64,000 nucleotides of DNA from Jannaschia faecimaris (GTDB lineage Bacteria; Pseudomonadota; Alphaproteobacteria; Rhodobacterales; Rhodobacteraceae). The stretch spans positions 186,001 to 250,000 of the forward strand of contig NZ_FNPX01000004.1 of assembly GCF_900107415.1 (NCBI RefSeq), written 5' to 3'. Positions 1-64,000 of this stretch are shown in pieces (positions within the stretch are counted from its first letter, which is position 1; the number at the start of each line of letters is the position of its first letter). A program made the position numbers and the translations under genes. The notes beneath the pieces were generated by a model. That model saw only the letters and a program-made list of their open reading frames with translations. It had not been told where the DNA came from and did not search any database.

Positions 1-1020
1 GTTTCGATGAACAGGTAGCTGAGCCAGCCCAGAAACACTGTCGCCGCTAGCAACAGGCCTGTGACCCAGACAGGCAGGATCAACGTCGTCGAATAACGCG
101 TGAAGACGAATAGTGGCCGATGCCAGAGATAGGCGCTGTAGGAAATCAGGCCGACCCAGACCATCGGCCGCAGGGACAAGATCCTGTGCGCGGGCGCGCC
201 CGGGACGGAAAACAGCAGGATGAGGGCCGTGCCACCCGTCGGCAAGAGGAACCAGAGGCCCGGAGTCGGTGTGTCGTCGTCGAACGCAACGATAAAAATG
301 ATGACACAAATCAGGCCGACTGCCGAAAGCAACCCCGCAGGGCGCAGGCGCGGCAGAGCGGGCCAATGGGCCAAGGCGATGGCGGCGAAACTGCCGATCA
401 ACAATTCCCAAGCGCGCGACAGGATGAAGAAGAACGCATCGTTCGGCGCGTTCACCGCCGCCCACTGCGCATAGGTCAGGCTGGCCAGGAAAATCACTGC
501 CAGCGCGCCCGTCACCACGCGCATTCCAAGGTGCCAGAACCCCATCAGAAGCAGCGGGAAGAAGATATAGAATTGTTCTTCGACCGCGCGGCTCCAAGTG
601 TGCAGCAGCGGTTTGAGTTCGGCGGCGGTATCGAAATACCCGCTCTGATCCCAGAAAGCCGTGTTCGACAGGAACAGGGCGACCCCCATCACGCTCTCCG
701 AGAAGTTCTCCATGTCCGCTGGGAAATGGATGAACCAGGCCACAACGATCCTGACCGAGATGACGGCGAACAGCGCGGGAAGGATACGACGGGCGCGCCG
801 CTCGTAGAAATCCCAAGGCAAAAGGGAACCGCGGGCCAAGTCGCGCTGGATCAAGGTCGTGATCAGGAAGCCGGAAAGCACGAAAAAGACGTCGACGTCG
901 AAGAAGCCGCCAGAAAATGGCGCGACATCGGCATGGAACAGGATCACGGCCAGAACGGCGATGGCCCGAAGGCCGTCAATGTCGGGGCGTTAGTTCAAAA
1001 CGATGCTGTTCCATTTCCAT
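1..1020 (-). CDS. Acyltransferase 3 (OafA/YrhL-like) membrane protein, partial, 5' end disrupted
   Basis: Integral-membrane acyltransferase of the family that O-acylates exported sugars and peptidoglycan. The reverse strand reads through to the window edge without a stop. It carries the family N-terminal signature (DIDGLRAIAVL, then FFDVDVFFVLSGFLIT) and the later segment ISYSAYLWHRPLFVF. The C-terminus lies outside the window. The 5' end is odd: the coding frame starts just after an in-frame TAA (990-992) with no ATG, GTG or TTG before the signature. A Met-led stretch (MEMEQHRFELT, from 1020) lies in the next frame and would join the signature if the CCCC run at 984-987 were one base shorter. 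I infer a one-base frameshift, real or a sequencing error. The family is clear; the substrate is not. Confidence 0.75.
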
Positions 1021-1095
1021 TGCGACAAGCGGGACACTCCGGCGACCGGACGATGTGCAAGCCCAGCCAGTGGTTTTGACGGTCCGGCGTGACCG

Positions 1096-2667
1096 TTATT
1101 CCCACTCGATGGTGCCCGGAGGCTTGGAGGTGATGTCATAAGTGACGCGGTTGATGCCCGGCACTTCGTTGATGATGCGCGTAGCCGTTTCGCCAAGAAA
1201 CTCGTGGCTGAACGGATAGTAATCGGCGGTCATGCCATCCACCGAGGTCACCGCCCGTAACGCGCAGGCGAAGTCATAGGTCCGCCCGTCGCCCATCACG
1301 CCGACCGTTCGGACCGGCAGGATGGCGACGAAGGCCTGCCAGATGTCGTCGTACAGGCCGTGTTTGCGGATCTGGTCGATATAGACGGCATCGGCACGGC
1401 GCAGGATCGCCAGCTTTTCGCGCGTGATCTCACCCGGACAGCGGATGGCAAGGCCGGGACCGGGGAAGGGGTGGCGACCGATGAAGCTGGGCGGCAGGCC
1501 CAACTCGCGACCGAGGGCGCGGACCTCGTCCTTGAACAGCTCGCGCAGCGGTTCCACCAGTTTGAGGCCCATCTTCTCGGGCAGGCCGCCGACGTTGTGG
1601 TGGCTTTTGATCGTTACGCTGGGACCACCGGAAAAGGACACGGACTCGATCACATCAGGATAAAGCGTGCCTTGGGCCAAGAATTTCGCGTCGCCCACTT
1701 CAGTCGCGTGTTTCTGGAAGACGTCGATGAACAGACGCCCGATGATCTTGCGCTTGGTCTCCGGGTCCGAAACGCCGTCGAGTTCGCCCAGAAAAAGCTC
1801 CTGCTCGTCGGCGTGGATCAGCGGCATATTGTAGTTGTCGCGGAACATGGTCACGACTTCCTCGGCCTCGCCCTGTCGCAACAGGCCGTGATCGACGAAG
1901 ACGCAGGTCAACTGATCGCCGATCGCCTCGTGGATCAGGACGGCGGCCACCGACGAATCCACCCCGCCGGATAGCCCGCAGATGACCTTGGCATTGCCCA
2001 CCTGCTCGCGGATCGCGGCAATCGCCTGTTCGCGGTAACCGGCCATCGTCCAGTCGCCGGTGAAGCCCGCAACCCGAACGAAGTTCTCGTAGAGCTTCGC
2101 CCCTTTGGGCGTGTGATGAACTTCGGGGTGGAACTGCATACCGTAGAAATGACGGCTGGCGTCGGCCACGACGGCGAAGGGCGCGCCGGGTGAGGTGGCG
2201 TAGACCTGAAATCCATCGGCCAGACGGCTGACGTGGTCGCCATGCGACATCCAGACCTGTTCGCGGCCCGTCGATTCCGGCCCGTCGAACCAGCCTTGCA
2301 GCAGGTCCAGTGTTTGCGAGGGGGTGACATAGGCCCGGCCGAATTCGGCGGTGCCCTCACCGCGCGTCACAAGCCCGCCCAGCATTTGCATCATCACTTG
2401 CTGGCCATAGCAGATGCCCAGAACCGGCACCCCCAGCTCGAACACTTCCTTCGGTGGACGGGGCGACCCCTCGTCGGGCACACTGGCCGGGCCGCCGGAG
2501 AGGATGATCGCCATTGGCGCGAATTCGGCTAGGAAGTCGGGTGTCACGTTCTGGAACGGGTGAATTTCGCAGTAGACGTTCAGTTCCCGCAGGCGACGCG
2601 CGATAAGCTGCGTTACCTGAGATCCGAAGTCGACGATGAGAAGGCGCTGATGATCGGGCATATCCAT
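1096..2667 (-). CDS. guaA: GMP synthase (glutamine-hydrolysing)
   Basis: Converts XMP to GMP with glutamine and ATP, the last step of guanine nucleotide synthesis in the cytosol. The 523-residue product has the expected order. An N-terminal class I glutamine amidotransferase carries ILSGGPAS, the nucleophile Cys86 in GICYGQQ and HPEVHHT. An ATP pyrophosphatase domain follows with the P-loop [10 protein letters not shown] near residue 235. The C-terminal dimerisation domain ends in PPGTIEWE. Length matches the usual 510-525 residues. The start could equally be the Met two codons later. It is transcribed away from the methyltransferase gene at 2809, with about 140 bases between them. Confidence 0.98.
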
Positions 2668-2808
2668 GGCGGCGGATTACGCGGCAGCGGCCTCCGGGGC
2701 AAGAGCGCGGAGATGTCGCTTTCGCTCGGGTGAGGAGCGCAAATGGTCGGCGTGCGGACCGCAGCACGCGTTATCGGTCATTCAAGACGGTTTCGAAGGG
2801 ATAAAAGC

Positions 2809-4359
2809 ATGGCGGACGGCACACCCACACGTGGACGGCGGGGCGGCGGCGGTGCTGCGCGACGCGCGGAGCGCACAAGCACCAAAATCGATCATGCCCG
2901 TTTCATCACCCGAAATATCCCGAACTATGAAATCCTGACCGAGGAGGCGCTGGCCATCATTGAGGCTAATGCCGATGTGGTTCTGGAAGAGATTGGCGTC
3001 GCATTCCCCGAAAACGAGGAGGCGTTGGCGCTGTGGCGCGATGCAGGTGCGAAAGTGGATGGCGACCGCGTGCATATCCCAAAGGGCCTTGCGCGCAAGC
3101 TCTGCCAGACCGCGCCCGGCTCATTCACGCAGATCGCCCGCAATCCCGAGCGGAATGTCGAAATCGGCGGCCGCAACCTGGTGCTGGCCCCGGTCTATGG
3201 TCCCCCCTTCGTGCGGGATGCTGATGGGCGCCGCTATGCCACGATGGCCGACTTCGAGAAATTCGTTAAGCTGGGGCACATGTCCAAGTGGCTGCACCAT
3301 TCGGGCGGGACCGTCTGTGAACCGACGGATGTTCCGGTGAACAAGCGGCATTACGACATGCTGCTGGCGCACATGACGTTGACGGACAAACCGTTCATGG
3401 GGTCGGTGACGGAACCCAGCCGCGCCCGCGATTCGGTCGAGATGTGTGACATCCTGTTCGACGAAGGCGACGGCAAGGGCCTGAACGGGCGGACGGCATT
3501 GGTCAGCCTTATCAACATTAATTCTCCGCTGACGTTCGACTCAATCATGATGGGCGCGTTGGATGTCTATGCTAAAGCGAATCAAGCCTGCATCATTTCT
3601 CCGTTCATCGTGGGCGGTGCGATGGCACCCGTCTCGGTCATGGGTACTTTAACCCAGGTCCTTGCCGAAGTGATGGCAGGGGTCGCTTTTTCTCAGCTCG
3701 TAAATCCCGGTGCGCCTGTCATCTTTGGGGCCTTCGTGACCTCGATCGACATGAATTCGGGGGCACCCACGTTCGGCACGCCCGAAGCGGCGCAGATCAC
3801 TTACGGGGCGGGGCAACTTGCGCGGCGGATGGGCCTTCCGTTTCGCAGCGCGGGGTCGTTCAACGGGTCAAAGCTGCCCGATGCGCAGGCCGCATACGAG
3901 ACGGCGAATTCGCTGAACGTGGGTCTGCTGTCAGGTGTGAACTTTATGCTGCACGCGTGCGGCTGGCTGGAGGGCGGACTGGTCGCCGATTTCGAAAAGT
4001 TTGTAATGGATGCGGATCAGCTGGGTGCCCTTCAAAAGCTGGCGGCGGGCATCCAGATCGACGAAGAGGCGCAGGCCATGGATGCCCTTCGCGAAGTCGG
4101 TCCCGGTGGCCATTTCCTCGGGTGCGCGCATACGCAGGCGAACTTCAAGGCGGCGTTCTGGAAATCGGACCTGTTGGACTACAAACCTTTTGAAACATGG
4201 GTCGACGAGGGCTGCCGGGACACGCGCACACTGGCCTCGGCGCGCGTGAACAAGCTGCTGGGCGACTACGTGGAGCCGGCATTGGACCAGGCGAAACGCG
4301 CCGCTTTGTTGGCCTATGTCGCGGAAAAAAAGGCGTCCATGCCAGACGCATTCATGTAG
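2809..4359 (+). CDS. Trimethylamine methyltransferase (MttB/MtgB superfamily), non-pyrrolysine
   Basis: A 516-residue corrinoid-dependent methyltransferase homologue (COG5598). The best-studied non-pyrrolysine members demethylate glycine betaine or other quaternary amines, passing the methyl group to a corrinoid protein. The start at 2809 is preferred over an upstream Met at 2743 because GAAGGGAT lies just before it and the upstream residues look non-coding. The N-terminus has a Gly/Arg-rich stretch, then NYEILTEEALAIIEANADVVLEEIG, a typical family opening split here only by length. The frame has no internal amber codon, so it does not use pyrrolysine. No corrinoid protein or methyltransferase partner lies nearby, so the substrate cannot be assigned. 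Confidence 0.85.
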   Translation: MADGTPTRGRRGGGGAARRAERTSTKIDHARFITRNIPNYEILTEEALAIIEANADVVLEEIGVAFPENEEALALWRDAGAKVDGDRVHIPKGLARKLCQTAPGSFTQIARNPERNVEIGGRNLVLAPVYGPPFVRDADGRRYATMADFEKFVKLGHMSKWLHHSGGTVCEPTDVPVNKRHYDMLLAHMTLTDKPFMGSVTEPSRARDSVEMCDILFDEGDGKGLNGRTALVSLININSPLTFDSIMMGALDVYAKANQACIISPFIVGGAMAPVSVMGTLTQVLAEVMAGVAFSQLVNPGAPVIFGAFVTSIDMNSGAPTFGTPEAAQITYGAGQLARRMGLPFRSAGSFNGSKLPDAQAAYETANSLNVGLLSGVNFMLHACGWLEGGLVADFEKFVMDADQLGALQKLAAGIQIDEEAQAMDALREVGPGGHFLGCAHTQANFKAAFWKSDLLDYKPFETWVDEGCRDTRTLASARVNKLLGDYVEPALDQAKRAALLAYVAEKKASMPDAFM

Positions 4360-4380
4360 GTGCGATCCGGCCCGATCCCG

Positions 4381-4668
4381 TCAGGCGCGCGGTTCGCGAA
4401 AGGCCTGCGCTTCGGACATAAGCGCGACAAGGATGTCCACGTGCCGGGGGTAGCTGTAGTTCTTGTCGACAGTCAGTCGGCGCCTTTCCAGCGCCGCTTC
4501 GATCGGCATCAATTTTTCCAATGCGGCTCGCGGCGATGGCGGTATCGCAATGCGCAGCATCCGGCGCAGATCGCGCCGACGGTGATATTGCCGCGTGCCC
4601 TGAGCGGCTGCCTCCACCAGCAGGCGTGGACGGCGCATCTGGTTTAGTTCGGCTGAAATCTTACACAT
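4381..4668 (-). CDS. DUF6477 family protein
   Basis: A 95-residue basic protein with the start MCKISAELNQMRRPRLLVEAA, which resembles the small Rhodobacterales family DUF6477 (QxRRPRLLxxAA followed by an RRRDLRRML segment). It has no signal peptide, membrane segment or known catalytic motif. The function is unknown. It is divergent from the DUF6456 gene at 4878, and the roughly 210-base space between them contains a CtrA-like half-site pair. The ribosome-binding site is weak, so the exact start is less certain. Confidence 0.65.
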   Translation of the reverse strand: MCKISAELNQMRRPRLLVEAAAQGTRQYHRRRDLRRMLRIAIPPSPRAALEKLMPIEAALERRRLTVDKNYSYPRHVDILVALMSEAQAFREPRA

Positions 4669-4807
4669 GATCTGGCAGGTCCTTGGCTGATTTGACTGCC
4701 TTGATCCTGCGCCCGGCGCGCCCCGTGTTGCGCAATCAAGTACGGGAGCGAACGCAGCGTGTCCGACGTTTACACTTTGGAAACACTTGTTTCGAAAACT
4801 AATACAA

Positions 4808-4822
4808 TTAACGACTTGGTAA
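4808..4822. promoter_or_regulatory. CtrA-like half-site pair between DUF6477 and DUF6456 genes
   Basis: The sequence TTAA-CGACTTG-GTAA (4808-4822) differs in one base from the CtrA consensus TTAA-N7-TTAA. It lies in the AT-rich part of the divergent promoter region, about 55 bases before the DUF6456 start. Related sites occur upstream of comEC and ctrA in this window. Binding is an inference. Confidence 0.35.
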
Positions 4823-4877
4823 CCAATCCAAGTGAGTTCTGATCAGGTTTTCCACAGGACCCGCTTCGGAGCTTTCA

Positions 4878-5972
4878 ATGTCTTCCGTACCAATAGATCA
4901 GACCGTCCCACGGCTTCCCGAATGGGTGCCGGCAGCGGCCCGAGCATACGTTGCACATGCGTTCCAGGGACGCGCCCTACGTGATGTCGCACGGATTAAC
5001 GGCTGTGCGGCATCGACGGTTCTGCGCCAGATACGGAAGCTAGAAGAGCGCCGGGACGACCCCCTTGTGGACGACATGATCGAGCGGCTCGCAAAGGCCG
5101 CCGGTACAGGCAAAAACCAAACAGACCCGAAGGATGCCCCTATAATGTCCGCTCTCCCGAAACGTGAGGCTCTTACTGATGACGAAACGCTCAACCGCGA
5201 GGCAAAACGCGTGTTGCGTCGTCTCTGCGAGGCGGAGGCTTTTCTCGCTGTTGGACAGGGAATGTCTCAGGCGGTGGTGCTGCGCGATACGGGTGATGCA
5301 CCTACCCGCACCGCCACGGTGTCCCGAAGCGTGGCCCAGGCCTTCGTGCTCAAGGATTGGGTTTCGTGTTTCAAGGTCGGGAAAATCACCCGCTATCGCA
5401 TTACCGATGCCGGTCGCGCGGCCCTCAAGCGGCTCTTGAACGACACGTTGGCGGCCCGGCAGGAGGCGCGGGGAATGGTCGAAGCCGCCAGCCCGTTCCT
5501 GACCCAGCATATGGAGATGGTGGAGCGGACGATCCCTTCGGGCGAGACGCTGCGCGTCAACTTGGCGGAATCGCCGTTGGGCGGATTGGCACGCAAGAAG
5601 GACCGAGACGGTAAGCCCTTCTTGCCCGCAGACTTGGTCGTCGCGGGGGAGCGCCTGCGCGAGGATTTTGAATTGGCGCAGATGGGGCCGCGCGTCGGGC
5701 AGAATTGGGAGCGGTTCCTGACGCCGGGCGACCGCGGGCAAATGTCATCTGGCAGCCCGCTGGGCGGGCCCGATGCCGCCCGCGAACGGGTCAGTCAGGC
5801 GCTCCGTGCGCTGGGCCCTGGCCTGGCCGATGTCGTGTTGCGCGTGTGCTGCTTTCTGGAAGGGTTGGAGACGACCGAAAAGCGGCTGGGCTGGGCGGCC
5901 CGATCGGGCAAGATCGTCCTTCGGATCGCGTTGCAAAGATTGGCCGCCCATTACGATGGCCTGCACCGTTAG
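4878..5972 (+). CDS. DUF6456 domain protein with N-terminal helix-turn-helix
   Basis: A 364-residue protein typical of Rhodobacterales. The first 60 residues look like a DNA-binding helix-turn-helix (LRDVARINGCAASTVLRQIRK). Residues about 100-190 look like a winged-helix region (YRITDAGRAALKRLL). The C-terminal half has the DUF6456 pattern (ESPLGGLARKKDRDGKPFL, then a predicted helical segment ending IALQRLAAHYDGL). The start has GGAGCTTTC just upstream. Role unknown; a transcription regulator is likely from the two DNA-binding-like regions. It is divergent from the DUF6477 gene. Confidence 0.75.
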   Translation: MSSVPIDQTVPRLPEWVPAAARAYVAHAFQGRALRDVARINGCAASTVLRQIRKLEERRDDPLVDDMIERLAKAAGTGKNQTDPKDAPIMSALPKREALTDDETLNREAKRVLRRLCEAEAFLAVGQGMSQAVVLRDTGDAPTRTATVSRSVAQAFVLKDWVSCFKVGKITRYRITDAGRAALKRLLNDTLAARQEARGMVEAASPFLTQHMEMVERTIPSGETLRVNLAESPLGGLARKKDRDGKPFLPADLVVAGERLREDFELAQMGPRVGQNWERFLTPGDRGQMSSGSPLGGPDAARERVSQALRALGPGLADVVLRVCCFLEGLETTEKRLGWAARSGKIVLRIALQRLAAHYDGLHR

Positions 5973-6077
5973 CGCATTGCGCCCGCCGATCTCCTCGCCC
6001 CGCGTGCTTCAACCGCGGGGCGGCAATCTTGGGAAAGCGCCGCCCCGAAAGGCGGTGCTTCAGGTTGTCTCTTCGAC

Positions 6078-7373
6078 TCAGCGCTTTTCGACGGGGATGT
6101 AATCGCGCTGCGTTTCGCCAGTATAAAGCTGGCGCGGGCGACCGATCTTAAGGGCTGGATCAGACAGCTGCTCTTTCCACTGCGAAATCCAACCGACGGT
6201 CCGCGACAGCGCGAAGATCGGTGTGAACATCGACGTGGGGAAACCCATCGCTTCGAGAATGATACCCGAGTAGAAATCGACGTTCGGAAAAAGCTTTTTG
6301 TCGGCGAAATACGGATCGGCGAGCGCCTGTTTTTCAAGCTCCTTCGCGACCTGCAGGATCGGGTTGTTTTCGACACCGAGCAGGTCCAGCACCTCGTCGG
6401 CACTTTCCTTCATCACCGTCGCGCGCGGGTCGAAGTTCTTGTAGACCCGGTGGCCGAAGCCCATGAGACGGAACGGATCGTTCTTGTCTTTGGCGCGGGC
6501 GATAAACTCGGGGATGCGGTCCACGGTGCCGATCTCGTTGAGCATCTCGAGGCAGGCCTGGTTGGCCCCGCCGTGGGCCGGACCCCAGAGGCAGGCGATC
6601 CCTGCGGCGATGCAGGCAAACGGGTTCGCGCCCGAAGAGGAGGCCAAACGGACAGTTGACGTCGAGGCGTTCTGCTCGTGATCGGCGTGCAACGTGAAGA
6701 TGCGGTCCATGGCGCGCGCCAGGATCGGATCGGCGTGATAATCCTCGGCCGGAACCGAAAAGCACATCCGCAGGAAGTTCGACGCGTAATCCAGGTCATT
6801 GCGCGGATATACGAAGGGCTGGCCGATGGAGTATTTATAGGCCATCGCGGCAATCGTCGGCATCTTGGCGATCAGGCGGATCGACGCAACTTCGCGCTGC
6901 CAGGCGTCGTTGATGTCGGTGCTGTCATGGTAGAACGCCGACATCGCGCCGACGACACCGACCATCGTGGCCATCGGATGCGCATCGCGCCGGAAGCCGC
7001 GGAAGAAGTTGTGCATCTGCTCGTGAATCATCGTGTGCTGGGTCACGCGGCCCTCGAAATCCTGAAGTTCGGCGGCCGAGGGGAGGTTTCCGTATAGCAG
7101 CAGGTAGCAGACTTCCAGATAATGCGACTGACCCGCCAACTGACCGATGGGATAGCCGCGGTGCAGCAGAACGCCTTCATCGCCATCGATGAAGGTGATC
7201 GCGCTTTCGCAGGCGGCCGTCGAGGTGAAGCCGGGGTCGTACGTGAAGACACCCGCCTGGCCGTACAGCTTGCGAATGTCGACCACGTCGGGGCCCACGG
7301 TGGGCGAATGGACCGGCAGGTCGAAGTCTTGGCCATCGATGGTCAGTTTCGCGGATTTCTGAGTGTCAGCCAT
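6078..7373 (-). CDS. gltA: Citrate synthase
   Basis: Condenses oxaloacetate and acetyl-CoA to citrate at the entry of the TCA cycle. The 431-residue product matches the type II (hexameric, NADH-sensitive) bacterial enzyme. Visible active-site segments are [25 protein letters not shown] and [15 protein letters not shown], with the late Arg in the WISQWKEQ region. AAGGACCGAT precedes the ATG at 7373. It lies downstream of gltX on the same strand, about 110 bases away, so it may have its own promoter in that gap. Confidence 0.98.
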
Positions 7374-7483
7374 ATCGGTCCTTTCGAGAGCGTCGCGACA
7401 TGAAGGACATGCTGCAACTATTTATTTTGCCGACGTTTTGTCGTGCAGAGTGCAGCGTCAGCAACACCCGGATCTGGGTCGCT

Positions 7484-8899
7484 CTAGTGCTCGGGGCCTA
7501 CGGCATCGGTCAGCCGCGCAAGGGTCTCATCCCGTCCGAGAACCAGCATCATGTCAAATACGCTGGGGGTGGCTGTACGACCTGCGAGTGCTGCGCGAAG
7601 TGGCGCGGCCAGCTTGCCCAGACCCAGTCCTTTTGACTGGGCTAAATCCCCAATAACACCCTCCATCGCGTCGCGATCCCAGCTAGCATTTTGCAGGTGC
7701 GGCGTCAATTCATTCAGTATGCCACGGGATACCGTATCCAGTGTTTTCATGGCCTTTTCATCCGGCGTGATCGGTCGGTCGATCAGCGCGAAACGCGCGC
7801 GTTCGACGATCTGGGGAAGGGTGCGACTTGCCTCCTTGACGATCCCGATCGCCGGCAAGAGGCGTGCGGCATCGATGGGCGGCTCGCCCGCGCGCGCGGC
7901 CCAATCCTGCACTGCTGCCAGGATGGTGTCGTCGTCCATCACGCTCAGGTGCTGCCCCGACAGGTTCTCCAGCTTCTTGAGGTCCAACCGCGCGGGGGCT
8001 CGGCCGATCCCCTCCAGGTCAAACCATTCGACCGCCTGCGCGTCGGTGAAGAATTCGTCGTCGCCATGCGCCCAGCCTAGCCGGGTCAGGTAGTTACGCA
8101 ATGCTTGGGCGGGAAAGCCCATGGCCGCATATTCCTCTACGCCCGTCGCCCCATGCCGTTTGGATAACTTCTTTCCATCCGCACCGTGGATCAGCGGGAT
8201 ATGCGCCCAGACGGGCTGATCCCAGCCCATCGCCGCGAAGATCTGTGCTTGCCGGGCAGCATTGTTCAAGTGGTCGTCGCCCCGGATGACGTGGGTGATG
8301 CCCATGTCGTGATCGTCCACCACAACCGCCAGCATGTAGGTCGGTGTCCCGTCGGAGCGCAGCAGGACCATGTCGTCCAACTGGTCGTTTCGGAACGTCA
8401 CGTCACCTTGCACGGCATCGTTGATGATGGTCGTACCCTTACGCGGGGCCTTTAGCCGGATCACGAAGGGCGCGTCCGGATGCTCCTCAGGGTCGGTATC
8501 ACGCCAGGGTGACTGGAACAGGGTGGACGTGCCGGCCTCGCGTGCGGTTTCGCGGAACGCTTCGATTTCGTGCTGGGTCGAGAAACACTTGTACGCGCTG
8601 CCTTGCGCCAACATTTGATGCGCCACTTCGGCGTGGCGGGGGGCCTGTTCGAACTGGCTGACAGGGGCCCCATCGTGGTCCAGGCCAAGCCACTTCAATC
8701 CGTTCAGAATCGTTTGGGTCGCCTCCGGGGTGGAGCGTGCGCGGTCCGTATCCTCGATCCGCAACAGGAACTGCCCCCCATGGCGTCGCGCGAACAGCCA
8801 ATTGAACAGGGCAGTCCGCGCCGTTCCGATGTGCATCGTTCCGGTCGGTGAAGGGGCGATGCGGGTCACAACCGGCTTGGATAGTGCGGGAGTTGACAT
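7484..8899 (-). CDS. gltX: Glutamate--tRNA ligase
   Basis: Class I aminoacyl-tRNA synthetase that charges tRNA-Glu, and in many alphaproteobacteria also tRNA-Gln ahead of amidation. The 471-residue length is standard. The HIGH motif appears as [19 protein letters not shown] near residue 16, and the KMSKS equivalent as KKLSKRHGA near residue 245. The anticodon-binding domain forms the C-terminal third. It is divergent from comEC, with about 115 bases between the two starts. Confidence 0.97.
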
Positions 8900-8940
8900 G
8901 TTCGGACTGATCCTCGGCTTGGGCGGCGGTTTGGCAGGTC

Positions 8941-8963
8941 AGGGTTAACGGTTTGTAAACCCT
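8941..8963. promoter_or_regulatory. Near-palindrome with CtrA-like half-sites between gltX and comEC
   Basis: AGGGTTAAC (8941-8949) and GTAAACCCT (8955-8963) form an inverted repeat with one mismatch around a 5-base spacer. Within it, TTAA-CGGTTTG-TAAA (8945-8959) is one base from the CtrA consensus TTAA-N7-TTAA. It lies about 55 bases before the comEC start. In Rhodobacter capsulatus competence-type genes needed to receive gene transfer agent DNA are CtrA-regulated, which makes this plausible but unproven. Confidence 0.45.
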
Positions 8964-9015
8964 GCGGCGCTCATCATTGGGCGGTTGATATTCAGCCCGG
9001 ACGAGGAGGGCAAGG

Positions 9016-11076
9016 ATGCACCAGACCCAGGTCGCCCCCCGGCCGCCGCCTGCGTTGTGGATATGGGCGACCGAAACGTCCCAAGCGTTACGCGGTCATC
9101 GACTGCCCTGGCTGGCAATTGCCCTCGCGGCCGGCATCGGTGGCTACTTCGCATTGCCGGCCGAACCTGCCGGTGTCGTTCTGATCTCATGGATTTGGCT
9201 GGGAGTCACGTTTGCGTGGGCCGGATGGCGTCTGCGCGCCTCCGTCGGCTTCATTTTTCTGATTCTGGCCGTCTGCGTATTGGGCGTTGGCGTGGCGCAA
9301 TTGCGCACCCGGATCGTCGCCGGGCCCGTTCTTGAGTTCCGCTACTACGGCGCGGTCGAAGGGCGGGTGGTGACGCTGGACCGGTCCGCTTCGGGTGCCG
9401 TTCGCGTCACGCTTGACGGTGTTCGGCTCGACCGGGTTGCGCCCGACAGGACGCCGCGCCGCGTGCGCCTGTCCTTGCAGCAGCAGGAGGGGCTTGGGTG
9501 GATCGTGCCGGGTGCCCGCATCATGACAACGGCCCACCTGCTTTCGCCGTCCGGTCCGACCGAGCCGGGCGGTTTCGATTTTCAGCGCCATGCCTGGTAT
9601 CTAAGCCTCGGGGCCGTCGGATATACACGCGTCCCCGTGGTGCGTGCGGCCCCTGACGCGGGCGGTTGGTTCACTGGCATCACCAAGGCACGGGGAATTG
9701 TTGCCAAGGCCCTGCGCGACCGGATGCCCGGTCAGGTCGGCGAGGTTGCCGCGGCGATCACCACGGGCGACCGGTCCGGCCTTTCGGACGAGATCACGGC
9801 GTCTCTTCGCGCCTCCAACCTTGCGCACCTGCTGGCGATATCGGGTCTGCACATGGGGCTGTTGGTCGGCTTTGTATTCTGGACGGTACGCGGCGGCTTG
9901 GCCCTCATTCCGTCGATCGCGCTTATCCGCCCGACGCGGGTCTGGGCCGCAGTGGCCTCATTGCCGTTCGCGACTGCCTATCTTGTCCTGTCGGGTGGAA
10001 GTGTCGCGACGCAGCGGGCTTATGTCATGGCCGTGGTCATGCTTGGGGCGATCGTGGTCGGGCGGCGTGCGCTGTCAATGCGGTCGGTGGCGATCGCGGC
10101 GATACTGGTGCTGCTTTGGCGACCTGAAAGCCTAACCGGGCCGGGGTTTCAGATGTCGTTTGCCGCGACTGGAGCGCTGGTGCTCGTCTTCGGAACGCTG
10201 GCCCGAACGGAGCGTCCGGACTGGCTGCGCGGGTGGCGTGGCGGCATCTTGTCGTTGCTGCTTTCATCGCTCGTGGCGGGGATGGCCACAGCCCCGATCG
10301 CCGCGCTCCATTTCAACCGTGTCGGGCATTATGGCGTCCTTGCGAACATGCTGGCCGTGCCGATGATGGGACTTGCCGTCATGCCACTCTTGTTCGTTGG
10401 CTTGATGTTGATGCCACTGGGCCTTGAGGCACTGCCGCTTGCGTTAGCCGGATGGGGGATCGAGTGGATCATGATGGTGGCGCAAGAAGTCGGGGGCCTT
10501 CCTGGAGCTGTCAGCGCGGTTCCGGCTCCGCATTGGCACGTGCTGCCGGTTCTCGGGCTGGGGATGGCTATTTTGGGAACTGCGCGGAGTGGTGCGGTGC
10601 GTTCGGTCGGGTTGGTGGTTCTGGCGGTGGCCGCGGTTCTGTGGGTTCGCAGCCCGCGCCCCGACATCCTGATCTCGGACGATGGCCGATTACTGGGTAT
10701 TCAAACTGAGCAGGGCCGTTGGCTAAGCCGTGAAACTGGCGTGAGTTTCGTAGCGCAGTCTTGGTTGGAAAACGATGGCGATATGGTTGCTCAAGCGGAG
10801 GCAGCCGGCCGTGAAAGACCCGCCGCCATTCCCATCTCCTTGCATCATGCCGCAACCAAGACGGCGTTGCCGCAGGCGGTGGCAGACTGCGCGCGCGACC
10901 CTGGATGGCTGATCGTTAGCGTTGCCCCCGAAGTCGTGCCGGAAGGCTGTCGCCTGATCGGCCCGGCAACGCTGTCGCAGACGGGTGCGATAGCAGTCTA
11001 CTTGGAAGATGGGATCTTGAAAGTATGGACCGCGCGAGAAGTTCAAGGGCGGCGTCCTTGGTCACGCGGCCCCTGA
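9016..11076 (+). CDS. comEC: ComEC/Rec2 family DNA-uptake channel protein
   Basis: Inner-membrane protein proposed to form the channel for single-stranded DNA import. The 686-residue product starts with a DUF4131 region (two early membrane helices, residues about 30-100). It then has the Competence domain with the conserved segment LAISGLHMGLLVGF near residue 275 and many membrane helices to about residue 560. The C-terminal 130 residues are short and lack the HxHxDH metallo-beta-lactamase motif of Bacillus ComEC, as in many alphaproteobacterial homologues. GAGGAGGG precedes the ATG. It is divergent from gltX and convergent with lexA, ending 7 bases before the lexA stop. Confidence 0.93.
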   Translation: MHQTQVAPRPPPALWIWATETSQALRGHRLPWLAIALAAGIGGYFALPAEPAGVVLISWIWLGVTFAWAGWRLRASVGFIFLILAVCVLGVGVAQLRTRIVAGPVLEFRYYGAVEGRVVTLDRSASGAVRVTLDGVRLDRVAPDRTPRRVRLSLQQQEGLGWIVPGARIMTTAHLLSPSGPTEPGGFDFQRHAWYLSLGAVGYTRVPVVRAAPDAGGWFTGITKARGIVAKALRDRMPGQVGEVAAAITTGDRSGLSDEITASLRASNLAHLLAISGLHMGLLVGFVFWTVRGGLALIPSIALIRPTRVWAAVASLPFATAYLVLSGGSVATQRAYVMAVVMLGAIVVGRRALSMRSVAIAAILVLLWRPESLTGPGFQMSFAATGALVLVFGTLARTERPDWLRGWRGGILSLLLSSLVAGMATAPIAALHFNRVGHYGVLANMLAVPMMGLAVMPLLFVGLMLMPLGLEALPLALAGWGIEWIMMVAQEVGGLPGAVSAVPAPHWHVLPVLGLGMAILGTARSGAVRSVGLVVLAVAAVLWVRSPRPDILISDDGRLLGIQTEQGRWLSRETGVSFVAQSWLENDGDMVAQAEAAGRERPAAIPISLHHAATKTALPQAVADCARDPGWLIVSVAPEVVPEGCRLIGPATLSQTGAIAVYLEDGILKVWTAREVQGRRPWSRGP

Positions 11077-11082
11077 TCGGGA

Positions 11083-11775
11083 TTAGTAGCTGCGGATTAA
11101 ACCAACCAACCGACCCTGCACCTGCACCTGATCGTCACGCATGAGTTGTGTCTGATAGGCTTGGTTCGCAGCCTCCAGCGCAATCATGCCATTGGTGCGG
11201 CGATAGCGTTTCAGCGTCGCTTCGTGACCCTCAACGAGCGCCACAACAATCTCGCCATTTTCAGCGGTGGTCTGTTCACGGATCACGACGATATCGCCGT
11301 CATTGATCCCTGCGTCGATCATCGAGTCGCCCCGGACTTCCAGGGCATAGTGCTCCCCTCCGCGGTCAAGCATCTGACCGGGTACCGCAACATGGTGTGA
11401 AACTTCGCTGATCGCGTCGATGGGAACACCGGCGGCAATTCGGCCCATGACGGGAACTTCGGTTGCATGGGCTTCGACCGACATTGCCCGCGCGGGTGCC
11501 GGTGCCTGGGGGGCGGACCCTTCGATCACTTGCGGTACGAAGTTCGCGCCGGCTGCCAGATCTTCGGGAAGGCGGGTAATCTCTATCGCGCGCGCCCGGT
11601 GGGCCAGCCGCCGAATGAAGCCCCGCTCCTCCAGCGCCGTGATCAAGCGGTGAATGCCGGACTTCGACCGCAGGTCGAGCGCATCCTTCATCTCGTCGAA
11701 GGAGGGCGGGACACCATCCCGTTGCACGCGCTTGTGGATGAAGGCGAGAAGATCGCGCTGCTTGCGGGTGAGCAT
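11083..11775 (-). CDS. lexA: LexA repressor, SOS regulator
   Basis: Represses SOS genes and is inactivated by RecA-stimulated self-cleavage. The start at 11775 gives [13 protein letters not shown], the normal N-terminus, and 230 residues. An upstream in-frame Met (11805) adds only atypical residues. A winged helix (residues 1-70) is followed by the cleavage site Ala115-Gly116 (RIAAGVPI), the catalytic Ser151 in GDSMIDAG and Lys189 in ATLKRY. An alphaproteobacterial SOS box lies 49 bases upstream, so it is autoregulated. It is the last gene after moeA on this strand, but the box indicates a separate promoter. Confidence 0.98.
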
Positions 11776-11823
11776 GTCCAGGTCCCTCGATTGTCTGCAC
11801 TCCAAACGGAGCTGTCACGGAAT

Positions 11824-11838
11824 GTTCTAGTAAGGTTC
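11824..11838. promoter_or_regulatory. SOS box (LexA operator) of lexA
   Basis: GTTC at 11824-11827 and GTTC at 11835-11838 are separated by exactly 7 bases, the direct-repeat LexA operator known from alphaproteobacteria. It sits between the end of moeA and the start of lexA. Confidence 0.9.
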
Positions 11839-11861
11839 CCGTTTTGTGTCAACTCCTTGTC

Positions 11862-13037
11862 TCATGGGGGCAGGGCGATGGTTGTCACGACGTCACCCAT
11901 GTTTCGCGCCGGATCATGGGGCGGGCGGATGACAAGGTGGGTCGCCTTGGCCAGCACGCTCAGAAGGCTGCTATCCTGTCGGTCCGCGACGATCATGCCG
12001 GATGCCGTCAGCTGCGCGCGCATATAGTGTTGACGCGGGCCATTTTCCGAAACGGCCGCCGCAAGGCGGTGTTGTTCAGTGGGCGTGCCGATCGGCAGGC
12101 CGAGCATCTTGCGCAGCATTGGAAGGATAAAGATCGTACCGCAAGCAATTGCAGATACAGGATTACCGGGGAGTCCGACAAGAACAAGCCCGTTGATTTT
12201 TCCCGCCAAGAGCGGCTTACCGGGGCGCATCGCGACTTTGTGGAAGGCAAGGTCCAGCCCGGCCTTTCCAGCGGTCGGCGCAATCAGATCGTGATCCCCG
12301 ACCGATGCGCCCCCAATCGTGATCAGCAGGTCCGCGCCCTCGGCCAGTCGGAAGGCTTGCCCCAAGCTTTCCGCGGTGTCCTGCGCAATGGGCAGAACAC
12401 GCGTTTCGGCCCCGGCGGCGTCGAACATCGCGGCCAGACCGTAGCCGTTGGAGGCCGTGATCTGCCCCGGATGCAACCGTTCACCCGGCGCGCGCAGCTC
12501 GTCCCCGGTCATCAGGATGGCGACCAGGGGTTTGCGCACGACCGGCACGGCCCCGTGACCCATGGCGGCAATCAGGGCGATATCGCGACTGCCCAGTGGG
12601 CGCTTGGGGTCATGCGGTTCCCCGGCGGTGAAATCACCACCCGCGGGTCGGACGTGCGTGGCCGTGCCAGACGCTTCTGTATAGGTGATCCGGTCCTCCA
12701 CGCGGGAGATATTCTCTTGCAGGATAACGCGCGTCGCGCCGGCGGGCACGGGTGCGCCGGTGAAGATGCGAACGGCCCCGCTGTCTGCCGTGATGGTTCC
12801 ATCGAAGGGGTGTCCCGCAGCGCTTTCGCCGATCACGCGGTCCGTGTCGCCGGGCTGTACGTCTCGGGCTATGGCATAGCCGTCCATGGCCGATGCGGCG
12901 AAGGGCGGCTGATCATGGACGGCCTTCAACGGCCCGGCCAAGGCGCGCCCGGCGGCGGCACGCAGCGAAACGGTCTCCGACGGCAGCCGACCCACGAGCG
13001 ATAGCAGGCTTTCCAGCGCCCTCTCGACTGAAATCAC
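11862..13037 (-). CDS. moeA: Molybdopterin molybdotransferase
   Basis: Inserts molybdate into adenylated molybdopterin in molybdenum cofactor synthesis. The 391-residue product has the family segments SAMDGYAI near residue 52, [14 protein letters not shown] near residue 250 and the late [11 protein letters not shown] near residue 305. Its ATG overlaps the moaC stop (ATGA at 13034-13037), so the two are translationally coupled. It forms the tail of the trpGDC-moaC-moeA unit. Confidence 0.97.
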
Positions 13038-13516
13038 TGTGCCGGAGCCTTCCAGTCGCCGGATTTGCCGCCCGTCTTGGACAATAGGCGGATCCCCCCG
13101 ATCTCCATGTCTTTTTGAGCGGCCTTGGCCATGTCATAGATAGTGAGGCAGGCGGTGGTCACTGCGGTCAGCGCTTCCATTTCGACTCCGGTGCGACCAG
13201 CGGTGCCGACGGTGGCGGTAATGCAAAGCCCCGGAAGCGTCTCATCGATCGCCAGTTCAACGGCCACCTTGGCAAGCGGCAGGGGATGGCAAAGGGGGAT
13301 CAGGTCGGCCGTACGCTTGGCCCCCATAATTCCGGCCAGCCGGGCGATGCCAATGACATCACCTTTCTTGGCGGTGCCAGATTCAATAATTTCAAGTGTT
13401 TCCGGAGACATCTTCACCCATCCCGTCGCCACGGCGACACGGTCCGTCTCGGCCTTGGCGGAAACATCGACCATATGCGCGGCCCCGCTTGCGTCAAAAT
13501 GGGTCAGGCCGCTCAT
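13034..13516 (-). CDS. moaC: Cyclic pyranopterin monophosphate synthase
   Basis: With MoaA it makes cyclic pyranopterin monophosphate from GTP, the first intermediate of molybdenum cofactor. The 160-residue product begins [19 protein letters not shown] and contains [20 protein letters not shown] and [11 protein letters not shown], the standard active-site segments. The start at 13516 overlaps the trpC stop (ATGA), which decides it over a Met 30 codons upstream. Its stop overlaps the moeA start in the same way. Confidence 0.97.
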
Positions 13517-14325
13517 CGACCGGACACCATCGGACGGGCCAACAGGGTTCGCGTCGCCGCCTCCACGTTCTCTTGCCGCATCAGGCTCTCGCCGATCAGG
13601 AAGCAACGCGCGCCGAATTGCGCCATCTCGGCCAGGTCTTCGGGTGTGTTCAGGCCGGATTCCGACACGAGGATCTTGTCTGCCGGAGCGCGGCGGGACA
13701 GGTCGCGAGTGGTGCCCAAATCGGTGACGAACGTGTTCAGGTCGCGGTTGTTAATGCCGAGCAGCCGCGACTTAAGCAGCGCGGCGCGGTCGAGTTCCTC
13801 GCGGTTATGAACCTCGATCAGGGCATCCATGCCCCAATCAGACGCGGCGGCCTCTAACTCAGCGGCTTGGTCGTCGGAGACGCTGGCCATGATGATCAGA
13901 ATGCAGTCAGCCCCGAGCGCGCGGCTCTCGGCCACCTGCCAAGGGTCATACATGAAATCCTTGCGCAACACCGGCAGGTCGCAAGCCGCGCGAGCGGCCA
14001 CAAGGTAGTCCTCGTGACCCTGGAAGCTGGGTGCATCGGTCAGGACCGAAAGGCAGGTCGCGCCCCCTTCGGCATAGGCGCGGGCGATCGCGGCAGGATC
14101 GAAATCGGCACGGATCAGGCCCTTGGAAGGGCTGGCCTTCTTCACTTCGGCAATCAGGCCGTAGCCCTCTATGGCCGCCGCGTGCAGGGCTTCGGCAAAG
14201 GGCCGCGGGTCATCGGCGTTGCGCGCCGCCTCCTCGATGGCGATTTGGTCGCGCTTGGCCTTGCGGGTGGCGATCTCTTCCAGCTTGTAGGCCTTGATCT
14301 TCTCAAGAATGGTTGGCGCACTCAT
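13513..14325 (-). CDS. trpC: Indole-3-glycerol phosphate synthase
   Basis: Ring-closing step of tryptophan synthesis, converting carboxyphenylaminodeoxyribulose phosphate to indoleglycerol phosphate. It is a single-function TIM barrel of 270 residues. Visible landmarks are [13 protein letters not shown] (catalytic Lys), [30 protein letters not shown] and [11 protein letters not shown]. It overlaps trpD at its start and moaC at its end, each by ATGA. No trpE, trpF, trpA or trpB is present in this window. Confidence 0.98.
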
Positions 14326-15341
14326 GTGGAGGCCTCCGTGGTCAGTTTTGCCAACGCCTCGACCTTGCCAAGGGCGGCCCCTGTGTCGATTGACTTCGTT
14401 GCAAGTTCAACGCCTTCCGGTAAGGTCTTCACCTTGCCTGCAATCACCAGCGCGGCCGCAGAGTTCAGAAGGACTGCATCGCGGTACGCCCCCGGTGCAC
14501 CGTCCAAAAGGGCCCGGAACGCGCGCCCGTTTTCGGCCGGCTCTCCGCCCAGAATGGCCTCGAACGGGTGGGTCGGCAGTCCGGCGTCGTCTGGCGTGAT
14601 CGTACGTTCGCTAACGGTTCCATTTTCTAGCACGGCAACGGCGGTTGGCCCAGCGATGGAGATCTCGTCCGTGCCGTCCGACCCGTGGACCAGCCAGGCG
14701 GCTTCGGACCCGAGCGCGCCCAGAACCTCGGCCATCGGGCGGATCAGATCCGGTGAATAGGCCCCGGTCAGCTGTCGTTTCACGCCTGCCGGGTTCGTCA
14801 GCGGACCCAGCACGTTGAACACGGTGCGCGTTGCCAGTTCGCCGCGTACGGGCATGACATGCCGCGTGGCGGGGTGGTGCATCGGGGCCATCATGAAGCA
14901 GATGCCCACCTCGGCCAGCGCGCGTTCCGCGACATCGGCACCCAGCATCACCTCGATCCCCATTTGCGTCAGCACGTCGGCGGCACCTGATTTGGATGAC
15001 AGGTTGCGATTGCCATGCTTGGCCACGGGCACGCCCGCGCCCGCCACGACGAAGGCGGTCGCGGTGGAGATGTTGAGCGTGCCCTTGCCGTCGCCCCCGG
15101 TACCGACGATGTCCATGGCACCGGCGGGGGCCGCGACGCGGGTCATGCGGGCCCGCATCGCGGAGGCGGCGGCGGCGATTTCCGCGACCGTCTCGCCCCG
15201 CGTGCGCAACGCCATGAGCAGGCCCGCGATTTCCACGGGGGTTGCCACGCCGTCAAAGAAGGCGGCGAAGGCGGCCTCGGCTTCCTGAGATGTCAGGGGG
15301 CGGTCAGGCGCGGCGTTCAAAAGGGGCTTCAGATCAGTCAT
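14322..15341 (-). CDS. trpD: Anthranilate phosphoribosyltransferase
   Basis: Transfers phosphoribose from PRPP to anthranilate in tryptophan synthesis. The 339-residue length is normal. The glycine-rich PRPP loop [15 protein letters not shown] appears near residue 80, the [15 protein letters not shown] motif near residue 106, and [10 protein letters not shown] near residue 175. The ATG overlaps the trpG stop, giving coupled translation within trpG-trpD-trpC. Confidence 0.98.
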
Positions 15342-15925
15342 GCGGGCGTGGTCTCGGGCATCATTTCGATGAAATTGCGTACTAGGGCGTGGCCATGTTC
15401 GGAGGCGATGCTTTCCGGGTGGAATTGCACTCCGTGGATGGGCAAATCGCGGTGGCGCAGGCCCATGATCATCCCTGACTCGAGCTCGGCATTCACGATC
15501 AGGTCGTCGGGCAGAGTTTGGCGATCAACGGTCAGTGAGTGGTACCGGGTCGCATCATAGGCAGCCGGCAGGCCCTTGAAGACGCCGGTGCCGTCGTTGA
15601 GCATCCGCCCCATCTTCCCGTGCACGATTTCGCCCGCGCGCACGACCTTGCCGCCAAACGCCTGGCCAATCGCCTGATGGCCAAGGCAGACGCCCAGAAG
15701 CGGCGTGCGGGTCTCGGCGCAGGCCTGCACCATCGCCAGACAGATGCCAGCTTGGTCTGGATAACACGGGCCGGGCGACAGCAGCACGCCCGCCGGGTTA
15801 AGCGCCATTGCGGCTTGCACATCCATGGCGTCGTTGCGCACGACTTTGACTTCGGCACCCTGTTCGGCGACGTAATGCACCAGGTTCCAGGTGAAGCTGT
15901 CGTAATTGTCGATCAGCAGAAGCAA
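15338..15925 (-). CDS. trpG: Anthranilate synthase glutamine amidotransferase component
   Basis: Supplies ammonia from glutamine to the TrpE subunit for anthranilate synthesis. The product (about 195 residues) is a class I amidotransferase with [16 protein letters not shown] at the N-terminus, LLSPGPCYP, the nucleophile Cys in [10 protein letters not shown] and HPESIAS near the end. I choose a TTG start at 15925: GGAGGG lies at the right distance and the next residues match the family start exactly. An ATG at 15949 has no ribosome-binding site. It heads the trpGDC-moaC-moeA unit; TrpE must be encoded elsewhere. Confidence 0.95.
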
Positions 15926-16057
15926 GCCAAACCCTCCAACCAGTTGCATGCGGGGCTGTTCACGCCCAACAGTCGGGTTATACAGGACGCAAGGCTCGAC
16001 GAAAGGGCCATCGGGCGTCCTTTGAATGGGGTGCAACGGGCTAGGAGACCAGAGGGC

Positions 16058-18310
16058 ATGATCAAGGGACTTCTGTTGGGATCGGCCAGTGCGCTTGCGC
16101 TGTCGGCACTGCTTTTGACGGCAGTGGCCCTGTTCGCACCGATGCCGCAGCAGACCGCGCGCCCTGTGTCCGCCGTGCCCGAAGCCCCCGCCATGCGCGA
16201 CCAGGCCGAAAGCAAACCGCGCGTTCCAGACCGGCCTGTCCGCGAGGTGCCCGTCCGCGAAGAACCTATCCGCGAGGTGCCGGTCGGAGAAGAGCCTGTC
16301 CATGAGATCGCAGCCCCCGAGGTGGTGCCCGCCGAGGGTTCAGCGCCCGAGTCACAGGTGGCGCAAGCGGCTCCGGAAGAACGGGCGACCCCGGTGACAG
16401 GTGTCGATCTGCCAGTCGCAAGCCAGTTCAACCGTCCGCCCGAGGATGGAGCCGCCGTTACGCCGGAAACCGAGGTGACACCAAGGCCTGTCGGAATTGC
16501 GGAGGGACTGGGCCGTGACCAGGCCAGCACCACCGCCGCCCCGGCACCCGAAACCGAGAGCGCGGCAGCGCCTGCGCCTTTCCAGATCGCTGGCTTCGGG
16601 GCCGCGCCCGAGGCGGGCGATGCTCCGTCCGTGCCGCGCCAGCTCAACGAAACCGCGCCGCAAACGTTTGGCGACGTCGCAACGCCCCCTGCGGCGGAGG
16701 CTGCTGACCCTGTCGCGGTGCCCGACGAGACGAGCCAGTCCGCAACGCCGGTAGCGGACGACGCGGCACCCGTCGCCAACACTCAGCCACCCACCGCACC
16801 TGAATCTGCACCCGAAGTTATCGACGCAGAAATACCGGAGGCTGTGGCTGCGAACGAGGCTGAAGTCATTCCCCCAGCGACACCAGAGGGCGCAGTCGAA
16901 GAGCAAGCGGAAGCGGTGGAGCAAGCGGAGCCGGTAGAGCAGGCGGAGGCGGTAGAGCAAGCGGAGCCGGTAGAGCAAGCGGAGCCGGTAGAGCAAGCGG
17001 AGCCGGTAGAGCAAGTGGAGCCGGTAGAGCAAGTGGAGCCGGTAGAGCAAGCGGAAGCGGTGGAGCAAGCGGAGCCGGTAGAGCAGGCGGAGGCGGTAGA
17101 GCAAGCGGAGGCGGTAGAGCAAGCGGAGCCGGTAGAGCAAGCGGAGCCGGTAGAGCAAGCGGAAGCGGTGGAGCAAGCGGAGCCGGTAGAGCAGGCGGAG
17201 GCGGTAGAGCAGGCGGAGGCGGTAGAGCAAGCGGAGCTGGTAGAGCAAGCGGAGCCGGTAGAGCAAGCGGAGCCGGTAGAGCAAGCGGAAGTCGTGGAGC
17301 AAGCGGAGTTGGCGGAGGACGTCGTGGTGGTCCAGGAGGCGTCTCCAAGGCTCGTCGCTCCGGACGATATCGAGGGGACCCAATCCGCCCCGGAAGAGCG
17401 GCGCAGCACCTCTCTGATCACGATCGTGGAAACGCCCATCGTCATTCCCTCGACCCCTGACATCGAGGGCGACACGGAGGGTGGTGTCGCGACGGGGACC
17501 GGCACAGCGGAGGTCGCCCTGCCGCGCCGTCTTGTCCTCGACAGTGAGCGTAATGCCGACATCGAGATGGCCCCTGAAGAGGTCGTACAGGAACAGACCG
17601 AGGCCGATATCCCTGAAGAGGAGGGAAGAGCGCTTGTCACCCAAGCGGCAGACTTCACGAATCCGGAGGGGCGACCGCTCATGTCGATCGTCCTGATTGA
17701 CGATCCCGCGTCACCGGTTGACCGCGCGCGTCTGATGGCCTTCGACTTCCCGGTCACCTTCGCTATAGACCCGAGCCGCCCCGACGCGTCCGACGTGGCA
17801 GACGCGTATCGCGCCGCAGGACACGAAGTTGTCGCGCTGGCCCAAGCCTTCCCACCCGGGGCCGCTGCGCAGGATGTTGAGGTGGCAATGTCTGGCATTC
17901 GGCGTGCCCTGCCACAGGCCGTGGGCGTGTTGGATCGACCGACCGAAGGGTTTGTGGGCGATCGGGCCACGCTGGCCGCGATCCTGCCGTCGCTGGACGA
18001 GGCGGGCATGGGACTGCTGGCGTATCCCGATGGGCTCAACAGCGGGGTCACGCAGGCGCTGCGCCAAGGGGTGCCAGCCGCGACGCTCTACCGGGTGCTC
18101 GACGATGATGGGGAGCGCGCGCCGATTATCACCCGATTCCTCGATCGCGCCACGTTCGAGGCGGCGCGGGACGGCACGACAGTCGTTCTGGGCCATACCA
18201 AGCCCGATACGATTGATGCGCTTTCTGCCTGGCACCTGGGAAATCGGGCGGGGCAGGTGGCGGCGGCCCCGCTTTCGGCCGTGCTCAACGCGCGGTCGAC
18301 TTCGAACTGA
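16058..18310 (+). CDS. Divergent polysaccharide deacetylase family protein with a hexapeptide repeat region
   Basis: An exported or membrane-anchored protein of 750 residues. Residues 1-27 form one hydrophobic segment, followed by a long Pro/Glu/Ala-rich, acidic, disordered-looking stretch. Residues about 285-420 are some 22 copies of a VEQAEP-type hexapeptide. The last 220 residues match the divergent polysaccharide deacetylase (YibQ/DUF610-like) fold (SIVLIDDPASP, FPVTFAIDPSRP, HEVVALAQAFPPG, AYPDGLNSG). The start at 16058 has AGGAGA upstream. Family members are often near cell-wall hydrolase or carboxy-terminal protease genes; here it stands alone, divergent from trpG. Enzymatic activity is unproven. 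Confidence 0.88.
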   Translation: MIKGLLLGSASALALSALLLTAVALFAPMPQQTARPVSAVPEAPAMRDQAESKPRVPDRPVREVPVREEPIREVPVGEEPVHEIAAPEVVPAEGSAPESQVAQAAPEERATPVTGVDLPVASQFNRPPEDGAAVTPETEVTPRPVGIAEGLGRDQASTTAAPAPETESAAAPAPFQIAGFGAAPEAGDAPSVPRQLNETAPQTFGDVATPPAAEAADPVAVPDETSQSATPVADDAAPVANTQPPTAPESAPEVIDAEIPEAVAANEAEVIPPATPEGAVEEQAEAVEQAEPVEQAEAVEQAEPVEQAEPVEQAEPVEQVEPVEQVEPVEQAEAVEQAEPVEQAEAVEQAEAVEQAEPVEQAEPVEQAEAVEQAEPVEQAEAVEQAEAVEQAELVEQAEPVEQAEPVEQAEVVEQAELAEDVVVVQEASPRLVAPDDIEGTQSAPEERRSTSLITIVETPIVIPSTPDIEGDTEGGVATGTGTAEVALPRRLVLDSERNADIEMAPEEVVQEQTEADIPEEEGRALVTQAADFTNPEGRPLMSIVLIDDPASPVDRARLMAFDFPVTFAIDPSRPDASDVADAYRAAGHEVVALAQAFPPGAAAQDVEVAMSGIRRALPQAVGVLDRPTEGFVGDRATLAAILPSLDEAGMGLLAYPDGLNSGVTQALRQGVPAATLYRVLDDDGERAPIITRFLDRATFEAARDGTTVVLGHTKPDTIDALSAWHLGNRAGQVAAAPLSAVLNARSTSN
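16905..17320 (+). repeat. 18-bp tandem repeat array coding VEQAE[P/A]
   Basis: About 22 tandem copies of an 18-base unit (consensus GTAGAGCAAGCGGAGCCG) encode (P/A)VEQAE. Two neighbouring units read VEP instead of AEP. Because the unit is a multiple of three, the reverse strand is also free of stops in more than one frame, giving artefactual Leu/Arg-rich and Ser/Thr/Cys-rich reading frames. Confidence 0.9.
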
Positions 18311-18320
18311 CGGCGCGACT

Positions 18321-19154
18321 TCAGCCCGAAAGCGTATCCGGCAGTTCGATCTGGGCGACCTGTTCCGCGATCGGTTCAACCGACAGGGGGTGGGTCGAAT
18401 GGGCGTGTTCGTCAGGGTGCCCGATGGCCTGCCACTGCCGGTCCTTGAAGATTTCCAGCGCCGAGAATTGCGCCTTGTAGCCCATTTTAGGCGAACCGGG
18501 GACCCAGTAGCCCAGGTACACGAACGGCAGGCCCGCGTCCCGCGCCACCTCGACATGGTCGAGGATGATATGCGTGCCCAGCGAGTCCTGCGGCATGTCC
18601 GGGTCGTAAAAGGAATAAACCATCGACAGCCCGTCATCGAGAACGTCGGTCAGGCAGACCGCGCGCAGGGCTGCCTTGCCGCCGGATTCCAGCGGCCGGT
18701 CGTCCCAGTACTCGATCACGCGGGTGCGAACCGGCGTTTCTTCGATCATGGCGGCGAATTCGAAGATATCCATGTCGGCCATGCCACCGTCGGCATGGCG
18801 TGCCGTGAGATAGCGGCGGAACAGCGCGTACTGGTCTTCGGACGCCCAAGGCGAGGTGATTTCGCGCCTCAGATGGGCGTTCCGGCGCGTCGTTTTGCGT
18901 TGAGAGCGATTGGACGAGAATTCGTCGACACGAATTCTGGCCGACAGACAGGCTGTGCAATCGGCGCAACTGGGTCGGTAAAGGACGTTCTGCGAGCGGC
19001 GAAACCCCTGTTTCGAAAGCTTGTCGTTCAGCGATCCCGCCCCCGAACCTTGCAGCGCGGTGAAGAGCTTCCGCTCCCTCCGACCGTCAATGTAGGGGCA
19101 GGACTGTGGCGCAGTCACATAGAACTGCGGCGTCAGCGGTAGGCTGTGGCGCAT
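18321..19154 (-). CDS. bpt: Aspartate/glutamate leucyltransferase (arginyltransferase family)
   Basis: Transfers an aminoacyl group (Leu in the bacterial Bpt type) from tRNA to N-terminal Asp or Glu, marking proteins for ClpS/ClpAP degradation. The 277-residue product starts near [17 protein letters not shown] and has the Cys pairs of the ATE N-domain ([12 protein letters not shown]). The C-domain contains [19 protein letters not shown] and [12 protein letters not shown]. It ends 10 bases from the polysaccharide deacetylase-like gene, transcribed toward it. Confidence 0.94.
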
Positions 19155-19198
19155 GAAGTCAGGGTCCCGGTTCGCTAGCCCCCTGACCGTAGCTACAA

Positions 19199-19233
19199 GG
19201 CCCGGCAGGTCAATCGAAAAGGCCTGCCGGGCC
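19199..19233. terminator. Stem-loop with 11-bp perfect stem
   Basis: GGCCCGGCAGG (19199-19209) and CCTGCCGGGCC (19223-19233) pair perfectly around a 13-base loop. It lies between the end of the RDD gene and the start of bpt, both on the minus strand. There is no clear T run, so it may be a weak terminator or an mRNA-stabilising structure. Confidence 0.55.
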
Positions 19234-19268
19234 AGTGTGGTGCGAAATTTGGGACAATCGGTGTTGCT

Positions 19269-19733
19269 TTACGCGGGCCGGTTGATCGCCGCCGACCCAA
19301 GAACCAGGTCCGTCAGGCTTTGACGGCGGTCCGTGATCAGCATCGCCGCGATGGACGCCAGCATGGGCAACACGAACATCATCGAGCCGTAGTAGCCCAG
19401 AACGTGCAGGATCGACTGGGTGGTGTCGAACCGCTGCCCGTCATGGCCCCGCAACTCGATCCCCATCATCCGCATCCCCCACGTCGCCGAGCGGTTCGCG
19501 AGCGTCGAGACGCGGTAGAGCGTTCCGATGACGATGAAGAAAATTGGCCAGAGGAAGAACCCTATCGTCAAAGTGGCAATGCCCGCGCCCACGCTGAGCG
19601 CCGTGATGATCGCGACATCCACGATCCACGCAAAGCTGCGCTTGGCCAGTACGCCGTCATAGAACTGTGCCTCGATCATCGGGTCGGGCAGGCGGCTATC
19701 GTTTCGGTTGGTCATGTCGGTCCAATGGGTCAT
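19269..19733 (-). CDS. RDD family membrane protein
   Basis: A small inner-membrane protein of about 154 residues with three or four hydrophobic helices. It has the family features: an R-x-x-A-W-I-V-D entry (AKRSFAWIVDVAI), TWGMRMMGIEL and ITDRRQSLTDLVLGS near the C-terminus. RDD proteins are linked to ion transport or membrane homeostasis in a few cases, but no function is established for this one. Either of two Met codons (19733 or 19718) could be the start. It lies 66 bases downstream of the DUF2852 gene on the same strand and probably shares its transcript. Confidence 0.85.
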   Translation of the reverse strand: MTHWTDMTNRNDSRLPDPMIEAQFYDGVLAKRSFAWIVDVAIITALSVGAGIATLTIGFFLWPIFFIVIGTLYRVSTLANRSATWGMRMMGIELRGHDGQRFDTTQSILHVLGYYGSMMFVLPMLASIAAMLITDRRQSLTDLVLGSAAINRPA

Positions 19734-19799
19734 CGCGCGTTAAGTCTCCGGTGTTCGCGGTAAGGATGCCCCGCGCCCGGATGGCACGAGGCGTTGATA

Positions 19800-20228
19800 T
19801 CAGGCGGCGTCCTTATCGTCACCGGTTTCGGCGTCGGTCCGCTTCTGGCGATCTTCCATGAACTGGTCGAACTCGGCCTTGTCCTTGGCTTCGCGCAGGC
19901 GCTGCAGGAATGTTTCGAACGCTTCCTGTTCGTCTTCGAGGCGGCGCAGCATATCGGCCTTATAGCTGTCGAATGCCACATTGCCCGAGCCGCGGAACCG
20001 GGTGGGGGCCATGCTACGGGCCGACCGGGCGCAGGATTCTCCACTGAACATGCGTTTACTCCATATCACGTAGGCCAGAATGGCGAGGCCGACTGGCCAG
20101 AAGAAGATGAATCCCAGAACCATCGTAGCGATCCAGGCACCCTTGCCGCGGGCATCGAGCCAGTCGGTCGCGCGGGTGAACCAGGACGCGGCGTTGGACG
20201 GTCCGGCGTAGGCGTGGGCGGGGGTCAT
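19800..20228 (-). CDS. DUF2852 family membrane protein
   Basis: A 142-residue protein of a small alphaproteobacterial family. The start MTPAHAYAGPS at 20228 is preceded by AAGGAGAG, which decides against a Met 13 codons upstream. Residues about 25-50 form a hydrophobic segment (IATMVLGFIFFWPVGLAIL) followed by VIWSKRMFSG. The C-terminal half is charged and helical (DMLRRLEDEQEAFETFLQRL) with a likely coiled coil. Function unknown. An inverted repeat lies just upstream and probably regulates it. Confidence 0.78.
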   Translation of the reverse strand: MTPAHAYAGPSNAASWFTRATDWLDARGKGAWIATMVLGFIFFWPVGLAILAYVIWSKRMFSGESCARSARSMAPTRFRGSGNVAFDSYKADMLRRLEDEQEAFETFLQRLREAKDKAEFDQFMEDRQKRTDAETGDDKDAA

Positions 20229-20265
20229 GCAATCTCTCCTTGTGTGGCGGCCTGTCGGGCCGATC

Positions 20266-20286
20266 AATGTGAATGCTCTTCACATT
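20266..20286. promoter_or_regulatory. Inverted repeat AATGTGAA-N5-TTCACATT upstream of DUF2852 gene
   Basis: A perfect 8-base inverted repeat with a 5-base spacer lies 38-58 bases before the DUF2852 start, a usual place for a repressor or activator site. The cognate regulator is not identifiable from the window. Farther upstream (20340-20420) the spacer to mnmA is AT-rich and holds a TTAAGTACTTAA palindrome, but no gene. Confidence 0.55.
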
Positions 20287-20445
20287 ACAGCAGATGGGAA
20301 GGCTCGCGTGTTGCTGCAAGGGGGTGGCGGGAAAAAAGTTAAACTGATTTACATTATCTGAAGTTGTCGAAGTTCTCACGGCTCTACCGTGATTGAATCG
20401 CACTTTAAGTACTTAATCCGGGGCTCCACTTCGGAAGTTTGTTGG

Positions 20446-21588
20446 TCAATAACCGCGCCAGATCCAGCCGCCGCCGAACACCCGCGTGCCGTCCAGATCA
20501 TAAAAGACGCAGGCCTGTCCTGGACTCACGCCCTCCTCGGGCGTCAGCAATTCGACTTCGGCCAGGCCGCCCGGCTTGGGGCGCAGGATCGCTTCGCGTG
20601 GCGGACGTGTCGATCGAACCTTGACCCCGATGTGCCACTCGGCCCGGCTTTCCAACGGCTCTTCGCCGAGCCAGTTGATCTCGCGCAGGGGCACCAGCCG
20701 CGTGGCCAATTCCGACTTCGGCCCGACGACCACCTGCCGCGACTCCGGGTCCAGCTTCACGACGTAAAGCGGTTCGGACAGCCCGCCGATGCCTAGCCCA
20801 CGGCGCTGGCCGATGGTGTAATGGATGACGCCTTCATGGCGGGCCAATTCGCGCCCCTCCATGTCGACGATCGCCCCCGGTTCACCGGCACCGGGGCGCA
20901 GCTTTTCGATAACGGCGGCATAGTCGCCATTTGGCACAAAACAGATGTCCTGGCTGTCGGGCTTATCAGCCACGGGCAGGCCGTACTTGGCCGCAAGCGC
21001 GCGCGTCGCGGCCTTGTCGGCAAGGTGTCCCAACGGAAAACGAAGATAATCCAGCTGTTCCCCGGTGGTGGAAAACAGGAAATAGGATTGGTCGCGCACC
21101 GGGTCGGCGGCCTTGTGCAATTCGGGGCCATTTGCGCCGATCTTGCGCTGAATGTAGTGGCCGGTGGCCATACAGTCTGCGTCCAGATCCTTCGCGGTCT
21201 CAAGCAGGTCGCGGAACTTCACCCGCTCATTGCAACGAATGCAGGGAACGGGCGTGGCTCCGCCAAGGTAGGCATCGGCGAATTCGTCGATCACCGACTC
21301 CCGGAAGGTGTTTTCATAGTCCAGAACGTAGTGCGGGAAGCCCATGGTTTCGGCCACGCGCCGGGCGTCATGGATGTCGCGGCCCGCGCAACAGGCCCCC
21401 TTCTTGGCCAGCGCCGCGCCGTGATCGTAGAGTTGCAGCGTCACGCCCACAACGTCGTAGCCTTCTTCGGCCAATTGCGCCGCCACGACCGAACTGTCGA
21501 CGCCGCCCGACATCGCCACGACCACGCGTGTGTCAGCGGGAGCCTTTGGCAAGCCGAGCGAATTGAGTTGGGGCTGATCGAAGGGCAT
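20446..21588 (-). CDS. mnmA: tRNA 2-thiouridine(34) synthase
   Basis: Thiolates the wobble uridine of tRNA-Lys, -Glu and -Gln using relayed sulfur. The start at 21588 (MPFDQPQLN) has CAGGAG in front; about 80 codons of open frame upstream have no family match. The 380-residue product has the P-loop [12 protein letters not shown], the first catalytic Cys in [12 protein letters not shown], the second in [11 protein letters not shown] and the C-terminal barrel (QRRGLGIGG). It is divergent from sciP. Confidence 0.97.
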
Positions 21589-21712
21589 CTGCGACTCCTG
21601 ACGGCGGAAGCGTTGCCACATATAGGAAAATCCGACATATTCACAAGGCGCGACTTCACTTTGGATTAACGCCCTCGCGGCAGGAAGGCCCGGCAGCAAA
21701 GAGGAGCCTGCC

Positions 21713-21991
21713 ATGTATCTCAGGAAGGGACCGGGGCCACGGGTCGTCACCTTACCCGACGGCAGCCAGATGTCGCGCGCCGATTTGCCGCCGCAAGGCA
21801 CGAACCGTTGGGTCGCACGGCGCAAGGAGGCGGTCGTTCGCGGAGTTCAGGCGGGCCTGATCACGCGCGAGGATGCGATAAAAATTTACGATTTGTCGGA
21901 TGAAGAGCTCGATAGTTGGGAGCATGCCATGGCGAGTCATGGCAAAAACGGCCTGAAAACCACGCTGCTACAGCAGTACCGAAAAACTTAA
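21713..21991 (+). CDS. sciP: CtrA inhibitor SciP (DUF1153)
   Basis: A 92-residue helix-turn-helix protein matching Caulobacter SciP, which binds CtrA and blocks transcription of CtrA target genes. The core [19 protein letters not shown] followed by [17 protein letters not shown] is the DUF1153 signature. GAGGAGCCTGCC precedes the ATG. It is 88 bases upstream of ctrA on the same strand, so the regulator and its antagonist are adjacent and may be partly co-transcribed. Confidence 0.92.
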
Positions 21992-22019
21992 GATGATTGT
22001 ACTGATCCGTCTTTAAGTG

Positions 22020-22034
22020 GTAACGGTAAGTTAA
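22020..22034. promoter_or_regulatory. CtrA-like half-site pair upstream of ctrA
   Basis: GTAA-CGGTAAG-TTAA (22020-22034) is one base away from the CtrA consensus TTAA-N7-TTAA, and further TTAA half-sites flank it at 21989 and 22013. It lies about 45-60 bases before the ctrA start. Autoregulation of ctrA is known in Caulobacter; here it is inferred. Confidence 0.5.
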
Positions 22035-22079
22035 CCATTTGGGAAACAGGGTATCACCGAAATTAGCCCCCTGGAGAGA

Positions 22080-22790
22080 GTGATGCGAATTCTGCTCGTC
22101 GAAGACGATCCGACTACGTCCAAGAGCATCGAAATGATGCTTGGAAGCGCCAACCTGAATGTTTACTCCACCGACATGGGTGAGGAAGGCATCGACTTGG
22201 CCAAGCTGTATGACTACGATCTCATACTTCTTGACCTGAATCTGCCGGACATCAACGGGCACGACGTGCTCAAGCAACTGCGGATGAGCCGGATCGAGAC
22301 TCCCATCCTCATCCTATCTGGCTCTGACGATACCGAAAACAAGATTCGCGGTTTCGGCGTTGGTGCCGATGACTACATGACCAAGCCGTTTCACCGGGAT
22401 GAGTTGATCGCCCGGATCCACGCGATTGTACGCCGCTCCAAGGGGCACTCACAATCTGTTATCCGTACCGGGCAGGTCGCCGTGAATCTCGACGCCAAAT
22501 CGGTGGAGGTTGACGGGCGCGGCGTGCATCTGACCGGCAAGGAATATCAGATGCTGGAGCTTCTATCCCTGCGCAAGGGCACCACGCTCACGAAGGAGAT
22601 GTTTCTTAATCATCTCTACGGCGGCATGGACGAGCCGGAGCTTAAGATCATCGATGTATTCATCTGCAAGTTGCGAAAGAAGCTGTCTGTTGCCACGGGC
22701 GGCGAGACCCACATCGAGACCGTCTGGGGCCGCGGCTATGTCCTTCGTGACCCCGAAGGCAGCAGGAATGCGGATCTTATGCAGGCCTGA
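22080..22790 (+). CDS. ctrA: Cell-cycle response regulator CtrA
   Basis: OmpR-class response regulator that in alphaproteobacteria controls motility, cell-cycle genes and, in Rhodobacter, gene transfer agent production and DNA uptake. The 236-residue product has a receiver domain with acidic residues EDD at 7-9, phospho-acceptor Asp51 ([10 protein letters not shown]) and the conserved KPFHRDEL. The winged helix follows, ending [26 protein letters not shown] precedes the ATG. It follows sciP. Confidence 0.97.
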
Positions 22791-22817
22791 TTGACCGCGC
22801 GACTGGATCAAGACAAC

Positions 22818-22846
22818 GGCGGGCGGTGCAGATCGTCCGCCTCTTT
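22818..22846 (+). terminator. Possible terminator after ctrA
   Basis: GGCGGGC (22818-22824) can pair with GTCCGCC (22835-22841), with one G-U pair, followed by TCTTTC. It lies 28 bases after the ctrA stop. The T run is short, so this is tentative. Confidence 0.4.
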
Positions 22847-22926
22847 CGTGTCTGATCGACAGTGTTCGGCCGGAATCGGTGGAAAGGAACCGGGTGTCGC
22901 CCTATCACCTGCTGGTATGAGGATGA

Positions 22927-27263
<4,337 letters not shown>

Positions 27264-27290
27264 GTCCAATAAGGGGAACAAATGCGGTTT

Positions 27291-27315
27291 GTTCTCAAAT
27301 GTTCTAATAAAGTTC
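27291..27315. promoter_or_regulatory. SOS box (three LexA half-sites) upstream of a miniprotein gene
   Basis: GTTC at 27301-27304 and GTTC at 27312-27315 are separated by exactly 7 bases (TAATAAA), matching the LexA operator seen before lexA in this window. A third GTTC at 27291-27294 is 6 bases further upstream. The site is 64 bases before a small gene with a strong ribosome-binding site and overlaps AT-rich sequence suited to a promoter. Confidence 0.85.
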
Positions 27316-27378
27316 TTTACTTTTCCCGTGCGGGGTGAGAACAAAGAGACAACAAGAGCAGCAACAGGAGGTCCGACA

Positions 27379-27504
27379 ATGACCCGCAAGATCAAGAACG
27401 CCGTCACCCGGATCGAAAATGCCCCGCTGACCGATATTCTAGGTGGTGTATGGCTTGTGACCCTGATGCTGAGCTTGATGCACCTTCCGTCGCTCATCGT
27501 TTGA
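27379..27504 (+). CDS. SOS-controlled 41-residue membrane miniprotein
   Basis: A 41-residue protein, unannotated in function. The ATG at 27379 has a near-perfect Shine-Dalgarno (AGGAGGT) at good spacing. Residues 1-16 (MTRKIKNAVTRIENAP) are basic and amphipathic. Residues about 17-41 form one hydrophobic helix (ILGGVWLVTLMLSLMHLP), so a single-pass inner-membrane topology with a cytosolic basic N-terminus is likely. A LexA operator lies upstream. By size, topology and regulation it resembles Caulobacter SidA, an SOS-induced division inhibitor, but I see no sequence match I can claim. A toxin of the TisB type is the alternative. The reading frame could begin further upstream at 27289, which I reject since it would cover the operator. 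Confidence 0.75.
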   Translation: MTRKIKNAVTRIENAPLTDILGGVWLVTLMLSLMHLPSLIV

Positions 27505-27970
27505 GAGGATTTTCCTGACCGCGTTCCTGCGCGGCACCCGTTTTACAGTTACTGCCTGCATATCTTCGCTTGATGCCGTTTGCGCGCCTCCCCATGCGCG
27601 CGGCGGCGGTCGCCGCCTTCGTCCCCTTGGCTGCGACTAGGCCCGATCCGTTCCGCCCCGAACATCGGCCGCTGCCCAACGAGCCAAGTATGCCACTTCG
27701 CCGCCACCTCCGCCCAACGGAGTGTGGCGGTTTTTTTGTCTTCCCAATTTTCTGACTTCGGCGCGCCAGGCATTCGAACGTCTCACCATCACTGTGCAGA
27801 AACCGGTGCCCGCCGTCATGACCCCCATGCCGCCTTGTTCAACGCCCCTGAACCGTTCGGCAAAGCGCCAATCGCCTCGGCGGTTTGCTATGCCCGCGCT
27901 GCGGGCCGGGCCGGTCGCGAGCTGCGCACGGCTTCGAAATCGCGGCTTGATCCGCCATCAGGCAGGGGAT
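27505..27970. other. Non-coding stretch between the miniprotein and the NifU-like gene
   Basis: About 466 bases with no convincing protein gene on either strand. It contains a GC-rich inverted repeat (about 27601-27617), the strong terminator at 27701-27737 and, at 27765-27790, a tRNA-3'-end-like fragment. The rest shows no ribosome-binding site, codon bias or known RNA motif that I could recognise. The first 200 bases may be the 3' untranslated region of the recG-miniprotein transcripts or a separate small RNA. Confidence 0.5.
27701..27737 (+). terminator. Strong Rho-independent terminator
   Basis: CCGCCAC-CTCCG (27701-27712) pairs with CGGAG-(T)-GTGGCGG (27718-27730) around the loop CCCAA, followed at once by seven T residues. 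It ends transcripts coming from recG and the SOS miniprotein, about 200 bases after the latter's stop. Confidence 0.9.
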
Positions 27971-28426
27971 CTACCGGTCCGTCAGTTCCGTCGCCGTGAC
28001 CTGCTCCAGAGCTTCGACCGTCGCATCCAGCGCCAGCAGGATCGACGCATGACGGTTTTTGAAGTCGCGGGCCGGGGTCAGCACCTCAAGACCGTCAAAG
28101 GGGGCGTCGGGTACCGGCCCGTCGGCTTTCAGCATCGCGCGCAATTGGTCGCGGGCACGGCGCACTTCGTCCAAGTCGCGCCCGATCATTGCGGCCCCCG
28201 ATACCGCGGCCGAGGCCTGGCCGAGCGCACAGGCCTTGACGTCCTGCGCATAGTGCACGATCCGCCCGTCTTCCGCATCCAGCGATACCGTCACCGTAGA
28301 GCCGCACAAAGGCGAGCGTTTGCGCACCGTCACCTGCGGCGAGTCGAGCGGCGCTGTCGCCGGCATGTCCGCAGCCAATGCCAAAATGCGGCCGGAGTAG
28401 AGCTTGATCAGATCATTGTCGGGCAT
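27971..28426 (-). CDS. NifU-like iron-sulfur cluster assembly scaffold protein
   Basis: A 151-residue protein of the NifU N-terminal/IscU-like fold in its Rhodobacterales form. It has two of the conserved Cys positions (SPLCGSTV near residue 41 and KACALGQASAAV near residue 70); the third position is not a Cys in the usual context, so cluster building is less certain. AGGAAAG precedes the ATG. It is divergent from hisI with 60-70 bases between the starts. Confidence 0.85.
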   Translation of the reverse strand: MPDNDLIKLYSGRILALAADMPATAPLDSPQVTVRKRSPLCGSTVTVSLDAEDGRIVHYAQDVKACALGQASAAVSGAAMIGRDLDEVRRARDQLRAMLKADGPVPDAPFDGLEVLTPARDFKNRHASILLALDATVEALEQVTATELTDR

Positions 28427-28493
28427 CGGGCTTTCCTCGTCGACGTCTGATCCTTAGGTAGCGTCCGCAACCCCGGATGCAAAGGTGCGCCAA

Positions 28494-28853
28494 ATGAACT
28501 TCGACCCTGCAACCCTGCGATATGACGCCGCTGGCCTGATCCCCTGCGTGGCCCAGGACCACGCCACGAACGAGGTTCTGATGATGGCCTGGATGAACGC
28601 CGACGCCGTGGCGCGAACGCTCGAAACCGGGCGCGTCACCTATTGGTCACGGTCGCGTCAGGCCTTCTGGGTCAAGGGCGAAACCTCGGGCCACGTTCAG
28701 AAGTTGATCGATTTGCGTGTCGATTGCGACCGCGACTGCCTGCTGGCGCTGGTCGAACAGACGGGCCCGGCCTGCCACACCAACCGGCGAAGCTGTTTCT
28801 TTACCGCCCTGCGCGACGGGGACGAGGTTGAGTTGTCCAAACCGATGGAGTGA
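28494..28853 (+). CDS. hisI: Phosphoribosyl-AMP cyclohydrolase
   Basis: Third step of histidine synthesis, opening the purine ring of phosphoribosyl-AMP. The 119-residue product is the stand-alone HisI without the HisE domain. Metal-binding motifs are visible: DLRVDCDRDCLL and GPACHTNRRSCF, plus the tail motif YWSRSRQAFWVKGETSG. I choose ATG 28494 with AAAGG eight bases upstream; a GTG at 28485 is the alternative. Confidence 0.96.
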   Translation: MNFDPATLRYDAAGLIPCVAQDHATNEVLMMAWMNADAVARTLETGRVTYWSRSRQAFWVKGETSGHVQKLIDLRVDCDRDCLLALVEQTGPACHTNRRSCFFTALRDGDEVELSKPME

Positions 28854-28989
28854 CGGCGAGGGCCGCTTCCTGCACCGCCAGAGCGCCACGCCCGACTAGC
28901 CACACCACGTTTTGTCGAGGCAGGTCGCGGTTTGCCCAGCCCTGTCCAAGACCGGTTTGACATGTCTGCCCGCCCATGGGACGCAGGCA

Positions 28990-29071
28990 TTGCGACAGGG
29001 GCATCCGGGAAACCGGGTTGAGACGTACCCTTGGAACCTGAACCGGCTCATACCGGCGGAGGAAGTTGCGC
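28990..29071 (+). ncRNA. TPP riboswitch (THI element)
   Basis: The conserved 3' core CCTTGGAACCTGAACCGG followed by TACCGGCGGAGGAA, and the 5' element GGGTTGAGACG, match the thiamine pyrophosphate aptamer. GCGAC (28992-28996) and GTTGC (29065-29069) close the P1 helix. A 14-base palindrome AGGCCATATGGCCT follows and may belong to the expression platform. It lies about 50 bases before tenA. A TTGACA at 28957 may be the -35 element. Confidence 0.9.
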
Positions 29072-29122
29072 TTGAGGCCATATGGCCTGCGTATCTCCGC
29101 TGTTAATTCAAAGGGATACGAA

Positions 29123-29788
29123 ATGACGTTCACACAGGAACTTTGGTCCGGAACCTCCGCCCTGCAGGATGCGATCCTGACTATGCCCTTCAACCGTGCG
29201 CTGTCTGACGGTACCCTGCCGACCGAGGTTTTCCGCGGCTACATCGTGCAGGACGCGCATTACCTTGAGGGGTTCGCCCGCTCGTTGGCCATCGCCGCCG
29301 GGCGTGCGCCCGATGCCGACGCGATTGCACTGCTGGCCGGGGGCGCGAATGGTGCGATTGCCGCCGAGCGGCAGTTGCACACGGAATACATGACGCTCTA
29401 CGGGATCACACCCGCACAGTTCAGCGCCACGCCGCCGTCGCGCAGTTGCGATCACTATATCAGTTTCCTGATCCGTCACGCCGCTGTTTCACCGTTCCCC
29501 GTTGCAGTCTGCGCGATTTTACCGTGCTTCTGGATCTATAATGTCGTGGGTCAGCACATTCACGCGCTGGCAGCCCCGGACCATCCCTATCGCGCATGGG
29601 TCGACACCTACGCCTCCGAAGCGTTCGGGCACGCGGTTCAAAACATGCTCGACCTGACGAACCGTCTGGCTCAGGAGGCCGGGCCCGAAACCCGCGCCGC
29701 GATGCACCATGCCTTCGCGCAGGCGTCTTGGCATGAGTGGATGTTCTGGCAGAGCGCCGATGACGGCGAAACCTGGCCTAATCCCTGA
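29123..29788 (+). CDS. tenA: TenA family aminopyrimidine aminohydrolase (thiaminase II)
   Basis: Salvages the pyrimidine part of degraded thiamine. The 221-residue all-helical product has the conserved Cys in ILPCFWIYNVVG (residue about 137) and the late Glu in SWHEWMFW that form the family active site. AAAGGGATACGAA precedes the ATG. A TPP riboswitch upstream indicates repression by thiamine pyrophosphate. No other thiamine gene is next to it, which suggests a salvage role. Confidence 0.94.
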   Translation: MTFTQELWSGTSALQDAILTMPFNRALSDGTLPTEVFRGYIVQDAHYLEGFARSLAIAAGRAPDADAIALLAGGANGAIAAERQLHTEYMTLYGITPAQFSATPPSRSCDHYISFLIRHAAVSPFPVAVCAILPCFWIYNVVGQHIHALAAPDHPYRAWVDTYASEAFGHAVQNMLDLTNRLAQEAGPETRAAMHHAFAQASWHEWMFWQSADDGETWPNP

Positions 29789-29832
29789 GATTTTCCGCCG
29801 ACGCTGTCGGGCTTTCTGATTCTTACCCTTGA

Positions 29833-29850
29833 ACCGTTAGCGCTAACGGT
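29833..29850. promoter_or_regulatory. Perfect 18-bp palindrome upstream of edd
   Basis: ACCGTTAGC-GCTAACGGT is a perfect palindrome with a central CG, the form of a LacI-family operator. It lies 30 bases before the edd start and should control the edd-eda operon. The repressor gene is not in the window. Confidence 0.8.
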
Positions 29851-29879
29851 GCATTTGGAAAGAAAGAGGAGGGCCCGAC

Positions 29880-31685
29880 ATGCCGCTGGACAGCCGAATC
29901 GAAGCCATCACCGACCGTATTCGCGAACGCTCGTACGAGAGCCGGAGCGCCTATTTGAAACGAATGTACGATCAGGCCCAGCAGGGGCCGCGCCGCGCCC
30001 ACCTGGATTGCGGAAACCAGGCTCACGCCTATGCTGCCATGGGCGAGCAGAAGGGCGATCTGGTGGCCGATCGCGCGCCGAACATCGGGATCGTCACCGC
30101 TTACAACGACATGCTGAGCGCGCACCAGCCGTTCAAGGACTACCCCGACCGCATCAAGGCCGCCGCCCGCGCCGTTGGGGCCACCGCTCAGGTCGCGGGC
30201 GGTGTACCCGCCATGTGCGACGGCGTTACGCAGGGCCAACAGGGTATGGAACTGTCGCTGTTCTCCCGCGACGTAATCGCGCTCGCCGCCGGTATCGCGC
30301 TTTCGCACAATACCTTCGATTCCGCGCTTTATCTCGGCATCTGCGACAAGATCGTACCGGGGCTGGTCATCGCCGCGGCCACCTTCGGCTACCTTCCGGG
30401 TATCTTCGTGCCGGCCGGTCCCATGACCTCCGGGCTGCCCAACGATGAAAAGGCCCGCGTGCGCCGCGACTTCGCCGAGGGCAAGATCGACCGGGCCGAG
30501 CTGATGAAGGCCGAAATGGCCAGCTATCATGGCCCCGGCACCTGCACCTTCTACGGCACGGCCAATTCCAACCAGATGCTGATGGAGTTCATGGGGCTGC
30601 ACCTGCCAGGTGCATCCTTCATCAACCCCGGCACACCGCTGCGCGATGCGCTGACCGACTCCGCAGCCGTCCGTGCGACCGAAATCACCGGTCTTGGCAA
30701 TGCCTTCACGCCGATCTGCGACGTGCTGGACGAAAAGGCTTACGTGAACGGGCTTGTGGGGCTGATGGCGACGGGCGGGTCGACGAACCTCGTCCTTCAC
30801 CTGATCGCCATGGCCCGCGCGTCCGGCGTGATCCTGACCTGCGCCGACTTCGACGCCATATCCGACGCGACCCCCCTGATGGCGCGGGTCTATCCGAATG
30901 GACTGGCCGACGTGAACCACTTCCACGCCGCCGGTGGCCTGCCGTTCATGATCGGCAAACTCCTCGACAAAGGGCTGCTGCACGAAGATGTCAGCACGGT
31001 CGCGGGGCAGGGCCTGTCGGCTTACGCCACGGAACCCAAGCTCACGGACGGTCGCGTCACTTGGCATCCCGGCCCGACCGAGACGCTGAACGACAAGGTT
31101 CTCAAGACCCCTGACGCGGCCTTCGCGACGTCGGGCGGGCTAAAGCAGGTCCACGGCAATCTGGGCCTGGGCGTCATGAAGATTAGCGCCGTCGCCAAGG
31201 AACACCGCGTCATCGAGGCTCCCGCCCGCGTCTTCCACACGCAGGAAGACGTGAAGATCGCGTTCCGCGCAGGAGAGCTGGACCAGGACACGATCGTCGT
31301 CGTCCGCTACCAGGGCCCCAAGGCTAACGGCATGCCCGAGTTGCACGGCCTTACGCCGGTGCTGACGGTCCTGCTGCAACGGGGGCACAAGATCGCGCTG
31401 GTGACCGACGGGCGCATGTCCGGGGCCTCGGGCAAGCTGCCCGCGGCGATCCACGTCTCGCCCGAAGCGCTGGATGGCGGCCTGATCGGCAAGATCGAGG
31501 ATGGCGACATCATCCGCGTCGATGCCACCGCCGGGGTGCTGCAGGTGCTGACCGAGGGTGTAGATGCCCGCAAACCGGTCCAACCCGACCTCAGCGCGAA
31601 CGAACACGGTCTGGGACGCGAACTCTTCAGCTTGTTCCGCGCGACGGCTGGGCGCTCCGATCAGGGGGCAGGGGTGGTCGTCTAG
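29880..31685 (+). CDS. edd: Phosphogluconate dehydratase
   Basis: First committed step of the Entner-Doudoroff pathway: 6-phosphogluconate to 2-keto-3-deoxy-6-phosphogluconate, using a 4Fe-4S cluster. The 601-residue product is full length. Cluster-ligand regions [18 protein letters not shown] and [14 protein letters not shown] are present, as are [15 protein letters not shown] and [18 protein letters not shown] precedes the ATG. It is followed 51 bases later by eda, and both are probably under the LacI-type palindrome. Confidence 0.98.
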
Positions 31686-31736
31686 GCTTTTCTGCTTCAC
31701 AAATACTCAACCCGACACTTGCCAAAGGCACCGTCC

Positions 31737-32369
31737 ATGACACCGCAAGACCAGTCCAAATCCGCCCGTGACATCGCGGGCCTCGCCCCCGTAATTCCCG
31801 TTCTCGTCCTTGACGACGTGTCGCATGCTGCCCCCTTGGCCGAGGCGCTTGTGGCGGGCGGGTTGCCCGCGCTGGAGGTAACGCTGCGAACGCCCGCAGC
31901 GCTCGACTGCATCCGTGCGATGGCCGCTGTGCCGGGCGGAGTCGTCGGGGCTGGCACCTTGCTGACCCCGGCGGACGTGAAAGCGGCCAAGGCGGCGGGG
32001 GCGACCTTCGGTGTGTCACCGGGGGCGACCGACACCCTGATACAGGCTTGCGTCGACGAGGATCTGCCGTTGCTTCCGGGGGCGGCCACCGCGACCGAAG
32101 CGATGCTTCTTCTGGAAAAGGGCTTTGACATGCTCAAGTTCTTCCCCGCCGAGGCCTCGGGCGGTGCGGCGGCGCTCAAGGCCATCGGCGCGCCAATCCC
32201 CCAGATCAGCTTTTGTCCGACCGGCGGCGTCAGCCTGAAAAACAAAGCCGACTACCTCGGTTTGCCAAACGTCATCTGTGTCGGCGGCAGCTGGGTCGCC
32301 CCCAAGGACATGATGGTCGCGGGCGACTGGGCCGGGATCGAGCAACTCGCCCGCGAGGCCCGCACCTGA
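31737..32369 (+). CDS. eda: KDPG/KHG aldolase
   Basis: Splits 2-keto-3-deoxy-6-phosphogluconate to pyruvate and glyceraldehyde 3-phosphate. The 210-residue product has the TIM-barrel landmarks LEVTLRTPAAL, VVGAGTLLTPADV, the Schiff-base Lys in MLKFFPAEASGG and CPTGGVSL. The ATG at 31737 (MTPQDQSK) with AAAGG upstream is preferred to a TTG 18 bases earlier. It is the second gene of the Entner-Doudoroff operon. Confidence 0.97.
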   Translation: MTPQDQSKSARDIAGLAPVIPVLVLDDVSHAAPLAEALVAGGLPALEVTLRTPAALDCIRAMAAVPGGVVGAGTLLTPADVKAAKAAGATFGVSPGATDTLIQACVDEDLPLLPGAATATEAMLLLEKGFDMLKFFPAEASGGAAALKAIGAPIPQISFCPTGGVSLKNKADYLGLPNVICVGGSWVAPKDMMVAGDWAGIEQLAREART

Positions 32370-32381
32370 CCTGCCCCGACT

Positions 32382-33275
32382 TCAGGGAAGGCTGCGGGAC
32401 TTGTCCGGCCGCTCGAACAAGACGTCAAGCAAGGGGTTGGGGAACTTCCGCTTGGCGGTGACCGCATGAAAGCTTTCGGACAGGCCGATCACGTGATCGG
32501 CCTCTTTCAGCAAACCTGATTCCAGTTCGTTCTTGACCACGATGGGCGGAAGCACGGCCAGGCCGATGCCTTCGCGCGCCAATAGGCGCATCATGGCCAT
32601 GTCATCCACTTCTGCGGCCAGCACCGGCCTGACACCCAACTGGGCGCAAAGCGCGTCGAATCCGGCCCGCACGGGGCTTTCCAAAGTGGGCACGATCATC
32701 GGATTTGAAGCCAGAAGATCGAAAAGCGTTTCCCCGCCTTCAATCCGTTCCGGTTTGCCGATCAGGCTGACGGTTTGCTGGGATACGGGGTGAACGATGA
32801 ACGACGTGAGCGCATCAGCCGTCGGCGCGCGGTTGGTCAGCACCACATCAAGGCTGAGCGTTTCCAGCGCCTGCATCAGTTCGATGGACGTGCCGGATCG
32901 CAGGACCAGCTCAACCTGCGGCTTGCCCAGAAGGGGGCGCAGGAACTCGATCTGGAAATTGCGCGACAACGTGGCAAGGGCACCGACGCGCAACACCTGC
33001 TGCGCGCTTCCCGTCCTGCGCAAAGTGGCGATCATCTCCCGACCGGCCCCGAAGATCGTATCCGCGTAATCCAGCGCGATCCGTCCCGCCTCGGTCAAAT
33101 GCAACTGCCGATTGCGTCGCTCAAACACGCGCTGGCCAAGCCGGTCCTCCAGCTTGCGGATTTGAACCGAGATCGCGGATTGCGACAGATTGAGTCGCGC
33201 AGCCGTCCGGGTCAGGTTGCCGTCGTGGGCGACCTCCCAGAAATAGCGCAGATGATTGTAATTCATGTCGGACAT
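32382..33275 (-). CDS. LysR family transcriptional regulator (NhaR-like)
   Basis: A regulator of about 297 residues. The N-terminal helix-turn-helix (MNYNHLRYFWEVAHDGNLT, then LNLSQSAISVQIRKLE) is close to the NhaR branch of LysR, and the rest is a type 2 periplasmic-binding-like effector domain. Starts at 33275 or 33266 are both possible. It is divergent from dabB-dabA with a perfect inverted repeat between them, so control of the inorganic-carbon uptake operon is likely. The effector is unknown. Confidence 0.88.
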   Translation of the reverse strand: MSDMNYNHLRYFWEVAHDGNLTRTAARLNLSQSAISVQIRKLEDRLGQRVFERRNRQLHLTEAGRIALDYADTIFGAGREMIATLRRTGSAQQVLRVGALATLSRNFQIEFLRPLLGKPQVELVLRSGTSIELMQALETLSLDVVLTNRAPTADALTSFIVHPVSQQTVSLIGKPERIEGGETLFDLLASNPMIVPTLESPVRAGFDALCAQLGVRPVLAAEVDDMAMMRLLAREGIGLAVLPPIVVKNELESGLLKEADHVIGLSESFHAVTAKRKFPNPLLDVLFERPDKSRSLP

Positions 33276-33279
33276 TCCA

Positions 33280-33294
33280 TTCGCTTTAAGCGAA
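33280..33294. promoter_or_regulatory. Inverted repeat TTCGCT-TTA-AGCGAA between lysR and dabB
   Basis: A perfect 6-base inverted repeat with a 3-base spacer lies just upstream of the LysR start and about 85 bases before dabB. The layout suits a LysR operator giving autoregulation and dab control. Confidence 0.6.
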
Positions 33295-33377
33295 CGATAC
33301 GTTTCGAACAATGAATTTTTATATCGATGGCAGGTTGCGTATGACGACGCGACCCAACGTCCGCCATCGGAGGCCCC

Positions 33378-34964
33378 ATGCCTATCCACCTGTTGCCCCT
33401 TCTTGCCCCCGCCGTATTTCTTGGCGCGGCTGTCTTGCTACATTTCCGGCGCGACCTGTCGGTACGCACTGCCGCTCACCTGTCCGAGACAGCGGCAATT
33501 GTAGCCCTGATCGTTGCCATCCTGTCGGTTGCGACCCTGATTTCGCAGGGTTCAGGCGACAGCCCGCTTCTGGGACTGGCTGGCGTCGGTCTCTCTGCGC
33601 GTGTTGACGTGGTAAGCACCGTCATGGTGCTGCTCGTATGCTTCATCGGCTGGGTCGTAGTTCGCTTTGCCCGTACCTATCTGGACGGTGAGGCCCGGCA
33701 GACCGACTTTTCGATATGGCTGCTGGGGACGCTGGCCGCGGTGGCGCTGTTGGTGCAATCCGGTAATATTCTTCAGTTCGTCGGCGCGTGGGTCGCGACC
33801 AGCCTTTGCCTACACCGGCTGCTGTTGTTCTATCCCGGTCGCGTTGTCGCACAGCGGGCCGCCTACAAGAAATTCGTGACGGCGCGGATCGGCGATGCCG
33901 CATTGATCCTGGCCACGATCCTTTTGATCGCTACCTATGGCACGACGCAAATCTCGCAGATGCTGGCGGCGGCGCGCCTGGGTGAAGGGGGCGGGCTGGC
34001 TGTCGGGGGCGCGGCCCTGCTGGCGCTTGCCGCGGTACTCAAGTCCGCGCAATTCCCGACCCATGGCTGGCTGACCGAGGTGATGGAGGCACCGACGCCC
34101 GTATCCGCCCTGCTGCACGCGGGTGTGGTGAATGGGGGTGGGTTCCTGCTGATCCGGTTTGCCGACATCATGCTGTTGTCGCCGCTGGTGCTTGCGGTTC
34201 TGGTTGGGATCGGCGGCTTCACCGCGCTTTTTGGCGGGATGGTCATGTTGACACAGCCAACGGTCAAGGTTTCCCTGGCGTGGTCGACCGTGTCGCAGAT
34301 GGGCTTCATGATCCTGCAATGCGGCTTGGCGCTCTTTCCGCTGGCCCTGCTGCATATCGTCGCCCATTCGCTCTACAAGGCGCATGCATTCCTGTCCGCA
34401 GGCGGCGCGGTAGAGCGGGTTGCGGCAATCCGCAAGCCCGGCCCGGTGGCGGTGCCCGATCTGGGGGCCGTCGTGCGCGCCTTCGGCCTGGCCATTGCGA
34501 TCTATGGCCTTGTCTACCTGGCGTCCGGCATCCTGATTGGGTTCGGAAGCAAGTCACCGCAGGCCGTGGCGCTTGGCGCGATCCTGATCTTCGGGGTGGC
34601 CTATCTTTTGGCGCAGGGGCTTGCCGATGCCGCCCCGCGCGCCCTGACACGCCGCATGGCGCTTATGTCGGTGGTGGCGACGGTTGCGTATCTTGCGCTG
34701 CAACGTGGGTCGGAATGGCTGACGGCGGGGACGCTGCCGCCGACGCCTATGGCCGGACCATTGGAATGGGCGCTGACCCTTCTGGCGCTGTTCACTTTCG
34801 GCGCGGTGGCGCTGGCACAATCAACTTTGCCGCTTTGGTCGCATCACCCTGCGGTACAGGGGCTGCGCGTTCACCTGTCGAACGGTTTTTACATCAACGC
34901 CATCGAAGATCGCCTTCTCAAAGGCTGGTCCCGTAACACCTCGAAATCAGGAGCCAAGTCATGA
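33378..34964 (+). CDS. dabB: DAB inorganic-carbon uptake, proton-translocating subunit DabB
   Basis: Membrane subunit homologous to complex I NuoL/antiporter subunits. With DabA it forms an energy-coupled system that traps CO2 as bicarbonate. The 528-residue product has 13 or more hydrophobic segments and the family proton-path motifs: [32 protein letters not shown] and [14 protein letters not shown], with a later His/Lys helix ([20 protein letters not shown]). GGAGG precedes the ATG. Its stop overlaps the dabA ATG (ATGA). It is much shorter than NuoL and lacks other nuo neighbours, which supports DabB over complex I. Confidence 0.92.
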
Positions 34965-37378
34965 AGACCGACACACCTGCCAGGTTTTCCGGCACGCAAC
35001 TGGAATTCATTGCCGCATCGGAAGTGGCAAGCCGCGCAATTCCTCCGCTTTGGCCCCTTGCATCCTCGGTCGCGGTCAATCCCTTCCTTGGCCAGACGGA
35101 TCAGACCCTGACTCAGGTTTCCGGGTTATTGGGGCGCGTCGCGGGAACGCACGTGACGATGCCGAACGACTGGTATCTGACCCGCATCGGCGATGGTACA
35201 ATTACTGATATGGATCTCACGGAGGCACTTACGCTTGCACCTGCAGGCGCGCCCGCGAGCATCGAGGCGCTGAAGGCGGCGGCCGCTGCACCGGACGAGG
35301 TGCCCCAACCCTTGCCGACGGTCGCGCATTTGGCCCAAGGGGTGTCGGGCATCGACTGGCCGGGCCTGATCGAAGACCGGATCGGCAACTGGGCCGCGGG
35401 CTATTTCGACACGGGACAGGCGTTGTGGCAGGTGACATCCGGGCGCGATGCCTTCGAGAGTTGGCAGATATTCGCCAGCCGTGACCTGACGCCCGAGATC
35501 GCCGGACTGACCGGCTTTGCCGCCACGGTCGCCGCTTTGCCCGGACGGTCGCGCAGTGCGTTGTCGCTGGCCTGCGATGCGCTTGGCCTGGCACCGGATG
35601 CCTGTGCTACCTATTTTCACCAGTTGCTTCTGGGGCAGGGGGGCTGGTCACAGGTGGCGCGGCAACGTCTTTGGCAGGCGGAGTTGAAGGGGCAGACGGA
35701 CCCGATCACCACGGACATGCTGACGATCCGCCTGATCTGGGAACAGGCGTTGCTGGCGCAATACGCGCCGCAGATCGGGGCGCGCTGGTCCGAGGTTTGT
35801 GCCGCACATGCCTCCCCGTCCGAACCCACGGCAGCCCAGGTCGCCGCTGGCGTCCTTCAGGACGCGGCCGAGCGGGCCGCCCAGCGTACCTTGGCCGGGG
35901 TCCTGTCCGCGCCTGCGCAGGACACGCCGCAGGAACGGCCCGCGCTTCAAGCGGCGTTCTGCATCGACGTGCGGTCCGAAGTCTTCCGCCGCGCGTTGGA
36001 AAGCCTCGATCCTTCCATCCAGACGATTGGATTTGCAGGGTTCTTCGGTCTGACGCCCGCACATCGGGACTTTGCTTCGGACGTTGATGAAGCGCGGTTG
36101 CCAGTTCTGCTCAATCCCGGATTACACAGCACGGCCACCAGTTCCGATAACGCCGATGCCGATCAATCTGCCCGGCTGAGGGCCCGTGCCGAACGCGCAT
36201 GGGGCCGGTTCAAACTGGCGGCCGTGTCCTCGTTCGCCTTCGTGGAGGCGACCGGCCCGGTCTATGTCGGGAAGCTTTTGCGCGATGCCCTGCGCCGACC
36301 GTCAGGTTCGGGGGATGTCGACTTTCAACCCCACTTCAGCGACGACTTCGCCTTGTCGGATCGGGTCGCCGCCGCGGCAACCATCCTGCGCGCCATGTCG
36401 CTGACCGACAACTTCGCGCCGCTGGTCCTGCTGGTCGGTCACGGGGCGAGTGTGGTGAACAATCCCCATGCCAGTGCCCTGCATTGCGGTGCCTGTGGCG
36501 GCTACAAGGGTGACGTCAACGCGCGGCTTCTTGCCGGTATGCTAAACGATGCGGACCTTCGCACCGGACTGGAGGAACAGGGGATCACGATCCCGGCCGA
36601 TACCGTTTTCGTCGGGGCGCTGCACGATACGACTACGGATGCGGTCTCGCTTTATGATGCCGATACCGGGATTTCCGCGCCGAAGACAGTGGTCGAACAA
36701 GCAAAGGGCTGGTTGGCCAAAGCGGCCAAGGTCGCCCGGACGGAGCGAGCCCTGCGCCTGCCGCGCGCCGACGGTGAGGCCACGATCACCAACCGGAGCG
36801 TCGACTGGGCCGAGACACGGCCCGAATGGGCCTTGGCGGGATGTAACGCCTTCATCGCGGCCCCCCGCAAACGGACCCGCGGCAAGGCGCTGGGCGGTCG
36901 GGCATTCCTGCACGACTACGACTGGACCGGGGATGACGGATTTGGTGTTCTGGAACTGATCCTGACGGCACCTGTCGTCGTCGCCAGCTGGATTAGCCTG
37001 CAATACTACGGCTCGGTCGTGGCACCTGACATGTTCGGCGCGGGCAACAAACTGCTGCACAATGTGACCGGCGGCATCGGTGTGGTCGAAGGCAACGGCG
37101 GCAACCTGCGCGTCGGCCTGCCGTGGCAATCGGTGCACGACGGCGAAAACTTCGCGCATGACCCGCTGCGGTTGTCGATCTGCGTGGAAGCCCCGGCCGA
37201 GGCTGTCTCGGATATCCTTGCCCGCCACTCCGAGGTACGCGCCCTGTTCGACAACCGCTGGCTGCACCTTTTCTTGTTGGATGGCAATGGTCAGATCGCA
37301 CAACGCTATGCGGGCGACCTTGAATGGTCTGAATTCGGTGATCAATCAGGGCTGGCGGCGCAGGTCGTCGCGGCGTGA
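34961..37378 (+). CDS. dabA: DAB inorganic-carbon uptake, carbonic-anhydrase-like subunit DabA (DUF2309)
   Basis: Large cytosolic zinc subunit that hydrates CO2 to bicarbonate at the membrane. The 805-residue length matches the family. The zinc and active-site residues are all visible: Cys334 and Asp336 in [14 protein letters not shown], His494 in [15 protein letters not shown] and Cys509 in [16 protein letters not shown]. It overlaps dabB by four bases and is followed by an inverted repeat that could end the transcript. In heterotrophs such systems feed anaplerotic carboxylases. Confidence 0.95.
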
Positions 37379-37382
37379 ATGC

Positions 37383-37409
37383 GCAAGCCCCAAAATTTTG
37401 GGGCCTTGC
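37383..37409. terminator. Inverted repeat, probable bidirectional terminator after dabA
   Basis: GCAAG-CCCCAAAA and TTTTGGGG-C-CTTGC form a long stem with one bulge, five bases after the dabA stop and ahead of the convergent GST-like gene. The central A4T4 tract gives T-rich sequence in both directions. Confidence 0.6.
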
Positions 37410-37535
37410 TGCACATTACGGGAACCACGCGCTCTCTCTAGCGATGCGTGGTATCCGCACTTCCGGTGCGGTGCACGGGTGTCTTGAGGCCATGCCGGCA
37501 CCGACAGAACAGAGGCGGAATTCAACTGCCGCCTG

Positions 37536-38237
37536 TCAGGCCACGGGCAAGCACCCTTTTCCATACAGACCAGGTGCCGCAACTCCGTAGGCTTCCGCGC
37601 GTTTGAACGCGGCACGTGCCCGAAGCCGTTCCAGGTACGCAAGTGTGAGGGGCGACTTTCCCGCATCCAGATCCATGATGCCCCAGTTGTGGAAGGTGTG
37701 CAGGCTCCAACCACAGGTCGTATCGGCCACGCTGAAGCCACTTGCCAGAAGGTAGTCGTTTTGACGGTCTTCGAAATGTGCCTCGAACCGGTCGATAGTT
37801 GCACTGAACACGCCGCGCATCGGATCGACCACGCGGTCCCTCAGCTCATCACGGGAGAGATCCCGATCCATGAGCGTAGGCATCAGCGGAACGCGGAGCG
37901 TGATGGCGGTCTCGGCCATTGCGATCCACTGCAGAACTTCGATCCTTTCCTCGGTCGTTCCGAACAGACATTGCCGCTTCCCCAACCGCTCGGCGACGAT
38001 TTGCGAAATGACACCCGACTCGGAGATCTCCTGCCCATCCATCAGGAGCGTCGGAAGCTTGTGCGAATGAACCACGCCGTGTTCACGCATTTGCGGGCCG
38101 TATGGTTCGCCAGGCCGCAGCATACAGACCTCGAAATCGATGTCGCCAAGCTCCTCGAGCAGCCAGATGCATCGAAACGCCCGGGATTGCGCAAACCCCG
38201 GAACGGTAACGTGGAACAGTCGGGGTGGCGATGCCAT
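37536..38237 (-). CDS. Glutathione S-transferase family protein
   Basis: A 233-residue protein with the N-terminal thioredoxin-like domain (QSRAFRCIWLLEELG, then HKLPTLLMDGQEISESGVI with the cis-Pro and Glu/Ser glutathione contacts). The C-terminal all-helical domain carries LLASGFSVADTTCGWSL. The substrate is unknown. It stands alone, convergent with dabA, and no operon partner is evident. Confidence 0.88.
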   Translation of the reverse strand: MASPPRLFHVTVPGFAQSRAFRCIWLLEELGDIDFEVCMLRPGEPYGPQMREHGVVHSHKLPTLLMDGQEISESGVISQIVAERLGKRQCLFGTTEERIEVLQWIAMAETAITLRVPLMPTLMDRDLSRDELRDRVVDPMRGVFSATIDRFEAHFEDRQNDYLLASGFSVADTTCGWSLHTFHNWGIMDLDAGKSPLTLAYLERLRARAAFKRAEAYGVAAPGLYGKGCLPVA

Positions 38238-38377
38238 TCGCGCCTTCCTTCAGAAACAGGATGGCAGGCTAATCGGCGACGTCGCTGCGGGACAACCCGT
38301 CCGGACACGCGCGTTTGGAATATCGCCTAGTCCAAACTCTCATGGACGATGGGGTGCCTTGGCCCGGCCCGCCGCCT

Positions 38378-39760
38378 TCAGCGCAGCTCCCGGATCACGT
38401 GCAGCGCCCCCATCACGTCGTCGCGCGTGCAATCCCAAGTCCCGCAAGTGAAGCGGATGACGAACCGGCCCGCGTGTTTCGTTTGCGTCAGGTAGATGCG
38501 CCCATCCGCGTTGATCCGTGTCAGCAGGGCTTCGGTCGCTGCATCCCCCTCGGTCAGCGCGAAGGTGAACAGCGACAGGCGCGGCTCGGTCACGATGTCG
38601 ATGCCCGCCTCGGCGCGCAGCATTTCGCATAACTCCCGCGTCCAGGCGACGTGATTGCGGATCCGCGACCGCACCCCGTCCAGCCCATGCGCCCGCAGAA
38701 CGAACCACAGTTTCAGCGCCCGCATCCGGCGACCCAGCGGCACCGTCCATTCGTTAAAATTGACGACCTCCTCGGCCTCCAACGTCTCCAGAAACGACGG
38801 GCGCAGTCCCATCGTGCGGATCTGGTCCACGGGGTCGCGGATGAACTGAACCGCGCAGTCGAACTGGGCACCCATCCACTTGTGCGGATTGAAGACGAGC
38901 GAGTCGCACGCTTCCGCGCCCGCCATAAGGGGGTGAAACTCGGGGCAGACCATGGCAGACCCGGCCCAGGCGGCGTCCACATGCGTCATCAGGTCGTGCG
39001 CACGCGCCACGGGCAGACAGGCCGCGATGTCGTCAAAGGCCCCGACCGCAGTGCCGCCCGAACAGAACACGATGCCTGCGGGCACATACCCCGCGCTCAG
39101 GTCGGCCTCGATGGCCGAGCGGAGCGCCTTCGGATCCATCGACAGATCGTCGCGGGTCCCGACCTTGACCAGATTGTCCTGCCCGATGCCTGCCAGTCGC
39201 ACGGCCTTGTCGACCGACGTGTGGGTCTGTGCGCTGGCATAGATCCGTAGGCGGGGCTGCCCCGACAGACCCTCGGTCAGGCCCGCGAAGTTCAACGCCC
39301 GTTCCCGCATGGTCAGCACGGCCGACAGGGTTGCGGTTGTCGCGCTGTCGTGGATCGTGCCGGTCCAACCCTGGGGCATGTCCAGCGCGCGCAGCAACCA
39401 GCGGATCATGCCCTGCTCAAGTTCGGTCGCGGCGGGCGACGTCTGCCAAAGCATGCCCTGCGCCCCGATTCCCGAGATCAACTGCTCGGCCAGTATCGAG
39501 GCGGGTGCCGCGTTGGCAGGAAAATAGGCAAAGAAGCGGGGGTGCTGCCAGTGGGTCAGCGCGCCGGGGATCAGGGCCTCGAAATCGGCGAAGATCGTCT
39601 CGGGCGGCTCGGGCGCGTCGGGGGCCGCCTGAGGCAGTTGCGCCAGAACCTCGCCCGGCACGACGGGCGCACGCACCGGCCTGTCACGAAGCCCGGCGTG
39701 ATAGACCGTGATCCAGTCGGCAGCGCGCTTGGACCAGTGGTTCAGATCATCGTGGTTCAT
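38378..39760 (-). CDS. PLP-dependent group II amino-acid decarboxylase family protein
   Basis: A 460-residue PLP enzyme of the aromatic-amino-acid/DOPA/glutamate decarboxylase family. The start at 39760 (MNHDDLNHWSK) has AGGGGTG upstream; open frame before it is not family-like. Landmarks are PRFFAYFPANAAPASILAE, SPAATELEQGMIRWL, THVDAAWAGSAM and the PLP Lys in VFNPHKWMGAQFD. The substrate cannot be told. It is the third gene of a minus-strand trio after the aminotransferase and the PEP-mutase-like gene, 8 bases from the latter. Confidence 0.9.
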   Translation of the reverse strand: MNHDDLNHWSKRAADWITVYHAGLRDRPVRAPVVPGEVLAQLPQAAPDAPEPPETIFADFEALIPGALTHWQHPRFFAYFPANAAPASILAEQLISGIGAQGMLWQTSPAATELEQGMIRWLLRALDMPQGWTGTIHDSATTATLSAVLTMRERALNFAGLTEGLSGQPRLRIYASAQTHTSVDKAVRLAGIGQDNLVKVGTRDDLSMDPKALRSAIEADLSAGYVPAGIVFCSGGTAVGAFDDIAACLPVARAHDLMTHVDAAWAGSAMVCPEFHPLMAGAEACDSLVFNPHKWMGAQFDCAVQFIRDPVDQIRTMGLRPSFLETLEAEEVVNFNEWTVPLGRRMRALKLWFVLRAHGLDGVRSRIRNHVAWTRELCEMLRAEAGIDIVTEPRLSLFTFALTEGDAATEALLTRINADGRIYLTQTKHAGRFVIRFTCGTWDCTRDDVMGALHVIRELR

Positions 39761-39767
39761 TTCACCC

Positions 39768-40571
39768 CTACCTTGCACCGTCTTCCAGATAGCCGTCCAC
39801 TTCACCGCTGCCGATGCCGCCAAGTTTGGTAAAGTTGCCCGCGCCGAACATGTCGTGCGCGGCATCGCGGATCGTCTGGTGCGTCGCCCGCGCCAATGCG
39901 GACCCCAAGGAAATGCGCGCAACACCGGCGGCGGCGAATTCGTCGCGCGTGGTCTGCGTCCAGGGTCCGGCGGCCAGCGCGTTCACTGGGGCGGTGACAG
40001 CGGCGCAGATCCGCGTCAGCCCCTCAAGTGTTTCAGGCATCGGTACATAGAGGACGTCCGCCCCCGCCGCTTCGAACGCTTGAATGCGGGCAATCGCCTC
40101 TTCGATGTCATACGCCCCGGTCATCACCCCGTCGGCGCGGGCGCAGAAGACGAAATCATGGTTTGCCCGCCGCGCCTCGGCCACTGCTGCTTTCACCCGC
40201 GCAACGCTTACCGTCAGGCCATAGGCCGCGCCGTCCGCGTCCACATCCTCGATACAGCACCCGGCCAGTCCCGCACGCGCGGCTTCAGCAACGGTGTCGG
40301 CGGCATCCGACGGCTCGGGGCCGAAGCCATCCTCAAGATCGGCGGAGACCGGGCACTTCAGATGATTGGCCAGATCCTTGGCATGCGCTATCGCTTCCGT
40401 TCGGGACACGCGCCCACCGTCAGGTAGGCCCCGTGTGAAGGCAAATCCGGCCGAAGATGTGGCGATTGCCTGCGCCCCAAGCGCCCGCAGCATCCGGGCC
40501 GACCCGACGTCCCATGCGTTGGCAAGAATGAACGGATTGCCGGGTTGGTGCAGGGCACGGAAGTCACTCAT
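39768..40571 (-). CDS. Isocitrate lyase/PEP mutase superfamily protein
   Basis: A 267-residue TIM-barrel protein. It begins FRALHQPGNPFILANAWDVGSARML, the typical opening shown here only as far as needed, and has VSADLEDGFGPEP, AGCCIEDVD and CARADGVMTG. It lacks the EDKxFPK motif of true PEP mutase and the KRCGH motif of isocitrate lyase, so a C-C lyase on a 2-oxoacid-derived substrate is more likely. The start overlaps the aminotransferase stop (ATGA at 40568-40571). Substrate unknown. Confidence 0.87.
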   Translation of the reverse strand: MSDFRALHQPGNPFILANAWDVGSARMLRALGAQAIATSSAGFAFTRGLPDGGRVSRTEAIAHAKDLANHLKCPVSADLEDGFGPEPSDAADTVAEAARAGLAGCCIEDVDADGAAYGLTVSVARVKAAVAEARRANHDFVFCARADGVMTGAYDIEEAIARIQAFEAAGADVLYVPMPETLEGLTRICAAVTAPVNALAAGPWTQTTRDEFAAAGVARISLGSALARATHQTIRDAAHDMFGAGNFTKLGGIGSGEVDGYLEDGAR

Positions 40572-41647
40572 GTCGTCGTCTCCTTGGCGAAGGTCAGAAG
40601 GGTGTCGAGGGCGATCAGCAGTTCGTCGCCGGGCCGGGTCAGGGCAAGCCGGACATGACCGGTCGCCGCCTCGCCGAAACTCTCGCCCGGCATGACAGCG
40701 ATGCGGTGCCGATCCAGCAAGGCGCGCGCAAAGGCGGTCCCAGTCATGCCGCAGGCGCGGACGTCCAGTATCAGGTACATCGCCCCGCCGGACGGTATCA
40801 CGCCCACGGTCTGTTGTCGCGCCAACCGCGCCAGGCAGGCATCCCGACGGTGGCGGAAGGGCGCGGCGATCCGCGCTTCGAACGCATCGCCCAAGGCTAG
40901 CGCGTGCAATGCCGCGCCCTGTATGTAGCCGGGCGGCCCATAAGTCGTCGTGTTGCACAGGTCCGCAGCCCCGGCGATGGCATCGACCGGCCCTACCAGC
41001 CATCCCAGACGGCTGCCCGTCATTGCATGACCCTTGGACATCGACCCCACTACCAGCCTACGCGCCGCCATATCCGGCAAGGCACGCGGGCTAAGGTGCG
41101 GGCCGGTCCAGACCTGTGCGTCATACACCTCGTCGGAAATGAGCCAGAGGTCGCGCGTGCGGGCCAGGTCGGCGGCACGCGGCTGAAACCCATCCTCGGG
41201 GCGCGCGCGCACCGGAACCGGAACCAGGCCCGCAGCACGAGCGGTCGCTGGGTTGGAGGTATAGAAAGGATCGGGAAACAGGACATGCGCCCCCGGATCG
41301 GCGATCGTCATGCAGGTGGCGAACAGCGCGAACTGCCCGCCCATCGTGAGGGCCACGTTGTCGCGCGTGGTTGTCACACCGGTCCGGGCCTGCACCCGCG
41401 CCGCGATCGCATCGCGCAGGGCAGGTGTCCCCGTCAGGGGCGCGTAACCGGTGTGGCCCGCCCGCGCCGACGCCGCCAGCGCGTCCAGGATCACCGGATT
41501 CGTCCCCGTGTCATGTTGCCCCACAGTCATGTCGATCACGGCCGCGCCTGCATCGCGCAGCGCACGGGCGGCGGAATAGATGGCCCAGCCGTCCCGGGTC
41601 TGGGCGATGCTGCGAACGCGGGTGGACGTCATGCTCATGGCCAGCAT
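40568..41647 (-). CDS. Class I/II PLP aminotransferase, unusually short and lacking the NPxG segment
   Basis: A 359-residue fold-type I enzyme with LTMGGQFALFATCM, VLFPDPFYTSNPA, LWLISDEVYDAQVW, the PLP Lys in VGSMSKGHAMTGSRLGW and a C-terminal Arg region (GHVRLALTRPGDEL). Between RPEDGFQPRAADL and ARTRDLWLISDEV, about 30 residues usual in the family are missing. They include the NxPxNPTG stretch whose Asn contacts the PLP ring oxygen. The frame is clean, so it is an in-frame deletion rather than a frameshift. Activity may be altered. It heads the trio with the PEP-mutase-like and decarboxylase genes. Confidence 0.88.
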   Translation of the reverse strand: MLAMSMTSTRVRSIAQTRDGWAIYSAARALRDAGAAVIDMTVGQHDTGTNPVILDALAASARAGHTGYAPLTGTPALRDAIAARVQARTGVTTTRDNVALTMGGQFALFATCMTIADPGAHVLFPDPFYTSNPATARAAGLVPVPVRARPEDGFQPRAADLARTRDLWLISDEVYDAQVWTGPHLSPRALPDMAARRLVVGSMSKGHAMTGSRLGWLVGPVDAIAGAADLCNTTTYGPPGYIQGAALHALALGDAFEARIAAPFRHRRDACLARLARQQTVGVIPSGGAMYLILDVRACGMTGTAFARALLDRHRIAVMPGESFGEAATGHVRLALTRPGDELLIALDTLLTFAKETTT

Positions 41648-41860
41648 GGGGACACGGGCGCGCGGTGACTGTCAAACCCTGAACGCCTCGTTCTGGGAGG
41701 CCGCGCTCTTGGCAGGGTCTGAGGGGCGTGCTAGGGCGCGCCCATGGGTATCACGAACTGCATTATCTGCACGCACCGAACCCGCTGAACTGATTTCGGC
41801 GGGCCGCGGGCCTGCCGTGTCGAACCGGCTGCCCCTCCGCCACTGACAGGAGCCGCGCCG

Positions 41861-43228
41861 ATGAACGCGCCGACCACCATGCCCACGATCCGCCTACGCA
41901 ATTCCCTGACCCGCGAGGTCGAGGATTTCGCACCGCTTGATGCGTCGAACGTGCGCCTCTACCTCTGCGGGCCGACGGTCTATGACCGCGCGCATCTGGG
42001 CAATGCGCGCAACGTGATCCTATTCGACCTGCTCACGCGCCTTTTGCGCCATGACTACGGTGCCGACGCTGTCACCTATGTGCGCAACGTCACCGACGTC
42101 GAAGACAAGATCAACGACCGCGCCGCCGAAACGGGCCGCGAAATCCGCGACATCACCGACGAGACGCTGGGCTGGTTTCACGATGACATGGGCGCCCTGG
42201 GCAACCTGCCGCCCGACTTTGAGCCCCGCGCGACCGAATACATCGGCGAGATGGTGGAGATGATCGAAGGGTTGATCGCATCGGGCCACGCCTATGCTGC
42301 GGAAGGCCACGTGCTCTTCTCGGTCGCGTCCTACGACGGCTACGGCAAGCTCTCGGGCAGGTCCGTCGATGACATGATCGCCGGTGCGCGCGTCGAGGTG
42401 GCCCCCTACAAGCGCGACCCGATGGATTTTGTATTGTGGAAACCCTCCGGCGACGATGAGCCGGGGTGGGAAACGTCGCTGGGCTACGGTCGTCCCGGCT
42501 GGCACATCGAATGCTCCGCCATGTCCAAAGCGCTGCTGGGCACCTCCTTTGACATCCATGGCGGCGGTAACGACCTGATGTTTCCGCACCACGAGAACGA
42601 GCGCGCGCAATCGTGCTGCGCCGATCCCGGCGCGGGCTTCGCGCAGGTCTGGCTCCACAACGAGATGCTGCTGGTCGAGGGCAAGAAAATGTCCAAGTCC
42701 CTCGGCAATTTCTTCACTGTGCGTGATCTGCTCGACAAGGGGGTGCCGGGCGAAGTGATCCGCTTCGTGTTCCTGTCGTCGCACTATACTAAGCCGATGG
42801 ACTGGACCGAGGAAAAGGCACGCGAGGCCGAAGTCACGCTGCGCAAATGGCACGCCATCGCTGAACCCGGTGGCACGCCCGATGCCGCCGTTTTGGCGGC
42901 GCTGCGCGACGACCTGAATGCGCCGGGTGCCATCGCGGAGCTGCACCGCATCGCCAAGGCCGGTGACGGCGCGACGCTGATGGCGTCGGCGGCGCTTCTG
43001 GGGTTGCTGGAAGACGGGATGGGCGATTGGCTCGACACGGGCGACGATACGCTGGTCGAGGCGGTACTCGCCGCGCGGCTTGCCGCGCGCGCTGAAAAGG
43101 ACTGGGCCCGCGCCGACGCGCTGCGCGACGCGCTGCTGGCTGCGGGCGTCGTGGTAACCGACGGCAAGGGCAAGGGTTGGGAGGCCGGGCCGGGCTTCGA
43201 CCCCGCGAAATTGGAGGGTCTGGTATGA
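41861..43228 (+). CDS. cysS: Cysteine--tRNA ligase
   Basis: Charges tRNA-Cys. The 455-residue class I enzyme has the zinc-binding Cys in [10 protein letters not shown], the HIGH equivalent [10 protein letters not shown] near residue 47, the WHIECSAMS segment and KMSKSLGNF near residue 278. ACAGGAGCC precedes the ATG at 41861. The 213-base space upstream shows a small hairpin (CCCGC to GCGGG near 41785-41805) but no gene. cimA follows 67 bases downstream on the same strand. Confidence 0.97.
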
Positions 43229-43244
43229 TCACACCAACGTCCGA

Positions 43245-43266
43245 CGTGGATCACCCGTGGATCACC
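43245..43266 (+). repeat. Two tandem copies of an 11-base unit
   Basis: CGTGGATCACC occurs twice in tandem between cysS and cimA. It looks like a simple duplication with no evident role. Confidence 0.6.
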
Positions 43267-43295
43267 CGTTCTGAACACCTCGGCGGATCGGCGCT

Positions 43296-44897
43296 ATGAC
43301 GGAACGGCTCTACCTTTACGACACCACCCTTCGCGACGGTCAACAGACGCAAGGCGTTCAATTCTCGGCCAGCGAAAAGGTCGAGATCGCGAAGATGCTC
43401 GATGCGCTGGGCGTCGATCATATCGAAGGGGGGTGGCCCGGTGCGAACCCCACGGACAGCGATTTTTTCGCCGCTGCGCCAGAGACTTCCGCGACGATGA
43501 CGGCCTTCGGCATGACCAAGCGCGTGGGCCGTTCTGCGGAAAACGACGACGTCCTCGCCGCCGTGATCAACGCGGGCACGCCCGCCGTCTGCCTTGTCGG
43601 CAAGACGCATCCCTTCCACGTCCGCACAGCGCTGGGCGTGACGCTGGAGGAAAACCTGGGTGCCATCCGCGCCTCCATAGAACACCTCGTAACCAAGCGA
43701 CGCGAAGCGCTTTTTGACTGCGAACACTTCTTTGACGGATACAACGAAGACCCCGATTACGCTGTCGCCTGCGCCAAGGCCGCCCTTGATGCCGGGGCAC
43801 GTTGGGTCGTGCTGTGCGATACCAACGGCGGCACGATGCCCGCCCGCATCGCTGAAGTGGTGCGCGCCGTGATTTCCGCCGGAATTCCCGGGGATAGGCT
43901 GGGTATCCATACGCACAACGATACCGAACAGGCGGTCGCCGCATCGCTCGCCGCGATCGAGGCGGGCGCGCGGCAGGTGCAGGGCACGCTGAACGGCCTG
44001 GGCGAGCGCTGCGGCAACGCAAACCTCATGTCGCTGATCCCGACACTGCTCCTTAAGGAGCCGTTCGCCAGCCGCTATGAGACTGGTGTGAATAGGGAAA
44101 ACCTTCCCCACCTGATGAAGGTCTCGCAGCGGCTTGACGATATTCTGAACCGCGTGCCACGGCGCGAAGCGGCCTATGTCGGGGCTTCGGCCTTCGCGCA
44201 CAAGGCGGGGCTGCACGCGAGTGCGATTTTGAAGGACCCGACCACCTACGAACACGTCCCGCCCGAGGCGGTCGGCAACGCGCGCATCGTTCCAATGTCG
44301 AACCAGGCGGGCCTGTCAAACTTGCGGAAAAGACTGACCGATCTAGGGCTTGATGGTGCCCCGGATCAGTTGCGCCGTATCCTGGAGGTCGTAAAGGCGC
44401 GGGAAGATGCGGGCTACGCCTACGACATCGCACCCGCCAGTTTCGAACTGATCGCACGGGAAGAGCTGGGCCTGATGGTCGAGGCCTTTGAGGTCAAACG
44501 TTACCGCGTCACCGTGGAGCGGCGGAAGAACAAGTACGACCAGATGGTCACCGTCTCGGAGGCGGTCGTGGTGGTGAAGGTTGACGGCGAGAAGCGCCTG
44601 TCGGTCTCGGAATCGATGGACGAAACCGGAAGCGATCGTGGCCCGGTCAACGCTCTGTCCAAGGCGCTGGCCAAAGACCTTGGGCCATTGCAGGAGCGTA
44701 TTGCCGACATGCGCCTTAAGGATTTCCGCGTGCGTATCATGCAGGGCGGAACCGAGGCCGTAACCCGCGTCATCATTGATCATGAAGACGACGCGGGCCG
44801 CCGCTGGTCCACCGTGGGTGTATCGCCGAACATTGTGGACGCCAGTTTCGAGGCGCTGCTGGATGCGGTGCGCTGGAAGTTGTGCCAGCCGGACTAG
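43296..44897 (+). CDS. cimA: Citramalate synthase
   Basis: Condenses pyruvate and acetyl-CoA to (R)-citramalate, giving a threonine-independent route to isoleucine. The 533-residue product is a LeuA-like TIM barrel (YLYDTTLRDGQQTQGVQFS, HTHNDTEQAVAAS, GLGERCGNANL) with a long C-terminal regulatory domain (from about residue 395). The opening and length fit the CimA type rather than LeuA (GG-W-PGANPTD near residue 45). Homocitrate synthase is a less likely alternative. Confidence 0.93.
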   Translation: MTERLYLYDTTLRDGQQTQGVQFSASEKVEIAKMLDALGVDHIEGGWPGANPTDSDFFAAAPETSATMTAFGMTKRVGRSAENDDVLAAVINAGTPAVCLVGKTHPFHVRTALGVTLEENLGAIRASIEHLVTKRREALFDCEHFFDGYNEDPDYAVACAKAALDAGARWVVLCDTNGGTMPARIAEVVRAVISAGIPGDRLGIHTHNDTEQAVAASLAAIEAGARQVQGTLNGLGERCGNANLMSLIPTLLLKEPFASRYETGVNRENLPHLMKVSQRLDDILNRVPRREAAYVGASAFAHKAGLHASAILKDPTTYEHVPPEAVGNARIVPMSNQAGLSNLRKRLTDLGLDGAPDQLRRILEVVKAREDAGYAYDIAPASFELIAREELGLMVEAFEVKRYRVTVERRKNKYDQMVTVSEAVVVVKVDGEKRLSVSESMDETGSDRGPVNALSKALAKDLGPLQERIADMRLKDFRVRIMQGGTEAVTRVIIDHEDDAGRRWSTVGVSPNIVDASFEALLDAVRWKLCQPD

Positions 44898-44906
44898 GTC
44901 AGGATC

Positions 44907-45662
44907 ATGGATATTGACGAACAGATTTCCGCCTGTGCCGGACTGGTCCAGCGCGGCGACCCGGACCGGTTTCGCGCCGTCATGGCGGCACCCGTCGGGC
45001 TGCGCCGGATGCTTTTCCCGCTTTACGCATTCAATCTGGAAGTAGCTCGCGCACCGTGGGTCACGAAAGAGCCGCTGATCGCGGAGATGCGTCTGCAGTG
45101 GTGGCGCGATGCGCTGGGCGAGATTGCGGGCGGCGGCAACGTGCGGCGTCATGAGGTTGTCACACCGCTCGCACAAGCGCTGGACCCGCGAGCGGCGCGA
45201 GATCTGGATGGTCTGATAGACGCGCGGCGCAAAGATATCGAAGGTCGCCCCCCCGCGTCCGTCGATGACCTGACCCGCTATCTGGACCGCACGGCGGGCA
45301 CCTTGCTGTGGACCGCTGCCCGCTTGGCCGGAGCGGCGGATGCGCCCGCGATCAGGGATGCCGGGCTGGCTTACGGTATGGCCGCCTGGTTGAAGGCCGT
45401 GCCCGGTCTTGTCGAAAAAGGTCGCCAACCGCTGCCCCCCGGAGAGCCGCACGACGTAATATCCGGGTTGGCGAAAGCGGCACTGGACGCCCTGGATCGC
45501 TTTGCCCAGTCAAAGGTCGAAAAACCCGCGCGCGCGGTCCTTCTGGTGCTGAGCGATACACGGGCAGAATTACGCGCCTTTGCCGCCCATCCCGGCCAGA
45601 CGCCGCAGATAAATCCTGCGATCAGCCGGATCAGGCTGGGGTGGCACGCAGTGCGGACCTGA
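44907..45662 (+). CDS. Squalene/phytoene synthase family protein
   Basis: A 251-residue all-helical protein with MRLQWWRDALGEIAGG and a Y-x-D-R-T-A segment (YLDRTAGTLLWTAARLAG). The two Asp-rich prenyl-diphosphate motifs of true phytoene synthase are degenerate. It therefore looks like the NDUFAF6-like branch linked to complex I assembly rather than carotenoid synthesis. AGGATC precedes the ATG. It follows cimA by 9 bases and is probably co-transcribed. Confidence 0.85.
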   Translation: MDIDEQISACAGLVQRGDPDRFRAVMAAPVGLRRMLFPLYAFNLEVARAPWVTKEPLIAEMRLQWWRDALGEIAGGGNVRRHEVVTPLAQALDPRAARDLDGLIDARRKDIEGRPPASVDDLTRYLDRTAGTLLWTAARLAGAADAPAIRDAGLAYGMAAWLKAVPGLVEKGRQPLPPGEPHDVISGLAKAALDALDRFAQSKVEKPARAVLLVLSDTRAELRAFAAHPGQTPQINPAISRIRLGWHAVRT

Positions 45663-45704
45663 CTTCCCGTAGTCCGCCAACCGCTTGTGGCAGGGACGGC
45701 TTGT

Positions 45705-46205
45705 TCAGGCGGGATGGGTCTTGAGGTAGGATCGCATGCCGTAGATCAGCGGCGCGCCTTCCTCCGAGACCTGAACCGCCCGGACCGAGCCGATGATGAC
45801 GTGGTGCGTGCCCACCAGACTTGTTGACTGAACCTCGCAATCGAAGCTTGCCAGCGCGTCCAGTACCGGCGCGCCTGTCACGAGGCCGCGCCACTGGCCC
45901 ACGGCGAACTTGTCGTCCCCCGGCGCACCAACGCGACCGGCGAAGATGTCGGCCACCTTTTGCTGCTCGCTGGTCAACACGTTCACGGCGAACCGCCCGT
46001 TGGCCAGGATCGGGTCAGCGGCCGAAGCCCCCTTGTTTACGCAGATCAGGATCGTGGGCGTGTCGCCGTCGGCGGATACGCTGGTCATGGCGGACACGGT
46101 CACGCCTGCGCGCCCGGCTGGGCCGTCGGTGGTCACGACGCTGACCGTCGCGGCGGCGCGGCTCATGGCGTGGACGAAATCGGAGCGGAGCTGTGTATCT
46201 GGCAT
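45705..46205 (-). CDS. Flavin reductase family protein
   Basis: A 166-residue FMN-binding split-barrel protein (VSVVTTDGPAGRAGVTVSAM, NKGASAADPI, FAVNVLTSEQQKVAD, GTHHVIIGSVRAV). Members supply reduced flavin to two-component monooxygenases or are stand-alone reductases. No monooxygenase partner lies nearby. It is divergent from the agmatinase gene. Confidence 0.92.
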   Translation of the reverse strand: MPDTQLRSDFVHAMSRAAATVSVVTTDGPAGRAGVTVSAMTSVSADGDTPTILICVNKGASAADPILANGRFAVNVLTSEQQKVADIFAGRVGAPGDDKFAVGQWRGLVTGAPVLDALASFDCEVQSTSLVGTHHVIIGSVRAVQVSEEGAPLIYGMRSYLKTHPA

Positions 46206-46297
46206 TATGCGTCACCTAAACCATGCGCGCCCCGTGTCGAGAGGCTTTCGTCCGCCGCGACATCATGGTCAGGTCAGGCAACACAACGGAGGCGAAG

Positions 46298-47257
46298 ATG
46301 GCACTACAGGATGCGCGCGATCAGGTGGACGGGGCGGTAACGCGAAGCGATCCGCGGGGATTGAACTTCGAGAACGCCTTTGGCGGCGCAACCTCGGCGT
46401 TTCGGCGCCAATACACCAAGGACCTGGCGGGTTTTGACCTAGCTATCACGGGCGTGCCGTTCGATCAGGCGGTGACACACCGCCCCGGCACCCGCTTCGG
46501 TCCTCGCGCCATCCGGGAGGCGAGCAGCCTGCAAGTCTTCGATCCGCCATATTACTGGGATTTCTCGCCCCTCGATGCCTTCGCCATCGCGGATTACGGC
46601 GACGTGGGGTTCGACTATGCCAAGGTCTCGGATTTTCCAGCTGCGCTCAAGGCGCATATCGCGGGCATCCTTGGGCAGGGGGCGGGTTGCATCGCGATGG
46701 GGGGCGACCACTACATCAGCTTTCCGATCCTTCAGGCCCACGCCGAGAAATACGGCCCCCTCTCGCTGATCCAGTTCGACGCCCATTCCGATACCTGGCC
46801 TGATGACGACATGAGCCGCGTGGATCACGGCACGATGTTCTACAAGGCGGTGAAGACGGGGATCATCGACCCCACGACAAGCGTTCAGGTCGGCATCCGC
46901 ACGGTAAATCCCGACACGCTGGGCGTGACCACGATCGACGCGCGCGCCGTGCACGAAGCCGCCCCGGGCGAAGTGGCGCGGCGGATCAAGGCAATCGTCG
47001 GCGACCGTCCGACATATGTGACCTTCGACATTGATGCGCTGGATCCGGCCTTTGCGCCCGGCACTGGCACGCCGGTCTGGGGCGGTTTGTCCAGCGGGCA
47101 GGCGGCGGCCATCCTGCGGGATCTTGCGGGTATCAACATGATCGGCGGCGATGTGGTCGAAGTCTCGCCACCCTATGACACCACCGGGGCTACGGCGATC
47201 GCGGGCGCGCATGTGGTGATGGAGTTGATGTGCCTTTGGGGGTTCACCCGGCGCTAG
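46298..47257 (+). CDS. speB: Agmatinase (ureohydrolase family)
   Basis: Hydrolyses agmatine to putrescine and urea. The 319-residue product starts at 46298, preceded by GGAGGCGAAG; a Met 25 codons upstream has no support. Mn-binding motifs are intact: GGDHYISF, IQFDAHSDTW and FDIDALDPAFAPG. The family call is firm. Agmatine versus a related guanidino substrate (for example guanidinobutyrate) cannot be settled from sequence alone. Confidence 0.9.
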   Translation: MALQDARDQVDGAVTRSDPRGLNFENAFGGATSAFRRQYTKDLAGFDLAITGVPFDQAVTHRPGTRFGPRAIREASSLQVFDPPYYWDFSPLDAFAIADYGDVGFDYAKVSDFPAALKAHIAGILGQGAGCIAMGGDHYISFPILQAHAEKYGPLSLIQFDAHSDTWPDDDMSRVDHGTMFYKAVKTGIIDPTTSVQVGIRTVNPDTLGVTTIDARAVHEAAPGEVARRIKAIVGDRPTYVTFDIDALDPAFAPGTGTPVWGGLSSGQAAAILRDLAGINMIGGDVVEVSPPYDTTGATAIAGAHVVMELMCLWGFTRR

Positions 47258-47267
47258 GGGTGATACA

Positions 47268-47693
47268 TCAGACACTTGGCCGCGACGGGCAGGCGCGGAA
47301 CGCTTCCACCTTTGCTGCTGCCTTCGACAGATCGATGGCAAGGGACGTCTGCCCGAGGATCGCAGTTGCGGTCTGGTTCGACTCCAGCCCTGCCAGGACG
47401 TTGCCGAACCCGCGATCCGTGACGGTCAGGCGCGTACCCTCGATTCGGTGTCGGGTGGTCGAAATGGTCAGCGGGACAGGGCCGTTGAACTGCAGCACGA
47501 AAACCGGGAACGCGCGCCAACCTGCGGCGCGGTCGATGTGCAGCGAATAGATCTGGCTATCCGGGTCGAATGTCACCTGAATTGTCGACTTGCCCCGTAT
47601 CTGCTCCATCGTGCAGATCGGCACAGGCGAAAAGGTCCAGGCTAGGGCGGGCCAAGGCAGGGTGCAGAGACAAAGGGAGATACGCAATATCAT
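47268..47693 (-). CDS. Conserved secreted protein of unknown function
   Basis: A 141-residue protein with a clear signal peptide (ILRISLCLCTLPWPALAW) and then a small beta-rich domain (PVPICTMEQ, STIQVTFDPDSQIYSL, VLQFNGPVPLTI, LTVTDRGFGNVLAGLE). The first mature Cys and a late Cys (FRACPS) could pair. Similar short proteins occur in other Rhodobacterales; no function is known. It is convergent with the agmatinase gene. Confidence 0.75.
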   Translation of the reverse strand: MILRISLCLCTLPWPALAWTFSPVPICTMEQIRGKSTIQVTFDPDSQIYSLHIDRAAGWRAFPVFVLQFNGPVPLTISTTRHRIEGTRLTVTDRGFGNVLAGLESNQTATAILGQTSLAIDLSKAAAKVEAFRACPSRPSV

Positions 47694-47830
47694 GCTTCCA
47701 ACCTATCGCGAGTGCCGGGCAAATCCAGTTTTGGTTTGCATCCTGCGCATAGCCCCCTGCGGCCCCGCGCCACTGGCGCTGCCAATGCATATCGCTTACA
47801 TCGTGGGAAACAGCCTTCGGAGGCAAAGAC

Positions 47831-48784
47831 ATGCGCGACCTAAAAATCCCCGCTGAACGCCATCCCGAAAAGGCGCGGCGCCCAGATAACCCGCAGCCGA
47901 AAAAACCGTCGTGGATCCGGGTGAAGGCCCCGGTCGGCGAAGGCTACAAGCAGACGGCCAAGATCATGCGCGACCACAAACTGGTCACCGTGTGCGAGGA
48001 GGCGGGCTGTCCCAACGTCGGCGAATGCTGGTCGCAGGGGCATGCCACGATGATGATCATGGGCGAGGTTTGCACCCGTGCGTGCACCTTCTGCAACATC
48101 GCCACCGGCAAGCCACCAGAAGCGCTCGATGTGTTCGAGCCGGGGCGCGTGGCGGACGCGGTTCAAAAGCTGGGGCTGAACCACGTGGTCATCACGTCGG
48201 TCGATCGCGACGATGTAGAGGACGGCGGTGCAGAGCATTTCGCCCAGACGATCCGCGCCATCCGCAAACGATCCCCCGACACCACGATCGAGATCCTGAC
48301 GCCCGACTTCATTAAATGCGCGCCCGAAGCGCTGGAAGTCGTCGTCGCGGCCCGGCCGGACGTGTTCAATCACAATCTGGAAACCGTGCCGGGCCTGTAC
48401 CCCGAAGTGCGGCCCGGCGCGCGGTACTTCCATTCGCTGCGACTGCTGCAACGGGTAAAGGAGCTGGACCCGACGATGTTCACCAAGTCTGGCATCATGG
48501 TGGGTCTTGGAGAGAACCGGCAATCGGTCGTGCAGGTCATGGATGACATGCGGGCCGCCGACATCGATTTCCTGACGATCGGGCAGTACCTGCAACCGAC
48601 GCCCAAGCATCATGCGGTTGACCGTTTCGTGACGCCCGAAGAGTTCTCGGCCTACGAGAAGTCGGCCTACGGCAAGGGCTTCCTTATGGTCTCCGCCACG
48701 CCGCTGACCCGGTCATCGTACCACGCGGGCGACGATTTCGCCCGTCTTCGGGACGCGCGGATGAAAAAGCTCGGCCAAGGGTGA
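47831..48784 (+). CDS. lipA: Lipoyl synthase
   Basis: Radical SAM enzyme inserting two sulfurs into octanoyl groups of lipoate-dependent dehydrogenases. The 317-residue product has the auxiliary-cluster Cys set ([13 protein letters not shown]), the radical SAM motif [13 protein letters not shown] and the late RSSYHAG serine ligand motif. CGGAGGCAAAGAC precedes the ATG. It is convergent with the EAL gene, 12 bases apart. Confidence 0.98.
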
Positions 48785-48796
48785 AGGCAGAACGGA

Positions 48797-50020
48797 TCAG
48801 ACGGCGATCCTGGCGGCGGCAGACGAAATTTCTCCGGGATATCCGAGCAGATATCCTTGGCCGTAGTCGATTCCTAGCTGGCGCAACATGTCCCGCTCTT
48901 CCGGGCGTTCGATACCTTCTGCGGTCAGGCGCGAATTGGTCTCGGATGCGAAATGAACAAGCGCGGCGGCGAGAGATCGTCGCGCCGGGTCAAGATCGAG
49001 GTTGCGGACAAGCGACATGTCGAGCTTGAGGATATCCGGGCGTAGTTTCAGGATTTGCTGCAAGCCGGCGTAGCCCGCACCGACGTCGTCGATCGCGATG
49101 AGTGCACCGGTTGCCCGTACATTTGCGACGGCGCGGGCGAGGGCGGCGAAATCGCTGGAAGATTGATGCTCCGTGACTTCCAGGGTCAAGCGATGACCGC
49201 CTGCTGCTCCAAAGAGAGGCAGAAGCCGGCCGCTTGCGACAGTATCGGGCGAGGCATTGACCGACATGCGCAGGTTCGGGGGCAAATCCTTAAGCCTTGT
49301 CAATGCCGCTTCGACGGCGCAGGTCTCCGCCTCGGCAAGCCGGCCCGCAGTCTCCGCGTCGGCAAACCACTTGTCGGGCGTGCGGTAGGGGTCGGACCGA
49401 AAGCGTGCCAACGCCTCGAAACTGGAAAGCGCGCCATCCGTGAGGCGGTAGATCGGCTGATAGGCGATGTCGAACGCCCGGTCGCGCAGCGCCGCGGCGA
49501 TCCGCGCGGCGGCGGCCGATGTGTCCCCGTCCGCGACCAGTCTTGCGCGTACCTGCTCGGCCGCAAGATTGGCAAACAGGCGCATGACCTTCAGGTCCCG
49601 GTCGTTCAGGCTGGGCTTGGGGGTGGGGGAGAGGCAGCAGAACATGCCGTAGACCGACCCATCCTCCCGATGGATGGGCATGCTGACGTGACTGCCGATC
49701 GGGGCGATTTGGGTGATCGGCATGTCGCGCGCCAGTGGAATGGTGGAGGTATCCGCAATCAGTTCGGGCAGTTCACCGCTTAGGATGAGGCGGCAATACA
49801 CCTCGTCCAAGGAGCGGCTGGCCCCGGGGCGGATCAGATCTTCAAGGCCGGGGGCGCTGACGTGCCGGAAGATCGTCTCCTCGCCGACGAACTCAGACAG
49901 GTAGGAGATCGGCATATCGAGGTGTTCGCGCACGGCCGCGAGCGCACGGTCGATCGTGTCTTCCAAAGTGGTGCCGTTCACGGCGATCGCGCTCTTGGTG
50001 TCGACTTTCTTCTGATGCAT
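48797..50020 (-). CDS. GAF-EAL cyclic-di-GMP phosphodiesterase
   Basis: A 407-residue protein with an N-terminal GAF sensor (residues about 10-160) and a C-terminal EAL domain. The key catalytic residues are present: the EAL Glu in SSFEALARF, Asn in SVNASPD, Glu in LEVTEH, the DD pair in IAIDDVGAGYAG, Lys in ILKLDMSLV, Glu in AEGIERPEE and Gln in GQGYLLGYP. It is therefore probably an active c-di-GMP hydrolase. The start at 50020 has GGAGACAG upstream. The GAF ligand is unknown; there are no membrane segments. Confidence 0.9.
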   Translation of the reverse strand: MHQKKVDTKSAIAVNGTTLEDTIDRALAAVREHLDMPISYLSEFVGEETIFRHVSAPGLEDLIRPGASRSLDEVYCRLILSGELPELIADTSTIPLARDMPITQIAPIGSHVSMPIHREDGSVYGMFCCLSPTPKPSLNDRDLKVMRLFANLAAEQVRARLVADGDTSAAAARIAAALRDRAFDIAYQPIYRLTDGALSSFEALARFRSDPYRTPDKWFADAETAGRLAEAETCAVEAALTRLKDLPPNLRMSVNASPDTVASGRLLPLFGAAGGHRLTLEVTEHQSSSDFAALARAVANVRATGALIAIDDVGAGYAGLQQILKLRPDILKLDMSLVRNLDLDPARRSLAAALVHFASETNSRLTAEGIERPEERDMLRQLGIDYGQGYLLGYPGEISSAAARIAV

Positions 50021-50108
50021 CTCTGTCTCCGGTTTACATCGGATGTGTCGCACCCAAACATTAACAGAAAGAAGCACGCTCTCCGGCTGAATACTGAAAA
50101 ATCAAATG

Positions 50109-50125
50109 ATCCCGGTCTCCGGGAT
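50109..50125 (-). terminator. Terminator after the diheme cytochrome c gene
   Basis: On the minus strand ATCCCGG-AGA-CCGGGAT forms a 7-bp stem with a 3-base loop, followed by CATTTGATTTTT. It lies about 50 bases after the cytochrome c stop at 50176. Confidence 0.65.
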
Positions 50126-50175
50126 TGGCGCGTAGCGCATGCAATCATTCAGGAGTCAAAGGTGTTGTCAGGAAA

Positions 50176-51078
50176 TCAGGGCTGCGCCGATTTCGGGCTT
50201 GGCAGCGCCTTGAGGTAGGCGGCAATGGCTGCGCGGTCCGTTTCGGCCAATTGCGCGGTATTGGCTATGACCTCCACCATGGACCCGCCCGTGCTATCGT
50301 AATCGGGCGTGAAGCCGTCAGTCAGGTAGGCGGCGATTTCTTGGGCGGACCATGTCATTCGATCCGGCGTGAGCGCGGGGATGGTGCCCTTGCCCGACGG
50401 ATTCGGGGCCCCGGCCAGCCACCGGTCCCGATCCAATCCGCCGAGCGCGTCGCGTGGCGTATGGCATTCGGCGCAATGGCCGAGCGCCTGAACAAGGTAT
50501 TGGCCGCGCAACACCTCGGAATCGCCCTCGATGGCCGGTGAAAACGCATTCGGCATATAGAGCGCTTTCCACAGGCCGAGCCCGCGCCGGATGGCAAAGG
50601 GAAAGCCCAGGTCGTGCGACGCGCTTGCGGCGTCGGACGGCGGAAGGCTCTGCCAGTAGGCCCAGAGGTCAGCGATGTCCTGCGGGTCGGCCAGCGTGTA
50701 CGCGGCATAGGGGAAAACGGGGTAGTAGTGCGCCCCGTCCGGCGAAACACCACGCTGTGTTGCATTGGCGAAGTCCTGCATCGTCCAGGCCCCGATGCCT
50801 GCGGTTGGATGCGGCGAGACATTGGGTGCCAGGAAGGTTCCGAAGTCCGTCACGAAACGCTGCCCGCCCGACAGGATCAGACGGGCTTCGCCCTCCGCCC
50901 CCGGTGCGGCATGGCACGCGGCGCAACCGGCTGCATGGAACACCGTCTCACCAGCGATCGCATCGCCGGTGAGAGCGGCGAAAACATCTTCGGAAATGCG
51001 GGTCGGGGCCGTCAGCCAAAGGCCGGCGGGGAGAGAAATTGCCCCAAGCAGTCCGATAATGATCGCGAACCGCCGCAT
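50176..51078 (-). CDS. Diheme cytochrome c
   Basis: A 300-residue periplasmic electron carrier with an N-terminal hydrophobic signal (FAIIIGLLGAISLPAGLWL) and two CxxCH haem sites, Cys52-His56 (GCAACHAAP) and Cys202-His206 (HCAECHTPR). Each domain has a Met/loop region typical of class I cytochromes c. It resembles the cytochrome subunit of periplasmic alcohol, aldehyde or gluconate dehydrogenases, but no dehydrogenase lies beside it. The cytochrome c' gene is 6 bases upstream on the same strand. Confidence 0.92.
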   Translation of the reverse strand: MRRFAIIIGLLGAISLPAGLWLTAPTRISEDVFAALTGDAIAGETVFHAAGCAACHAAPGAEGEARLILSGGQRFVTDFGTFLAPNVSPHPTAGIGAWTMQDFANATQRGVSPDGAHYYPVFPYAAYTLADPQDIADLWAYWQSLPPSDAASASHDLGFPFAIRRGLGLWKALYMPNAFSPAIEGDSEVLRGQYLVQALGHCAECHTPRDALGGLDRDRWLAGAPNPSGKGTIPALTPDRMTWSAQEIAAYLTDGFTPDYDSTGGSMVEVIANTAQLAETDRAAIAAYLKALPSPKSAQP

Positions 51079-51084
51079 CCGGGG

Positions 51085-51543
51085 TCAACGCGTCAGGCGG
51101 TAATCATCGTGGCAGGCCTTACAGACCTGGCCAAGTTCTCCGACGGCACCGCCAAGTCCTTCGATACCGCCCCCGGCAACCGCCTGAAGACCGGCGGCGG
51201 CGGTGTCGAAACGATCCCAGATAGCAAGGAAGCCAGCGCGATCCTCGCCGATCTCGGTCAGGGCGCGACTGCCGTCGATGCCAAGTGTCGGTTCTGGCCA
51301 AAGGTTGTCGTGCTGGATCATGCCCACGCCGACCAGACTGTCGGCGGCAGCCTGCGCGGTGGCGGCGTCATAGTCGTCTTTGCCGCGCACCATGTCTCCG
51401 ATTGTGCCGAAGTTGATCGAGATGATGTTCATCAGGCCCTGGCGGGCTTTGACCTCTCGCGGGGTTTCGGCGTGGCTGGCGGCAAATGCCACCGAGACGG
51501 TCACGGTTGCGACGATGGCAAGAGTCGGAATGGTACGGCGCAT
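51085..51543 (-). CDS. Class II cytochrome c (cytochrome c' family)
   Basis: A 152-residue periplasmic protein with a signal peptide (TLAIVATVTVSVAFAASHA) and a C-terminal CxxCH haem site (CKACHDDYR, Cys141-His145), the position typical of four-helix-bundle cytochromes c'. Such proteins bind NO or act as electron carriers. It is co-transcribed with the diheme cytochrome. Confidence 0.92.
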   Translation of the reverse strand: MRRTIPTLAIVATVTVSVAFAASHAETPREVKARQGLMNIISINFGTIGDMVRGKDDYDAATAQAAADSLVGVGMIQHDNLWPEPTLGIDGSRALTEIGEDRAGFLAIWDRFDTAAAGLQAVAGGGIEGLGGAVGELGQVCKACHDDYRLTR

Positions 51544-51674
51544 GGCATTCTCCGGGATGGGTTGAAACGGGTGTTTTAACCGTGCAAGTCGAATCTGTTT
51601 CGGTCAACAGCGTAACGGGCGTGCCGCGCGTCGTCGGCAGAAAGTCCGCGCCGGGCGGGGTTGGCCGCGCGCAG

Positions 51675-52256
51675 TCAGGCCCCGCGTGCCGCTAGCCACG
51701 CGGCCCAGGCCTCGGGCGTGTCAAGGTCGGTCGTCGCGGCCTTGCCCGGTAGGGGGCAGTTTTCCACATCGTGCCGGGCAATGATGTCGCGCGCGCCGAT
51801 ATCGCCGGTCAGGGCCAACAGCTCGGGGAACAGGTCGCGGTGAAAGATGACCGGCTGTCCGGCCGTGCCGTCCGCATCGGTGGCCCGGAGGATCGGCGCG
51901 CTGCCTTCCATCCACGCGGTGGAGAGTTTGGCCAGGGCGCGTGCGTCGATCTCGGGCATGTCGGCGAGGTGGATCAGGACAGCCTCAGCGTCACAGGCCG
52001 CGACGCCCGCCCGGATAGATGCGGACATCGCGCGATCCGGTACCTCGACGATGCGGGCGGCCGTGTCGCCCAGCCACGCCCGTCGATCGGAATTCGGGGG
52101 CAGGGCAAGTATGACATCGCCTGTCACGCCAAGTGCCGCCCGCGTCGCGCGCAGGATCAGCGGCGTCCCGTCGATCTCCACAAGCAACTTGTCGGTGCCG
52201 CGCATCCGGGAGGAGGATCCTGCGGCCAGGATCAGGATCGCGGGGGGTGCGCGCAT
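51675..52256 (-). CDS. MobA-like NTP transferase (MocA/CTP:molybdopterin type)
   Basis: A 193-residue nucleotidyltransferase with the N-terminal signature LILAAGSSSRMRGTDKLLVE, LIHLADMPEID and TAGQPVIFHRDLFPEL. This is the pattern of enzymes adding CMP or GMP to molybdopterin and of related sugar-phosphate transferases. A moeA/moaC pair lies elsewhere in the window but is not adjacent. Its ATG shares one base with the fbp stop (TGATG). Confidence 0.85.
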   Translation of the reverse strand: MRAPPAILILAAGSSSRMRGTDKLLVEIDGTPLILRATRAALGVTGDVILALPPNSDRRAWLGDTAARIVEVPDRAMSASIRAGVAACDAEAVLIHLADMPEIDARALAKLSTAWMEGSAPILRATDADGTAGQPVIFHRDLFPELLALTGDIGARDIIARHDVENCPLPGKAATTDLDTPEAWAAWLAARGA

Positions 52257-53248
52257 CAGGACTCCCCTAGATAGGTTTCAATGCGGGCGACCTCCTGGGC
52301 CGAGCCGAAGATAAGCGGCGTTTTGGCGTGGATGTCGTCCGGCGTCAGGTCGAGGATCGGTCGCGTCCCGTCCGTCGCTGCCCCGCCAGCCTGTGCCATC
52401 AGGAAGGCGGCCGGGAAGGCTTCATAGAGCAGGCGCAAGTGCCCGTCGGCGTATCCCGGCCGCGTGTCGGCAGGATAGAGGAACACGCCGCCCTGCATCA
52501 GGATCCGATGGAGGTCGCCCACGGCGGCGGCGATCCAGCGCATGTTCGTGTTCGACCCGCGCGGCCCGTCTTCGCCAAGCTGCGTATGGGTCAGGTAGCT
52601 TTGAAGGCCTTTCGACATGTTGCGCATGTTCGAAGCGTTGAAGGCGATAAGCTTGGTCGTTTGTGGCACGGTGACGTTTTCGCGCGCGACGCGCCAGCTC
52701 TGGTCGCGCGGGTCCAGCGTGAAGATCGTCACGCCCCGGCCCAACGATAGTCCCATGTCGATACTGTGCCCGAAGTTGATGTAGCCCGCCGCGACGATTT
52801 CGGTGCCCTTGCGGCGTTGGTCGGCGGCGGCGGGAAAGATCGCGAACAGCAGGCCAAGGGGCGCACCTATGCCGATGCTGCCAGAGCCGTCGATTGGGTC
52901 GATGGCAAGATCGTAGGCTGCCCCTTCGGTCATCCGGATCGGCTCTACTGCTTCCTCGGACACGAGGGTCGCGATCGCGCAGTCGCGCAGCGCCGCGAGG
53001 ATGTGGTCGTGCGCGGCCATGTCCAATGCCTTCTGCCGGTCACCGCTGTCGTTCGTGCCCACGACGGCCGCCGGGTCGCCCGGAAGGCCCGACAGCGCCA
53101 GCCGCCCGGCTAGCGGAAGCGCGGCGGCGGCGATGGCGCTGACGATCTGGGCAAGCGCGGGGTCTGAAGGTTGCGCGGCGGCCCAATCGTTCAGGGTCGG
53201 GATCGCGTGCGTGGGTGTGTCGCCGGGCAGAGTCATGCAATCGGTCAT
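52256..53248 (-). CDS. fbp: Class I fructose-1,6-bisphosphatase
   Basis: Gluconeogenic and Calvin-cycle phosphatase making fructose 6-phosphate. The 330-residue product has the metal-site segments LVSEEAVEP and AIDPIDGSGSIGIG and the late substrate region GGVFLYPADTRPGYADGHLRLLYE. The ATG at 53248, with AAGGATACG upstream, is preferred over a GTG one codon earlier. It is divergent from the DeoR gene that begins the tetritol locus and could share its control region. Confidence 0.93.
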   Translation of the reverse strand: MTDCMTLPGDTPTHAIPTLNDWAAAQPSDPALAQIVSAIAAAALPLAGRLALSGLPGDPAAVVGTNDSGDRQKALDMAAHDHILAALRDCAIATLVSEEAVEPIRMTEGAAYDLAIDPIDGSGSIGIGAPLGLLFAIFPAAADQRRKGTEIVAAGYINFGHSIDMGLSLGRGVTIFTLDPRDQSWRVARENVTVPQTTKLIAFNASNMRNMSKGLQSYLTHTQLGEDGPRGSNTNMRWIAAAVGDLHRILMQGGVFLYPADTRPGYADGHLRLLYEAFPAAFLMAQAGGAATDGTRPILDLTPDDIHAKTPLIFGSAQEVARIETYLGES

Positions 53249-53321
53249 CACGTATCCTTGGCTGCGGTCCGGTGACCGGGGGCATTACCTGTTACGATCA
53301 CCAGCGAAAAATCACAACATC

Positions 53322-53346
53322 ATGTCACAATGTCACAAATGTCATG
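53322..53346. promoter_or_regulatory. Tandem ATGTCACA repeats between fbp and deoR
   Basis: ATGTCACA at 53322-53329 and 53330-53337, then ATGTCATG at 53339-53346, form three near-direct repeats in the AT-rich fbp/deoR intergenic space. This looks like an operator for a DeoR-type or other regulator. Binding is unproven. Confidence 0.5.
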
Positions 53347-53412
53347 TTGAATATCTCACGCAGTCGATTACAAATAACACAGTGGGCCGGGAGAGTCCCG
53401 AAAGGATAACAA

Positions 53413-54186
53413 GTGAAGCCGGAAGACCGCCGCCACGACATCATCGAATTGCTTGTCGACGTCGGCTCGGCGACATTGGAAGACTTGGCGCAGCGGTTCG
53501 GCGTGTCGCGCATGACGGTCCACCGGGATCTGGACGAGCTGGAGGAGGAGGGTCTTCTGCGCAAGGTGCGCGGCGGGGCCACGATCGAGGCGTCCGGACA
53601 GTTCGAGAGCGACTTTCGATATCGCGCGCGCCTCGCCACCGATGAGAAGCGTCTTATCGCCGAACGCGCGGCAATGTTCCTGACCCCCGGAACCAGCATT
53701 ATCATTGACGACGGCTCCACGTCGCAGATGCTGATGCCCCATTTATTAGACAAGCGGCCGCTGACGGTAATCACCAACAATCAGGCAGTAATCGAAACGG
53801 CGGCACAGGTTTCTGGAATCGATCTGATCGCGCTTGGGGGAACTTATTCACGAAAGTTCAATGGGTTCTTCGGTGTTCTCACGTTGCAGGCGCTGTCGAA
53901 CCTGCGGGTCGACATGGCGTTCCTGTCGACCTCGGCCATCCAGGGCACCAGCGCGTTTCACCAGGATCAGGAGGTACTGGAGGTCAAGCGCCGCATGATC
54001 TCGTCTGCGGCGCGAAAATACCTGATGGTCGATCATCGCAAGTTCGGGCGGCCCGCTTTGCACTACATGACCGACCTGGATGTCTTCGACGGGATCGTCA
54101 CCACGCGTGACCTTGATCCGCGAACGGCGTCCGATCTGCGTGCGCAGGGCGTCGAAGTGCATTTCCCCGAGGAGAGCGAGACATGA
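53413..54186 (+). CDS. DeoR family regulator (first of two at the locus)
   Basis: A 257-residue regulator starting at a GTG with AAAGGATAAC upstream. It has the DeoR helix-turn-helix (RFGVSRMTVHRDLDELEEEG) and the C-terminal sugar-phosphate-sensing domain (DDGSTSQMLM, KYLMVDHRKFGRPAL). Its stop overlaps the eryH start (ATGA). In Brucella a deoR gene also precedes tpiA2 and rpiB at the erythritol locus, so control of tetritol catabolism is the likely role. Confidence 0.92.
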   Translation: MKPEDRRHDIIELLVDVGSATLEDLAQRFGVSRMTVHRDLDELEEEGLLRKVRGGATIEASGQFESDFRYRARLATDEKRLIAERAAMFLTPGTSIIIDDGSTSQMLMPHLLDKRPLTVITNNQAVIETAAQVSGIDLIALGGTYSRKFNGFFGVLTLQALSNLRVDMAFLSTSAIQGTSAFHQDQEVLEVKRRMISSAARKYLMVDHRKFGRPALHYMTDLDVFDGIVTTRDLDPRTASDLRAQGVEVHFPEESET

Positions 54187-54947
54187 CAAGCAATCCTAAG
54201 GCCTGGATCGGGACCAGTTGGAAAATGAACAAGACACTGGGCGAGGCGATTGGCTTTGCCGGTGGCCTCAAGGCGGCAGTTGCCCCCGATGGGGCGCAGC
54301 GTTTCGTAATTCCACCGTTCACCGCAGTTCGGCAGGTCAAGGTCGCGCTGGCCGGGACGGACGTGCTGGTGGGCGCGCAGAACATGCATTGGGACGATGC
54401 GGGGGCCTGGACGGGCGAAATTTCCCCGATGATGCTTACGGACTGTGGGCTGGATATCGTCGAGCTGGGCCATTCCGAGCGTCGCGCGCATTTCGGCGAA
54501 ACCGACGAGACCGTGGGCCGCAAGGTGCAGGCGGCTGTGCGTCATGGGCTGACCCCGCTGATCTGCATCGGGGAAAGCGGTGCCGACAAGGACGCGGGGC
54601 GCGCCGCCGAAGTGCTCTCGGGCCAGGTGCGAACGGCCTTGGCGCGACTATCGGAAGACCAGAAGGCGGCCCCGATCCTGCTTGCGTATGAGCCGGTCTG
54701 GGCCATCGGCACCGGTGGCACGCCCGCAACGCCAGATTATGCCGACGCGCGTCAGGCCGAAATCGCCGCCGTTGCGACGAAGATGCTGGGGCGAAAAATA
54801 CCCTGCCTCTATGGCGGCAGCGTGAACCCCGAAAATTGTACCGATCTGATCCAATGCCCGCATATCGACGGGCTGTTCATCGGGCGTTCGGCCTGGGACG
54901 TCGGAGGATACCTCGACATCCTGGACCGCTGCGCCGACCACATCTGA
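54183..54947 (+). CDS. eryH: TpiA-like tetrulose-phosphate isomerase (EryH type)
   Basis: A 254-residue TIM barrel of the triose-phosphate isomerase family. The catalytic Lys is in SWKMNKTLGEA, His in ELGHSERRAHF and Glu in AYEPVWAIGTGG. The neighbours (DeoR, RpiB, EryA, EryB, ABC importer) match the Brucella/Rhizobium erythritol locus, in which TpiA2 is EryH, D-3-tetrulose-4-phosphate isomerase. I therefore infer the tetrulose substrate. A second ordinary TpiA should exist elsewhere. Confidence 0.85.
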   Translation: MTSNPKAWIGTSWKMNKTLGEAIGFAGGLKAAVAPDGAQRFVIPPFTAVRQVKVALAGTDVLVGAQNMHWDDAGAWTGEISPMMLTDCGLDIVELGHSERRAHFGETDETVGRKVQAAVRHGLTPLICIGESGADKDAGRAAEVLSGQVRTALARLSEDQKAAPILLAYEPVWAIGTGGTPATPDYADARQAEIAAVATKMLGRKIPCLYGGSVNPENCTDLIQCPHIDGLFIGRSAWDVGGYLDILDRCADHI

Positions 54948-54959
54948 GAGGAGACCAAG

Positions 54960-55415
54960 ATGAAAATCGCGATCGCCGGCGACAGTGCCGGAAAACCTCT
55001 GGCTGACGCATTGGTCGACCATCTGGGTAAAACCTATGACGTGACGGACCTCAGCTCGCCCCCGGACGGCACGTCGGAGTATTATGCCAACCTCGCCGAC
55101 CGGGTCTGCCAGCAAATCCTCGACGGTACCTTCGATCGCGCGCTTCTGTTTTGCGGCACCGGGATCGGAGTATGCCTATCGGCCAACAAGGTGCCGGGCA
55201 TTCGCGCGGCACAGGCCCACGACACCTATTCCGCGGGCAAGGCGGCGACATCCAACAATGCGCAGGTTATCACTATGGGCGCGCGCGTGGTTGGGGCGGA
55301 ACTGGCGAAGGAAATCGCCGAGGCCTTCCTGACACGCTCCTTCGACAGCAACGGTCCAAGCGCGGGCAATGTGGCGGCCATCGACGCGCTGGACGGGAAG
55401 TACGCCGCCACCTGA
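54960..55415 (+). CDS. eryI: RpiB/LacAB-type isomerase (EryI type)
   Basis: A 151-residue ribose-5-phosphate isomerase B family protein ([52 protein letters not shown]). The active-site Cys is in FCGTGIG. In Brucella the equivalent RpiB gene is EryI, D-erythrose-4-phosphate isomerase. The eryH-eryI order and shared strand support that role here. GGAGACCAAG precedes the ATG. Confidence 0.87.
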
Positions 55416-55495
55416 TCCCACCGCTTGACGATTTGCGGCCCGGCCTTCACAGGGGCTGGGCCATTTTCTTGAGCCCAACGCCGGAGCCCGCTGCC

Positions 55496-55930
55496 GTGAC
55501 CGACCTGACCATCGCCTTCATTCGCGCCCGCTGGCACGCAGATATCGTGGACCGCGCGCACGAGGGGTTCATGGCCGCCATGGCCGAGAGCGGACGCGAC
55601 GTTGCGGTGAAGGTTTACGATGTTCCGGGGGCCTTCGAGATGCCCCTGCTGGCCAAACGACTGGGCGAGACGGGCCGGTTTGACGCGATCGTCGGGGCCG
55701 CTTTGGTCGTGGACGGTGGGATCTACCGGCACGACTTCGTGGCGCAGGCGGTCGTGACAGGCCTTATGGATGCGCAGATGACAACGGGCGTGCCGACCTT
55801 CTCGGTCAGCCTGACGCCGCACCAGTTTCAGGAAACGGCCTCGCACGAGGCCTTTTTTGGCGCGCATTTTGTTGGCAAGGGGCGGGAGGCTGCGGCGGCC
55901 GTTCTCGCCATCGCGGACCTCGAACTCTAG
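55496..55930 (+). CDS. ribH2: Type II 6,7-dimethyl-8-ribityllumazine synthase
   Basis: A 144-residue lumazine synthase, the penultimate riboflavin enzyme, which joins 3,4-dihydroxy-2-butanone 4-phosphate to a ribitylaminopyrimidine. GTG start with GGAG upstream. ARWHADIVDRAHEGF, VYDVPGAFEMPLLAK and VVDGGIYRHDFVAQAV match the Brucella/Mesorhizobium RibH2 type, with the catalytic His in YRHDF. It lies 80 bases after eryI and is convergent with eryB, their stops sharing CTAG. A riboflavin enzyme in a sugar-alcohol locus is unusual. Confidence 0.93.
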   Translation: MTDLTIAFIRARWHADIVDRAHEGFMAAMAESGRDVAVKVYDVPGAFEMPLLAKRLGETGRFDAIVGAALVVDGGIYRHDFVAQAVVTGLMDAQMTTGVPTFSVSLTPHQFQETASHEAFFGAHFVGKGREAAAAVLAIADLEL

Positions 55931-57582
55931 AGGCGCATGAGATTTCGGTCGCGCAGCACCTGTTCCGCCCCGGCGGTCTGACCCGCCGTCTCACCGGCGT
56001 CCCAGCCGAGCACTGCGCCGACAATACCGGCGATTGTTTCAATGTCGTCGGACGTCAGCCGCCCTGTGACCGCAAGCGTGGTCCGGCGTAGCAGGACATC
56101 CTCAAGCGCGGTGACCGCTTCGTTCCGGGCAATCCATTCGATCTCGGCGGTTGTTGTATCCGGGTCTCCGATCAGCGGCGTTGCCGGGCCGAGTGCCTCG
56201 TATTCGGCAATAGCCTCGGCCGTCGACCCGTAGCGATCCAGCAGAACCCGGCAGCGGTCAGGCGTCAGATCGGTGGAATGTGCCATGTTCGCGACCCATG
56301 CGTCGGCCTCAGGGCCCTTGGGGCAGTCGCGCCCGCCGCCGATCGGCAGCGCGCGGGTCGAGATGCGGCGTGGGCGGTCCAGCCTTTGCAGGATATCGTC
56401 GGCCACCTCCTCGGCGAAACCCCGGAATGTGGTCCACTTGCCGCCCACCAGCGACAGGATCGGGAAGGGCCGGCTGGGGTCGCCATCAATTACCGGCACG
56501 GAATGATCGCGGGAAATCAGGCCCGCCGCCGTGCCGTCGGACCGGGGCAGGGGGCGGATGCCGGAATAGGCATAGACGATCTGATCGCGGTCGAACGTCA
56601 GGCCGGGCAACAGGGCGCGCAGGCTGTCCAGGAAATAGCCGATTTCGGCATCTTCGCAGCGCACGTCGTCGGGATCGTCGGCCTTGATGTCGGTTGACCC
56701 GACCAGCGCGCGGCCAAGGTAGTCGAACACCAGACAGATGCGCCCGTCGTCGGCCTCGAAATAGATCATCCGTCCGTCGAGTTCCCTGATCAACGCGGGG
56801 TGATCCAGCAGGATATGGCTGCCCTTGGTGCCGCCGATGAACTGCGACGGGGTGCCCAACGTGGCGTTCACCCGGTCGATCCAGGGCCCGGCGGCGTTCA
56901 CGGTTATCCGCGGACGGATGTGGTGCGCGGTGCCCGTGTGGTCAGTCATGTGCAAGACGCCGCCCTCTTGCCCGACCAGCGTGGTGGCGTTCAGGGCGAC
57001 CGCCTCGGGGTTGGCGCGCAGCCCGTCAGCCACCAGTTCCCACACCAGCCGTTCGGGGGCCGTGACGGTCGCGTCGTAATAGGTGCCGGCGGCCACGATG
57101 CGTGGGGTGAGCGATGGCAGCTTGCGCAGGGCTTCGGCCCGTTTCCACAGGCGATGGTTGGGCATGACACGGGTTTTGCGGCTGTAGAAGTCGTACATCA
57201 TCAGGCCCAGCTTTATGATGATCGCGCCGCGCGACCTTGGCGCGCGGGTCGATCCCACAAGCGTACGCAACGCGGCCCCGACCCCCTTGGTCCAGCTAAA
57301 GATGGGAACTACGGTAGGCAGCGGATGCACCAGGTGCGGCGCGTTGCGCAGCAGTAGGTTCCGCTCCTGCGTGGATTGCGCGACCAGGCTGAATTCGCCG
57401 GTTTCAAGATACTTGATGCCCCCGTGGATCAACCGGCTTGGTGCGGCGGAGGTGCCGGAGCCATAGTCAGTCTTCTCGACCAAAAGGGTCTTTATCCCCT
57501 GTTCGCACAGATCGCGGAACAGGCCCGCGCCGTTGATGCCACCGCCCAGAATGACGACGTCGACGTCCTGCGGTTGGGTCAT
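55927..57582 (-). CDS. eryB: FAD-dependent erythritol-phosphate dehydrogenase (GlpD-like, EryB type)
   Basis: A 551-residue homologue of glycerol-3-phosphate dehydrogenase. It has the FAD fold VVILGGGINGAGLFRDL at the N-terminus, the GlpD signature SRLIHGGIKYLE, GTKGSHILLDHP and a C-terminal helical domain. The start at 57582 overlaps the eryA stop (ATGA). At this locus it most likely oxidises L-erythritol 4-phosphate to L-3-tetrulose 4-phosphate; glycerol 3-phosphate is the alternative substrate. Confidence 0.87.
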   Translation of the reverse strand: MTQPQDVDVVILGGGINGAGLFRDLCEQGIKTLLVEKTDYGSGTSAAPSRLIHGGIKYLETGEFSLVAQSTQERNLLLRNAPHLVHPLPTVVPIFSWTKGVGAALRTLVGSTRAPRSRGAIIIKLGLMMYDFYSRKTRVMPNHRLWKRAEALRKLPSLTPRIVAAGTYYDATVTAPERLVWELVADGLRANPEAVALNATTLVGQEGGVLHMTDHTGTAHHIRPRITVNAAGPWIDRVNATLGTPSQFIGGTKGSHILLDHPALIRELDGRMIYFEADDGRICLVFDYLGRALVGSTDIKADDPDDVRCEDAEIGYFLDSLRALLPGLTFDRDQIVYAYSGIRPLPRSDGTAAGLISRDHSVPVIDGDPSRPFPILSLVGGKWTTFRGFAEEVADDILQRLDRPRRISTRALPIGGGRDCPKGPEADAWVANMAHSTDLTPDRCRVLLDRYGSTAEAIAEYEALGPATPLIGDPDTTTAEIEWIARNEAVTALEDVLLRRTTLAVTGRLTSDDIETIAGIVGAVLGWDAGETAGQTAGAEQVLRDRNLMRL

Positions 57583-59081
57583 GGTGCGGCCCCCAACCTT
57601 TGCAGGTCGGGCCAGATGGGGGCGAGGGCATCGGCGACCCCGCAAAAGGTGGCGTAGCGGTATTCGTTGCGCGCGACACGGGACGGATCCGGTTCGAACG
57701 CGCGCGAAAGGGCAGGGAGGTCGCGCGGGTCGTCGAAGGGCGTGGACCACAGGCCGGCCCCGGAGCCTGCGCAGAGTGCTGCGCCCCATGCAGCTGCTTC
57801 ACCCGTTGCGCTGACCACAACGCGAAGGCCGGTGACATCGGCCATCAACTGCGCAAACCGTGGATTGCGAGATACGCCCCCGGTCAGGCGCATCAGGTCG
57901 AACGGACCGACGCCGCGCAGGGCATCAATGTGGTGGCGGTGTGTGAAGGCGATACCCTCCAGCACGGCGCGAAGAACGTCGGAGCGGTCGTGCCAGCCTT
58001 GTAAGCCGGTCAGCGACCCGCTGGCCCCCGCCCCGAACGGCGACCCAAAGAGATAGGGATGGAACAGGACAGACGACGGGCGGTCAAGCGCGCGGGAGAG
58101 GTCTTTGGCCAGCCGGTCATGCAGCCCCGGTGATGGCTCCCCCTGACAGAACGTCCCGATGAACCAGTCGTAGTTCGTGGTTGAGGTTGGCGAGATGGAC
58201 ATGGCGTTCCACTGGCCCGCGCGGATGCCGTTGCGACAAAACCAGGCCGCGCCACGTGTTGGTGCGTCGGTGACCATTTCATTGATGGAGTAGGTGCCCG
58301 CGACGACATCGACGGCTCCCGCGCGCTGCCCTCCGATGCCGAGGCCGCTGGCTGTGACGTCATGCAACCCGGCCATGACCGGAGTGCCCGCGACAAGCCC
58401 GGTGCGCGCGGCCGCCGCCTTGGTCACATGTCCCACAAAGGCGTCGGAATCGGCCATGGCGGGCAGGGCGTGCGTCAACTCGGCAAGGCCATAAAGCGCC
58501 AGCGCGGCCTGCGTATAGTTCTGGGTTTCTACGTCGGTGAACGCCGTGCTGGCTTCGGTCCTATCCGTGCCAATCGTTCCGGTCAGGCAGGTGCGCAGCC
58601 AGTCCTTGCACGACAGCACATGGCCGATGGCGGCAAAGCGGTCCGGGTCGGTGTCCCGGATATGGGCCAGGATTGCCGAGGGTGCGCTGGCATGGGGCAC
58701 CTGACCTGTCAGGTCGAGGGCGTCGTGGAACAGGCCGTCTGCCTGCCACCGGTCCACGACGCCCTGTGCCCGACTGTCGAGCGACAGGATGCCAGGACCG
58801 AGCGGTTGCGCGCTCCGGTCCAGCAGGTATAGCCCGTCGCCATGTGCCGTGGCCGCGATGCCGATGACGTCTGAGGCGGGACGACCGCAGGCATCCAGCG
58901 CCTCGGCAATCGCGTCGCAGGTGGCGGACCACAGGCCCACCATGTCCCGTTCGACATGGTGAGCTTCCGGGATCGACTGGGGCAACCGGCGGCGCGCCAC
59001 GGCCACCTCCTGCCCGGTCTCGTCAAAGAGGACGGCCTTTGTGACCGTCAACCCACTGTCGATACCAAGAAGCAGTGGCAT
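57579..59081 (-). CDS. eryA: FGGY-family kinase (EryA type)
   Basis: A 500-residue carbohydrate kinase with the ATPase-fold signature LLLGIDSGLTVTKAVLFDE at the N-terminus, GIAATAHGDGLYLLD, GLHDVTASGLG and the FGGY-type RLTGGVSRNPRFAQLMAD near residue 410. With EryB downstream by overlap and a sugar importer upstream it most likely phosphorylates erythritol (or another tetritol/pentitol). It reads in the order importer-DeoR-eryA-eryB. Confidence 0.87.
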   Translation of the reverse strand: MPLLLGIDSGLTVTKAVLFDETGQEVAVARRRLPQSIPEAHHVERDMVGLWSATCDAIAEALDACGRPASDVIGIAATAHGDGLYLLDRSAQPLGPGILSLDSRAQGVVDRWQADGLFHDALDLTGQVPHASAPSAILAHIRDTDPDRFAAIGHVLSCKDWLRTCLTGTIGTDRTEASTAFTDVETQNYTQAALALYGLAELTHALPAMADSDAFVGHVTKAAAARTGLVAGTPVMAGLHDVTASGLGIGGQRAGAVDVVAGTYSINEMVTDAPTRGAAWFCRNGIRAGQWNAMSISPTSTTNYDWFIGTFCQGEPSPGLHDRLAKDLSRALDRPSSVLFHPYLFGSPFGAGASGSLTGLQGWHDRSDVLRAVLEGIAFTHRHHIDALRGVGPFDLMRLTGGVSRNPRFAQLMADVTGLRVVVSATGEAAAWGAALCAGSGAGLWSTPFDDPRDLPALSRAFEPDPSRVARNEYRYATFCGVADALAPIWPDLQRLGAAP

Positions 59082-59093
59082 GCGCGCCTCCGA

Positions 59094-59936
59094 TCAGATC
59101 AGGCTGGGGGCGACGATGACATTGATCCCCTTGTCGCGCATCCGCGCTACCTCGGCGGTGGGCGTGGCCTCGTCGGTGATGACTGCGTCGAAATCGGACA
59201 GGGCCCGCATTGCGTAGAGGGCTCGACGACCGAACTTCGTGTGATCCGCCAGCAGGATGCGCTTTCCTGCTGCGTCGAACATGGCACGCTTGGTTTCGAC
59301 CATCTCAGGCGATTGGTGAAAGGCCGTATCGTCAGTGACGGCAGCCATCGACATGAACAGCGTGTCAGCGCGCAACCGGCCAACTTCGTTCGTGGTCATG
59401 CGGCCCATGAAGGCGTTGCACCACGCGTGAAATTGCCCGCCCAGCCCCAGAATGGTGATGTCGCGCACCCTCTTGAGCTCATTCATCATTAGCAAGGAGT
59501 TCGTGATGACCGTCAGGGGCGTCTTCTGCGCCAGCAGGGGGGTCATCTGCATCACGGAGGTGGAATCGTCGAGAAATATCGAGTGCCCCGGTTCCACGAA
59601 CCGCATCGCCGCGGTTGCGATGGCCGCTTTTTCGTTGGCCTGATGCACCTTGCGATAGCTATCGCTCGCCTCAACCAGGGAGGTGGGGGCGGTGGTCACT
59701 ATTCCGCGCGATTTGCGCAGGACGCCGCGGTCGACCAGGTCGTCCAGATCCCGGTGTGCTGTCATCAGGCTGATGCCGAAACGATCGACAAGATCCTCGA
59801 TCCGCATGGAGCCTTCGGACATGACCACTTCCGCGATCTCCTGCCGACGGATTAGCTGACGGGCCTGACGGCTGTCGCTGGGCACCTTCTCGGACAGTAG
59901 GGCTGTCAGGGCGGCTGGTTCGGGGGTGTCATTCAT
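59094..59936 (-). CDS. DeoR/GlpR family regulator (second of two at the locus)
   Basis: A 280-residue regulator with RFGISLMTAHRDLDDLVDRG near residue 50 and the DeoR effector domain (FLDDSTSVMQM, RILLADHTKFGRRALY). It sits between the importer and eryA on the minus strand, 12 bases upstream of eryA. In Brucella the equivalent spot is held by EryD, of a different (SorC-type) family, so this is likely the functional counterpart. Confidence 0.9.
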   Translation of the reverse strand: MNDTPEPAALTALLSEKVPSDSRQARQLIRRQEIAEVVMSEGSMRIEDLVDRFGISLMTAHRDLDDLVDRGVLRKSRGIVTTAPTSLVEASDSYRKVHQANEKAAIATAAMRFVEPGHSIFLDDSTSVMQMTPLLAQKTPLTVITNSLLMMNELKRVRDITILGLGGQFHAWCNAFMGRMTTNEVGRLRADTLFMSMAAVTDDTAFHQSPEMVETKRAMFDAAGKRILLADHTKFGRRALYAMRALSDFDAVITDEATPTAEVARMRDKGINVIVAPSLI

Positions 59937-59963
59937 CAGGGCGGCATCCGGACGGTCTGGTGT

Positions 59964-59990
59964 GGATCGGGCACAAGGCGCGCCCGATCC
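59964..59990 (-). terminator. Stem-loop between the substrate-binding protein and deoR genes
   Basis: GGATCGGGC (59964-59972) and GCCCGATCC (59982-59990) pair perfectly with a 9-base loop, 20 bases after the substrate-binding protein stop. There is no T run. This position is typical of hairpins that raise the level of binding-protein mRNA relative to downstream genes. Confidence 0.6.
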
Positions 59991-60009
59991 GATATCGCGT
60001 CTGGGCGAC

Positions 60010-60963
60010 TTAGCCCAGAACGAAGGGCGCTGAGTAGTCGCCCACGTTGTCCGGCGTGATCAGCAGGCAGTCGAACAGCTGCTTCTCGGTATCGACCATC
60101 GGCGTGCCGTTCTGGATGTAGTGATCGGCTTGTTGTACCGCCGCGGCCGAGAAGACGGCGACCGGCTGAAGCACGGTGTAGGCCATCTCGCCGGCCTTGA
60201 TCGCATCAACCGCGTCAGGTGATCCGTCGAAGCCGCCGACGATCGTACCTTCCAGCTTGCCCGCCTCTTTCAGCGCAGCAATGGCACCCAGGGCCATTTC
60301 GTCGTTGCCCGAGATGACGGCGTCGATCACGGGCTGTGCCTGAATGATCGACTGCATCTTGGTGTAGCCTTGGGTGCGGTCCCAGTTCGCCACTTCCTCG
60401 GCTACCTTCTCCAGATCCGGGTACTGCGACAGGACGGTCTCGTAACCGTTGGAGCGGGTGGCGGCGTTGTTGTCGGCGGGGTTGCCAAAGAACTCCACGT
60501 ACTTGGCGGTGTCGCCGACCGCTTCGACCCAGGCCTGCGCGCCAAGGGCGGCCCCTTGGGCGTTATTCGACACCAGCTGGCCGATGGCGAGACCTGCCTG
60601 GTTGATCTCGGCGTTGACCAGGAACACGGGGATGCCCGCGTCCACGGCCTTCTGGATCGCGCCGACCGAGCCATCGGCGTTCGCCGGGTCAAGGATGATC
60701 GCCTTGGACTGGTTGGTGATCGCGGTGTCGATCAGGCGACTTTCGGTGTTGGTGTCACCCTTGTGGTCGGAGACGTTGGCCGTATAGCCCAGCTCTTCGG
60801 CGGTGGCCTTGGCGACCTGGCCTTCGGTGAACCAGTAGGGGTTGGACGGGTCGGTCACGATGATCGAGATCAGGCCCTTGTCCTGTGCGAGTGCGGGCGT
60901 GCCGAGCGCGGCCGTCGCGGCCAATGCGGTGCCCATCCGAAGCGTCTGTCTTCTGGTAAACAT
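60010..60963 (-). CDS. ABC sugar transporter, substrate-binding protein (EryG type)
   Basis: A 317-residue periplasmic binding protein of the ribose/galactose (type 1) class. It has a twin-arginine-like signal peptide (TRRQTLRMGTALAATAALG, cleavage near ALAQ) and family segments IIVTDPSNPYW, ILDPANADGSVGAIQKAVDA and ISGNDEMALGAIAAL. AAAAGGGAGAG precedes the ATG. It lies 52 bases after the permease gene. The ligand is inferred to be erythritol from context. Confidence 0.9.
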   Translation of the reverse strand: MFTRRQTLRMGTALAATAALGTPALAQDKGLISIIVTDPSNPYWFTEGQVAKATAEELGYTANVSDHKGDTNTESRLIDTAITNQSKAIILDPANADGSVGAIQKAVDAGIPVFLVNAEINQAGLAIGQLVSNNAQGAALGAQAWVEAVGDTAKYVEFFGNPADNNAATRSNGYETVLSQYPDLEKVAEEVANWDRTQGYTKMQSIIQAQPVIDAVISGNDEMALGAIAALKEAGKLEGTIVGGFDGSPDAVDAIKAGEMAYTVLQPVAVFSAAAVQQADHYIQNGTPMVDTEKQLFDCLLITPDNVGDYSAPFVLG

Positions 60964-61015
60964 TTTGGTCTCTCCCTTTTGGTTGTCATGCCGGTTGCCC
61001 GACGGTTTTCTGCGC

Positions 61016-62104
61016 TCAGGCCTTGGTGGCCTTGGGCGTAGACTTGGTCGGGGCGGGGGCTTTGCGCCGCCCCGAATATTGAACGGAATTCAGCAGCACG
61101 GCGAGGACGATGACTCCGCCGGTGAATACGGTTTGCCAATAGGACGACACCCCGATGATCACGAGGCCGTCGGACAGAAAGCCGATCACGAAGGCCCCCA
61201 GCAGCGTGCCGCGCACACCGCCGCGCCCGCCGGTCAGGGCCGCGCCGCCGATGACGACTGCCGCAATGGCCGTCAACTCGTACGTGGTACCTGCGGTGGG
61301 GCCGGCGGATGTCAGCTGCGACGACAGGACGAGGCCCGCGATGGCCGCGCAGACGCCGGACAGGACATAGACGATGACGGTAACATACTTGACCGGTACG
61401 CCCGATAATTCCGCGGCGCGCGCATTGCCCCCCGTGGAATAGATCCAGCGACCAAGCGCCGAACGATTCAGCATCAGCGACGCGACGATGGCCACCGCGA
61501 TCATGACCCAGACTGATACGGGCACGGTGAACAAACGGTTGAACCCCAGCCATTCAAACCCCGTGTTGCCTAGGGCCTCGTCGCCCGCCAGATCGTTCAG
61601 CGTCAAACCGTTCGTCAGCAGCAGCGCCACGCCCCGCGCAACGTAGAGCAGGCCCAGCGTCGCAACGAAGGCGGGTACCTTGAAGTAGGCGATCAGCACA
61701 CCGTTGATCAGGCCCACGAAGGCTCCGACAAGGCAGGTCAGGATAACCACGACCCAGACCGGCGGGTAGACAATGATGCCAAACCATTCCAGCGGGATGC
61801 CCTGCATCATGAAGCCCGCGCAAACCCCGGCCAGCGCCAGCGTCGAGCCGACGGACAAGTCGATGCCCCCCGTCAGAATCACCAGCATCATGCCGATACC
61901 GAGAAGTCCGAAGATGGCCACGTGGCTGGACATGATCAGGAAGTTGCCCTTGGACAGATAGACCGGGGACAGGATCGAGAAGACCACGATAATCGCGATC
62001 AGGGCGAAGAACGCCCGACCTTCAAGAAGGACTTTCACGAGACTGAAATCCCCGCCGAACGGTCCGGCCTTGGGGGCGGCGGTATCGCTGGTGCTGTCGG
62101 TCAT
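61016..62104 (-). CDS. ABC sugar transporter, permease (EryF type)
   Basis: A 362-residue inner-membrane protein of the RbsC/BPD_transp_2 family, with about 8-10 helices and the family segments MMLVILTGGIDLSVGSTLAL and VIGGAALTGGRGGVRGTLLG. The C-terminus is Lys/Pro-rich and cytosolic. It follows the ATPase gene by 36 bases and precedes the binding protein. Confidence 0.92.
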   Translation of the reverse strand: MTDSTSDTAAPKAGPFGGDFSLVKVLLEGRAFFALIAIIVVFSILSPVYLSKGNFLIMSSHVAIFGLLGIGMMLVILTGGIDLSVGSTLALAGVCAGFMMQGIPLEWFGIIVYPPVWVVVILTCLVGAFVGLINGVLIAYFKVPAFVATLGLLYVARGVALLLTNGLTLNDLAGDEALGNTGFEWLGFNRLFTVPVSVWVMIAVAIVASLMLNRSALGRWIYSTGGNARAAELSGVPVKYVTVIVYVLSGVCAAIAGLVLSSQLTSAGPTAGTTYELTAIAAVVIGGAALTGGRGGVRGTLLGAFVIGFLSDGLVIIGVSSYWQTVFTGGVIVLAVLLNSVQYSGRRKAPAPTKSTPKATKA

Positions 62105-62140
62105 TTCACGGTCCTGATGTTCGAGAGCATGGGGTTCATG

Positions 62141-63679
62141 TCAGTCCGCCGCCTCACCCGAGGCGGCCATGATCTGCTCTTTGGTGACGGTGTGGTCGAA
62201 TTCGGCCGATATCCGACCGCGCCGCATGACGATGATGCGGTGGGCGATCGAAAGACATTCGTTGACCTCTGATGTGGAGAAAAGCACGGCGAGGCCCTTG
62301 TCCCGCGCCCCTTTGGCCAGCAGGCTGAATACCTCGGCCTTGGCCCCGATGTCGATGCCACGCGACGGTTCGTCCAACATGACAACACGCGGGTTCGTGG
62401 CCAGCATCTTGCCGATGACGACTTTCTGCTGATTGCCGCCCGACAGCGAGCCGATGGGCGCGTCGCCTCCGTCGGTCTTGACGGTGACTTCGCGGATCGA
62501 GCGGTCGATCAATTCTTTTTCATCGCTCTTGGAGGTGAACAGCCCGCGCGTGAACGCCCCGATGGAGGCGAGCGACAGGTTCTGCCCCACGCTCATCGTC
62601 TGGACCAAGCCATCGCGCTGCCGGTCTTCGGGGACAAGGACCAATCCGCGGTCGATACGCTGGGCGATGGTCAGGCCGATCATGTCCTGCCCGTCGAGCA
62701 TCACGCTGCCGCTGGTCGGGGTCAGCCGCCCTGCCGCGGTCTCTAGCATTTCTGTCCGACCCGCCCCCATGAGCCCGTAGATGCAGACAATCTCGCCCGC
62801 GCGAACCTCCAGCGACACGCCATCGACGACGTTGCGCAGGGTGTGGCCCGTGTCGGGCAAAGTCAGGTCGCGGATCGTCAGGGCGGGCGCGCCCAGGTCA
62901 TAACCGGTGGGCGGGGTGCCAAGGTCGAAATTGTCGCCCACCATCGACCGCACGATCCATTCAAGGTCAATCTCGGCGCGCGGGGCTCGCGCTGTCATCT
63001 CTCCGTCGCGCAGGACGACGGCGTGGTCGGTGATCTGCAACGCCTCCTCCAGGTGGTGAGAGATGTAAACGATGGAGACGCCGCGCGCCTTGAGGTCGCG
63101 GATGACTTTGAACAGGACCTCCACTTCGCTGGCCGAAAGGGCCGAAGTCGGCTCGTCCATGATCAGGATGCGTGACTTGACCGACAAGGCGCGGGCGATC
63201 TCGACCAACTGCTGCTGACCCAGGCGCAGATCTTCTACGGGGGTCAGCGGGTCGATCTCCTCCTCCAGCTCGGCCATCAGGGCGGCGGTCTGGCGGGCTT
63301 CCTCGGCGTAATCCACGCCGGTCGCCCCCATGATCTCTCGCCCCATGAAGATGTTGTCGCGCACGTTCATGTTGGGGGCCAGGCTGAGTTCCTGATGGAT
63401 TATCGAAATCCCCCGCGCCGTCGCGTCGGACGCGCGGGAGAAATGCACAGGCTGACCATCCAGGATGATGTCGCCCGAGGTGGGCTGGATCACGCCCGAC
63501 AAGATCTTCATCAACGTCGACTTGCCCGCGCCATTCTCGCCAAAAAGCGTTGTCACGCTGCCCTTGTGGACGTCGAAGTTCACCCCTTTCAGCGCCTGTA
63601 CGTTGCCGTAGGACTTGGCCACGTTCAACGCGGACAGGACGACGGTGTCATCAGCGTGGATTGGGCTGTGCCGGGTCAT
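62141..63679 (-). CDS. ABC sugar transporter, double ATPase (EryE type)
   Basis: A 512-residue protein with two fused nucleotide-binding domains (RbsA/AraG type). The first has Walker A FGENGAGKSTLMK near residue 47, the signature region LRLGQQQLVEIARAL and ILIMDEPTSALS. The second has the degenerate P-loop IYGLMGAGRTEMLE, LSGGNQQKVVIGKML and VMLDEPSRGIDIG, as usual for sugar importers. GGAGGTGAA precedes the ATG, which overlaps the DUF2291 stop. Confidence 0.94.
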   Translation of the reverse strand: MTRHSPIHADDTVVLSALNVAKSYGNVQALKGVNFDVHKGSVTTLFGENGAGKSTLMKILSGVIQPTSGDIILDGQPVHFSRASDATARGISIIHQELSLAPNMNVRDNIFMGREIMGATGVDYAEEARQTAALMAELEEEIDPLTPVEDLRLGQQQLVEIARALSVKSRILIMDEPTSALSASEVEVLFKVIRDLKARGVSIVYISHHLEEALQITDHAVVLRDGEMTARAPRAEIDLEWIVRSMVGDNFDLGTPPTGYDLGAPALTIRDLTLPDTGHTLRNVVDGVSLEVRAGEIVCIYGLMGAGRTEMLETAAGRLTPTSGSVMLDGQDMIGLTIAQRIDRGLVLVPEDRQRDGLVQTMSVGQNLSLASIGAFTRGLFTSKSDEKELIDRSIREVTVKTDGGDAPIGSLSGGNQQKVVIGKMLATNPRVVMLDEPSRGIDIGAKAEVFSLLAKGARDKGLAVLFSTSEVNECLSIAHRIIVMRRGRISAEFDHTVTKEQIMAASGEAAD

Positions 63680-64000
63680 TTCACCTCCAGCGTGACCGGC
63701 GTGATCAACCAGTTTTTGGGGTTGATCAGGCGGAAAGCGCCGGTGACGGTTATCGTCTTCCCGCCCAGCGTCGCAGTGTCCACGTCGGCCAGCACATCGA
63801 CTTTCATCTGATTGTTCAGGGCCGCGCCCGCGTCCTGGTACTCGATCTGGTTGGTGAACTGGCCGAAGACGATCTCGCCGGTGACGTCGCGCAATTCGGT
63901 GCCGTTGATTGCGGGCCCGGTTTGTACGCGAACTGTAATTTCTTCTGGGATACCGGCGACGGCGAGCGTGTAGATTCCGGAGCGCACGTCACCCGCTACG
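63676..64000 (-). CDS. DUF2291 family protein, partial
   Basis: C-terminal 107 or so residues of a DUF2291 (predicted periplasmic lipoprotein) protein; the 5' end lies beyond the window. Segments ALNNQMKVDVLADVDTA and TVTGAFRLINPKNWLITPVTLE are typical. These genes often sit at the head of ribose/erythritol-type ABC importer operons. The stop overlaps the ATPase ATG (ATGA). The role is unknown. Confidence 0.82.
   Translation of the reverse strand, partial: VAGDVRSGIYTLAVAGIPEEITVRVQTGPAINGTELRDVTGEIVFGQFTNQIEYQDAGAALNNQMKVDVLADVDTATLGGKTITVTGAFRLINPKNWLITPVTLEVK

Follow-up and report, generated by a model that had tools for sequence, protein, structure and literature searches.

In a 64,000-nucleotide stretch of the Jannaschia faecimaris genome (hereafter the window), a 41-codon gene lies directly behind recG, and comparative sequence analysis gives good support to its being an undescribed SOS effector conserved beside recG. 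The original prediction had suggested such an effector, and the suggestion holds on frame conservation, operator, synteny, the predicted helix and absence from family libraries. The best explanation of its role, which we put forward by analogy and with moderate confidence, is that of an SOS-induced inhibitor of cell division that resembles Caulobacter SidA and acts on the FtsW/FtsI machinery. We infer that the product, here called the miniprotein, is a small SOS-induced membrane inhibitor like those already known, without shown homology to them.

The miniprotein gene and its SOS promoter

The gene runs from an ATG at 27379 to a TGA at 27502-27504 and encodes a product of 41 aa, MTRKIKNAVTRIENAPLTDILGGVWLVTLMLSLMHLPSLIV. 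The features of the window on which the analysis relies are as follows.

25179..27263, + strand: recG (NF008164, 1082.7 bits; Pfam); ends 37 nt 5' of operator 1
27291..27294, + strand: third GTTC half-site, 10 nt upstream of operator 1
27301..27315, + strand: LexA operator 1, GTTCTAATAAAGTTC, GTTC-N7-GTTC; matrix rank 1 in the window
27316..27321, + strand: -35-like TTTACT abutting operator 1; presumed assignment, from TTTAC/TTGAC conservation
27339..27353, - strand: putative operator 2, inverted and LexA-like, reading GAACAAAGAGACAAC on the + strand; over the presumed -10/start; matrix rank 3
27366..27372, + strand: Shine-Dalgarno AGGAGGT, 6 nt 5' of the ATG (from sequence)
27379..27504, + strand: miniprotein gene, 41 codons plus TGA (ORF, family conservation, purifying selection in the genus)
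27433..27498, + strand: codons 19-40, the hydrophobic stretch that starts at the conserved Asp and reaches Ile40 (hydropathy, family columns, AlphaFold helix)
27219..27497, - strand: opposite-strand frame overlapping the miniprotein gene (ORF)
27700..27738, + strand: intrinsic terminator, hairpin 27700-27731 plus T7 (-24.4 kcal/mol, z -5.5)
11083..11805, - strand: lexA, the presumed repressor, frame start approximate (TIGR00498, 189 bits; Pfam)
11824..11838, - strand: lexA operator, GAACCTTACTAGAAC in gene orientation (from sequence)

The original prediction named a 41-codon gene with a near-perfect AGGAGGT, preceded by GTTC-N7-GTTC and a third GTTC, and each of these elements was found (27379-27504, 27366-27372, 27301-27315 and 27291-27294, respectively). 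It also described the box as the same LexA operator that precedes lexA; the motif is indeed shared, but its orientation differs: read in the direction of lexA it is GAAC-N7-GAAC, opposite to the miniprotein's GTTC-N7-GTTC. The second, inverted LexA-like block at 27339-27353 had gone unnoticed.

In the window, ctrA (NF045991), ligA, recG and the miniprotein gene follow one another in a block spanning 22080-27504, and an SOS-type gene is thus found close to a cell-cycle regulator gene. The terminator, which was not picked up by a pattern scanner, lies about 200 nt past the miniprotein stop codon. The convergent gene further downstream (27971-28426, - strand) matches a SufU scaffold model at 44.5 bits, below the cut-off of 92.5. 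No Rfam match was obtained at E<=0.5 between 27200 and 28000, and the miniprotein has a single match in its own genome.

It should be noted that one exact GTTC-N7-GTTC is not beyond chance. The window holds 5 against 2.2 expected, a count reached by 12 of 100 shuffles, and GTTCT-N6-GTTC occurs 21 times in the genome, below the 37 occurrences of a reversed-pattern control. Hence, weight was placed on conservation and on a matrix built from other promoters. Conservation was read at 137 recG-linked loci, namely the window, 28 loci from BLAST, 19 from the genus, 59 from profile matches and 30 from genomes with weak or negative profile results. The exact box is present at 130 of the 137 loci, and at 106 of 107 once the profile-weak group is set aside. 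Among these 130 loci, the third GTTC lies upstream in 103 (at exactly 10 nt in 99 and at 11 nt in 4), and operator 1 is directly followed by TTTAC in 101 and by TTGAC in 12. An inverted GAAC is found in 128 of the 130, placed 23 nt past the second GTTC in 99; the tetramer 7 nt beyond it is the imperfect CAAC in 104 loci and GAAC in 5, giving GAAC-N7-(C/G)AAC in 109 of 130.

The LexA matrix was derived from 43 sites (30 from recA and 13 from lexA) and contains no miniprotein sites. When every position of the window was scored on both strands, the site at 27301 ranked first, the lexA site second and the block at 27339 third; the lexA and recA sites of this genome were themselves part of the training set, so an independent rank is available just for the two miniprotein sites. 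Across the family the median scores of these two sites, 13.4 and 9.8, are below the 23.7 of the training sites. As a control, recA carries GAAC-N7-GAAC in 30 of 30 profile-positive family genomes examined, 17 of these sites reading GAACAAGAGGYGAAC, and the exact GAAC-N7-GAAC precedes lexA in 13 of the 17 upstream regions read (of 21 loci). Membership of the miniprotein gene in the LexA (SOS) regulon through operator 1 is therefore well supported by sequence conservation, and the promoter carries what are putatively two facing LexA operators, the second lying over the presumed -10/start. A consensus scanner returned no sigma-70 promoter here, and the -35 and -10 positions are our own assignment.

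Several further details of these promoters were seen. Upstream of recA in the same genome (L350, G000:C42 near 97650), two LexA-type sites, GTTCCAATTTTGTTC and GAACAATACATGAAC, face each other at a distance of 14 nt, and both orientations were found upstream of recA in only 1 of 30 genomes. Four loci from diverged genera (L168, L174, L176 and L186) show GTTC-N7-GTTC-N7-GTTC in 11-nt steps, and an additional GTTC is present at -20 in 27 of 128 loci. Between the LexA blocks (the region 27320-27337 in the window), 32 of 130 loci contain GTTAA, which resembles a CtrA half-site; these are too few for a CtrA site to be claimed.

Distribution, selection and linkage to recG

A search with the miniprotein alone matched 134 of 295 family genomes (one per genus) at E<=1. 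Profile A1, built from the 29 miniproteins of the best BLAST loci directly behind recG, matched 260 of the same 295 genomes at E<=0.1 and 244 at E<=1e-4. Likewise, the profile was positive in 20 of 20 genomes of the genus and, at E<=0.01, in 184 of 195 genomes of an order-level draw, all of them from the same family; 9 of the 11 misses belong to a single genus. Among 385 genomes drawn class-wide there were 5 strong matches, every one in the window's family, and 25 weak ones (E 0.003-0.09) mostly inside long frames, the best of which (E 0.003) lies within a long frame that contains a stop.

The frame is free of stops in all 20 genus matches, so that within the genus the gene withstands the check on frame-breaking changes which the original prediction had named as a ground for rejecting it; elsewhere, one copy (L123) ends early, after ALHL. 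Among 18 of the 20 genus sequences, 151 of 153 pairs had pN below pS, with a mean of 0.23 for pN and 0.57 for pS. The whole-family set gave pN below pS in 6960 of 7503 pairs (means 0.43 vs 0.66), and family pairs selected for pS<0.5 (n=634) showed no clear difference (0.41 vs 0.45), so the genus comparison alone is taken as evidence of selection. On these data it is well supported that the 41-codon frame is a real protein-coding gene under purifying selection within the genus. Alternatively, the operator could control a noncoding or regulatory RNA, the frame being there by accident. Such a reading would account for the conserved promoter and for a terminator some 200 nt past the stop codon, but we regard it as very improbable given the pN<pS pattern in the genus, the absence of internal stops there, the protein profile matches in 244 of 295 genomes and the lack of an Rfam match.

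In 29 of the best 30 BLAST loci, a set that contains the window's own, a frame of 38-43 residues follows recG directly and has GTTC-N7-GTTC upstream of it; the remaining match (L028, in genome G029) has neither recG nor the box and was rejected as spurious. The best 80 of 175 named relatives, which include Ruegeria, Phaeobacter, Leisingera, Sulfitobacter, Shimia, Rhodovulum and Frigidibacter, show recG upstream and in the same orientation in every case, with the exact box in 78, the third half-site in 74 and the inverted block in 76. The arrangement behind recG is absent from all 27 recG loci of other families that were read, these being the best-matching ones among 205 genomes in which RecG was matched. 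Two of the 27 have an exact GTTC or GAAC pair and three a small hydrophobic frame, and no locus has both. From these loci and the lack of a strong class-wide match outside the family, the miniprotein and its promoter element appear to be confined to the window's family.

The linkage has exceptions within the family. For example, one locus (L125, genome G108), kept apart from the 137 recG-linked loci for lack of recG, has an intact gene and a full promoter with no recG within 1.2 kb upstream, which indicates that the unit can stand apart from recG. In one draft genome (L141, G182) the recG frame appears broken near its end, either truly or through an assembly error, whereas the promoter and the miniprotein gene that follow are intact. 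Profile-weak or negative results were followed in 43 genomes, 7 of them from the order-level draw and 20 from the 35 profile-negative family genomes; a recG locus could be placed in 36 of the 43, and 30 loci were read. An absent profile match had been considered to mean a missing element, and this proved wrong: 24 of the 30 loci keep the exact operator, and 22 have a frame by motif search, often short and diverged. Six lack the exact box. Three of these (L172, L177 and L193) have a degenerate promoter with a frame, and the other three (L185, L191 and L197) have neither promoter nor frame just behind recG, which suggests that the miniprotein is not indispensable. Loss of LexA was also considered as a cause of miniprotein loss and rejected as a general one, with lexA matched in 20 of the 23 genomes tested (3 of the 23 being positive controls); it is possible for the three genomes without a match (G029, G008 and G033), all profile-negative and two of them incomplete. 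In one genus (g24: L179, L180, L184, L187 and L188) the miniprotein appears to be reduced to about 31 residues with putative starts, the SOS promoter being retained, and 3 of the 5 short products end in LWLPAILQ plus one residue.

The window protein has no Pfam or NCBIfam match at E<=10 and no PDB match at E<=1. Searches of the 29 members against Pfam, NCBIfam, PHROGs and PADLOC gave weak matches of single members, the best at E 0.0029 to an unnamed PHROG. No homologue was found in phages or plasmids, and of 8 stretches of viral contigs that fit a pattern none was confirmed. We found no description of the gene in the open-access literature, subscription journals and supplements being outside the scope of the survey; for instance, an in silico LexA survey of Dinoroseobacter lists other targets, and the word recG is absent from its accessible text (PMC6473078).

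A conserved helix face and the proposed inhibition of division

The miniprotein is predicted to be a single membrane helix with a basic N-terminus. AlphaFold, run on the single sequence, models one helix over residues 3-40 (mean pLDDT 82.6). The N-terminal segment is basic and amphipathic (moment 0.68 over residues 2-15), with a mean net charge of +1.2 ahead of a conserved Asp in 29 aligned members; 28 of these have no D, E, K or R between this Asp and the last Pro, and only 2-6 residues follow that Pro. The helix of the window protein has a moment of about 0.06. In a set of 123 sequences (of the 137 loci, 12 were not recovered, and L114, in the wrong frame, and L123, for its early end, were dropped), the conserved positions are D19 (120 D, 3 E), G22 (120), L26 (113), L30 (91), L34 (117) and P37 (118). 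Part of this conservation stems from the motif search, in which D, G and position 26 were constrained and charged residues in the helix were disallowed; L34 and P37 were otherwise free to vary. In the 29-row alignment, made without the motif constraint, D19, G22, L26 and P37 are invariant. The periodicity of conservation along the helix has its maximum at 100 degrees per residue (p 0.022 by permutation). One-sided conservation on a largely uncharged helix suggests that the face formed by D19, G22, L26, L30, L34 and P37 docks onto a membrane partner, more than that it lines a pore.

These properties can be assembled into a conditional scheme. In the undamaged cell, LexA would shut the miniprotein promoter at the two facing operators that bracket the -35 and -10/start, and upon damage RecA would trigger LexA cleavage and allow the miniprotein to be made. 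By the positive-inside rule a basic N-terminus is expected on the cytoplasmic side; the N-terminus of the miniprotein would stay there as its helix inserts into the inner membrane. The conserved face might then dock on a polytopic target and hold it inactive, so that division is delayed until repair is complete; the septal wall synthase FtsW/FtsI(/FtsN) would be the likeliest candidate. The FtsW-type target and the division block are inferred by analogy with SidA and YneA. SulA (PF03846), for which the E. coli control was positive, was found in 0 of 120 family genomes, the window's own included. Zero detectable homology to any known inhibitor counts against the reading as a division inhibitor. 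The YneA helix is reported to bind TM7 of FtsW, and by itself to bind FtsW without blocking division (accessible text of PMC13396833); a helix-only protein need not inhibit, yet the very small SidA does. The same source models ChiZ, SosA and SidA on FtsW, the models not being of high confidence (PMC13396833, as accessible).

The original prediction offered a SidA-like inhibitor or an SOS toxin, and the former stands as the best functional guess, by analogy, while the toxin fits less well. A toxin of the TisB kind would insert into the membrane, dissipate the proton-motive force and drive dormancy, and the SOS promoter with its two putative operators, the small size and the basic amphipathic N-terminus are all compatible with it. 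TisB-like peptides bear charges along the helix, whereas 28 of 29 members are uncharged from D to P and the window helix has almost no moment; the conserved D/G/L/P face takes the place of an amphipathic pore face, and no Rfam match lies in 27200-28000 at E<=0.5, although novel RNAs are possible. We therefore consider a toxin unlikely. An equally low probability is given to an SOS regulator directed at a different membrane system, for example the CckA/CtrA phosphorelay or the release of gene transfer agents, through which damaged cells would differentiate. Such a regulator would suit a gene within a ctrA-ligA-recG block and a helix face that says only that some membrane partner exists, and the cckA promoter of Rhodobacter capsulatus is reported to be freed when LexA is cleaved, with effects on CtrA-regulated traits (accessible text of PMC6473078). 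The ctrA neighbourhood, however, is known from this window alone, and the target is conjectural. To the more specific form of this idea, a new class of SOS effector in most of the family that works as a helix-only membrane ligand of a signalling or export machine, e.g., CckA and not FtsW, we assign a slightly lower probability still. Were it true, damage would switch the cell programme (division and gene-transfer-agent output) by direct helix binding, and the position behind ctrA-ligA-recG would be functional.

Tight linkage across the family would also be expected of a recG accessory or membrane repair factor with no effect on division. This is doubtful, and we rank it below the readings just discussed, because the gene has its own SOS-type promoter past the recG stop and, in the window, its own terminator, because the 27 recG loci of other families lack the miniprotein, and because the L125 gene is intact and has its full promoter with no recG in the 1.2 kb upstream of it.

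Both the marine roseobacters and the Rhodobacter species that serve as models for photosynthesis and for gene transfer agents belong to the Rhodobacteraceae, a family in which we know of no named SOS division inhibitor. For the preferred reading, as an inhibitor of division, the miniprotein is a concrete candidate whose conserved promoter and defined predicted interaction face make the question of SOS control of division testable. Its divergence across the family may allow the partner surface to be mapped by covariation.

Comparison with known systems

TisB-type toxins are likewise short, SOS-controlled and membrane-bound. The miniprotein differs from them in its mostly uncharged helix with one conserved face and in having no known RNA family nearby. 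E. coli SulA is an SOS-induced division inhibitor that acts on FtsZ, according to the accessible text of PMC13396833, and is unmatched in 120 of 120 family genomes. The same text describes YneA, ChiZ and SosA (of Bacillus subtilis, Mycobacterium tuberculosis and Staphylococcus aureus) as SOS-induced membrane division inhibitors. A LysM domain is present in YneA and ChiZ, and SosA has an extended helix, whereas the miniprotein has 2-6 residues past its last Pro; no LysM domain stands behind the helix of the 41-aa window protein (no Pfam match at E<=10). Caulobacter DidA, as described in the accessible part of PMC4211646, is small with one predicted helix, like the miniprotein, and is a damage-induced division inhibitor tied to FtsW/I/N. 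At 71 aa, however, DidA is SOS-independent and activated by DriD, in contrast to the LexA-type operator of the miniprotein. SidA and the miniprotein can be compared by description. The profile has no strong match beyond the family in 385 class-wide genomes. According to the accessible text of PMC4211646, SidA is an alphaproteobacterial inner-membrane protein of 29 aa that is controlled by LexA and stops Caulobacter division at FtsW. The miniprotein shares the alphaproteobacterial setting and SidA-like traits, namely a length of about 30-40 aa, a single predicted membrane helix and a LexA operator.
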